NCBI GenBank assembly: GCA_027490265.1
Contig: JAIXYL010000123.1
Span: 1-42,898 of the forward strand
Origin: Sediminibacterium sp.
GTDB lineage: Bacteria; Bacteroidota; Bacteroidia; Chitinophagales; Chitinophagaceae
Reading direction: 5' to 3'
DNA length: 42,898 nucleotides
Part shown: piece after piece, positions 1-42,898 of the stretch
How positions within the stretch are numbered: position 1 is the first letter of the stretch
How the letters are laid out: the number at the start of each line of letters is the position of its first letter
Made by a program: the position numbers and the translations under genes
The notes under the pieces: generated by a model
The model's input: the letters and a program-made list of their open reading frames with translations, nothing else
What the model was told of the DNA's origin: nothing
The model's database searches: none

Positions 1-435
1 AGAACCTGTTAATGATAAAGCATGAATATTAGCGATTGATTTTCCCTGCTTTTTAACGCAAGAAAGCGTGATAGCATAAAACCCGGTATCAGTGATGACC
101 CATTGCCCCAGTTTAGTTTTCTTAGATCCATTACCAGATACTAATTGACTCACCACTTTTTTTCCTGCTAATTCAATGGCAATGGTAGATCCTACATTCG
201 GCTGTTTAGTGATTGCATCAATTTGCAATTGACCCGTCTGTTGAACATGTATAAACCAAGTAATTGTTTGTTTAGCATTGCTCCAATTTTGCAAACCATT
301 TTTTGCAGAAAACAATACTTGCTGATCCGTTTCAGCAGGAACAGCATAGCCTGTAAAAGCAGGAATCAATGCGGTTTGTGCTTGCACAAATACTGCGCAA
401 ATACAAAAAGAACACAGAACAAATAAACGATTCAT
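1..435 (-). CDS. Secreted protein, C-terminus cut by window edge; N-terminal region resembles DUF5077 (as found in DUF3472 proteins)
   Basis: Minus-strand frame open from ATG (cat at 433-435) to base 1: MNRLFVLCSFCICAVFVQAQTALIPAFTGYAVPAETD..., with signal peptide. Absent from the ORF track because it is truncated. Confidence 0.6.
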   Translation of the reverse strand, partial: MNRLFVLCSFCICAVFVQAQTALIPAFTGYAVPAETDQQVLFSAKNGLQNWSNAKQTITWFIHVQQTGQLQIDAITKQPNVGSTIAIELAGKKVVSQLVSGNGSKKTKLGQWVITDTGFYAITLSCVKKQGKSIANIHALSLTGS

Positions 436-479
436 AATGCAGTAATTATCCCTAAACTTAGGTAAATCAATGCAGAAAA

Positions 480-1871
480 TTATAAAAGTAACCCTTGCAA
501 GAAAAGATAGGCGAAACTAAAATAAATGATCAATCCTGTAACGTCTACCAATGTGGCTACAAAGGGTGCAGAAGATACTGCTGGGTCAGCGCCTAATTTT
601 TTTAACAAGATGGGCAGCATTGAACCGGTTAAAGTGCCCCATAACACTACCCCAATTAAAGAAAATCCAACGGTTGCGCCAATCATGGCCCAATGAGGGC
701 CGTAAACATTCGGAATGATGGAATGCCAAATAGCTACTCTAAAAAAACCAAGTATGCCTAGCACTGTGCCCAATAAAATACCACTGATAATTTCTCGTTT
801 TAATACACGCCACCAATCAGAAATATAAATTTCCCCAACAGCCATCGCTTGTATAATTAATGTAGACGCTTGTGAGCCACTATTGCCTCCACTTGAAATA
901 ATTAAGGGTACAAATAAAGCAAGAATCAATGCCTTGGCAATTTCATCTTCAAAATAACCCATGGCAGTAGCTGTCAATAATTCTCCAATAAACAAAATGA
1001 TCAACCAGCCTACGCGTTTTCTAAACAACTTTAACAATGGAATATCTAAATAGGGCTCATTCAACGCCTCTGTTCCTCCCATTTTTTGCATGTCTTCACT
1101 AAACTCTTCATTGGCTACCCACAACATATCATCAATGGTAACGATCCCTAAAAGAATATTGTTTTCATCCACCACTGGCAATGCCACACGATTATTCATT
1201 TTAAAGACCTGACTGGCATTTTCTTGATCATCGTTAACTTCTAAAGACACCACTCTGCCGTCAATCACATCTTCAATTTTCTTATCGGGTGAAGCCAAAA
1301 TAATATCTCTGATTCTAACGTCATCAATCAATTGACCATTTTCATCAATGACATAGATGACGTCAATGGTTTCACTGTTTCTGGCATACTTACGGATGGT
1401 ATCAAACACTTCTGCCATGGTATTGTGCAAATACACATACACATAATCAGGTGTCATCAATCTGCCAACACTGTCTTCTGGATAACCCAGTAATGATAAA
1501 GTAATTTTACGCTCTTCGGGATCCAACAGTTTAATTAAATCTCTGATGGCGGCTTTTGGTAATTCTTCTAAGAAATCGGTTCGATCATCGGCAGGCAACT
1601 CATTCAATAATTCAGCTGTTTTTGCAGATGGCAGTTCTTTAACGATGTCTTTTTGTTGTGCAATGTCTAAAATCTTGAAAACACTGGCTGCACGATGAAT
1701 GGCCATATTCGCCACAATTCTTGCTTCGTATTCAGGATACTCATTAATTAAGTCAGCAACATCACTGATGTTTTGATCATTTAAGAATTCCCTTATTTCA
1801 AGGGTATCCTCTTTTTGAACCAATCGTTCAAACTGTTCAAATAAATCAGGCTGTTCTAACTCTAAAGACAT
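480..1871 (-). CDS. mgtE: Magnesium transporter MgtE
   Basis: N-terminal MgtE_N helical domain, CBS pair, C-terminal membrane domain with SSGGNSGSQASTLIIQ motif. Confidence 0.95.
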   Translation of the reverse strand: MSLELEQPDLFEQFERLVQKEDTLEIREFLNDQNISDVADLINEYPEYEARIVANMAIHRAASVFKILDIAQQKDIVKELPSAKTAELLNELPADDRTDFLEELPKAAIRDLIKLLDPEERKITLSLLGYPEDSVGRLMTPDYVYVYLHNTMAEVFDTIRKYARNSETIDVIYVIDENGQLIDDVRIRDIILASPDKKIEDVIDGRVVSLEVNDDQENASQVFKMNNRVALPVVDENNILLGIVTIDDMLWVANEEFSEDMQKMGGTEALNEPYLDIPLLKLFRKRVGWLIILFIGELLTATAMGYFEDEIAKALILALFVPLIISSGGNSGSQASTLIIQAMAVGEIYISDWWRVLKREIISGILLGTVLGILGFFRVAIWHSIIPNVYGPHWAMIGATVGFSLIGVVLWGTLTGSMLPILLKKLGADPAVSSAPFVATLVDVTGLIIYFSFAYLFLQGLLL

Positions 1872-1880
1872 ACATGCAAT

Positions 1881-2970
1881 TTACTTATTTTCTTGTTGCA
1901 TCATCAGATAGGCCTTAATAAAGCCATCAATTTCCCCGTCCATCACAGGCGCAATATTGCCTACTTCAAAATCGGTTCGATGGTCTTTGATCATTTTATA
2001 TGGATGAAATACATAAGAACGGATTTGACTTCCCCACTCAATTTTTTTCTTGCCTGCATTTGTTGCATCGATGGCTTCCTGGCGTTTTCTAAGTTCCTCT
2101 TCGTATAAACGACTCTTCAACATTTTCATCGCCAACTCTCTATTCTCCCCTTGCGTTCTGGCTTGTTGACATTCAACAATGATGCCACTCGGTATATGCT
2201 TCAAACGAACGGCCGTTTCTACTTTGTTAACGTTTTGTCCGCCACTGCCCCCACTTCTATAGAATGCCCATTCAACATCACCAGGATTTACATTGATTTC
2301 GATGCTTTCATCTATCAAAGGGTATACAAATACAGATGCAAAAGAGGTATGTCTTCTGGCATTACTATCAAAAGGAGAAATACGAACCAATCGATGCACC
2401 CCACTTTCTGCTTTTAGAAAACCATACGCAAAATCCCCATCAAACTGAAGCGTTGCACTTTTAATGCCCGCACCATCCCCTTCTTGAAAATCCAGCTCTG
2501 TAACTTTCCAACCTTGTTTCTCACCATACATGCGATACATGCGCAATAACATTTCTGCCCAGTCTTGACTTTCTGTACCACCTGCTCCAGGATTAATTTG
2601 CAGCACAGCTGGCAATTCATCTTCAGGTTTATTCAACGTGCTTTTGAATTCCGCTTCTTCAATTTGTTTAATGGCTATTTGATAAGCATCTTTGGTTTCA
2701 TCTTCTGATGCATCGCCAGCTTTCCAAAAGTCAAATAAAAGCGCAAAATCTTCAACAGCGTTGTCTAACTGCTTGAATAATTTAAGCCAATATTCATTGA
2801 CTTTAATGTCTTTCATAACCGATGTTGCACGTGCATTGTCGTCCCAGAAGCCTGGTGACAAAGACAATTGGCGATCTGTATCTACTTTATATAATCGATT
2901 ATCAACGTCAAAGAAACCTCCTCAGGACCAATACGCGGTCCCTCATAAATTTAACTTGCTCTTGTGTCAT
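1881..2970 (-). CDS. prfB: Peptide chain release factor 2, expressed through a programmed +1 frameshift
   Basis: RF2 body with [17 protein letters not shown]. Upstream frame [20 protein letters not shown] ends at an in-frame TGA (2908-2910) in AGGAGG-TTT-CTT-TGA-C. A +1 shift continues as [24 protein letters not shown]... into the listed ORF. Confidence 0.95.
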
Positions 2971-3005
2971 AAAACAAAAGTACAAAAGAAGTCGCAGGAA
3001 TGGGA

Positions 3006-6000
3006 TTAGAGTTTCACAAACCGATTTCGGGCAATAATTCTACCAGCGCCTGTTACCAACTCTAAATTATAAATCCCTTTAGGTAGCTGACGCAAATCTA
3101 AATCATAGGTGAAATTGCCCGTTGTATTAAATGTATTCACTCGTTGATTAATCATCACCACACCCCCATTAGAAATGACTTTTACAAAAGTGCTGCTATT
3201 GGTTAATGGCGTGAAAATGATTTTCGCATTATTCACAACAGGATTGGGGAAAAAATAAATTTGTTGGGCTGCTGTTAAATCAGCTCTGATGTCTACCGAA
3301 TCAGAGACAGAAGTACAAAAATTAGTATCTGTGATGGCAACATTATACCGACCAGTTGTAGCATAAAACACATAAAGCTGATCAGTTGTATCCGGAATTG
3401 ACGTTATTAAACTGCCGTTTCTATACCATAAAATTTTAGTGACCACCTTACCAGAATCTGCACTGGCCACTAATTTAGCGGTATCGCCTGGCAAAATATT
3501 TTGCTTGCCTAAAAAGGCCAAAGAAGCCCCTGGTAAAGGCTTAACAGATACCGTAATTTTTTGTCTGATACTTTGGCAACCAGAAATTGTGTTAATTCTA
3601 GACACCCAATACGTTGAGGTATTCACTACATTGGTCACAGGTAAAGGCGCCGTTGTGCTGCCTACACCACCGTTAGCGCCAGTATGCCAAAGCAAGCTAT
3701 CCCCATATGCAGCCAAAGGTCTGGCAGGTTCATTTAAGCAATATTGAATATCCGATACAATCGGCTTCGTTGGTATAAAACCACTGTCTAAAATAAAGTT
3801 ATCCGATCTGGCTACACAGCCTGCAAAACTGGTAGCAATAGCATTATAGGTTCCTCTTGTTTTGGGGAAAATGGTAAAACTTGTATCTGCAGAACTAAAT
3901 CGTTGAACCCGAAAATTATTCATATCGGACACATAAAAGTCGCCATCAACATCAATAAACCCATTTCCTGGGGCATCTAATTGATCTGGTCCTGACCCTT
4001 TAATAGTACCACCTGCTACTACAATTCCAGAGTCTACCCCAATGCGCCATCTTTTGATGCGATTGGCAGTTCCACCTTCGGTAATCAGCATTTGATTATT
4101 GGCATCCACAAAAATATTCAATGGCGTAACCACTTGATTGGCATTATTGCCTTTGCCTCTTCCACCAGCAACCGTTGTACCTCTGGTTTCTCCAAGTTTC
4201 CATCGTTGAATGCGATCATTTTGAGAATCCGCAATATAAATATTGTCGAATTGGTCTACAAAAACACCCAACGGAATACTCAATTGATTGGCTGCAGCTC
4301 CAGCAAAATTGCCACCTGCAACTGTTTTACCTGCAATACCGCCTCTTACCCATTGTTGAATGCGCGCGTTTAACGCATCTGCTATATAAATAGCACCATA
4401 TGCGTCTACAAATACTCCTGAAGGACTAGAGAGTTGATTAGGTTTAACACCTCTGCCATTACCACCAGCTACAATGGTCCCTGTTGTATCGCCTTCCTTC
4501 CAAAGCATGATGCGATCATTGTCTGTATCTGCAACATAAATGAACCCGTCAGTTGTCACATAAATGCTATTGGGGTTATTTAATTGACTCAAGCGATTGC
4601 CTACCCCTTTTCCGCCTGCAACGGTAATACCTGCTTTAGCACCAGGTACCCATTTTTGTACGCGATGATTCCATTGATCACATACATAAATATTTTTAAA
4701 AGCATCTACAAAAACAAAACTGGGTCTTCCAAATTGCGTGGAGTCTGTGCCACCATTTAATTTACCAGCAACCGTTTCAGCTAAATCTTTATAGGTTGTT
4801 GTCGTCCTACTGATGCTATCATTATTGCGTGTCCAAAGCAATGATCGAACTTTAGGATTGGCATTCAAAACCATTGGTTCTGTTGAAATACAAGTAGGAC
4901 TTACAATAGACATAACTGGTCTCTTATAAACTGTCACTACTACTTCAGCTGAAGAATTGCAACCATTGCCAATAGAGGACACAACCGTATATTTTGTAGT
5001 AACCGAAGGTCTTGCAAGAACTGTATCTCGATTGGTTACACTTAGCCCTGCAGATGGACTCCATCGATAATTGTTAGAGCCAGATACAATTAATCTGGCT
5101 TGCCCACCCTCACAAATATTGGTGGTATCTGTTTTTATTTTCAAATCTGGTGCAACCACAACAAAAGCAGTACCGGAGCCAGTTACGCAACCAGAAAACG
5201 AAGCCGATAAGGCTGTATAATTACCGGAAATTCTTGTTTGTAATACCGTATCAGCGCCTGCTGTAATGGTATATCGTTGTATCCGATAGTTTCTGCTATC
5301 TGCTACATACATATTGCCTTTCAAATCAATTCCTAATGCATTGGGCAACTGTAACTGGTCTAATGCAGAGCCAGAACTGCCATTGGCCAATCCTGCAACG
5401 GTTGTACCAACTGTATCAAATAACGCCCAACGATGTATCCGATTATTGCCTCTGTCTGCAATAAACATATTGCTGTTTCCATCCACAAAAATGCCCGCAG
5501 GAAAATTCAATTGATTAGGCAATGTACCTGGTCCTCTATTTCCAGCTGCAACAAACCCAACAATGGTCGTTTGATCATAAAACATGATGCGATGATTCTC
5601 AGCATCTGCTACAAATAAATTATTCTTTTGGTCTACAAAAACAGCTTGAGGATTATTGAGTCGCACATTATCGTTGCCCGGCAAACCAGTACCAGCAACT
5701 GTTTTTACACTAGCCCCTCCATTGCTCCATTTCTGCACACGATGATTACCTGCATCAGCGATGTATATATTTCCATAACTGTCTACAAAAACACTTGATG
5801 GAAAATTCAACTGATAAGTACCATTGCCTAATCCTAATCCACCCGCAACCGTTGTTGCAACGGTTGATCCTCTAGGAAAATATTGAATGCGATGATTGTT
5901 TTGATCGGCAACATAGATATTACCAACCGCATCCACAAAAACTCCAGTTGGATAATTCAATTGATCATTGCCATTGCCTTCACCCTTACCGCCTACAACT

Positions 6001-7817
6001 GTTGTACCTACTAAATCACCTGGTTTCCACAATTGAATGCGATGGTTCACTGCATCAGCAACATATACATTGCCTTTGGGATCAACAAATGTTCCCATGG
6101 GCAACCCAAATTGACTTTGACCATTGCCAATACCATTGCCCCCTGCAAATACAGTTCCTGTTTTACCCCATTCGGGAAAGAAGCTGCCTGCTTTGATCCC
6201 ACCACCTCTAAAATAATTTAAACTGGCAGGCCTTTCGCCTAAAATGGTTGTGGTTACTTTAGTTGCATCAGGTGATAAACAAATGGTGGGAGTAACAACC
6301 GGGATAGACCTTAATCCAACACTAATGGTTAATGGTCTATATGAAATACAGCCACTATCCGTTGTTGACGTGATGCCATAAAATGTAGTGGAATCTGGCT
6401 TGACTAAATAAGTACTATCATTGGTTCGGGTGACACCGGTATTGGGAAACCAAGTATAATTATTGCTGCCCAAAAGTTTTAATTCAGTGACATCCCCTGT
6501 ACAAATAGCTGTTTTACCAATAATATTTATTTCAGGATTGGGATTAACAAATATGGCATTGGATTGCTGCACACAGCCTGAAAAGGAATTGACCCGTGCA
6601 ATATATACACCACCTTGATAGGGTCTGAATTCTGTATTAATTGGGATAATACCGTATTGTTGAACCCGCCCATTTTGTTGGTCTAATACAAACAAATTAC
6701 CGGATACATCAAAAGCAATCCCACTTGGATAATTGAATTGACTATTGTCTGAACCTGCAATGCCATTGTCGCTTCCAGCAATGGTGATCATGCCAATTTC
6801 ATTATTGAATAATTTCTGAACACGACTATTACCAGCTTCTACAACGAACACTTCATCAAAGGCATTTACTAAAACATCCACTGGCTGAAACATATATCCA
6901 TAACCTGTCCCCTTGCCTAATTGACCCATGACCGTCTTTCCAGATAAATTGCCCAGCTTGAATTTTTGAACACGGTTATTGGCAGAATCGGCTACATAAA
7001 TATTAAAATTTTGGTCTACTGCAACGCCTTGCGGACTGTTGAGTCTTAATGAATCCGAACCAGGTCCCCTTCCCCCAGCAACAGTAATACCTGATGCACC
7101 ACCTTGGGCCCAACGCTGAATGCGGTGATTGCCAGCATCGGCAATGTACACAAAACCTTGGCGGTCAACATATACATCCCTTGGATCGCTTAATTGATTG
7201 GCCCCTGCCCCTTTGCCGTTTCCACCAGCTACTAAAAAACCATTGCTTGAGCCTGGTGCAAAACGCAGTACCCGATTATTATACTGATCTGTTACAAATA
7301 AATTACCAAACCCGTCAATGAATAAACCAGCTGGTTTGTTGAGTTGATTGGGGGCATTTCCATTGCCTGTTCCACCCGCTACAGTCACACCGTCTGGTGT
7401 TGTTCTGCTGTATGCCACTACCCGATTGTTTAATGTATCAGACACATATATATTGCCGCTATTGTCAATGGCGATGCCATGGGTACCTGACACTCTTTGC
7501 CTTCCACCTGTTGAACCACTCACAACAGTAGTAGGTACTGTACTTAATGTGGCTCTAGTTTTTTGTAAAACAGAGTCATTTAATAACCACTCAATTTGAT
7601 AAGGACTTCTACTGAATGTACCAGAAATCATACCGCCCCCTGCACATTTGGGTCCGGTGATGCTCACAAATACGCATTGCGCGGTGATTAGTTGTGTTAC
7701 CAATAACAGTAACCCAACCAAAAACCCTTTTACACAATTCATACTTGTCTTTAACATCAACTTCATTTCTAGTAATGGACAAAATAATTGTTCCACTGCT
7801 GCAATACAGCAATGCAT
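3006..7817 (-). CDS. Large secreted NHL-repeat protein with Ig-like linkers and T9SS type A C-terminal sorting domain; real start probably an internal Met near 7766
   Basis: 18 repeats of the type LNxPxGVFVDxxGNIYVADxxNHRIQxW; C-terminus YFFPNPVVNNAKIIF...LPKGIYNLELVTGAGRIIARNRFVKL is typical of T9SS sorting domains. Confidence 0.9.
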   Translation of the reverse strand: MHCCIAAVEQLFCPLLEMKLMLKTSMNCVKGFLVGLLLLVTQLITAQCVFVSITGPKCAGGGMISGTFSRSPYQIEWLLNDSVLQKTRATLSTVPTTVVSGSTGGRQRVSGTHGIAIDNSGNIYVSDTLNNRVVAYSRTTPDGVTVAGGTGNGNAPNQLNKPAGLFIDGFGNLFVTDQYNNRVLRFAPGSSNGFLVAGGNGKGAGANQLSDPRDVYVDRQGFVYIADAGNHRIQRWAQGGASGITVAGGRGPGSDSLRLNSPQGVAVDQNFNIYVADSANNRVQKFKLGNLSGKTVMGQLGKGTGYGYMFQPVDVLVNAFDEVFVVEAGNSRVQKLFNNEIGMITIAGSDNGIAGSDNSQFNYPSGIAFDVSGNLFVLDQQNGRVQQYGIIPINTEFRPYQGGVYIARVNSFSGCVQQSNAIFVNPNPEINIIGKTAICTGDVTELKLLGSNNYTWFPNTGVTRTNDSTYLVKPDSTTFYGITSTTDSGCISYRPLTISVGLRSIPVVTPTICLSPDATKVTTTILGERPASLNYFRGGGIKAGSFFPEWGKTGTVFAGGNGIGNGQSQFGLPMGTFVDPKGNVYVADAVNHRIQLWKPGDLVGTTVVGGKGEGNGNDQLNYPTGVFVDAVGNIYVADQNNHRIQYFPRGSTVATTVAGGLGLGNGTYQLNFPSSVFVDSYGNIYIADAGNHRVQKWSNGGASVKTVAGTGLPGNDNVRLNNPQAVFVDQKNNLFVADAENHRIMFYDQTTIVGFVAAGNRGPGTLPNQLNFPAGIFVDGNSNMFIADRGNNRIHRWALFDTVGTTVAGLANGSSGSALDQLQLPNALGIDLKGNMYVADSRNYRIQRYTITAGADTVLQTRISGNYTALSASFSGCVTGSGTAFVVVAPDLKIKTDTTNICEGGQARLIVSGSNNYRWSPSAGLSVTNRDTVLARPSVTTKYTVVSSIGNGCNSSAEVVVTVYKRPVMSIVSPTCISTEPMVLNANPKVRSLLWTRNNDSISRTTTTYKDLAETVAGKLNGGTDSTQFGRPSFVFVDAFKNIYVCDQWNHRVQKWVPGAKAGITVAGGKGVGNRLSQLNNPNSIYVTTDGFIYVADTDNDRIMLWKEGDTTGTIVAGGNGRGVKPNQLSSPSGVFVDAYGAIYIADALNARIQQWVRGGIAGKTVAGGNFAGAAANQLSIPLGVFVDQFDNIYIADSQNDRIQRWKLGETRGTTVAGGRGKGNNANQVVTPLNIFVDANNQMLITEGGTANRIKRWRIGVDSGIVVAGGTIKGSGPDQLDAPGNGFIDVDGDFYVSDMNNFRVQRFSSADTSFTIFPKTRGTYNAIATSFAGCVARSDNFILDSGFIPTKPIVSDIQYCLNEPARPLAAYGDSLLWHTGANGGVGSTTAPLPVTNVVNTSTYWVSRINTISGCQSIRQKITVSVKPLPGASLAFLGKQNILPGDTAKLVASADSGKVVTKILWYRNGSLITSIPDTTDQLYVFYATTGRYNVAITDTNFCTSVSDSVDIRADLTAAQQIYFFPNPVVNNAKIIFTPLTNSSTFVKVISNGGVVMINQRVNTFNTTGNFTYDLDLRQLPKGIYNLELVTGAGRIIARNRFVKL

Positions 7818-7836
7818 AGGGTGCGATTAAAAAATA

Positions 7837-8203
7837 CCATAAACCTCGTAAGCCGGATTCTGTTTCAACTCCATCATTTATCTGGCCGCAACATTGCTGT
7901 TACGATCTTGCTGCCTACCCTGGATTGCGATTCAATTGAATGAATACGAGAACGAGCCGCTCTCAAACAATCCTTTACATGGCATTACAGTACCCAAGGT
8001 TTACCCATAGCAAGTGTTACCACCTACCACCGTGAGCTCTTACCTCACATTTTCACCTTTTCCATGTGTTACCATGGTAGTTATTTTCTGTGGCACTCTC
8101 TCTTTCTCACATGAATGAGAAGCCGGCGCTTAACCGGTGGGTTGCTCTATACTGTCCGGACTTTCCTCCCCAATAAATTGGAGCGATGGTTCGGGTTTAT
8201 AGT
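7837..8203 (-). ncRNA. rnpB: RNase P RNA (bacterial class A-like)
   Basis: Minus strand has the conserved 5' GAGGAAAGTCCGGACA block and 3' ACAGAATCCGGCTTACGAGGTTTATGG. Ends pair as a 9-bp P1 helix (CTATAAACC / GGTTTATGG). Confidence 0.93.
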
Positions 8204-8320
8204 ACTTACGAAGATACTGATTGCTTAACCAATGTGGTCTGAACAAGGATTTTAATGGCAGATAGGCATAAAAAATACCCATTACTTTGTATGATGAATT
8301 AGGCAGATGCTGCTTAAATC

Positions 8321-9346
8321 TTAATATTGAAAAAAGACCTGGGTGGCCCCATACCCAAATCTTGAATCGTATTGGTGTTGAAAACGTTTGACTTCTCGGC
8401 GGGTTTTTAAATACTCGTGCACTTCTTCGCGCAACTTACCAGAGCCCACTCCATGAATCACAACCAATTCCAATTGTTTATGTGCAATGGCCAATTCAAC
8501 CCATTTTTCTAATTCATCTAATTGCAAAGTCAGCATTTCAAAATTGCTCATACCTGCAGGATGTTGGGTTAACTTTTCAATATGCAAATCAATAACAGAA
8601 CGAGCAGGTGGCAAATAGTCTTTAACCTTTCCAGCATCGTATACTTTATACCCTTTTGCTTTTAAACTGTCTAAGGGCAAAGCTTGTTCAGCCCTGTCAG
8701 GATACACACTGAACAATGTATATGAAAAAGTAGGTTCATTATTGTCTTTGAGAGATTCAATTTTTTGAAACACTTGTTTCGGTTTCAATTTCAATTGAAC
8801 TTCAAAGTGTTCTGCTTTATGTTTTGCAGGATTGAGTAAACTAAAATCTAAAGCAAATGAAGGCGAATCGTTCACCGCTTCAAACTTGATATCGTGTAAA
8901 TAGAAATCGTGAAAGGGTTGAATGGTATTCACTAATGAAAAATTGTCTTCACCATTAAACATTTGTTGGTATGTAAACTGATAGCCATCACTGGTTTTGT
9001 TCACCAAATGAATTTTTAATAGCTCTACCACTTCATCGTTAAAATCATCTAAAGCAAATTTGGGAATAAACGACAACCATACGCCTTCAGAAACCTTGAT
9101 CTGATTGGGTTGTGGCTTTTCTTTTGGAACCTGATCTACATAAGTCTTGGGTTCAATTTTTTTGCTGGGTATATTTTTCTTCTCAGTAAATCGCTTAAAA
9201 TAGGGAAAATCAATTTGGTCCATATAGGCCGGAAACTTAACCCCTCTTACTTCAATCATCACCATTTTATCGTTGATGATTTCTATGACTTTACCTTCCT
9301 CATTGCTGTGCAACACTAAAATATCATCCCCTATTTGGTACTTCAT
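8321..9346 (-). CDS. DUF2027 / Smr-domain (MutS2 C-terminal-like) protein
   Basis: C-terminal Smr motif DLHIEKLTQHP...LELVVIHGVGSGKLREEVHEYL; N-terminal DUF2027-like region. Confidence 0.85.
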   Translation of the reverse strand: MKYQIGDDILVLHSNEEGKVIEIINDKMVMIEVRGVKFPAYMDQIDFPYFKRFTEKKNIPSKKIEPKTYVDQVPKEKPQPNQIKVSEGVWLSFIPKFALDDFNDEVVELLKIHLVNKTSDGYQFTYQQMFNGEDNFSLVNTIQPFHDFYLHDIKFEAVNDSPSFALDFSLLNPAKHKAEHFEVQLKLKPKQVFQKIESLKDNNEPTFSYTLFSVYPDRAEQALPLDSLKAKGYKVYDAGKVKDYLPPARSVIDLHIEKLTQHPAGMSNFEMLTLQLDELEKWVELAIAHKQLELVVIHGVGSGKLREEVHEYLKTRREVKRFQHQYDSRFGYGATQVFFQY

Positions 9347-11043
9347 GATTGAGCCAGTTTGCTTTTGTTTTTACCATAAAAGAAATAAATGACCAAGCCT
9401 AATGCCATCCATCCAAAAAACCATAACCAACTAATGGCAGGAATTTCAATCATCAAATACAAACAGCATAAAGCGCCTGCAACAGGAATAAACGAATAGG
9501 ATTTTAAAAAACTATAAAATGCGGTAACCAATGCAATGACCATAAATACTAAGAATAAAACTTCTTGAAAGCCTTCATTGCCAATATTTACAAAAGCATC
9601 ATTGATTCTATTTCTAAACAACCAAGTCGTTAATAACACAATGGCTGGTATAATGTATTTCCCATTGATATAAGGCAATTGAAAGCCTTTCCTACCAGCA
9701 CCTTCCGCCATTTTGGGCAATACCAACACCCCAAAACATACCAAAACAAAAGCGAATAAAGTGCCTATGCTGGTTAAATCGGTCATGAATCCACTACTGA
9801 TAAATAATGAAGGAATCCCCACTAAAAAACCAGTTACAATTGTTGAAAAAGAAGGGGTTTGGTATTTGGGGTGTACTTGTGCAAATTTCTTAGGCAATAA
9901 TCCATCCCTACTCATACTCATCCAAATTCGAGGTTGTCCCATTTGAAATACCAATAACACACTGGTGGTGGCTACTACCGCACTTACTGAAATTAAATAG
10001 CCAATTTTATTCATATTCAGTTTGTCGAAAACATAGGCCAATGGATCGTCCACTTTTAATTCACTGTAATGCACCATACCAGTTAATACTAAAGCCACTA
10101 AAATGTAGAGCACCGTACAAATCAATAAAGAATACATCATACCCTTGGGTAAATCTCTTTGCGGATCTTTACATTCTTCGGCAGTAGTTGAAATAGCATC
10201 AAATCCAATATATGCATAGAATACGGCAGACACACCAGCCAATACCCCACCAAACCCATTGGGCAGAAATGGGGTCCAATTATTGGTATCTACATAAAAG
10301 AAGCCCACGATGATGATGCCTACAATAACTGCCAATTTAAAAATCACCATGATATTGGTACTGCGTTTGCTTTCTTTAATACCAATATATGCCAACCAAG
10401 TAATCAACATCACAATAAAGAATGCAGGTAAATTAACAATGACTTTCCAAGACCCAATCATGGGAGCATTGGTAATGGCATCATACCCCATTTTGGCGTG
10501 TTTGGTCATGGTTTCAGGTGCTTCACCTGCAGCCAATGCTTTAATGGCTTCCTCATATCCTAATTGAGCATTACTTGCATTGGTAGACAACCATCCAGGT
10601 AAATGAATATGAAACCCCTCTAATAAATTATTAAAATAGCCACTCCAACTAATCGCCACAACAATATTACCAATGGCATATTCTAAGATCAACGCCCAAC
10701 CAATTATCCATGCAACCACTTCTCCAAAAGATACATAAGCATAAGTATATGCGCTACCAGAAATGGGAATTCTGCTTGCAAACTCTGCATAACACAATGC
10801 ACTAAAGCCACAAGTAATTGCCGTGATGACAAATAAAAATGCAATGCCTGGACCGCCGTTATATGCGGCTGATCCAATGGTTGAAAATATGCCCGCTCCA
10901 ATTACAGCTGCAATCCCCATAAAAGTAAGGTCTTTAACACCCAGCACTTTTTTTAACCCCCCACCATGTCCATCGTTATGACCAGCAGCTGCATCCGCAG
11001 TTATTTTATCCAATGATTTCTTTCTAAACAAAGAAGACAACAT
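9343..11043 (-). CDS. APC-family amino acid permease
   Basis: Multiple TM segments; GIAAVIGAGIFSTIGSAAYNGGPG and ISGSAYTYAYVSFGE motifs. Confidence 0.9.
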   Translation of the reverse strand: MLSSLFRKKSLDKITADAAAGHNDGHGGGLKKVLGVKDLTFMGIAAVIGAGIFSTIGSAAYNGGPGIAFLFVITAITCGFSALCYAEFASRIPISGSAYTYAYVSFGEVVAWIIGWALILEYAIGNIVVAISWSGYFNNLLEGFHIHLPGWLSTNASNAQLGYEEAIKALAAGEAPETMTKHAKMGYDAITNAPMIGSWKVIVNLPAFFIVMLITWLAYIGIKESKRSTNIMVIFKLAVIVGIIIVGFFYVDTNNWTPFLPNGFGGVLAGVSAVFYAYIGFDAISTTAEECKDPQRDLPKGMMYSLLICTVLYILVALVLTGMVHYSELKVDDPLAYVFDKLNMNKIGYLISVSAVVATTSVLLVFQMGQPRIWMSMSRDGLLPKKFAQVHPKYQTPSFSTIVTGFLVGIPSLFISSGFMTDLTSIGTLFAFVLVCFGVLVLPKMAEGAGRKGFQLPYINGKYIIPAIVLLTTWLFRNRINDAFVNIGNEGFQEVLFLVFMVIALVTAFYSFLKSYSFIPVAGALCCLYLMIEIPAISWLWFFGWMALGLVIYFFYGKNKSKLAQS

Positions 11044-11074
11044 GTAATATTATTTAGGTAGGAAGATAAGCAAA

Positions 11075-12040
11075 TTAAACATCACGTTGAATCAGGAAGT
11101 TGGCCAATTCTTTCAAAGCTTGCTTTCTACTGGATACCACTGCAATATCTTCTAAGTGTTTCATCGCTATTTGCAAATATTGCTCCTTCAAAGTATTGGC
11201 CCAAGCATCTACCCCACAGGCTTTGTAAATTTGTAATACCTTTTGTACTTTCTCCGAAGATTGGTCTTTCATCAATTGTAATAATTGATCACGTTGCTCT
11301 TCAGGTGCCACTTCTAATGTATGTAATAAAAGAAAGGTTTTTTTATTTTGACGGATATCGCCCCCGACTTCTTTACCAAATTTTATGGGATCACCAAATG
11401 CATCCAAGTAATCGTCTTGAATTTGAAAAGCAATACCCAGGTTCTTACCAAACTCATACAAATGCCGACAGTTTCCTTCACTAGCCCCACCAATAATGGC
11501 CCCCATTTCTAAACTGGCTGCCAATAGAACTGAGGTTTTCAATGTAATCATATGAATATAGTCGTCTAAAGACACCCTGTCTTTCTGCTCAAAATCCATG
11601 TCGATTTGTTGTCCTTCACAAACTTCTTTTGCAGTGGCATTGAAAATGCGCAGAATCCGTTGTAAATAGGGCCCATTGATTTTATTGAGATACTCATAGG
11701 CTTGAATCATCATCACATCACCTGATAAAATAGCCGTATTGGTATTGTATTTGGTATGCACCGTTTCCATCCCTCTTCTTAAGGCGGCAGCATCCATGAT
11801 ATCGTCGTGAATTAATGTAAAATTGTGGAACAGCTCAATGGCTGTAGCCAATTGATAGGCGTCCTTATCAATATCATTGAAGAGTTCATTCCCCATCAAA
11901 CACAAAATGGGTCTGATGCGTTTTCCGCCAATGGTTAAAAAATAATTACAAGGATCATACAATGTGGCTGGCGCTTCTGGAAAATGAGCACTCGCAAATC
12001 CTTCACTAAACTTTTCTACTAATGCTTTAAATGAGTACAT
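11075..12040 (-). CDS. Polyprenyl (isoprenyl diphosphate) synthase
   Basis: First Asp-rich motif LIHDDIMD, second QIQDDYLD; GKRIRP. Confidence 0.93.
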   Translation of the reverse strand: MYSFKALVEKFSEGFASAHFPEAPATLYDPCNYFLTIGGKRIRPILCLMGNELFNDIDKDAYQLATAIELFHNFTLIHDDIMDAAALRRGMETVHTKYNTNTAILSGDVMMIQAYEYLNKINGPYLQRILRIFNATAKEVCEGQQIDMDFEQKDRVSLDDYIHMITLKTSVLLAASLEMGAIIGGASEGNCRHLYEFGKNLGIAFQIQDDYLDAFGDPIKFGKEVGGDIRQNKKTFLLLHTLEVAPEEQRDQLLQLMKDQSSEKVQKVLQIYKACGVDAWANTLKEQYLQIAMKHLEDIAVVSSRKQALKELANFLIQRDV

Positions 12041-12150
12041 ATTACAAACCTAATTATAAATACATGGAACTATTCAGCAGCTTAACATTTTTTTTACGAC
12101 TTCAGTTGATGATTGGCATGATTTTGTTGGCAATACAAAAAACTACAATT

Positions 12151-12627
12151 ATGAAACAACTCCTTTTAAGCATGACATTGTTATGGATGGGGATTACAGC
12201 CAATGCTCAAAACAAGGGCACCGATTACCAAACAGCGTTGGGGGTTAAAGTATATCCAGGTGCGGTATCAGTCAAACATTTTATTGGAAATGGCAGAGCT
12301 ATTGAAGGGTTAGGATATATATCTTCTGATGGATTTAGACTAACGGGATTATATGAATTACACTATCCAATCGCCAGCGTTGAAGGCTTGCAATGGTATG
12401 TAGGCGGTGGTGGACATATTGGTATCTGGAGCGAGAATTGGAAAAATAGATTTCCCAACAGATCCGGCGGATTAGCCATTGGCATTGATGGGGTACTAGG
12501 ATTAGATTACAAAATTAAAGGAGCACCGCTCAATCTAAGTTTTGATTGGCAGCCCTCCTTTAATATTATTGGGTATAACTATTTTGAAGGCGGTTGGGGT
12601 GGCCTAGCTGTTCGTTATACTTTTTAG
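12151..12627 (+). CDS. Secreted/outer-membrane-type hypothetical protein
   Basis: Signal peptide from internal Met MKQLLLSMTLLWMGITANAQ; the longer ORF start at 12031 is unlikely. Beta-rich C-terminus ending in aromatic residue. Confidence 0.7.
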   Translation: MKQLLLSMTLLWMGITANAQNKGTDYQTALGVKVYPGAVSVKHFIGNGRAIEGLGYISSDGFRLTGLYELHYPIASVEGLQWYVGGGGHIGIWSENWKNRFPNRSGGLAIGIDGVLGLDYKIKGAPLNLSFDWQPSFNIIGYNYFEGGWGGLAVRYTF

Positions 12628-13034
12628 AAGAATAATTGAGACAATAAATTGGCTGGGTCGTTTGTAGCTGGTTTTAATCCTAAAAACTTATTCATTTGGT
12701 TTTTCAATAAAATCCCAGTCAATTTAGATTTCAACCCTTGAAAAATACCTGACTGGCGCTGCGCATATTCAGCAGGATTGCTTTTCTGCTTGGTAACAAA
12801 CTGAGCCTTTTGCGTCAAATAATCGGTTACAGCCGCTGCTACTTTAGGCTTTTGAGCTGCCGTAAGAGCCAATTCAGGCGATAATTTGCCCATAATGCCG
12901 CTGGCCAAGCTGTTTACATCAAATCCTGCAGCACTCGTTACTGCCTTTGCTTTGTCTAATACATTGCCTAATTGCGCATTGGCGTTAGAAGCAGTCAAAG
13001 CTGCAATAGCAAATACAAGTAGTCCTTTTTTCAT
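12624..13034 (-). CDS. Secreted hypothetical protein
   Basis: Signal peptide MKKGLLVFAIAALTASNANAQ; family not recognised. Confidence 0.65.
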   Translation of the reverse strand: MKKGLLVFAIAALTASNANAQLGNVLDKAKAVTSAAGFDVNSLASGIMGKLSPELALTAAQKPKVAAAVTDYLTQKAQFVTKQKSNPAEYAQRQSGIFQGLKSKLTGILLKNQMNKFLGLKPATNDPANLLSQLFF

Positions 13035-13039
13035 CGTAT

Positions 13040-14002
13040 TTATTTTTGAATAGAAAATAATGTGTCAACAAAAGCTTCTTTGTTAAAGATAATTAAGTCC
13101 TCAATTTTTTCCCCAACCCCAATATACTTAACAGGAATATTGAATTGATCGGCAATGGCCAATACTACTCCCCCTTTGGCTGTACCATCTAATTTAGTAA
13201 TGGCCAAAGCAGTGACATTGGTGGTGGCGGTAAAATGTCTGGCCTGTTCAATGGCATTTTGCCCCGTAGAACCATCCAAAACCAGCAACACTTCGTGCGG
13301 TCCATCAGGTACAACTTTTTGAACTACACGTTTAATTTTGTTGAGTTCATCCATCAAATGTGCTTTATTGTGCAAGCGACCAGCGGTATCAATTAACACA
13401 ATATCAGCTTGTTTGGCAACCGCACTGGCCACTGTATCGTATGCCACAGCGCTTGGATCTGAACCCATGGATTGTTTCACGATTGGCACACCCACCCTTT
13501 CACTCCAAATGGTTAATTGATCTACAGCCGCAGCCCTAAATGTATCAGCAGCCCCCAGAATAACTGAATGACCTTCCGCTTTAAAACGAGCCGCCAACTT
13601 TCCAATGGTGGTGGTTTTACCTACACCATTCACGCCAACGACCAAGATAATATAAGGTTTTTTCCCATCTGGTATTGAAAACCCTTGGAGTGAATCAGCA
13701 GGTGCATCTACCAAAACAGATGCAATTTCTTGTTGAAGTATCGTGTTTAATTCACTGGTATTGAGATACTTATCATTTTTAGCTCTTTGCTCAATTTGTT
13801 TAATAATTTTGAGCGTCGTCTCTACGCCTACGTCTGAGCTAATCAGGGCTTCCTCCAACTGATCCAGTACTTCATCATCAATAGTGGTTTTTCCGGCAAT
13901 TGCTTTGGTGATTTTTGATAAGAAGCCTTCTTTGGTTTTTTGCAAACCTTGATCTAAGCTTTCCTTTTCCTTTTTCCCAAATAATTTATCAAAAAAACCC
14001 AT
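13040..14002 (-). CDS. ftsY: Signal recognition particle receptor FtsY
   Basis: GVNGVGKTTTIGKLA P-loop, DTFRAAA, DTAGR, TKLDGTAKGG. Confidence 0.97.
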   Translation of the reverse strand: MGFFDKLFGKKEKESLDQGLQKTKEGFLSKITKAIAGKTTIDDEVLDQLEEALISSDVGVETTLKIIKQIEQRAKNDKYLNTSELNTILQQEIASVLVDAPADSLQGFSIPDGKKPYIILVVGVNGVGKTTTIGKLAARFKAEGHSVILGAADTFRAAAVDQLTIWSERVGVPIVKQSMGSDPSAVAYDTVASAVAKQADIVLIDTAGRLHNKAHLMDELNKIKRVVQKVVPDGPHEVLLVLDGSTGQNAIEQARHFTATTNVTALAITKLDGTAKGGVVLAIADQFNIPVKYIGVGEKIEDLIIFNKEAFVDTLFSIQK

Positions 14003-14081
14003 GACCTCAGTATTTATGGTTTAATACAAAAAAGCCTCCGACGATGATGAAGGAAGCTTTAATTAGTTTAACGACAAGAAA

Positions 14082-14255
14082 CTATTTCGCAGAAATGAAC
14101 TCGTTCACTTTGTCTTTGTGAATGATTTGCTCTTTGAAAGTATAAGCACCAGACTTAGGGCTACGAACAGCCTTAATCACTTTAGTCCAGTTCTTTGCTT
14201 CAGCTGCTGCTTTTAAGTCTTTTACTTTCGCGTTTTTGGAAGCTACTTTAGCCAT
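14082..14255 (-). CDS. DUF4295 family small protein
   Basis: 57-aa ORF (below the track cutoff): MAKVASKNAKVKDLKAAAEAKNWTKVIKAVRSPKSGAYTFKEQIIHKDKVNEFISAK, between rpmG and ftsY. Confidence 0.85.
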   Translation of the reverse strand: MAKVASKNAKVKDLKAAAEAKNWTKVIKAVRSPKSGAYTFKEQIIHKDKVNEFISAK

Positions 14256-14257
14256 GA

Positions 14258-14440
14258 TTATTTGATTTCTTTATGAACGGTTACTTTTTTCAAAATTGGG
14301 TTGAATTTCTTCAATTCAATACGCTCAGGCGTATTTTTCTTATTCTTGGTAGTAATATAACGACTTGTACCGGCCTGACCGCTGGTCTTATGCTCAGTGC
14401 ACTCTAATATTACTTGAACCCTGTTACCTTTCTTTGCCAT
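14258..14440 (-). CDS. rpmG: 50S ribosomal protein L33
   Basis: [60 protein letters not shown]. Confidence 0.95.
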
Positions 14441-14464
14441 TTTGTAGGTAGTTTACTTGTTTAG

Positions 14465-14701
14465 TTAGATTTTAGCGCCGTTGGCTCTCATTTCTTTGAT
14501 TACTGTACTAAGACCATTTTTATTAATGGTTCTGAGAGCGTCAGTTGACACTTTCATTGTTACCCAACGGTCTTCTTCTGCGAAGAAAAAGCGCTTTTTT
14601 TGCAAATTAGGTAAGAAACGACGCTTGGTTTTAATGTTTGAGTGAGAAACACTGTTACCAACTATTGGCTTTTTACCGGTTATCTGACATACTCTTGCCA
14701 T
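14465..14701 (-). CDS. rpmB: 50S ribosomal protein L28
   Basis: [39 protein letters not shown]. Confidence 0.96.
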
Positions 14702-14735
14702 GACTCAAATGTTTTTTTCCGATTTTTTCGGACGG

Positions 14736-14743
14736 CAAAGGTA
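14736..14743 (-). promoter_or_regulatory. Predicted -7 element of the rpmB operon (TACCTTTG)
   Basis: Exact match to Bacteroidota TAnnTTTG on the minus strand, about 35 nt upstream of the rpmB ATG. Confidence 0.55.
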
Positions 14744-15085
14744 AGTAAATCCACCAAAATACCAAGTCTAAAAAAGGTTTTTTTCCTTTTTTTTCAAAAT
14801 TAACCCATAAAAACTGAAATCGGCCGCCATTTATCAAGTGTGAAAACGGCCTTAACAATTTTCATCACAGCAATATTTGCCTTAACATTTTTTGAACAAA
14901 TACCCTCAAACCTAATACAGTAAAGGCATTCAGACAAAATAGTCAAAACCTGTTCACCGTTGCGTTTACCACTCATCTAATTGCCCCCTTAAGGCATGTA
15001 ACCTATCACAATCCGCTTCGTCTGATATATGCAAGCGAGTAGTTTTGACTTGTAAAATTTAAATAACACACACAAAATAAACAAC

Positions 15086-15523
15086 ATGAAAAAGATTTTA
15101 TTTGCAGCTGCCATCTTAGTAAGTACCAGCAGTTTTGCTACTACAAACCAACTTTCAACTGACAAAGGTCAATTGAGCAATTTATTAGGTAAAGTTACCA
15201 GCGTTCAATGGAAAACTGCTGCCAACTTTGAAAAAGCCAGTGTTTTAGTAGAAGAGAAAAAAGTTGAAGTATATTATAATACCTCAGGCGATTTAATCGG
15301 AACTACCCGATATCAAGATTTTGACAAGTTGCCAAAGAATGCTATTAAAACCATTACCAGTAAATATACATTCCCAACCTATGCTTTACAAGAATGTATT
15401 GCCTTTACTGACAACTACAATGAGTTAACCTACTATGTGTCAATGACCACAGAACAATCATATTTGGTTTTGGCCATCACTGAATACGGAGAAGTCAGCA
15501 TTTTCTCTAATTCTAGAAAATAG
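15086..15523 (+). CDS. Secreted hypothetical protein (PepSY-like size and style)
   Basis: Signal peptide MKKILFAAAILVSTSSFA; no confident family. Confidence 0.6.
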   Translation: MKKILFAAAILVSTSSFATTNQLSTDKGQLSNLLGKVTSVQWKTAANFEKASVLVEEKKVEVYYNTSGDLIGTTRYQDFDKLPKNAIKTITSKYTFPTYALQECIAFTDNYNELTYYVSMTTEQSYLVLAITEYGEVSIFSNSRK

Positions 15524-15553
15524 TTAAGAGGCGCAATTTGGTTTAAGAAGGAG

Positions 15554-15580
15554 GCCGTTCCCAAAAGGGGCGGCTTTTTT
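15554..15580 (+). terminator. Rho-independent-type terminator
   Basis: gccgttccc-aaaa-ggggcggc followed by tttttt. Confidence 0.65.
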
Positions 15581-16784
15581 ATTGCGGGAAACTGATTTTA
15601 CCCATGGTGACTGCCGGAATACCTGCTTTACCACCTCCAATATGTACAGATCCACCAGCAACATGTTCATTGGCCAAAACAGCAAATAAGACCGCTTCTT
15701 TGGCATCTGGATTAATTTGTAAAGTATCGGTTGTATAAAAACGTGCAGCTGGTAATCCTGCTTTTATCTGTTCCATCAATAATGGATTGTGCATGCCTCC
15801 ACCACTGCTGTAAATGGCCAATGCATCATTCCCAATCATGGCCTGCCCTTTTTCAATGGCTTCTACAATGGTTTGCGCCGTTAATCGATTTAACGTGGCC
15901 ATGATATCATATGCCGAAATACCTGATTGACCCGACGCTTGAATGGCATTTTCTAGATAAACCAAATTAAACAATTCGGGTCCTGTTGTTTTGGGGAAAG
16001 GTTTTGTAAAAAAATCATCCGTTTTTAGGGTGGCTAATAAAGCTTCATTAACTGTCCCTTGTTTGGCTATGGCCGCATCCTGATCGAATGCTTGGTCAAA
16101 ATATTGTTGGGCTAATTGGTCCATGAGCGTATTACCCGGACCAGTATCGGTACTAAAGATCTTGGATGCATCTAAACTTCCCGGCAAAAATGTATAATTT
16201 GCTATACCGCCAATATTCAACATGATGCGGTCTTCTTCCCTTTTACTGAAAATAAAATAATCGCCGTAAACCGCCAGTGGTGCACCTTCGCCGCCAGCTG
16301 CAATATGTTTTTGTCTAAAATCACTGATGGTAATAATGCCCGTTTTTACTGCAATATGATCACCATCCCCAATTTGCAATGTGCCATTTCCAAAATTGGG
16401 GTTTCCGTGCAAAATTTTAGGGGCATGATACACAGTTTGGCCATGACTGGCGATTAAATCCACTTCGGCGGGTTTAATCCCCCAGGCATTCAACGTATCT
16501 AAAATAATAGCAGCATGTTGTTCGCCAACCCAAGGATTCAATAAACAGAGTTGTTCAAAATCAACTGTTTTCTTTGAAAAAACAGATCGAATCGCGGCTT
16601 TAAAAGCTGGCTCAAAAGGCACAGTGGTAAATTGTTTCAATACCACATCCGTTTCCATGCCATTCCCCGAAATGTCGCATAATGCCAAATCAAGGCCATC
16701 CAATGACGTGCCACTCATTAAACCCAAAATGGTTCTTTTTTCGGCAGCTCCCATACGGGCTAATTGGGCAATGTATTGGTTCAT
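15579..16784 (-). CDS. anmK: Anhydro-N-acetylmuramic acid kinase (start likely MNQYIAQ; ORF open to 16799)
   Basis: LGLMSGTSLDGLDLALCD; LIASHGQTVYH; DTGPGNTLMD; YSSGGGMHNPLL. Confidence 0.9.
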   Translation of the reverse strand: MNQYIAQLARMGAAEKRTILGLMSGTSLDGLDLALCDISGNGMETDVVLKQFTTVPFEPAFKAAIRSVFSKKTVDFEQLCLLNPWVGEQHAAIILDTLNAWGIKPAEVDLIASHGQTVYHAPKILHGNPNFGNGTLQIGDGDHIAVKTGIITISDFRQKHIAAGGEGAPLAVYGDYFIFSKREEDRIMLNIGGIANYTFLPGSLDASKIFSTDTGPGNTLMDQLAQQYFDQAFDQDAAIAKQGTVNEALLATLKTDDFFTKPFPKTTGPELFNLVYLENAIQASGQSGISAYDIMATLNRLTAQTIVEAIEKGQAMIGNDALAIYSSGGGMHNPLLMEQIKAGLPAARFYTTDTLQINPDAKEAVLFAVLANEHVAGGSVHIGGGKAGIPAVTMGKISFPQ

Positions 16785-16834
16785 ATGGAACAATTTCACC
16801 TAAAATACGCAAATAACCGCATATATAAGTGGAT

Positions 16835-18673
16835 TTATGCGATATTATGCAAACTTCCGCCCTTAGCAAAAAGCCGGTCAATCCGTTTTTCAACAGCTGG
16901 ATCTTTTTCTACAGGTGGCGCATGGTGTGGTTTAATTCTGGCATCAATGACCAATGGCCCCTCACAGCCCCAATGTTTATTGACCACCGAAGCTTTGATC
17001 CCATGCATATCGTGTGAAGGATTGCAACGGGTATACGTCACCCACAAATAATTGCGCATATTGGCGGCCACAAATTCTGAGTCGTCGCATACTACTAAAA
17101 TAGCTACTTGCTTTAATTGATCAACCGCATCCTGCAATTGATCGTTAAGCATTTGCATCTCTTCAATAACCGTTGCATAATTGGTAAATGGCTTGGTTTT
17201 GATGGCAATGACCCCAGGCATTACAACTGTTGGCTGCTCAAAAGCCTTTAGCGCTTTTAATATCCCTGGCACTTCTGTAGCTAATTCGCGGATTGGTTCG
17301 CCATATGCAGCCAACACCACTTTACTACCAGTATTTAAGCCTGTTCCAGAATAATCTAATGTATCAATAGTTGTGTTTGTATAAAAATGCACATCCCTTT
17401 GCAAGTTGATTCTTTCCAATACATATTTCATGAAATCGAACACGTGATGTGCTTTCAATTGATTGGTATCGTCGGCTGCAATAAATAAAAACTTAGCCAA
17501 ACTCAACTGCCCGGTGCCCAATACATGATTGGCAATGGTTAACAATTCCGCTGGTTGTTTGGTAGGTGTATAAGGCGTATAGCGTTCACTGCCAACAGCC
17601 AATAATAAGGGATGAACGCCTGCTGCGTCTACCGCATGTACTTCTTTTAATCCGGGCACTTCTTGCGGTATAGCTGCACCGGTTATTTCATGTATCAACT
17701 CCCCAAAACTGGTGTCTTCCTGAGGGGGCCTTCCAACAACAGTAAATGACCAGATAGCGTCTTTTTTGGCGTACACTTTATGCACTTTCATTAAGGGGAA
17801 ATCGTGTTTCAAACTATAATAACCCAAGTGATCCCCAAATGGGCCTTCTGGCTTGTTTTCACCAGGATATACTTCTCCAGTGATTACAAAGTCGGCATCG
17901 GTACTGATGCAATACCCATCTTCATAAGTATACCGGAATCTTCTTCCACCCAACACGCCTGCAAAAGTCATTTCGCTAATGCCTTCTGGTAAGGGCATTA
18001 CAGCAGACAATGTATGCGACGGTGGGCCTCCAACAAAACAACTGACTTTTAAAGGTTGCCCTTGGGCGTTGGCCTTGGTTTGGTGTACCCCAATGCCTCT
18101 ATGCAATTGATAGTGTAAACCGATTTCTTTGTCTTTGATATAATCATTCCCATTTAACTGAATGCGATACATGCCCAAGTTAGACTTCATAATGCCTGGC
18201 TGCTCAATGTCTTCTGTATATACTTGTGGCAATGTTACAAATGCACCACCATCCATTGGCCAATGCTGAATCAAGGGTAAATCACTGATCTTGATTTCTT
18301 CATACATCACTGGTTTATTCCAAGGATTCTTCAAAGGCAACGCTTTTAATGCCGCCAAAGCCGCAGAAGCATTCTGCAATGGAGATTTAATGGCTTTAAT
18401 AGGATCGTTTTTGAGTTCAATCAATTGTTGAACGGATGCAATAGTGTCTCTGAAAATGAATTTTGATCTTTCAAGTGTGCCGAAAATATTGGATGCGGCC
18501 CTGAACCTACTGCCCTTCACATTTTCAAATAAAAGTGCTGGGCCTTTGGCCTCATATACCCTCAAATGAATGGCAGCCATTTCTAAATATGGATCAACAG
18601 ATTCTTTTATTCGAATCAATTGACCGTTTTTCTCCAAATCAATTAAACAAGCTTCGAGTGATGGATAGTTCAT
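16835..18673 (-). CDS. UbiD-family decarboxylase (probable menaquinone-pathway decarboxylase)
   Basis: UbiD-type sequence: GMYRIQLNGNDY, LHRGIGVHQTKA, GEVYPGENKPEGPFGDHLGYYS. The menaquinone role is inferred. Confidence 0.75.
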   Translation of the reverse strand: MNYPSLEACLIDLEKNGQLIRIKESVDPYLEMAAIHLRVYEAKGPALLFENVKGSRFRAASNIFGTLERSKFIFRDTIASVQQLIELKNDPIKAIKSPLQNASAALAALKALPLKNPWNKPVMYEEIKISDLPLIQHWPMDGGAFVTLPQVYTEDIEQPGIMKSNLGMYRIQLNGNDYIKDKEIGLHYQLHRGIGVHQTKANAQGQPLKVSCFVGGPPSHTLSAVMPLPEGISEMTFAGVLGGRRFRYTYEDGYCISTDADFVITGEVYPGENKPEGPFGDHLGYYSLKHDFPLMKVHKVYAKKDAIWSFTVVGRPPQEDTSFGELIHEITGAAIPQEVPGLKEVHAVDAAGVHPLLLAVGSERYTPYTPTKQPAELLTIANHVLGTGQLSLAKFLFIAADDTNQLKAHHVFDFMKYVLERINLQRDVHFYTNTTIDTLDYSGTGLNTGSKVVLAAYGEPIRELATEVPGILKALKAFEQPTVVMPGVIAIKTKPFTNYATVIEEMQMLNDQLQDAVDQLKQVAILVVCDDSEFVAANMRNYLWVTYTRCNPSHDMHGIKASVVNKHWGCEGPLVIDARIKPHHAPPVEKDPAVEKRIDRLFAKGGSLHNIA

Positions 18674-18723
18674 ATTATATAAACAAAGCTAAACAGCAAA
18701 AGTTGATATGCGAATAGTTTAAG

Positions 18724-18731
18724 TAAATTTG
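18724..18731 (+). promoter_or_regulatory. Predicted -7 element for pdxJ (TAAATTTG), with TTG about 18 nt upstream
   Basis: Exact TAnnTTTG, 4 nt before the pdxJ ATG. Confidence 0.6.
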
Positions 18732-18735
18732 TGCC

Positions 18736-19458
18736 ATGACAAAACTAAGTGTCAACATCAATAAACTGGCTACTTTAAGAAACAGCAGAGGCGGGAATAA
18801 TCCTGACTTAATCAAGACTGCTCTAGATATAGAACAATTTGGTGCCGATGGGATCACGGTTCACCCCAGACCAGACGAACGACATATTCGTTATGCAGAC
18901 GTATATGCATTAAAAAAAGTGTTGCATACCGAATTCAATATTGAAGGGAACCCTACCGAACAAAAATTTGTAGACCTAGTATTGGCATCTAAGCCAGCGC
19001 AAGTGACTTTGGTACCTGATGCATTAGGACAACTGACCAGTAATCACGGATGGAATACCATTGAACACCAAGCCTATTTAACAACAATCATTGCCACATT
19101 TAAGCAAGCAGGCATTCGGGTGTCCATTTTTGTTGACCCTGATGTCTCTATGGTTGAAGCAGCTGCCACTACCGGTACAGATCGTATTGAATTGTATACT
19201 GAATCTTATGCACAAGTATTTGCTGCGGGCAATAAAGAAGCAGCCATTGCGCCATTTAAAGCAGCAGCAGAAGCCGCTCGTACATTGGGTTTGGGATTAA
19301 ATGCTGGGCACGATTTAGACAGATTTAATTTGGGATATTTTAGCAAAGAAATTCCATGGCTAGATGAAGTGAGTATTGGTCATGCATTAATTTGTGACGC
19401 CATTTATCTTGGATTAGAAAATACCGTTCAACTTTACAAACGACAATTAACGCAATAA
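18736..19458 (+). CDS. pdxJ: Pyridoxine 5'-phosphate synthase
   Basis: [50 protein letters not shown]. Confidence 0.96.
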
Positions 19459-19467
19459 ATACAGACT

Positions 19468-19986
19468 ATGAATACTCAACCGCAGGTAGGCATCATCATG
19501 GGAAGCGATAGTGATTTGGGTGTAATGGAAGCAGCCGCTTCTGTTTTAAATGAGATGGGCATCTCATTTGAATTAACCGTTGTATCTGCTCACAGAACGC
19601 CACAAAGAATGATGAACTATGCGTCATCTGCAGCACACAGAGGTTTAAAAGTCATTATTGCTGGGGCTGGGGGTGCTGCGCATTTACCAGGCATGGTTGC
19701 ATCAGTTACAACTTTACCAGTCATTGGTGTTCCAATTAAATCGTCTAACTCGATTGATGGATGGGATTCTGTTTTATCAATTTTGCAAATGCCCAATGGC
19801 GTACCTGTAGCAACAGTGGCATTAAATGCTGCTAAAAATGCTGGACTCTTGGCCGCTCAAATCATCGGTGCTTTTGATGCTGGCATCGCAGAGAAAATGG
19901 CCCAATACAAAACAGATATGAAACATGCTGTTGAAGAAAAAGCTGCTGGCATGAAAGCGAAATGGCCGAATCAATTTGATCAGTAA
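19468..19986 (+). CDS. purE: 5-(carboxyamino)imidazole ribonucleotide mutase
   Basis: [37 protein letters not shown]. Confidence 0.97.
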
Positions 19987-20014
19987 GAATTCTGGAATAG
20001 ATTATTAATTAGAT

Positions 20015-20075
20015 TGGAACGGATTAGCTCGCTGAGATCATTGTAAAATTGATTAGTGGAACGGATTAGCTCGCT
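20015..20075. repeat. Two direct copies of TGGAACGGATTAGCTCGCT (20015-20033 and 20057-20075)
   Basis: Exact 19-bp repeat at 42-bp period, intergenic. Confidence 0.85.
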
Positions 20076-20109
20076 TCGCTCGCTGATTACCAAATAATTG
20101 GTCTTACTC

Positions 20110-20153
20110 AAAGCCTCCACATCGCTTTCAGCGATGTGGGCTTTTTTATTTGG
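20110..20153 (+). terminator. Probable terminator downstream of purE
   Basis: ccacatcgct-ttc-agcgatgtgg followed by gcttttttattt. Confidence 0.75.
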
Positions 20154-20188
20154 TTCACTTTGGCAAACAAGTTTGCCACGTTACCCAA

Positions 20189-20223
20189 ATAAAAAAGCCT
20201 CTCCAAAAATCTGAAGAGGCTTT
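20189..20223. terminator. Hairpin with flanking A/T tracts (possible bidirectional terminator)
   Basis: aaaaaagcctct...agaggcttt. Confidence 0.6.
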
Positions 20224-20224
20224 G

Positions 20225-20310
20225 TGCCCCGGAACGGAGTTGAACCGTTACTCGCGTTGCGGCGAACAGGATTTTAAGTCCTGCGTGTCTACCAATTCCA
20301 CCACCGGGGC
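20225..20310 (-). tRNA. tRNA-Leu (TAA)
   Basis: Minus strand: GCCCCGGTGGTGGAATTGGTAGACACGCAGGACTTAAAATCCTG...GGTTCAACTCCGTTCCGGGGCA; anticodon loop CTTAAAA; 7-bp acceptor pairs. Confidence 0.95.
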
Positions 20311-20316
20311 TGCCAT

Positions 20317-20353
20317 GAAAAAATCCCGACCCAAAATGAGCGGGATTTTTTTT
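20317..20353 (-). terminator. Hairpin with U/A tracts between the two tRNAs
   Basis: aaaaaatcccg...cgggattttttt. Confidence 0.55.
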
Positions 20354-20354
20354 G

Positions 20355-20427
<73 letters not shown>

Positions 20428-20495
20428 GGTTTGTAAGAACTAAATTGGGAGTGCAAAAATAGCAATATCTAGTTCATAACAAAATTTTTTTTAGA

Positions 20496-20699
20496 CTATT
20501 TATACTCGGGCTTGTATTTAGAACTACTTTGTACTTCCACTTTAGGTTTTCCCTTGTAACGTTGGTTGTACATACGGTAACAACCGCCTAATACAAACGC
20601 TAAAATGCAAAATACTTGTAGGTAAAATAAGAATCTGGAAGAATTCACCCAGTTATTCTTAATGTCTTTTTCTTTGTGTTCTAATATTTCCTGTGACAT
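20496..20699 (-). CDS. Small single-TM hypothetical protein
   Basis: ORF with one hydrophobic segment (FLFYLQVFCILAFVLGGCYRMY). Confidence 0.6.
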   Translation of the reverse strand: MSQEILEHKEKDIKNNWVNSSRFLFYLQVFCILAFVLGGCYRMYNQRYKGKPKVEVQSSSKYKPEYK

Positions 20700-20743
20700 A
20701 GTAGATTATTGCATTGCAAAAATAGGGTAAGCAATTAAAATTA

Positions 20744-21766
20744 TCATCCCTTTGTGGATATAATTTCTATAAATCGTTTTTTATTCCGAACAAAATAGTT
20801 CCACACAACTGAACCATGGTAAACGCCTTGCAGCGACAGCATTGGTTTATGCACTTGTTTAGCTGACCAGAATCGCGTGATAAACCACCAACTAAATGCC
20901 AAGTGCGCTTTCATGATAGCAGTGAAAAAATAAATATCGCCAGATAATAACCCTTTCCAAGCTGAAATAGCATCCAAACCAAACCGAAAAGGCAGTTTCC
21001 AAATCAATTCATTAAATGGCAGATTTTTAGCCAACATGATGAGGTTATTCCTAAAATTTAAGAAGACTTTTCTACCACCTCTAGGCAGCGTACCCCCACC
21101 CACATGAAAAACTTCTGATTCAGGACAAGCCATGATTGTATAACCCGCCAATTGCATGCGCCAACACAAATCAATTTCCTCTTGATGCGCAAAAAAATAA
21201 GGATCAAACCCATTCATTTCATGGAAAACCCTTGCTCGAACAAACATAGCTGCACCAGAAGCCCAAAAGATGGGGGCATGCTGATTGTATTGTCCATGAT
21301 CGGTCTCACAAATATCAAAAACTCGTCCTCTGGAAAATGGATAGCCTAAGTAATCAATCCAACCACCTGCTGCTCCAGCGTATTCAAATAATGCTGGCTC
21401 ATGAAATGCACGCATTTTGGGTTGTGCAGCCGCAATTGATTGGTTTTGTTCCATTAATTCAATGACTGGCTTAATCCAATTAGAACTGACTTGCACGTCT
21501 GAGTTCAATAAAATATAGTAATCGGCTTCTACCCTTTTCAATGCCCAATTATAGCCCCCAGCAAATCCTTCATTGGTATGATGATCTAGAATCTGAATCT
21601 GTGGATAGGTTTGTTGCACAAACCTAATTGAATCATCCGTTGACCCGTTGTCTGCAACAACAATTTGCAAGTTGGGGTAATCACTGCCCACCACCGAAGG
21701 CAAAAATTGCGCAAGGTGTTTCTGTCCATTGTAATTTAATATCACTACTGCAACCGATGGGCTCAA
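20744..21766 (-). CDS. Family 2 glycosyltransferase
   Basis: VAVVILNYNGQKHLAQFLPS; VVADNGSTDDS; LLNSDVQV; DPYFFAHQEEIDLCWR. Confidence 0.92.
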   Translation of the reverse strand: MSPSVAVVILNYNGQKHLAQFLPSVVGSDYPNLQIVVADNGSTDDSIRFVQQTYPQIQILDHHTNEGFAGGYNWALKRVEADYYILLNSDVQVSSNWIKPVIELMEQNQSIAAAQPKMRAFHEPALFEYAGAAGGWIDYLGYPFSRGRVFDICETDHGQYNQHAPIFWASGAAMFVRARVFHEMNGFDPYFFAHQEEIDLCWRMQLAGYTIMACPESEVFHVGGGTLPRGGRKVFLNFRNNLIMLAKNLPFNELIWKLPFRFGLDAISAWKGLLSGDIYFFTAIMKAHLAFSWWFITRFWSAKQVHKPMLSLQGVYHGSVVWNYFVRNKKRFIEIISTKG

Positions 21767-21800
21767 AATCAGGGTTTTGGCGAAAGTACAATCAAAATAA

Positions 21801-22937
21801 TTAACTATTCAATCCCCAATTAATTAATGCCCTAACTTCCTTTGGTACCGTCAACACCCGCTCTTTAGAGGCTTTATGTGCCAATCGAACAATGATCATT
21901 TTTTTAGAAGGAATGGCTATAATGTATTGCCCCAAAATACCTCTTGCATAAAAGATCTCTGGGTGTTGCGGATCTATCCACCATTGGTAGCCATAATAGA
22001 TGCAAGCCAAATCCTTATCGTCTTTGATTTGACAGGCTGTGATGGATTGTTTCCAATAAGCAGAATCAATAATTGGTACCCCATTTATTTTACCAGTATC
22101 AAGCATGAACTTCCCGATTCTTGCAAAATCACGGGCATTGGTATTAAAACAGCAGAATGCCTTTGTATGGCCATCTTTAGTATCTGTACTCCAGAGTGCA
22201 TCATGACTTGCACCAAGTGGTTGCCATAAATGTTTAGCTGCATAATCACCTACAGATTGGCCTGTTGCTTTTTCTAAAATCAACCCCAATAACTGCGTAT
22301 CACCACTTTTGTATTTATGCAAAGTTCCTGGTTGATTCACCATTTTTACTTGGGTGGCAGTTTTATACAAGTCTGCACCATAATAGGCTTCAGCTGTTAC
22401 TGCCAATGGATTCCAGTAACTTTCATTCCAGTCGGTACCACTACTCATGGTCAACAAATCTTTAATTTTAACAGCCGCTTTTTCGCCATCAGCAAACTCA
22501 GGAATAAAATCTCCAACAGGTTGCTCCACTGATTGTATTTTCCCTTCTTTAATGGCCACACCAATTAAAATACTGGTAATGCTCTTGGCCATTGAAAATG
22601 ACCCCGATAATGAACTGTCGCTGTAGCCATCCCAATATTTTTCAAACACAATTGAATCGTTTTTAATCATTAAGACCCCAACCGTTCTTAGTGATTCCAA
22701 TAGCTGATTTAAACTGTCTGGATAAGCTAGTTTGTTGTATTGATTGGCAAGCGGCCAAGGCTTGTCCTGCTTGGCTTTAGCCACTGTTTGATTGTTAAAA
22801 ATTTTATAGTCATCAATGGCGGAAAAATTATGATAGACCGCTTTAAATAAATAGGTTTTATCAAATAAAACGGCATAAGCAGACAAAGCGCCTAACAATA
22901 CCACCAATACAATAAATACATATTTCAAGATGCGCAT
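21801..22937 (-). CDS. Serine hydrolase, beta-lactamase class C-like
   Basis: SxxK motif in GSFSMAKSITSILIG; HKYKSGDTQLLG; secreted N-terminus. Confidence 0.85.
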   Translation of the reverse strand: MRILKYVFIVLVVLLGALSAYAVLFDKTYLFKAVYHNFSAIDDYKIFNNQTVAKAKQDKPWPLANQYNKLAYPDSLNQLLESLRTVGVLMIKNDSIVFEKYWDGYSDSSLSGSFSMAKSITSILIGVAIKEGKIQSVEQPVGDFIPEFADGEKAAVKIKDLLTMSSGTDWNESYWNPLAVTAEAYYGADLYKTATQVKMVNQPGTLHKYKSGDTQLLGLILEKATGQSVGDYAAKHLWQPLGASHDALWSTDTKDGHTKAFCCFNTNARDFARIGKFMLDTGKINGVPIIDSAYWKQSITACQIKDDKDLACIYYGYQWWIDPQHPEIFYARGILGQYIIAIPSKKMIIVRLAHKASKERVLTVPKEVRALINWGLNS

Positions 22938-23080
22938 ACAAATGAATTTGGTATTGAATATAATTAATTATCTTGCAACCATGTTAAATATGCATTTTCT
23001 CCAATTTAACCTAGACTTTCTAGACCATCCTGCGGGTACTAGATAATCCTTGCCTATTTTTTATTCCCATTTATTTTATT

Positions 23081-23106
23081 GCTAAACCTTTCAAGAAGGT
23101 TTAAGC
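23081..23106 (+). other. Stem-loop in the rocD leader
   Basis: GCTAAACCTT-TCAAG-AAGGTTTAAGC. Confidence 0.5.
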
Positions 23107-23132
23107 GTTTATTTATTTTAAAAATTTAACCA

Positions 23133-24365
23133 ATGGAAACTGCGTTATTATCGCCAGTGACTGCTGCATATTTAGAACTTGAAGAACAATACGGTGCACA
23201 CAATTACCATCCACTCCCCGTAGTTTTAGAAAAAGGTGAAGGTGTTTTTTTATGGGATGTAGAAGGTAAACGATACTTCGACTTTTTGAGTGGTTACTCT
23301 GCTGTAAATCAAGGCCATTGCCATCCTCGTATCATTAACAGCTTGATTGAACAAGCACAAAAACTCACACTTACATCCCGTGCCTTCCACAACAATTTAT
23401 TAGGCGAATACGAGCAATTTATTGCAAACTATTTTGGATACGATAAAGTTTTGCCAATGAATACTGGTGTAGAAGGTGGCGAAACCGCCATTAAACTGGC
23501 ACGCAGATGGGCATATGCTAAAAAGGGTGTTGAAGACAATAAAGCCAAAATCATTTTTGCACAGGGCAATTTTTGGGGAAGGACGATGGCGGCAATTTCT
23601 TCTTCAACCGACCCCAGTAGCTACCACCAATTTGGTCCGTTTATGCCAGGCTTTGAATTGGTACCATACAACAATATTCCGGCGTTAGAGCAGGCTTTGC
23701 AAGACCCAAATGTTGCAGCATTTATGGTAGAGCCCATTCAGGGTGAAGCAGGTGTGGTTATTCCAGACGAAGGCTATCTTACAAAAGTTCGTGCACTATG
23801 TACACAATACAATGTATTGTTTATTGCGGATGAAATACAAACAGGTTTAGCAAGAACTGGCCAATTATTGGCTTGTGATCATGAAGGCGTAAGACCTGAT
23901 ATATTAATTCTTGGCAAAGCGTTAAGTGGTGGCGTTTTACCCGTTTCAGCTGTATTAGCTGATGATTTTATTATGATGAATATTAAGCCAGGTGAGCATG
24001 GGTCTACCTATGGCGGCAATCCATTGGCCTGTGCTGTAGCGATGAGCGCCTTAACCGTGATTAAAGAAGAGAACCTTGCAGAGAATGCAACAGCAATGGG
24101 ACAACTATTAAGAGATGAATTGGCCAAATTGGCTTCACCTTATATTAAAACCATTCGTGGCAAAGGTTTGTTGAATGCGGTTGTGATCAATCATCCTAAT
24201 CCTGATGCAGCATGGGAGCTTTGCTTAATCTTGAAAGAAAAAGGATTATTGGCCAAACCAACCCATGGCGACAAAATACGTTTTGCACCACCATTGGTGA
24301 TTACTCGAGCACAAATTTTAGAATGTGTTGCAATTATTGACGCTGCTTTGAAAGATCTATCTTAG
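23133..24365 (+). CDS. rocD: Ornithine--oxo-acid transaminase
   Basis: Class III aminotransferase; [62 protein letters not shown]. Confidence 0.94.
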
Positions 24366-24729
24366 GTAAGAAAGACATAACCATTGTAATAGCCGAGAAA
24401 GCAAGTAGGAGGAATAATCCTATTTGTTTTTTCGGACATTCTCCACCATTACAGGTGGTAAGAATTAAGTAATTTCTAACAGCCCATGCAAATACCATCG
24501 CGGTTAAAAATACATTGACGCGTTTGGCCCAAATTTTAGGAATCAAAAACAACACGGCGGCTGTAATCCCCATGTAAACAATAAACATACCTGGTCTACC
24601 AAATCTGGTTCCTTCTGCTTTAAATCCAGTAATGGTAATTGCTTTGCTTTCGATGATGACCCATGGCATAAAACAGACTAAAATTGCCATGATTACCGCC
24701 AAAAATCCGATGGTTTGAGAATGCTTCAT
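24334..24729 (-). CDS. DUF4418-like small membrane protein
   Basis: Four TM segments with a Cys pair ([11 protein letters not shown]); family call tentative. Confidence 0.6.
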
Positions 24730-24755
24730 TGTATTAATTGTCCGGCAAAGTTAAC

Positions 24756-25388
24756 TTAAAAGTCTTTCAGCAACTTAATCTCATTTCTGTATAATAAAAT
24801 GCGGCCATCGTTTTCCAATTGCTTTAACAATCTTGAGATGACCACTCTAGATGTAGCCAATTCATCTGCTATCAAATAATGAGACGCTTTGATCACACTG
24901 GATCCAGTAACTTGTTTTTTTTCGCGCAAGTAGGCAATCAAACGTTCATCTAATTTGTGAAAAGCAATGGATTCAATATTTTTAAGCAATTCTAAAAAGC
25001 GATCATTGAAGCTGCGCATGATATAATTTTTCCAACTAGGATATTTACAAAGCCACTCTTCTAATTTAATATGTGGAATAGCCAATAATTCAACAGCTTC
25101 TTCTGCAATAGCTTTCACTTCACTTTTTTTGGCTTCTACACAACAACTATAAGCCATTGAACAACTTTCATTGTTAGACAAATAGTACAGCAATATTTCT
25201 TTCCCATTGTCGTCTTTGCGCAAGACTTTAATGGTGCCTTTTAATATTAAAGGCATATATCGAATATACTTACCATAATCCATGATTAAATCTCCCTCAT
25301 TGAATTGTCTGACTTCGCCAAACTGATACATTTCAGTCACCAATGCTGGTTCAAAAATCGCGTCAAAAGGTGTTACGTTTCTATTCAT
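24756..25388 (-). CDS. Crp/Fnr-family transcriptional regulator
   Basis: cNMP-binding-like domain with CSMAYSCCVEAKKSEVKAI; C-terminal HTH ASHYLIADELATSRVVISRLLKQLENDGRI. Confidence 0.92.
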   Translation of the reverse strand: MNRNVTPFDAIFEPALVTEMYQFGEVRQFNEGDLIMDYGKYIRYMPLILKGTIKVLRKDDNGKEILLYYLSNNESCSMAYSCCVEAKKSEVKAIAEEAVELLAIPHIKLEEWLCKYPSWKNYIMRSFNDRFLELLKNIESIAFHKLDERLIAYLREKKQVTGSSVIKASHYLIADELATSRVVISRLLKQLENDGRILLYRNEIKLLKDF

Positions 25389-25390
25389 GA

Positions 25391-26818
25391 TTAAAAATGG
25401 TAGTTGAGTACAAAGTTATACAGAACCATATTCACTTTATTGATTTCGTATTTCGGCTGATTGTGCAATTCGCCCTGATTCATTTTGCTAACAATGAGTA
25501 ACTGTGCATCCAATCCTTGAAAGAAACCAGCAAAAGCATATCGAATATCTGCATTCACTTGAATATAAGACGGCAGGCCATATTTATTCAATTTTGTATC
25601 AGTTACATCAGGCAATTTAAAATACCCTGCAGCTAAATTGACTGTCCATTGTTTCTGAGGGATTTTATACGCCGCTTTGACTACGAAGGCTTGCACGTTT
25701 CCAAAACCCTCATTACGTTCTCTTGGCATGAACGTAAAAAATGGATCTCTCCCCCATTCTCTTGGCATTAAATATCTGCCTTCATTGGTAATGCGATTAT
25801 AGTTCAAGGACAGATCCCAAACAGGGGACTTATAACCCAATCTTGCACCAAAACTTAAAGCACTACTGTTTTTTTCCATATACCTTTTTGAGGGATCATG
25901 ATTACCGCCATTCCCAAGGGCATGCTGTTTGACCAATTGAAATGAAGTATAATAGTGATGGTGCGCTAAATTGGAAGGTAATTGATAGTCTGCTTGAATC
26001 ATTGCCGTATTAAACACATTTGGCAAATACAAATTCCATGCATGCAATTGAACTTGTTTAGTGGGTTCATGATGTATGCCGACTTGCCAAAGGTTACTGG
26101 CTTCTACATTGCCTGAATAGTCAGACTTAGTACCATCAACATTTACCCCTGATGGATAAACACCGATTGACTCCCCAACACCATACCACTTTACAGTACC
26201 CCTCGGAGAAATGGCATACAACAAACCACCTTCAATTTTAGTTTTGGGCAACGCATTGATGACCATCCAAAGTCCATCAACACCGGTTGGGCGCATTCTG
26301 CCATCTTGCAAATTGATAAACGGCGTATTGATTAACTGTCTTCCTAAAACAACCGTTGATTGTTTATAATTGTATTTGAGGTATAACTCTTCTAATCGAT
26401 CTAAATCATTGGTATTAGTAGGATTTTCAACATCAAATAAAGGCGTTTCAAACCTGCTGGTTTGGCCACTGAGCGGATCTTTTTTGGTTAAATCCGATGA
26501 GCCGATATTGAAAATATAAAAACCACTGACAGCAAACTGAAACCCTTTGAATCTGGCTGTTTCAAAACGTATACCCCCACCTACCGCGTTGGCATAAAAA
26601 TCTGACAACCCCTTTGCATTATCAGTTGTCATAAAAAAATATCTAAAATGTCCATTCACTGTACCCGACTTAAATGCGTGTAAAAGAGAAGATGTGTCAA
26701 TTGTAAGGTCTTTTTTTCCTTTCCACATATCAGGTTTAGTGATGAGTTCTTGGTGTTGGGAAAATGCATCGCTACACCATAACAAAACTGTTATAGAAAA
26801 AAATATCAGCCGCATCAT
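25391..26818 (-). CDS. OprD-like outer membrane porin
   Basis: Signal peptide, SGTVNGHFRYFFM, YLKYNYKQSTVVLGRQLINTPFINLQDGRMRPTGVDG, C-terminal FVLNYHF. Confidence 0.8.
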   Translation of the reverse strand: MMRLIFFSITVLLWCSDAFSQHQELITKPDMWKGKKDLTIDTSSLLHAFKSGTVNGHFRYFFMTTDNAKGLSDFYANAVGGGIRFETARFKGFQFAVSGFYIFNIGSSDLTKKDPLSGQTSRFETPLFDVENPTNTNDLDRLEELYLKYNYKQSTVVLGRQLINTPFINLQDGRMRPTGVDGLWMVINALPKTKIEGGLLYAISPRGTVKWYGVGESIGVYPSGVNVDGTKSDYSGNVEASNLWQVGIHHEPTKQVQLHAWNLYLPNVFNTAMIQADYQLPSNLAHHHYYTSFQLVKQHALGNGGNHDPSKRYMEKNSSALSFGARLGYKSPVWDLSLNYNRITNEGRYLMPREWGRDPFFTFMPRERNEGFGNVQAFVVKAAYKIPQKQWTVNLAAGYFKLPDVTDTKLNKYGLPSYIQVNADIRYAFAGFFQGLDAQLLIVSKMNQGELHNQPKYEINKVNMVLYNFVLNYHF

Positions 26819-26888
26819 GAATAATTTTCGCTTTATCTAAGTGAATAATCAACCCCTGTAACTTGCGTGAGCAAAGTAGCAGGACCAT

Positions 26889-27959
26889 CTAATATGATTG
26901 CATTGGTTTAAATGGACCATATTTATGTTGTGCAGGACTAAATTTGTCTGCATAAGGGCCAAACGGATGATCGATGGGTTTTTTAGAAATATCTGGCCAA
27001 TCCTTGGGTACAGACAAATGCTTTCTAGGTTTACTTAGTACATATGCAGAAACATCCCATGCGTCTTCATCAGACAATTGAGGGTTTTCATGTGTAACGC
27101 CCAAAGGCATATTGTACTTAATGTACTTTGCAAAATTACTAATCCGAAATAACCCTGCACCATCATTAAAACTATTTTTACCCCATAAAGGTGGGTAACT
27201 GTATTCTACCTTATCAGGATTTAACACCCCTTCACCATTGGCTTGGTGACAGCTCTGGCACTTGGTTTCATAAACCAATTGTCCTTTTATAGGATCGGCT
27301 GCTCGATCTAAAAATGCAAGCGCTTTTAATCCTGACCCATTGGCATTTTCACCCTTAGGTACATTTGATCCTATATAATTGATATAAGCTACGATGGCCT
27401 GCATTTCTTTGCTAGTTGTATCTAACGCAGTACCATTCAAACTTCTTTCAAAACAATCATTGATCCGTTTATAAATATTTTCTGAGCTACCACTTCTAGT
27501 TCTAAACTTAGGATATGAAGCAGCCACGGCCCCGTAATTATTGCCATAAACCAATGTGCCAGCTTGTAAATGGCAATTCTGGCAATTTTGTCCATTGCTT
27601 ATTTGTAGCACAGAACCATTGGGTCCTAAATATTTTGCGGTGTGTGCTATTAACTCTCGACCATAGTACACTTGTTCTTTTTTTTCTGGGTCGGTTATCA
27701 GATCCAATGCTTTAGGTTGCCAATAAGCTCTTGCAACTTTAGATTGTTGATTGTTTTCCAATTGCGTTTCAGGGGAAGCGGGTGTTAATGCAATTTTATT
27801 AGATGACTTGAGCCATCCAGCAATGGTATCAGCATAATAAATAACCAAAGGCAACAACACAATACTGATGATTAACACAATAATCAGATTCAGCATGCGC
27901 TGTATCATTTTGATTAATCGTTGTTCTTTCTTAAATGGTTTCTTTGGTTCCATGAGCAA
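26889..27959 (-). CDS. Diheme cytochrome c, thiosulfate dehydrogenase (TsdA)-like
   Basis: Two CXXCH (NGQNCQNCHLQAG, KCQSCHQANGEGV); RSGSSENIYKRINDCFERSLNG contains the conserved TsdA-type Cys; N-terminal TM anchor. Confidence 0.85.
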   Translation of the reverse strand: MLMEPKKPFKKEQRLIKMIQRMLNLIIVLIISIVLLPLVIYYADTIAGWLKSSNKIALTPASPETQLENNQQSKVARAYWQPKALDLITDPEKKEQVYYGRELIAHTAKYLGPNGSVLQISNGQNCQNCHLQAGTLVYGNNYGAVAASYPKFRTRSGSSENIYKRINDCFERSLNGTALDTTSKEMQAIVAYINYIGSNVPKGENANGSGLKALAFLDRAADPIKGQLVYETKCQSCHQANGEGVLNPDKVEYSYPPLWGKNSFNDGAGLFRISNFAKYIKYNMPLGVTHENPQLSDEDAWDVSAYVLSKPRKHLSVPKDWPDISKKPIDHPFGPYADKFSPAQHKYGPFKPMQSY

Positions 27960-27971
27960 TGTGCTTGTTAA

Positions 27972-28385
27972 TTAATGTGGCAATTTTTTCATTAACACGC
28001 CATATAGGTAAGTCCCTACAATGGCAAAAAAGAACACAATGATCATCGATAAAAAGCCATAGCCAATATTTACAACCATCGGACCTGGGCATGCCCCACT
28101 TAAAGCCCAGCCTAATCCAAAAATGATCCCACCAATTAAATATCTGGCAACAGATTTGTCTTTTGGCAAGAAAAGAATGGGGTTGCCATGAAAATCACGA
28201 ATATTGAATTGCTTAATAATGGCAACACCAATAACGCCTAATGTTACCGCAGTTCCAATAATGCCATACATATGAAATGCTTGAAATCGAAACATTTCTT
28301 GAATTCTAAACCAAGACACTGCTTCAGATTTTGCCATCACAATGCCAAATACTATTCCTAATAATAAAAATTTAATCAACTTCAT
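27972..28385 (-). CDS. YeeE/YedE (DUF6691-type) half-transporter
   Basis: GGIIFGLGWALSGACPGPMVVNIGYG. Confidence 0.88.
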   Translation of the reverse strand: MKLIKFLLLGIVFGIVMAKSEAVSWFRIQEMFRFQAFHMYGIIGTAVTLGVIGVAIIKQFNIRDFHGNPILFLPKDKSVARYLIGGIIFGLGWALSGACPGPMVVNIGYGFLSMIIVFFFAIVGTYLYGVLMKKLPH

Positions 28386-28388
28386 CTA

Positions 28389-28946
28389 TTATAATATTAA
28401 AGGCATTATTAAATAAGTCATCACCAATCCTCCAATAAAGAAACCAATTACTGCAATTAAAGATGGCAGTTGTAAATTTGATAACCCACTGATGGCATGA
28501 CCAGAGGTACAACCTCCCGCATATCTAGACCCAAACCCTACCATTAAACCACCAAGGGCTAAGATTAAAAAACCTTTAACCGTGAATACAGCATCCCACC
28601 CAAATAATTCCTTTGGCTGCAAAGATTCAGGTGCCGCAATGCCCATTTTACTTAAATCCTGAATGGTTGCATTTGAAATATTGACAGGGCCCCCATCTGA
28701 TAAAAACTGGGCTGCAATAAATCCACCAATGATGGAGCCGATTAAAAAAACAATATTCCAAGTTTGGGCCTTCCAATTAAAATCAAAAAATTTATTGGTT
28801 TTACCTAATCCTGCCGCGGCACAAATAGTGCGCAGATTTGAAGAGAATCCAAAGGATTGTCCAAAATACAGAAGGAAAAACATGATGCTTGCAATCATGG
28901 CACCAGAAAACCACCATGCCCATGTTTGTGTAATTAATTCACGCAT
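28389..28946 (-). CDS. YeeE/YedE family half-transporter
   Basis: GGLMVGFGSRYAGGCTSGHAISGLSNLQLPSLIAVIGFFIGG. Confidence 0.9.
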   Translation of the reverse strand: MRELITQTWAWWFSGAMIASIMFFLLYFGQSFGFSSNLRTICAAAGLGKTNKFFDFNWKAQTWNIVFLIGSIIGGFIAAQFLSDGGPVNISNATIQDLSKMGIAAPESLQPKELFGWDAVFTVKGFLILALGGLMVGFGSRYAGGCTSGHAISGLSNLQLPSLIAVIGFFIGGLVMTYLIMPLIL

Positions 28947-28958
28947 ATAGATATCTGA

Positions 28959-29792
28959 TTACTTTAAATGAAATGAAATAATTGGTTTAAATAAATGATT
29001 GATCAATTTTTCTGTAGCACTTTGATGCAGTAAACCCGCTTTCCCATGCGTACCAATACAAATGATATCCATATTCATCATTTGATTAAAATGAATGACC
29101 CCATTTTCCACATCTTTATCGTTCACAATATGACATTCAAAACTGTTGATGGCATTTAAATGTGCAAAATGTGCCATATTTAATTCAATTTGATCTTTAA
29201 CTGCATGAATATCCCCAGAGACAATTTGTAAAAAATGAAGGGTAGGATTAAACGCTACCAAAATTTTTTGCATTAGGCTTAAATCTTCTTTTGTTGGTTT
29301 AGAGAAATCATGAACCAATAACAAATGATTAATGCTTAAGTCAGACCTATCACACATTAAAGACAAAACTGGTATAGCAGATTTTCTTGCTACCATTTGC
29401 GTAGAACTACCAGATATTTTTTCTTTTATTCCCCATGCTCCTTTTGTACCCATGACGATTAAATCTACTTGATGGGTATTTGCGAATTGAACAATGGCAT
29501 TGGTTGGCTTTCCTAAAACCAAATGTGTTTGAATTTGCGCTCCATAGATTTGTTTCAAACTGGCCAATTGTCTTTCTGCAATGTCTTTTTGTTGATTGAT
29601 ATAAGCAATATCAATCTCTCCACAAGTACTGATTTGTCCATTGGCGTCCATGGTTACAGTATCAGGCACTGCTAATACATGCAAAAAATGAATATCAGTC
29701 TTGATTTTCTCTTCAAGCTTTTTTACCATAAGAAAAGCAAATTCAGATTGAACAGAGAAATCAGTTGGAATTAAAATTTTTAATGCGTTCAT
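28959..29792 (-). CDS. Universal stress protein (tandem UspA)
   Basis: ILIPTDFSVQSEFAFLMV; LIVMGTKGAWG...GSSTQMVARKSAIPVLSL; second domain IICIGTHGKAGLLHQSATEKLINH. Confidence 0.9.
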   Translation of the reverse strand: MNALKILIPTDFSVQSEFAFLMVKKLEEKIKTDIHFLHVLAVPDTVTMDANGQISTCGEIDIAYINQQKDIAERQLASLKQIYGAQIQTHLVLGKPTNAIVQFANTHQVDLIVMGTKGAWGIKEKISGSSTQMVARKSAIPVLSLMCDRSDLSINHLLLVHDFSKPTKEDLSLMQKILVAFNPTLHFLQIVSGDIHAVKDQIELNMAHFAHLNAINSFECHIVNDKDVENGVIHFNQMMNMDIICIGTHGKAGLLHQSATEKLINHLFKPIISFHLK

Positions 29793-29805
29793 TTGGCTTG
29801 ATTAA

Positions 29806-30117
29806 TTAGTGAACAAATTGAGCCACATTTTGCCAAGTGCCTCCATTTATGACATTGTTAATGCCTTGTTGCTCTAACAATGATTTGGCCATTCCACTTC
29901 TATTACCGCTTCTACAAAAAACAATAACACTGGTTTTATTTTTGAATTTAGCAATCTCTTTGGTAATATTATCCAAAGGGATATTGACTGAGCCTTTAAC
30001 ATGGCCATCAGCAAATTCGCCTGGGGTTCTAACATCTACTAAAAAAGCACCTTCGTTGATTTTTGATGTTAAATCAACTGAAGGCCCGCCTCCAAATAAT
30101 TGACTAAAAATACTCAT
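29806..30117 (-). CDS. Rhodanese-like protein
   Basis: FLVDVRTPGEFADGHVKGSVNIPL; active loop CRSGNRS. Confidence 0.93.
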   Translation of the reverse strand: MSIFSQLFGGGPSVDLTSKINEGAFLVDVRTPGEFADGHVKGSVNIPLDNITKEIAKFKNKTSVIVFCRSGNRSGMAKSLLEQQGINNVINGGTWQNVAQFVH

Positions 30118-30125
30118 AACTTGAT

Positions 30126-30419
30126 TTATTTAAATTTTTCTAAAATATTGACTAAACCCGCTTTTGGCACCACACCGCTTTGTCTCCAAACGGGTTGTCC
30201 TTCCTTAAACACAATTAATGTGGGTACCCCTTGAACTTGGTAAGCAGCAGCGGCCTGTGGATTTTTATCAACGTCAACTTTAATAATGGTGACTTGATCA
30301 CCCATTCGGTCTTTTACTTCTTTTAATATAGGCGACATCATTTTACATGGCCCACACCATTCTGCGAAAAAATCTACCAATACTGGCTTTTCTGATTGTA
30401 TCATTTCATTAAAAGTCAT
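30126..30419 (-). CDS. Thioredoxin
   Basis: VDFFAEWCGPCKMMSPILKEV. Confidence 0.95.
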   Translation of the reverse strand: MTFNEMIQSEKPVLVDFFAEWCGPCKMMSPILKEVKDRMGDQVTIIKVDVDKNPQAAAAYQVQGVPTLIVFKEGQPVWRQSGVVPKAGLVNILEKFK

Positions 30420-30435
30420 TGCACTAAAATTTAGG

Positions 30436-30645
30436 TTAAACTGATGTACTGCTTGATTCTTTTTGAAACATACCCAATAATAATGCGCCCATTAAAGCGC
30501 CATAAAGGGTACTATTGAGCGGTTTTGATGTGATGGCACAAGTACCAGAACTGCAACCAACTTGTTGCCAATAAATATAGCCTGCAATGGCACCCAAGAT
30601 TGCTCCAAACAAATACAATTTATGTTGACTAAACCACTTCTTCAT
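30436..30645 (-). CDS. DUF6132-like small membrane protein (listed ORF start too long)
   Basis: MKKWFSQHKLYLFGAILGAIAGYIYWQQVGCSSGTCAITSKPLNSTLYGALMGALLLG. Confidence 0.75.
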   Translation of the reverse strand: MKKWFSQHKLYLFGAILGAIAGYIYWQQVGCSSGTCAITSKPLNSTLYGALMGALLLGMFQKESSSTSV

Positions 30646-30874
30646 ATTGTACATCTTTTTGTGGGTTATCGGTTTTTTTAACTGGTGTATAGCAACCTCC
30701 AGTACCACAGCATCCAGTATTGAATAATGCCATGAGGGTAAACAATAAACCAGCGATACCAAAAACGCTGTCTCTGTTAACAAATGCCTGTATCATAATG
30801 CCAATACCAGCCAACAACCGAAGCACACGCATCAAACTCCAATGATTCAAAATTGTTTCTTTCATAGCATACAT
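30629..30874 (-). CDS. DUF2892-like (YgaP membrane domain-like) small membrane protein
   Basis: WSLMRVLRLLAGIGIMIQAFVNRDSVFGIAGLLFTLMALFNTGCCGTGGCYTP. Confidence 0.75.
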   Translation of the reverse strand: MYAMKETILNHWSLMRVLRLLAGIGIMIQAFVNRDSVFGIAGLLFTLMALFNTGCCGTGGCYTPVKKTDNPQKDVQYEEVV

Positions 30875-30885
30875 TTATAATCATA

Positions 30886-30893
30886 CAAATCTA
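30886..30893 (-). promoter_or_regulatory. Predicted -7 element (TAGATTTG)
   Basis: Exact TAnnTTTG downstream of the 30912-30933 palindrome. Confidence 0.6.
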
Positions 30894-30911
30894 ACATTAC
30901 AAAAAGCCGAA

Positions 30912-30933
30912 AATGGTAACAAAAGTTACCATT
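30912..30933. promoter_or_regulatory. Perfect palindrome AATGGTAAC-AAAA-GTTACCATT, predicted Crp/Fnr operator (site 1)
   Basis: 9-bp perfect arms, N4 spacer, intergenic, upstream of the DUF2892-to-cytochrome transcription unit. Confidence 0.75.
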
Positions 30934-30940
30934 CAGATTG

Positions 30941-31381
30941 CTAATAAAGAAAGGGGAATAATTTATAGGAAAATTTCTGGTAAGACTTGTATTTAGGAAA
31001 CTTCTCTGCCAGCATTTTCTCTTCCCAATTCAATTTGATAATTAAAACGGTACATAATCCAACCCAAATCAACAGGTTGATCCAATAAAAATTAACCACA
31101 ATAAGACCAGCAGTAAACAATAATACTGCGGTATACATTGGGTGCCGAATAGACCGATATGGCCCATTTGTCACCAAATCTGCTTCCATATGAGGGATGG
31201 GAAGGATCCTAATTTTACTAACACGCATCACCCAAATGGCCCATGCACCTAATATTATTCCGAAGGCACATAACAACAATGCCAATAGGTTTAACTGAAA
31301 TGGATATGCAGCAATAACCAGCCATCCAATAGCCGAAAATTGGAGCACAACTAGGCTGTATGCATTGAAGCGATTATGCAT
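30941..31381 (-). CDS. ICMT/NnrU-like membrane methyltransferase-family protein
   Basis: TNGPYRSIRHPMYTAVLLFTAGLIV; NWEEKMLAEKFPKYKSYQK. Confidence 0.82.
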   Translation of the reverse strand: MHNRFNAYSLVVLQFSAIGWLVIAAYPFQLNLLALLLCAFGIILGAWAIWVMRVSKIRILPIPHMEADLVTNGPYRSIRHPMYTAVLLFTAGLIVVNFYWINLLIWVGLCTVLIIKLNWEEKMLAEKFPKYKSYQKFSYKLFPFLY

Positions 31382-31817
31382 GTGCTATTTTAACAATCGC
31401 ATCTAATTTAACATCAGATTTAATTGAATTTGAAATCAAACAAGCTTTTTCGGTTTTCTCTAAAATACGCATGGCTCTTTCTGCCTGATGTTCATCTGTA
31501 ATAACCAAAACTGGTTTTAATAATACCGTCGTTATTTGATACTTCCCTTCGGGTTGTTCTAATAACCCAATTGCTTTACAATCCAACGAAAGATATTCTA
31601 GTTTAGAATTTTCTGCAATTGCCAAAAATGTTGTCATATAACATGCATTCACAGCAGCCACTAACAAATGTTCTGGCGACCAAATACCTGGCATCCCTTT
31701 GGTGAATTCTGGAGGTGTTGCCACTTCTATAGAATGATTTAATACAGGGGAACTGATGGTGCCTTTCCGATCACTGGTCCAAACTAAATCTACTTCATAA
31801 TGATGTGTCTGGTTCAT
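31374..31817 (-). CDS. OsmC-family protein
   Basis: GMPGIWSPEHLLVAAVNACYMTTFLAIAE ... EKACLISNSIKSDV (two Cys as in Ohr/OsmC). Confidence 0.88.
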   Translation of the reverse strand: MNQTHHYEVDLVWTSDRKGTISSPVLNHSIEVATPPEFTKGMPGIWSPEHLLVAAVNACYMTTFLAIAENSKLEYLSLDCKAIGLLEQPEGKYQITTVLLKPVLVITDEHQAERAMRILEKTEKACLISNSIKSDVKLDAIVKIAHA

Positions 31818-31819
31818 AA

Positions 31820-33241
31820 TTAAATGTTTAAAAGTTTAGATGGACAAACAAAATCAGTTTTTGGAACTTTGGTTTCAGCAATGGCTTTATAACCTCCTGC
31901 TATTTCTGTGAAATTTCTATACCCTCTTGCTTGTAAAATACTGGCTGCAATCATGCTTCTATATCCTCCCGCGCAATGCATAAAGAAATGTTTTTGTGGA
32001 TCAATCTCTTTGATCCATTCATTGATATAAGACAAAGGCTTATTAATGGCATTGTTTACATGTTCTGCAGTATATTCAGATTCACGACGTATGTCAAAAA
32101 CAAGGTCATCATTGTCATCAAAATTTTGTTCAAACAGCTGCGCACTAATCCTTTCCACTGTATCTACAATTTTACCCGCTTTCAACCAAGCTTCATACCC
32201 ACCAGACAGATATCCAATAACTTGATCAAATCCAACCCTACTTAATCGAGTCACTGCTTCTTCTTGCATCCCATCATTACATACTAATAAAATGGGTTGC
32301 TTCACGTCAACGATTAATGCACCTACCCATGGGGCAAAATCTCCATTTAAACCAATATTAATTGACTGCGGAATATATCCCCTGAAAAACAGATCAGGGT
32401 CTCTGGTATCTAAAATAAGTGCTCCTGTTTCTTCAGCAGCTACTTCAAATGCTTCCACTTCCAAGGCACGTGTACCATTACTCAACACTTGATCGAAAGA
32501 AGTATAGCCTTGTTTATTCATGGCTACATTCATCCCGAAATAACCAGGAGGTGGCAATAAACCATCTGTAACGGCTTTAATAAAACTTTCTTTATCTGGC
32601 TGATTTAATGCATAATTCACCAACTTTTGATTGCCAAGTGAATCAACCGTTTCTGTCATCATGTTTTTTCCGCATGCACTTCCTGCACCATGTGCTGGAT
32701 AAACAATCACATCATCAGCCAATGGCATGATTTTGTTTAACAAACTTTCATATAATAATCCAGCTAATGCTTCCTGTGTCATATTAGCTGCTTTTTGGGC
32801 CAAATCGGGTCTTCCTACATCACCTAAGAAAAGTGTATCCCCGCTAAAAATACAATGGTCTTTGCCTTGCGCATCAATTAATAAGAACGTACTGCTTTCC
32901 ATTGTATGACCCGGTGTATGCAATACTTTTATAGTAATATCACCTACTTTAAATAATTCACCATCATTTGCCGTGATGCAATCAAATGATGCTTTTGCAG
33001 TTGGACCATAAACAATGGCTGCACCTGTAGCCTGACTCAAATCAACATGACCACTCACAAAATCAGCATGAAAATGTGTTTCAAAAATATACTTCAATTT
33101 AACTTGGTCTTTTTCAAGTCTGTCTAAGTATGGTTTTGTTTCACGCAACGGATCAACAATTGCAGCTTCGCCATTTGAGACAATATAATAAGCCCCTTGC
33201 GCCAAACAGCCAGTATAAATTTGTTCAATTTTCATAACCAA
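31820..33241 (-). CDS. Metallo-beta-lactamase (persulfide dioxygenase-like)/rhodanese fusion, copy 1
   Basis: ETHFHADFVSGHVDL, HTPGHTMESSTFLL, FSGDTLFLGDVGRPDL, PAHGAGSACGKN; C-terminal rhodanese loop CAGGYRS. Confidence 0.93.
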   Translation of the reverse strand: MVMKIEQIYTGCLAQGAYYIVSNGEAAIVDPLRETKPYLDRLEKDQVKLKYIFETHFHADFVSGHVDLSQATGAAIVYGPTAKASFDCITANDGELFKVGDITIKVLHTPGHTMESSTFLLIDAQGKDHCIFSGDTLFLGDVGRPDLAQKAANMTQEALAGLLYESLLNKIMPLADDVIVYPAHGAGSACGKNMMTETVDSLGNQKLVNYALNQPDKESFIKAVTDGLLPPPGYFGMNVAMNKQGYTSFDQVLSNGTRALEVEAFEVAAEETGALILDTRDPDLFFRGYIPQSINIGLNGDFAPWVGALIVDVKQPILLVCNDGMQEEAVTRLSRVGFDQVIGYLSGGYEAWLKAGKIVDTVERISAQLFEQNFDDNDDLVFDIRRESEYTAEHVNNAINKPLSYINEWIKEIDPQKHFFMHCAGGYRSMIAASILQARGYRNFTEIAGGYKAIAETKVPKTDFVCPSKLLNI

Positions 33242-33292
33242 AATTTTAAGTAATTAGATATGTAAATGTCTATGATAACCTGAAGTATTTTG

Positions 33293-33306
33293 GTATCAAA
33301 AGTTAC
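33293..33306. promoter_or_regulatory. GTATC-AAAA-GTTAC, predicted Crp/Fnr operator (site 2)
   Basis: Same motif class with one arm mismatch; upstream of the 33241 gene start. Confidence 0.6.
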
Positions 33307-33323
33307 TTTTAAGAGACGCCCAT

Positions 33324-33638
33324 TTACTTTTGAGCAGTATATGCTTCGGGGGATTTCAAGAATGCTTCTTTACACTCAGCAGCACAAAATCCGTAGACCT
33401 TTCCTTTAAAATGGGCCGTATCAGCAATGCCAGCAGTCACAGGCATGCCGCAAATAAAATCGCGTTTATTTTGGACCATATCTGCTGTAAAATGATGGCT
33501 TGTATCAGCATGATTGACGGTCATTTGTGATCCATATTTCACTGGCGCAACAGCAGCATCTTTTGATGGTTCACTATTGGTGCAAGCCAATAAAAAAACC
33601 AATACTAACACACTCAAAAATTCAATTGATTTACGCAT
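33324..33638 (-). CDS. YHS-domain lipoprotein
   Basis: Lipobox LLAC; DFICGMPVTAGIADTAHFKGKVYGFCAAECKEAFLKSPEAY. Confidence 0.9.
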   Translation of the reverse strand: MRKSIEFLSVLVLVFLLACTNSEPSKDAAVAPVKYGSQMTVNHADTSHHFTADMVQNKRDFICGMPVTAGIADTAHFKGKVYGFCAAECKEAFLKSPEAYTAQK

Positions 33639-33688
33639 ATATCTATATTTTATGATGACAAAGTTAACTATTGAGTAATGGCTAAAAA

Positions 33689-33702
33689 ATGAGTATTATC
33701 AT
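33689..33702. promoter_or_regulatory. Variant inverted repeat ATGAG-TATT-ATCAT upstream of the YHS gene
   Basis: Near-palindrome at the same distance from -7 element TAACTTTG (33659-33666) as the other sites. Confidence 0.35.
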
Positions 33703-33703
33703 A

Positions 33704-33737
33704 AAAAAAGCTGCCTTCATGGGGCAGCTTTTTTCAA
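33704..33737 (-). terminator. Rho-independent-type terminator for 33754-35157
   Basis: aaaaaaagctgcc-ttcat-ggggcagctttttt. Confidence 0.8.
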
Positions 33738-33753
33738 AAACTATAAGGACGAT

Positions 33754-35157
33754 TTATTCAACGATGACTGGTTCACCCGTACTCACCCATTCATTCATGC
33801 CTGCAGAATAATTCACCACATTGTTAAATCCATTTTTTGCCAAAATAGAAAATGCAATAGATGCTCTGTCTCCACCTTGACAATGAATCATCACTTTTTT
33901 GTCTTTACTAATTTTATGTAATTGGTTAGGCAATGTGCCTACAAATACGTTATCTGCGCCTTTAATATGCCCTGCATTAAACTCAGCTACCCCACGCAAA
34001 TCAACCACTTGCACAGATGGATCATTCGCCAATTTTTTGGCTTCATCCAATTCAACCAAAGTTACTTTTTCCAATTGTCCACCTGCTTGGGTGTATGCTT
34101 CTACTGAAGGCAAATAACCTGCAATATTATCTAAACCAATCCGCATCAACTTTCTAGTTAAATCATCTAACATTGATTCGTCCGCCAAAATCATAAATGG
34201 TTCATCATAGGTTAAATACCATCCTGCCCAAGTAGCAAATGAATTATTGCCTTGAATATTTAAACTGCCTGGAATAAACCCTTCTGCAAAAGCAGCTTTT
34301 GGTCTTGCATCCAATAATTTCATGCCATTTTGCATATTGGCTTTTACTTCATCAATCTTCAATTGCTGAAGCTTTGGCACTTCCGTTAACAGCGGTCGAT
34401 TCACTTTATTCAAATGCTTCATCATAGCAAAATACTTTGGTGGCTCAGGTTGATCGGCTAATAAGTATTTCACAAATCCTGTTTCATCGGTTGGGTATTG
34501 AAATGCCCAATTCCGAGCTTTCTCATAACCCACTGTTGTACTTGGTACAGCACCCAATACTTTACCACAAGCTGAACCTGCACCGTGGCCTGGCCAAACC
34601 TGAATATAATCTGCTAGCGCATTAAATTTTTTGATGCTTTGATACATTTGTTTGGCTCCTTTATCTTGCGTACCAATCATTCCTGCAGCTTTTTCAAGTA
34701 AATCAGGTCTGCCAATGTCTCCAACAAAAACAAAGTCTCCTGTGAACAACATCACTGGTTCATTACTTGCAGGATGATCCGTTAATAAAAAGCTGATACT
34801 TTCTGGCGTATGACCTGGGGTATGCATCACTTTAAAACTTAGATTACCCAGCTTTACGATATCGTTGTCTTTTAAACCTACATGAGGAAATTCATATTCC
34901 CAACCTTCTCCACCTTCATCAGATAAATACAATTGTGCACCTGTTAATGCAGCAAGCTCTCTTGATCCCGCTAAAAAATCTGCATGAATATGTGTTTCAA
35001 AAATATGTGTGATGGTCATATTATTGGCCTTCGCAATTTCAAGATACGTATCTACATCTCTTTTGGCGTCAATGACCGCAGCTACTCCCGCTTTTTGGCA
35101 ACCAATAAAATAACTGGCTTGCGCTAAACTCTTGTCGTAAATGTGTTGAAAAAACAT
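33754..35157 (-). CDS. Metallo-beta-lactamase (persulfide dioxygenase-like)/rhodanese fusion, copy 2
   Basis: ETHIHADFLAGSREL, HTPGHTPESISFLL, FTGDFVFVGDIGRPDL, PGHGAGSACGK; C-terminal rhodanese loop CQGGDRA. Confidence 0.93.
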   Translation of the reverse strand: MFFQHIYDKSLAQASYFIGCQKAGVAAVIDAKRDVDTYLEIAKANNMTITHIFETHIHADFLAGSRELAALTGAQLYLSDEGGEGWEYEFPHVGLKDNDIVKLGNLSFKVMHTPGHTPESISFLLTDHPASNEPVMLFTGDFVFVGDIGRPDLLEKAAGMIGTQDKGAKQMYQSIKKFNALADYIQVWPGHGAGSACGKVLGAVPSTTVGYEKARNWAFQYPTDETGFVKYLLADQPEPPKYFAMMKHLNKVNRPLLTEVPKLQQLKIDEVKANMQNGMKLLDARPKAAFAEGFIPGSLNIQGNNSFATWAGWYLTYDEPFMILADESMLDDLTRKLMRIGLDNIAGYLPSVEAYTQAGGQLEKVTLVELDEAKKLANDPSVQVVDLRGVAEFNAGHIKGADNVFVGTLPNQLHKISKDKKVMIHCQGGDRASIAFSILAKNGFNNVVNYSAGMNEWVSTGEPVIVE

Positions 35158-35221
35158 ATGTTTTAATTTAAAGATGATAATAATGATTCAGCAAATATCC
35201 TTGGCTATTTAAACCCATTTG

Positions 35222-35235
35222 GTAACATTAGTTGC
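35222..35235. promoter_or_regulatory. GTAAC-ATTA-GTTGC, predicted Crp/Fnr operator (site 3)
   Basis: Motif with one mismatch; -7-like GATATTTG (minus strand, 35192-35199) at the same spacing as site 1. Confidence 0.6.
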
Positions 35236-35237
35236 AT

Positions 35238-36053
35238 TTAGTGGCCACCACCAGATCCAAAGAATAATTCCTTTACGATGATGTAAATACCCATAATCAA
35301 GACAAACCACCCGAATGCTTTTTTGAGCTTTTCACCGGGGATTTTTTTAGACAAAAGAATGCCAATAAATATGCCAATAAATGCAAAAGCGGTAAAAGTT
35401 AACAATAAGCGCCAATCGATCACTTGAGCACCTTGTAAATCACCAGTAAAACCAATTAACGATTTGGCAGCGATAATAAATAATGAGGTTCCAACAGCTA
35501 ACTTCATGGGCATTTTGGCCAATAATACCAAAGCTGGAATAATTAAAAAACCGCCACCAGCGCCTACCAAACCAGTTAAAATACCAACGATTGTTCCTTC
35601 TAATAAAATCATTGGATAGTTATACACCATGGGGGCATTGTCAACCACATTAGCATTTTTGTTGGGTTTAATCATACTCACAGAAGCCAAAATCATCACA
35701 ACAGCAAACAATAACATCAAGGCAATTGACTTTGTAATCACCAATGATCCAATTGATGTTATCTCAGCAGGTATCAATGGCACAAGCCATAACCTGGTAG
35801 CATACACTGCTGCAATTGACGGAATACCAAAAATTAGAACCGTTTTAAAATCAACGCTTTTTTGGGTAGCACTTTGAATGCCACCTACCAAAGCAGTGGA
35901 TCCAACAATAAATAAAGAATAGGCCGTTGCTAATACGGGATCTACGCCCATTACATAAACCAGAATTGGAACTGTTAATATAGATCCCCCACTGCCGATT
36001 AAGCCTAATGAAATACCTACTAAAGCAGCGAGTAAAAAACCAACAATAACCAT
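35238..36053 (-). CDS. TauE/SafE-family sulfite/sulfur-compound exporter
   Basis: LVGISLGLIGSGGSILTVPILVYVMG; GILTGLVGAGGGFLIIPALVLLAKMPMKLAVGTSLFII. Confidence 0.93.
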   Translation of the reverse strand: MVIVGFLLAALVGISLGLIGSGGSILTVPILVYVMGVDPVLATAYSLFIVGSTALVGGIQSATQKSVDFKTVLIFGIPSIAAVYATRLWLVPLIPAEITSIGSLVITKSIALMLLFAVVMILASVSMIKPNKNANVVDNAPMVYNYPMILLEGTIVGILTGLVGAGGGFLIIPALVLLAKMPMKLAVGTSLFIIAAKSLIGFTGDLQGAQVIDWRLLLTFTAFAFIGIFIGILLSKKIPGEKLKKAFGWFVLIMGIYIIVKELFFGSGGGH

Positions 36054-36101
36054 TGATTAAAATTTAGTCAGCAAAACTGCGCAATCTATTTAACTGAGAA
36101 A

Positions 36102-36115
36102 GTGACAAAAGTTAC
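36102..36115. promoter_or_regulatory. GTGAC-AAAA-GTTAC, predicted Crp/Fnr operator (site 4)
   Basis: Motif with one mismatch; -7-like CAGTTTTG (minus strand, 36072-36079) at the same spacing as site 1. Confidence 0.6.
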
Positions 36116-36126
36116 ACTCAAGGTAC

Positions 36127-36158
36127 AAAAAAGGACCACTCTTTTGAGTGATCCTTTT
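36127..36158. terminator. Hairpin/T-tract downstream of tRNA-Cys
   Basis: aaaaaggaccactc-tttt-gagtgatcctttt. Confidence 0.6.
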
Positions 36159-36161
36159 GCG

Positions 36162-36232
36162 AGGTCCCGAGCGGATTCGAACCGCTGTAGAAGCTTTTGC
36201 AGAGCTCTGCCTAGCCACTCGGCCACAGGACC
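36162..36232 (-). tRNA. tRNA-Cys (GCA)
   Basis: Minus strand: GGTCCTGTGGCCGAGTGGCTAGGCAGAGCTCTGCAAAAGCTTCTACAGCGGTTCGAATCCGCTCGGGACCT; anticodon GCA. Confidence 0.95.
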
Positions 36233-36320
36233 AATTACGGGGATGCAAAAATAGCGGAAAGAAACTAATTTTAAAATTCTAAATACAAAATCCCGAATTT
36301 TAGACCATAAATCAAGGAAT

Positions 36321-37199
36321 ATGACCAGAATTGGAGAAAGTGAATTAATCATTAATAGTCGCGGCGCAGTTTATCATTTAAATGTGAGACCTGAAGAAAT
36401 TGCTGCATCCATCATCACTGTAGGCGATCCCGGAAGAGTGGCGGAAGTGAGCAAACATTTTGACAGCATTGAAGGCAAATACGAACACAGAGAATTCATT
36501 ACCCATACCGGAAGGATTGGGAATAAAAGGCTCTCGGTAGTATCTACTGGAATTGGCCCGGACAATATAGATATTGTCTTAAACGAATTAGATGCTTTGG
36601 TCAATATTGATTTTGACACCAGAACCATCAAACCAACCAACACCAGACTCAATATCATCAGAATGGGCACTTCAGGGGCTTTACAAGCCGATATCCCTGT
36701 TGATAGTTTTGTTGCAAGTACACATGGCTTAGGTATTGACAACTTACTCAATTTTTACAAACAGCAGAATCACGAAGAAGAAATTCAAATTTTACAAGCG
36801 TTTCAAACACATACACAAATAGCACATAACGGTTTACAGCCTTATATCGCTTCCGCAGCAACCAGTCTGTTAAAGGAATTTGTCACCGGATTTCATCAGG
36901 GAATTACGGTTACCTGTCCTGGATTTTACGGCCCACAAGGCAGAATTTTACGACTCCCCTTACAATTTCCTGATTTAATTAACCAACTTACCAGTTTTAG
37001 ATTTGGGAACCATCGCATTACCAATTTTGAGATGGAGACCAGCGCCATATACGGATTAGGAAAATTATTAAACCATAACTGCATAAGCTTAAGTGCAATA
37101 GTGGCAAATAGAGTAGAACAGACTTTTAGTAAAGATGGTGGCAAAGCCGTGGAGGGCCTTATCGTTAAAAGTTTAGAAATATTGTCTTCAAGCAAATAA
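36321..37199 (+). CDS. Nucleoside phosphorylase (uridine phosphorylase-like)
   Basis: ITVGDPGRVAEVSKHFD; VSTGIGPDNIDIVLNELDAL; NFEMETSAIYGLGKLL. Confidence 0.9.
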   Translation: MTRIGESELIINSRGAVYHLNVRPEEIAASIITVGDPGRVAEVSKHFDSIEGKYEHREFITHTGRIGNKRLSVVSTGIGPDNIDIVLNELDALVNIDFDTRTIKPTNTRLNIIRMGTSGALQADIPVDSFVASTHGLGIDNLLNFYKQQNHEEEIQILQAFQTHTQIAHNGLQPYIASAATSLLKEFVTGFHQGITVTCPGFYGPQGRILRLPLQFPDLINQLTSFRFGNHRITNFEMETSAIYGLGKLLNHNCISLSAIVANRVEQTFSKDGGKAVEGLIVKSLEILSSSK

Positions 37200-37226
37200 A
37201 TATTTTTTTATACAAATCATAGATAG

Positions 37227-37234
37227 TAAATTTG
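37227..37234 (+). promoter_or_regulatory. Predicted -7 element (TAAATTTG), 4 nt before ATG
   Basis: Exact TAnnTTTG. Confidence 0.5.
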
Positions 37235-37238
37235 ACTA

Positions 37239-37601
37239 ATGTCTGACATCGTAAGACCCGACATATCAGTTTACCAGCATGCCATTACGGTAGCAAAAGA
37301 AGTATACAGACTTACTTGTAAGTTGCCTGTACAACAAAGATTTGTGTTGACTTCTCAACTCAGACGCTCCATTATTAATATTTGCAATCGTCTTTCAGCC
37401 ATTGCAGAAAGCAATACCAAGCCTAGTCTCAAAAGAAACAGCCAGTTGTTCATTAAAGTGTATGCCGAAATACAAACTCAAATGAAAATCTCGGTGACTT
37501 TGGGGCACTTTACAATAGAAGAGCTAGCCAATTTGACCAATTCCCTAGATCAAATTCTACAAGTTTGCGAAAGCAATATCCAGGCGGGTTATCGTAATTA
37601 A
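37239..37601 (+). CDS. Four-helix-bundle protein (23S rRNA IVS-protein-like)
   Basis: YQHAITVAKEVYRLTCKLP...LTSQLRRSIINICNRLSAIAES...FIKVYAEIQTQMKISVTLG. Confidence 0.85.
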   Translation: MSDIVRPDISVYQHAITVAKEVYRLTCKLPVQQRFVLTSQLRRSIINICNRLSAIAESNTKPSLKRNSQLFIKVYAEIQTQMKISVTLGHFTIEELANLTNSLDQILQVCESNIQAGYRN

Positions 37602-37636
37602 TACTACATCTTCCTTAATTCAACTTAAATTGCAGG

Positions 37637-38416
37637 ATGCAATTGGATTTTTACAAATACCAGGGTACTGGTAATGACTTTATCTTATTAGATAACAGAC
37701 ACCAAACCATTCAACTCTCACAAACAGAGATTGCAATGCTATGCCATAGAAGATTTGGTATTGGCGCAGATGGATTGATGCTGTTGAATGTTTCTGAAGG
37801 CTATGATTTTGAGATGAAGTACTATAATGCGGATGGTGCAGAAGGCAGCATGTGCGGCAATGGAGGCCGATGCTTAACGCAATTTGCACAGGATATGGGC
37901 ATTCAATTAACCAATTATTCGTTTATTGCGTCTGATGGGCCGCATGAAGCCATTATTGAAAAAACAGGGTGGGTAAAACTTAAAATGCGAGACGTCCATC
38001 AAATTCAATCTACTGATGGTGCTTTTATTTTAAATACAGGTTCACCGCATTATGTAAAAGCGGTGAATGACCTCGCAAATTTTAATGTATACCAAGCAGG
38101 CCATGCCATTAGATACAATGATGTTTATAAACAAAATGGTATTAATGTCAATTTTGTTGAATGGCAAACCAATGGACAATTAATAGTGAGGACCTACGAA
38201 AGAGGCGTTGAAGATGAAACCTATAGTTGCGGCACGGGTGTTACAGCGGCGGCAATTTCAATGCATAATGTTGAACTTGGACTACACCATGTGTCTATCA
38301 TAACCAAAGGCGGTGCATTGGCGGTTGAATATGAAAAAGTATCTTCAAATCAATTTCAAAATATCTGGCTTTGCGGACCTGCAACATTCGTATTCAAAGG
38401 CAGCATCATTATATAA
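37637..38416 (+). CDS. dapF: Diaminopimelate epimerase
   Basis: FYKYQGTGNDFILLDNR; MCGNGGRCL; YERGVEDETYSCGTGVTAAA. Confidence 0.96.
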   Translation: MQLDFYKYQGTGNDFILLDNRHQTIQLSQTEIAMLCHRRFGIGADGLMLLNVSEGYDFEMKYYNADGAEGSMCGNGGRCLTQFAQDMGIQLTNYSFIASDGPHEAIIEKTGWVKLKMRDVHQIQSTDGAFILNTGSPHYVKAVNDLANFNVYQAGHAIRYNDVYKQNGINVNFVEWQTNGQLIVRTYERGVEDETYSCGTGVTAAAISMHNVELGLHHVSIITKGGALAVEYEKVSSNQFQNIWLCGPATFVFKGSIII

Positions 38417-38439
38417 CGCATACAATAAAGGCTTGAAGG

Positions 38440-39378
38440 ATGATTCAATATTTCAAAAATGTAAACGGACAAACCATTGAGATTCCTAAAGCTGATCAAG
38501 GTGTTTGGGTTAATTTGGTGCCTCCATTTAAAGAGGAAGAGTTTATTGAGTTGAGTGATGAATTAGAAATTCCCATAGAATTTTTAAGAGACTCTTTGGA
38601 TATTGATGAACGGCCTAGGTATGAGATGGAAGACAATGTTAGAATCATTATCATCAAAACGCCAACCGAAAACAATTCATTTAACGACTCTGATGCATTT
38701 TACATCACCATCCCCATTTGCATTATTTTAACCCATAACCAAATTATTACCGTTAATTCATTTGACAATGGAGCAATAAAAAAATTCCTCAACACTTTTC
38801 AAAAAAGACATCCCGACAAACGGAACATGATGGTGCTCAAAGTTTTTGAAAAAGTAGTACAAACATTTTTAGATTACTTAAAAGAAATTAACCATAGTAG
38901 AAACCAATACGAACAGAGTTTGTACGACAGCAATAGTAATGTAGACTTATTGAAATTGATGCGCGTACAAAAAAGCCTGGTCTATTTTGTTACTGCACTC
39001 AGAAGCAATGAAATGTTGATGATGAAAATGGAACGGACCAACTTCTTGGGCTTAACAGAAGATGAAAGAGAATTTTTACAAGATTTAATTGTTGATACAA
39101 GCCAGGCACTAGAAATGGCCAATATTTATACGAATATCCTAAGTAGTACGATGGATGCATTCGCCAGCATCATCAGCAATAATTTGAACAACGTCATGAA
39201 ACGACTTACGTCAATTACCATCATCTTATCCCTCCCCATTTTAGTAACCAGTATTTATGGTATGAACGTTGATATCCCCTATCAAAATTCAAATCACGCA
39301 TTTTATATACCCGTCATTATATCATTGTGTGTATCAATTATTATCGGTGGATATTTTTACAAGAAAAAATGGTTTTAA
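38440..39378 (+). CDS. CorA-family magnesium/divalent cation transporter
   Basis: C-terminal SIYGMNVDIPYQNSNHAFYIPVIISL (GMN motif). Confidence 0.92.
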   Translation: MIQYFKNVNGQTIEIPKADQGVWVNLVPPFKEEEFIELSDELEIPIEFLRDSLDIDERPRYEMEDNVRIIIIKTPTENNSFNDSDAFYITIPICIILTHNQIITVNSFDNGAIKKFLNTFQKRHPDKRNMMVLKVFEKVVQTFLDYLKEINHSRNQYEQSLYDSNSNVDLLKLMRVQKSLVYFVTALRSNEMLMMKMERTNFLGLTEDEREFLQDLIVDTSQALEMANIYTNILSSTMDAFASIISNNLNNVMKRLTSITIILSLPILVTSIYGMNVDIPYQNSNHAFYIPVIISLCVSIIIGGYFYKKKWF

Positions 39379-39381
39379 ACA

Positions 39382-39840
39382 ATGGCATTATTTAATGTTC
39401 GCGTATATGGCTTATTGATTGATCAATACAATCGACTCCTGGTAACAGATGAATTTATTAGAGGTAGTTATATTACCAAACTGCCTGGAGGCGGGCTTGA
39501 AATTGGTGAAGGTACTAGAGACTGTTTGAAACGAGAGTTTCAAGAGGAAACAGGCTTAGACGTAACGGTAGGTGCACATTTTTACACCACTGATTTTTTT
39601 CAGATTTCTGCATTCAATCACAGAGATCAAATCATCTCTATTTATTATTATGTTCACGCTGCTAATACAGCACAAATTGTAACAACAGATATTCCATTCA
39701 ATTTTCGTCCAGAACAAATTGCAGACCCACAAGGTGAATCCGAAGTATTCCGGTGGATTCCATTAGAGGATTTAACGCCAGCATCTGTTACATTGCCAAT
39801 TGATAAAGTGGTGATTCAATTATTGAAAGACAATGCCTAA
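39382..39840 (+). CDS. NUDIX hydrolase
   Basis: Nudix box GGGLEIGEGTRDCLKREFQEETGLDV. Confidence 0.93.
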   Translation: MALFNVRVYGLLIDQYNRLLVTDEFIRGSYITKLPGGGLEIGEGTRDCLKREFQEETGLDVTVGAHFYTTDFFQISAFNHRDQIISIYYYVHAANTAQIVTTDIPFNFRPEQIADPQGESEVFRWIPLEDLTPASVTLPIDKVVIQLLKDNA

Positions 39841-40836
39841 ACCAGGTCGATTGGTTAAAGACACTTTGCCCTCATGGTAGCCTAACCCATGGGCATTGGC
39901 TTCAGCCAATAACAATGGCCCATCCATATCTACAAAATCTAATTGAGGTAAAAAATGACCAATGGCTGCAGAACCAATAACCGACTCATTCATACTGCCC
40001 ATCATTATTTTTAAACCCAAACTTTTAGCCGATTCAATCATTCTTCTGGCTGGCGTGATGCCGCTGCATTTGGTCAGCTTAATATTAATCCCATGAAAAT
40101 ACCCAGCACATTTAGCCACGTCTTGTTCAACAACGCAAGACTCATCAGCAAAAAGTGGTAAAGGGGATTTTTGATACAATACCTTCATGCCTTCCCAATC
40201 ATCCTTAGCCAAAGGTTGTTCAATCAACTCAACACCAAGTTCCGCTAAAGCGGGAATGATGGCTAACGCTTGATCTAGCGTCCAGCCAGCATTGGCATCA
40301 ACCCTGAATTTAGCGGTTGTATGCTGACGGAGTGTTTGAATCAATTTTACATCATCTGGGGTGCCTACTTTTATTTTATAAATCGGCCAAGGCTTGGCCA
40401 ACATTTTCTGTACCATTTTTTCAATGGTGTCTATGCCGATGGTATAGTCGCACATTGGCAAATGATCGGACCATTGGGTATTCCATAATTGAAACAGTGG
40501 CATCGCTTTCATCTGTCCATAAAGATCCCAACCTGCCATGTCTAAAGCAGATACAAGAAAAGGATTTTTGGGAAATAAATGATGCAAGTAGTGCCAATAG
40601 CGCTCTGGATCAGTTAAGGCAAATTTCTCAACCAGCTTTTGTTTTTGGGTAAGGTCATGGATCATTTGCTCAACAGTGATATCATAATATTGTATTGCAG
40701 GTGCTTCCCCAAAACCAGTGAATGGTCCAATTGATAACGCCACTAATAAAGCAGGTTGATGCGTTTTGGTTCGTCCATTAGAAATGGTGAAGGGATCAAT
40801 AAATGGAAAATTGGTTTGCTTGAATTGTAATACCAC
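39820..40836 (-). CDS. Dipeptide epimerase (enolase superfamily, Ala-D/L-Glu epimerase-like); GTG start at 40836 proposed, ORF open to 40887
   Basis: YKIKVGTPDD...RVDANAGWTLDQA...ELIEQPL...FADESC...INIKLTKCSGITPARRMIESAKSLGLKIMMGSMNESVIG. Confidence 0.88.
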   Translation of the reverse strand: MVLQFKQTNFPFIDPFTISNGRTKTHQPALLVALSIGPFTGFGEAPAIQYYDITVEQMIHDLTQKQKLVEKFALTDPERYWHYLHHLFPKNPFLVSALDMAGWDLYGQMKAMPLFQLWNTQWSDHLPMCDYTIGIDTIEKMVQKMLAKPWPIYKIKVGTPDDVKLIQTLRQHTTAKFRVDANAGWTLDQALAIIPALAELGVELIEQPLAKDDWEGMKVLYQKSPLPLFADESCVVEQDVAKCAGYFHGINIKLTKCSGITPARRMIESAKSLGLKIMMGSMNESVIGSAAIGHFLPQLDFVDMDGPLLLAEANAHGLGYHEGKVSLTNRPGLGIVFQ

Positions 40837-40846
40837 TGCAATTAAT

Positions 40847-42898
40847 TTAACGACCCGCTTTTTGAATAAATGCCAATAACTCAGCATTAAAGTCTTCAGA
40901 AACCAACAAATCTTCTATGCTGATATGCATACGGTAACCCCAAAAATGATTTGGATTTGCAGGCACATTAATTTGTTCTTCCAAAGGATTGTCTCTTCTA
41001 ATTGTTTCACTCATGCCCATCAAATCTTGAATTTGAAAAACACTCCACATAGCAGGTGAATACAAATGTTGCAACACAATGGCTTTATTAATCCAAGCTT
41101 CACAATAAAATGGCGCATCACCCCACTGTCCTAATTCGTGATGATAAAATTGTTGAATTTTGGTTTTATCTTCTTCCCACCAACCTCTAATGGTACTCAT
41201 ATCGTGTGTAGATGGTGTCACTACACTTAAATATGGTGCATCGTTTGGATGAAAGAATGCCTTAGTTGGATCTTTTGGCATGCGTTGAATTTCTAAACTC
41301 AACAGCCCTAACTGTTGCATCACTTCTGGTACACAAGCAGGTACCATGCCAAGGTCTTCCCCACAAACCAACATATTGGTCACTCTTTTTAAAGCAGGCA
41401 GTTTTTGGTAAGCTTCTTGCTTCCAAAACATATCCTGATCACGGAAGAAATACCCAATATAAAGTTCTTTCAATTGCTGTTGGGTACCGTACTCTAAATA
41501 TTTAAACGAGCTGGTATGTTCAATACCAAATCTAAAATGAAATTGTTGACCAGTTCCATCAGCATCAAATAAAATGATATTGCTGATTAAACTAAACAGC
41601 CCTTTTTTAATTTTTTCATGGTGCACATCTTGTTCTAATCCTGCAAAATGTTGTTCTACCAATCGTTGGGTTTCAAAAGCTGGCTTTAAAGCATAAGTAC
41701 CATCTTTTTGGTCGGTTAAAAACAAACTTTTTACCAACTCATTGTCATAACCAAACACTTCCCAAAGGACTGCATCGGTAATATACGGCTGGGTATAACG
41801 CTGGTAATTAAACCAAATACCCTTCTGTGCAAAAGTAGAGAGGGCAATCGGGATCGCAGGCACAAAATGCCCCATAATGCCTTCTACTGCGTGCATTGGA
41901 ATGCTCCAAATCCTGAAAAACCCTAAAATATGATCAATTCTAAATGCATCAAAGTAATGACTCATCTGCGAGAAACGTTGCTTCCACCATGCAAAGCCAT
42001 CTTCCTGCATGCGTTGCCAATTATAAGTTGGGAATCCCCAGTTTTGACCAGTCACTGCAAAATCATCTGGTGGAGCACCAGCCTGAAAATCCATATGAAA
42101 TAACGAAGGATGTTGCCATGTATCTGCACCGTGTCTAAACACACCAATAGCAATATCGCCTTTGATAATTATTCCTTTTTCATGAGCATAAGCAGTTGCT
42201 TCAAGCAGTTGCACATGCAAATGGTATTGCAAATAATAATGAAATGCTATATCCGTATAAGCAGCTGAACTGGGGTCAATCAATTCAGCAATATCTTTGG
42301 CTTTGTATTGTTTATATGCAGGCCACTTGCTAAATTCAACCGTGCCATATGCATCTCTTAAATAACAGAACACCGCATAAGATTCAAGCCAATGTTTATT
42401 GGCTTCAAAGAAATCTAAAAATGCTGGTGAAGCTAATAAGGTTTGTCCATCTGTCTTGTACACTTTTTTAGCAAAACTTAATTTGGCTTGAATAACTGCT
42501 GCATAATCAACTGTTTTATGCGCATTCAATTGCCCCCTTTCTTTTTCTAATTGTTGCAATTGTTTTGCATGTGAAGTACCCGCTAATCTTGTCAAATTAA
42601 GGTATAAAGGATGCAACGCAAATGCAGATATTGCAGCATAAGGATAAGAATCTTTTTCAGTATTGGTGGCTGTTGTATCATTAACAGGCAATAACTGAAT
42701 CATTTTGATACCTACACGTGCTGCCCAATTGACCAACTGCATTAGGTCTGAAAATTCACCCACACCAAAACTAGATTCAGTTCGCAAACTGAAAACCGGA
42801 ATCGCAACACCTGCTCCTTTCCAAGATTGATTGGGCAAATAGGTAAACCCATCATTCACAATGGTCAATTGGTGATTGGTTGGGCTTTGGTGTAATAC
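40847..42898 (-). CDS. malQ: 4-alpha-glucanotransferase, 5' end cut by window
   Basis: GH77: GVFRHGADTWQHPSLFHMDFQAGAPPDDF, FDAFRIDHILGFFRIWSIP, LVCGEDLGMVP, TPSTHDMSTIRGWWEED. The frame stays open from the listed TTG start to the window edge. Confidence 0.93.
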   Translation of the reverse strand, partial: VLHQSPTNHQLTIVNDGFTYLPNQSWKGAGVAIPVFSLRTESSFGVGEFSDLMQLVNWAARVGIKMIQLLPVNDTTATNTEKDSYPYAAISAFALHPLYLNLTRLAGTSHAKQLQQLEKERGQLNAHKTVDYAAVIQAKLSFAKKVYKTDGQTLLASPAFLDFFEANKHWLESYAVFCYLRDAYGTVEFSKWPAYKQYKAKDIAELIDPSSAAYTDIAFHYYLQYHLHVQLLEATAYAHEKGIIIKGDIAIGVFRHGADTWQHPSLFHMDFQAGAPPDDFAVTGQNWGFPTYNWQRMQEDGFAWWKQRFSQMSHYFDAFRIDHILGFFRIWSIPMHAVEGIMGHFVPAIPIALSTFAQKGIWFNYQRYTQPYITDAVLWEVFGYDNELVKSLFLTDQKDGTYALKPAFETQRLVEQHFAGLEQDVHHEKIKKGLFSLISNIILFDADGTGQQFHFRFGIEHTSSFKYLEYGTQQQLKELYIGYFFRDQDMFWKQEAYQKLPALKRVTNMLVCGEDLGMVPACVPEVMQQLGLLSLEIQRMPKDPTKAFFHPNDAPYLSVVTPSTHDMSTIRGWWEEDKTKIQQFYHHELGQWGDAPFYCEAWINKAIVLQHLYSPAMWSVFQIQDLMGMSETIRRDNPLEEQINVPANPNHFWGYRMHISIEDLLVSEDFNAELLAFIQKAGR

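Follow-up and report, generated by a model that had tools for sequence, protein, structure and literature searches.

Four matching operators in a sulfur gene island of Sediminibacterium were found upstream of genes for persulfide and thiosulfate breakdown. One regulator of the Crp/Fnr family, encoded in the same island, very probably activates these genes through them. The probability that the shared operators lie at the class II activator position for this protein was put at about 0.87. The analysed stretch of DNA, here called the window, is 42.9 kb in length. The following features were recorded in it.

24756..25388, minus strand: Crp/Fnr-family regulator of 210 aa (Pfam domains, predicted fold, orthologue alignment)
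24756..30874, minus strand: probable operon from operator 1 (ORF table, Pfam, TsdA structure matches)
30886..30893, minus strand: -7 element TAGATTTG of promoter 1, DUF2892 (measured offset, congener footprint)
30916..30929, minus strand: operator 1, GTAACAAAAGTTAC, read on the minus strand as GTAACTTTTGTTAC; perfect, in the DUF2892 promoter
30941..33241, minus strand: PDO1 (metallo-beta-lactamase and rhodanese, CstB-like), OsmC and a PEMT/ICMT-like protein (Pfam, structure matches)
33263..33270, minus strand: weak -7 element GACATTTA of promoter 2, PDO1-OsmC-ICMT (4 of 6 consensus bases)
33293..33306, minus strand: operator 2, GTATCAAAAGTTAC (minus strand GTAACTTTTGATAC), in the PDO1-OsmC-ICMT promoter
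33754..35157, minus strand: PDO2, a second metallo-beta-lactamase and rhodanese fusion (Pfam)
35192..35199, minus strand: -7 element GATATTTG of promoter 3, PDO2 (measured offset, congener footprint)
35222..35235, minus strand: operator 3, GTAACATTAGTTGC (minus strand GCAACTAATGTTAC), in the PDO2 promoter
35238..36053, minus strand: TauE/SafE-family transporter (PF01925, E 1.6e-41)
36072..36079, minus strand: -7 element CAGTTTTG of promoter 4, TauE/SafE (measured offset, congener footprint)
36102..36115, minus strand: operator 4, GTGACAAAAGTTAC (minus strand GTAACTTTTGTCAC), in the TauE/SafE promoter

The four operators were present where the first-pass annotation had placed them. They were the only matches to GTAACNNNNGTTAC with at most one mismatch in the window. 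Shuffling the window gave a mean of 0.65 sites and none of 100 shuffles gave four. Operator 1 forms the core of a 22-bp palindrome (30912-30933). On the minus strand, which is the gene strand, the octamer started at the 23rd base past the final C of the operator in all four promoters, leaving a spacer of 22 nt. This remeasurement agreed with the offset of 23 from the proximal-arm C that had been claimed, and the match of GACATTTA to four of the six consensus bases was also borne out.

All four of the transcription units named in the first-pass annotation lay behind these sites. The first of them had been described as running from DUF2892 to the cytochrome but is probably longer, continuing beyond the cytochrome as far as the regulator gene. 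Its order is DUF2892, DUF6132, thioredoxin, rhodanese, USP, two YeeE/YedE (Sulf_transp) proteins, a TsdA-like cytochrome c, an OprD-type porin and the regulator. A 70-bp gap upstream of the porin could hold a further promoter. The cytochrome matched structures of thiosulfate dehydrogenase TsdA (E 5e-42). The search run for PDO1 matched 3tp9 (E 3e-66), 3r2u (E 6e-53), the entry for CstB of S. aureus, and ETHE1 4chl (E 4e-14). PDO1 and PDO2 are metallo-beta-lactamase and rhodanese fusions like CstB/PRF.

Upstream regions of the TauE, PDO2, PDO1 and DUF2892 orthologues were aligned from seven congeners. These are Sediminibacterium species and related MAGs, the nearest named relatives, with regulators 91-97% identical. 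All four operators and all four octamers were kept in 7/7, deviant bases included, while the 22-nt spacers diverged. The footprinting of orthologous promoters proposed as a check came out in favour of every site. Operator 1 was kept as GTAACCTTTGTTAC and operator 2 was identical at 14/14 bases. Operator 3 read GCAACAAATGTTAC or GCAACAAAAGTTAC and operator 4 GTAACTTTTGTAAC. The octamer of promoter 3 was GATATTTG throughout, that of promoter 2 was the weak GAAATTTA, GAATTTTA or GAGTTTTA, and that of promoter 4 was CAACTTTG or CATTTTTG with the offset unchanged. The offset was 23 in all seven congeners for PDO1, PDO2 and TauE. For DUF2892 it was 23 in the window and five of the seven, and 24 in the other two. 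Odd half-site bases were kept (GATAC at PDO1, GCAAC at PDO2), as were weak octamers (GATATTTG at PDO2, GANNTTTA at PDO1, and also CANNTTTG at TauE). Conservation of such weak elements suggests tuned promoter strengths.

The regulator contains PF00027 (cNMP-binding) and PF13545 (HTH_Crp) domains, both above cut-off. Its predicted model was CRP-like (mean pLDDT 81, pTM 0.54) and the best solved matches were all Crp/Fnr proteins. The recognition helix is SRVVISRLL, in which R181 and V182 correspond to residues 180 and 181 of E. coli CRP. R181 and R186 (CRP 180 and 185) were invariant in 81 aligned orthologues and Val was found at position 182 (CRP 181) in the window protein and in all 81 rows. 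Cys76, Cys82 and Cys83 were likewise invariant, and Cys114 nearly so. Regulator orthologues in relatives were located within sulfur gene clusters, adjoining motif sites. In many relatives the operator that drives the gene after the regulator starts inside the regulator's own stop codon (G-TAA-C or G-TGA-C).

Residue 182 is Val in the clade of the window protein and Glu in sister clades, and it covaried with the half-site. Val accompanied GTAAC/GTTAC and Glu accompanied GTSAC/GTCAC. The base was counted at the distal half-site, which is free of the stop-codon constraint. There the third base was C for 25 of 28 Glu regulators and 1 of 24 Val regulators (Fisher p 3e-10, not tree-corrected). The genetics of E. 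coli CRP at residue 181 point in the same direction. On the tree the Glu label must have changed three times or more, and the three independent pairs are too few for a tree-corrected p-value. Exceptions were L051 (Glu with GTTAC) and L052 (Val with GTCAC). Residues 180 and 181 had already been linked to the site bases of Crp/Fnr proteins by Rodionov et al. 2005 (PMC1274295). The three other cNMP-domain proteins of the genome read STESCIRL (C92), LRSLNREL (C37) and TPETLSRL (C75) in the helix. None has the Arg-Val pair, and another Crp-type protein of the same genome was ruled out as the regulator by these differing recognition residues. The island protein at 24756-25388 is thus the best-supported candidate for the cognate regulator. 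This assignment, already made in the first-pass annotation, draws support from the adjacency of sites in orthologues and from the covariation at residue 182.

The spacing was examined in relatives using the composite pattern, defined as the operator, N22 and TAnnTTTG. Offsets 10-44 were scanned at 80 loci of the same family, with sites of at most one mismatch and regulators of the Val or Ala type. A perfect TAnnTTTG was found at offset 23 in 15/114 site orientations, at 24 in 3/114, and nowhere else in that range. Glu-type loci also peaked at 23 in the same-family scan, with their own motif. With relatives pooled and offsets 23 and 24 alone scanned, 144/153 composites were at 23 and 9/153 at 24. 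A phylum-wide set comprised 27 loci, the greater part of them from different families, orders and classes. In this set composites at 23 or 24, many of them perfect, accompanied most Val-type regulators (e.g., at loci L280, L285, L286, L290 and L298). Some close orthologues (L203, L204; 78% identical) had no composite site within 20 kb. In a profile of 163 sites the information lay in the operator and the octamer, with little in the spacer. TTG never started at positions 12-15 past the operator end, the place of the -33 box, in this profile.

The genes behind composites in relatives included DUF2892 (37), PDO (15), rhodanese (8) and TauE (5). A site of the operator 1 type precedes DUF2892 in most named loci that have this gene. 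SQR-like, CoA-disulfide-reductase-like, peroxiredoxin, HMA-like and DUF983 genes were also found. TolC/RND efflux operons were present as well, with TolC behind 28 sites, and in two cases that were inspected the regulator gene ends such an operon. These last family names were given by eye and not by profile search.

At class II promoters of E. coli the CRP dimer is centred at -41.5, contacts RNA polymerase and replaces the upstream core element. The system described here differs in having the half-site GTAAC and not TGTGA, a Cys-rich segment in place of the cAMP pocket region, and the Bacteroidota sigma-A -7 box TAnnTTTG. The cAMP pocket motif (GE...R-S/T) was not matched in the regulator, which reads ESCSMAYSCC...KKSEV with no Arg-Ser pair in an alignment judged by eye. 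Mapping of transcription starts in Flavobacterium psychrophilum placed TAnnTTTG at -12 to -5 (PMC9723704). With the -7 element there and the spacing measured here, the operator would span -48 to -35 and be centred at -41.5, the class II position, a figure that leans on the Flavobacterium -7 position applied to the Sediminibacterium spacing. The centre near -41.5 put forward in the first-pass annotation is supported to this extent. Its comparison with FNR stands in part. The N4 spacing is common to FNR/DNR boxes (TTGAT-N4-ATCAA), but the half-site bases and recognition residues differ. The likeness is geometric only, because the regulator lacks the N-terminal Cys cluster of the FNR type; its first Cys is residue 76. 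FNR-type oxygen sensing was rejected for the same reason.

In the proposed mechanism a regulator dimer would bind GTAAC-N4-GTTAC centred at -41.5 as a class II activator. The bound dimer would overlap the place of the -33 element, contact RNA polymerase and rescue promoters with mostly imperfect -7 boxes. The genes turned on would be those for the persulfide dioxygenases, TauE/SafE, rhodanese, thioredoxin, the YeeE sulfur transporters and the TsdA-like cytochrome. The regulator gene stands close to the end of the operon that operator 1, the strongest site, would control, so the protein probably also activates itself. The sequences themselves show the sites, their spacing, their conservation and the residue-base covariation. 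We infer binding, activation and autoregulation in this four-operator system from sequence, and activation over repression from the operator position and the weak core elements.

The proposed signal is reactive sulfur species, which would be read by Cys76, Cys82 and Cys83 where CRP holds cAMP. In the model these residues are at a short helix (77-84) matching the cAMP-binding cassette region of CRP, in a stretch of low confidence. The invariant cysteines together with the sulfur targets suggest a thiol switch for reactive sulfur. Direct sensing by these cysteines is the least certain step and was rated somewhat short of an even chance. A different signal acting through the cysteines, such as metal, redox or electrophile stress, is a serious minority possibility. 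It would leave the operators and activation as described and would make the sulfur genes part of a thiol-protection response, so that it competes with the signal step alone. The efflux operons that include the regulator gene and the TolC genes behind 28 sites fit such a signal, which may be broader than sulfur (thiol or metal). The HMA-like and peroxiredoxin genes behind some sites also fit, as does a related but more remote clade, which shares the targets and keeps Cys76 alone (CGG instead of CCC). Against it, sulfur-related genes make up most of the targets and all of this island (PDO, TauE, rhodanese, YeeE, TsdA, SQR-like and CoA-disulfide-reductase-like genes). A wider reading of the reactive-sulfur signal is tentative and was held at less than even odds. 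It describes a regulon across the Bacteroidota in which the Crp/Fnr protein would sense persulfide or polysulfide via invariant Cys at the former cAMP-binding helix and activate sulfur-oxidation genes. Natural changes at one residue would have shifted its DNA specificity between GTGAC and GTAAC. If true, such a sensor of persulfide would differ from CstR, SqrR/BigR and FisR.

The island resembles the cst operon of S. aureus, in which CstR controls tauE, the persulfide dioxygenase-sulfurtransferase CstB and SQR (PMC5480029). CstB-like PDO-rhodanese fusions and TauE are present here under a common operator, with thiol sensing as a proposed feature. CstR is a CsoR-like dithiol repressor, whereas here a Crp/Fnr protein would act from an activator position. 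By analogy with CstR, which represses a comparable set of genes and is the persulfide regulator known for them, the same protein and operators could be imagined to repress, with release on modification. This is very unlikely, since the -41.5 centre, the operator in place of the -33 element and the imperfect -7 boxes are what class II activation needs, and phasing to a single base over more than 100 promoters is unneeded by a repressor.

Equally improbable is that the sites belong to an HcpR2-type regulator of nitrosative stress, with the sulfur island as a side target. The motif GTAACnnnnGTTAC is identical to the published consensus of HcpR2, a Crp/Fnr protein known in Bacteroides that has also lost the Glu at CRP 181 (PMC1274295). 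HcpR of P. gingivalis (9day) was among the fold matches, but as a weak sequence match (E 3e-4). HcpR2 has Pro181 (or Ser/Gln) and controls hcp, whereas the regulator here has Val, three invariant Cys and sulfur targets, and its orthologues are located in sulfur gene clusters. No Prismane-family (hcp) gene was found in the 98%-complete genome. The identical motif made HcpR2 membership a serious candidate, but it was rejected on the Val at position 181 and the absence of hcp.

The motif and N4 half-site (from HcpR2) and the residue-base rule were thus already known (PMC1274295). As far as found, a Cys-rich Crp/Fnr protein that would activate reactive-sulfur genes across the Bacteroidota is new. 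Neither a Crp/Fnr persulfide regulator in Bacteroidetes nor class II control of such genes by a Crp/Fnr protein was found in the open-licence literature searched. Bacteroidota are abundant heterotrophs of water, soil and gut, and their control of persulfide and thiosulfate oxidation appears undescribed in the papers that were searchable. The analysis offers a candidate regulator, its operator, a promoter geometry resolved to one base, targets, three candidate sensing Cys and a natural residue-to-base swap. The composite pattern is usable for regulon prediction in other Bacteroidota genomes.

Genome-wide counts were made by pattern searches over the 2.87-Mb genome. A chance origin of the palindromes in AT-rich intergenic DNA is next to impossible. 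The motif is short and AT-rich, with 79 operator sites of at most one mismatch genome-wide, which would fit chance, but chance is contradicted by the enrichment, the congener conservation, the single-offset phasing and the phylum-wide recurrence. A similar density at random sites had been named as evidence that would count against the operators. The island was instead enriched, with four sites observed in 5.2 kb and about 0.14 predicted from the genome density. The site at 30916 was the only perfect operator in the genome, and its DUF2892 promoter held the only composite with zero mismatches. A reversed-pattern control gave 511 matches compared to 79 for the operator pattern and was set aside because the reversed string is not the same sequence and has a frequency of its own. 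Seven composites with at most two mismatches were found genome-wide, three in the island, three inside ORFs and one intergenic elsewhere. This last composite was on contig C13 and preceded a DUF983 gene by 100 nt.

A composite site (operator, N22 and TAnnTTTG) with two mismatches lies 100 nt 5' of a DUF983 gene outside the island, on another contig of the same genome (G000 contig C13:3777-3820, locus L131). DUF983 genes in two relatives (L164 and L172) are likewise preceded by a composite site. The DUF983 gene is therefore likely to be a fifth target of the regulon. In other relatives the same operator precedes an efflux operon of the order TolC-HlyD-RND-small protein-DUF2892, and the regulator gene closes that operon, as inspected at L213 and L216. 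At further loci the site is also followed by a TolC gene.

In many relatives the operator begins within the stop codon of the regulator gene itself (L049-L058, L063, L070, L071, L105, L112 and others). The overlap takes the form G-TAA-C in Val-type regulators and some Glu-type regulators and G-TGA in other Glu-type regulators; half-site and stop codon thus coevolve. A Bacteroidota-type regulator 75% identical to that of the window was present in a MAG named Streptomyces griseus (L240, CALPIT020000139.1), which is probably misnamed or contaminated.

The operator is unchanged in a sister clade (L293, L297, L298 and L299, together with the same-family TARVVV clade) that retains Cys76 alone of the proposed sensing cysteines. 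As Cys82 and Cys83 are replaced by Gly-Gly there, either Cys76 suffices by itself or the signal is different in this clade.

Two further features were placed in the window:
33324-33638, YHS-domain gene between PDO2 and PDO1
36161-36232, tRNA-Cys gene with its terminator, immediately upstream of the TauE operator

The YHS-domain gene had no operator of its own and a terminator-like hairpin lies upstream of it (about 33700-33735). The tRNA end is kept at the same place, upstream of the TauE operator, in seven congeners.
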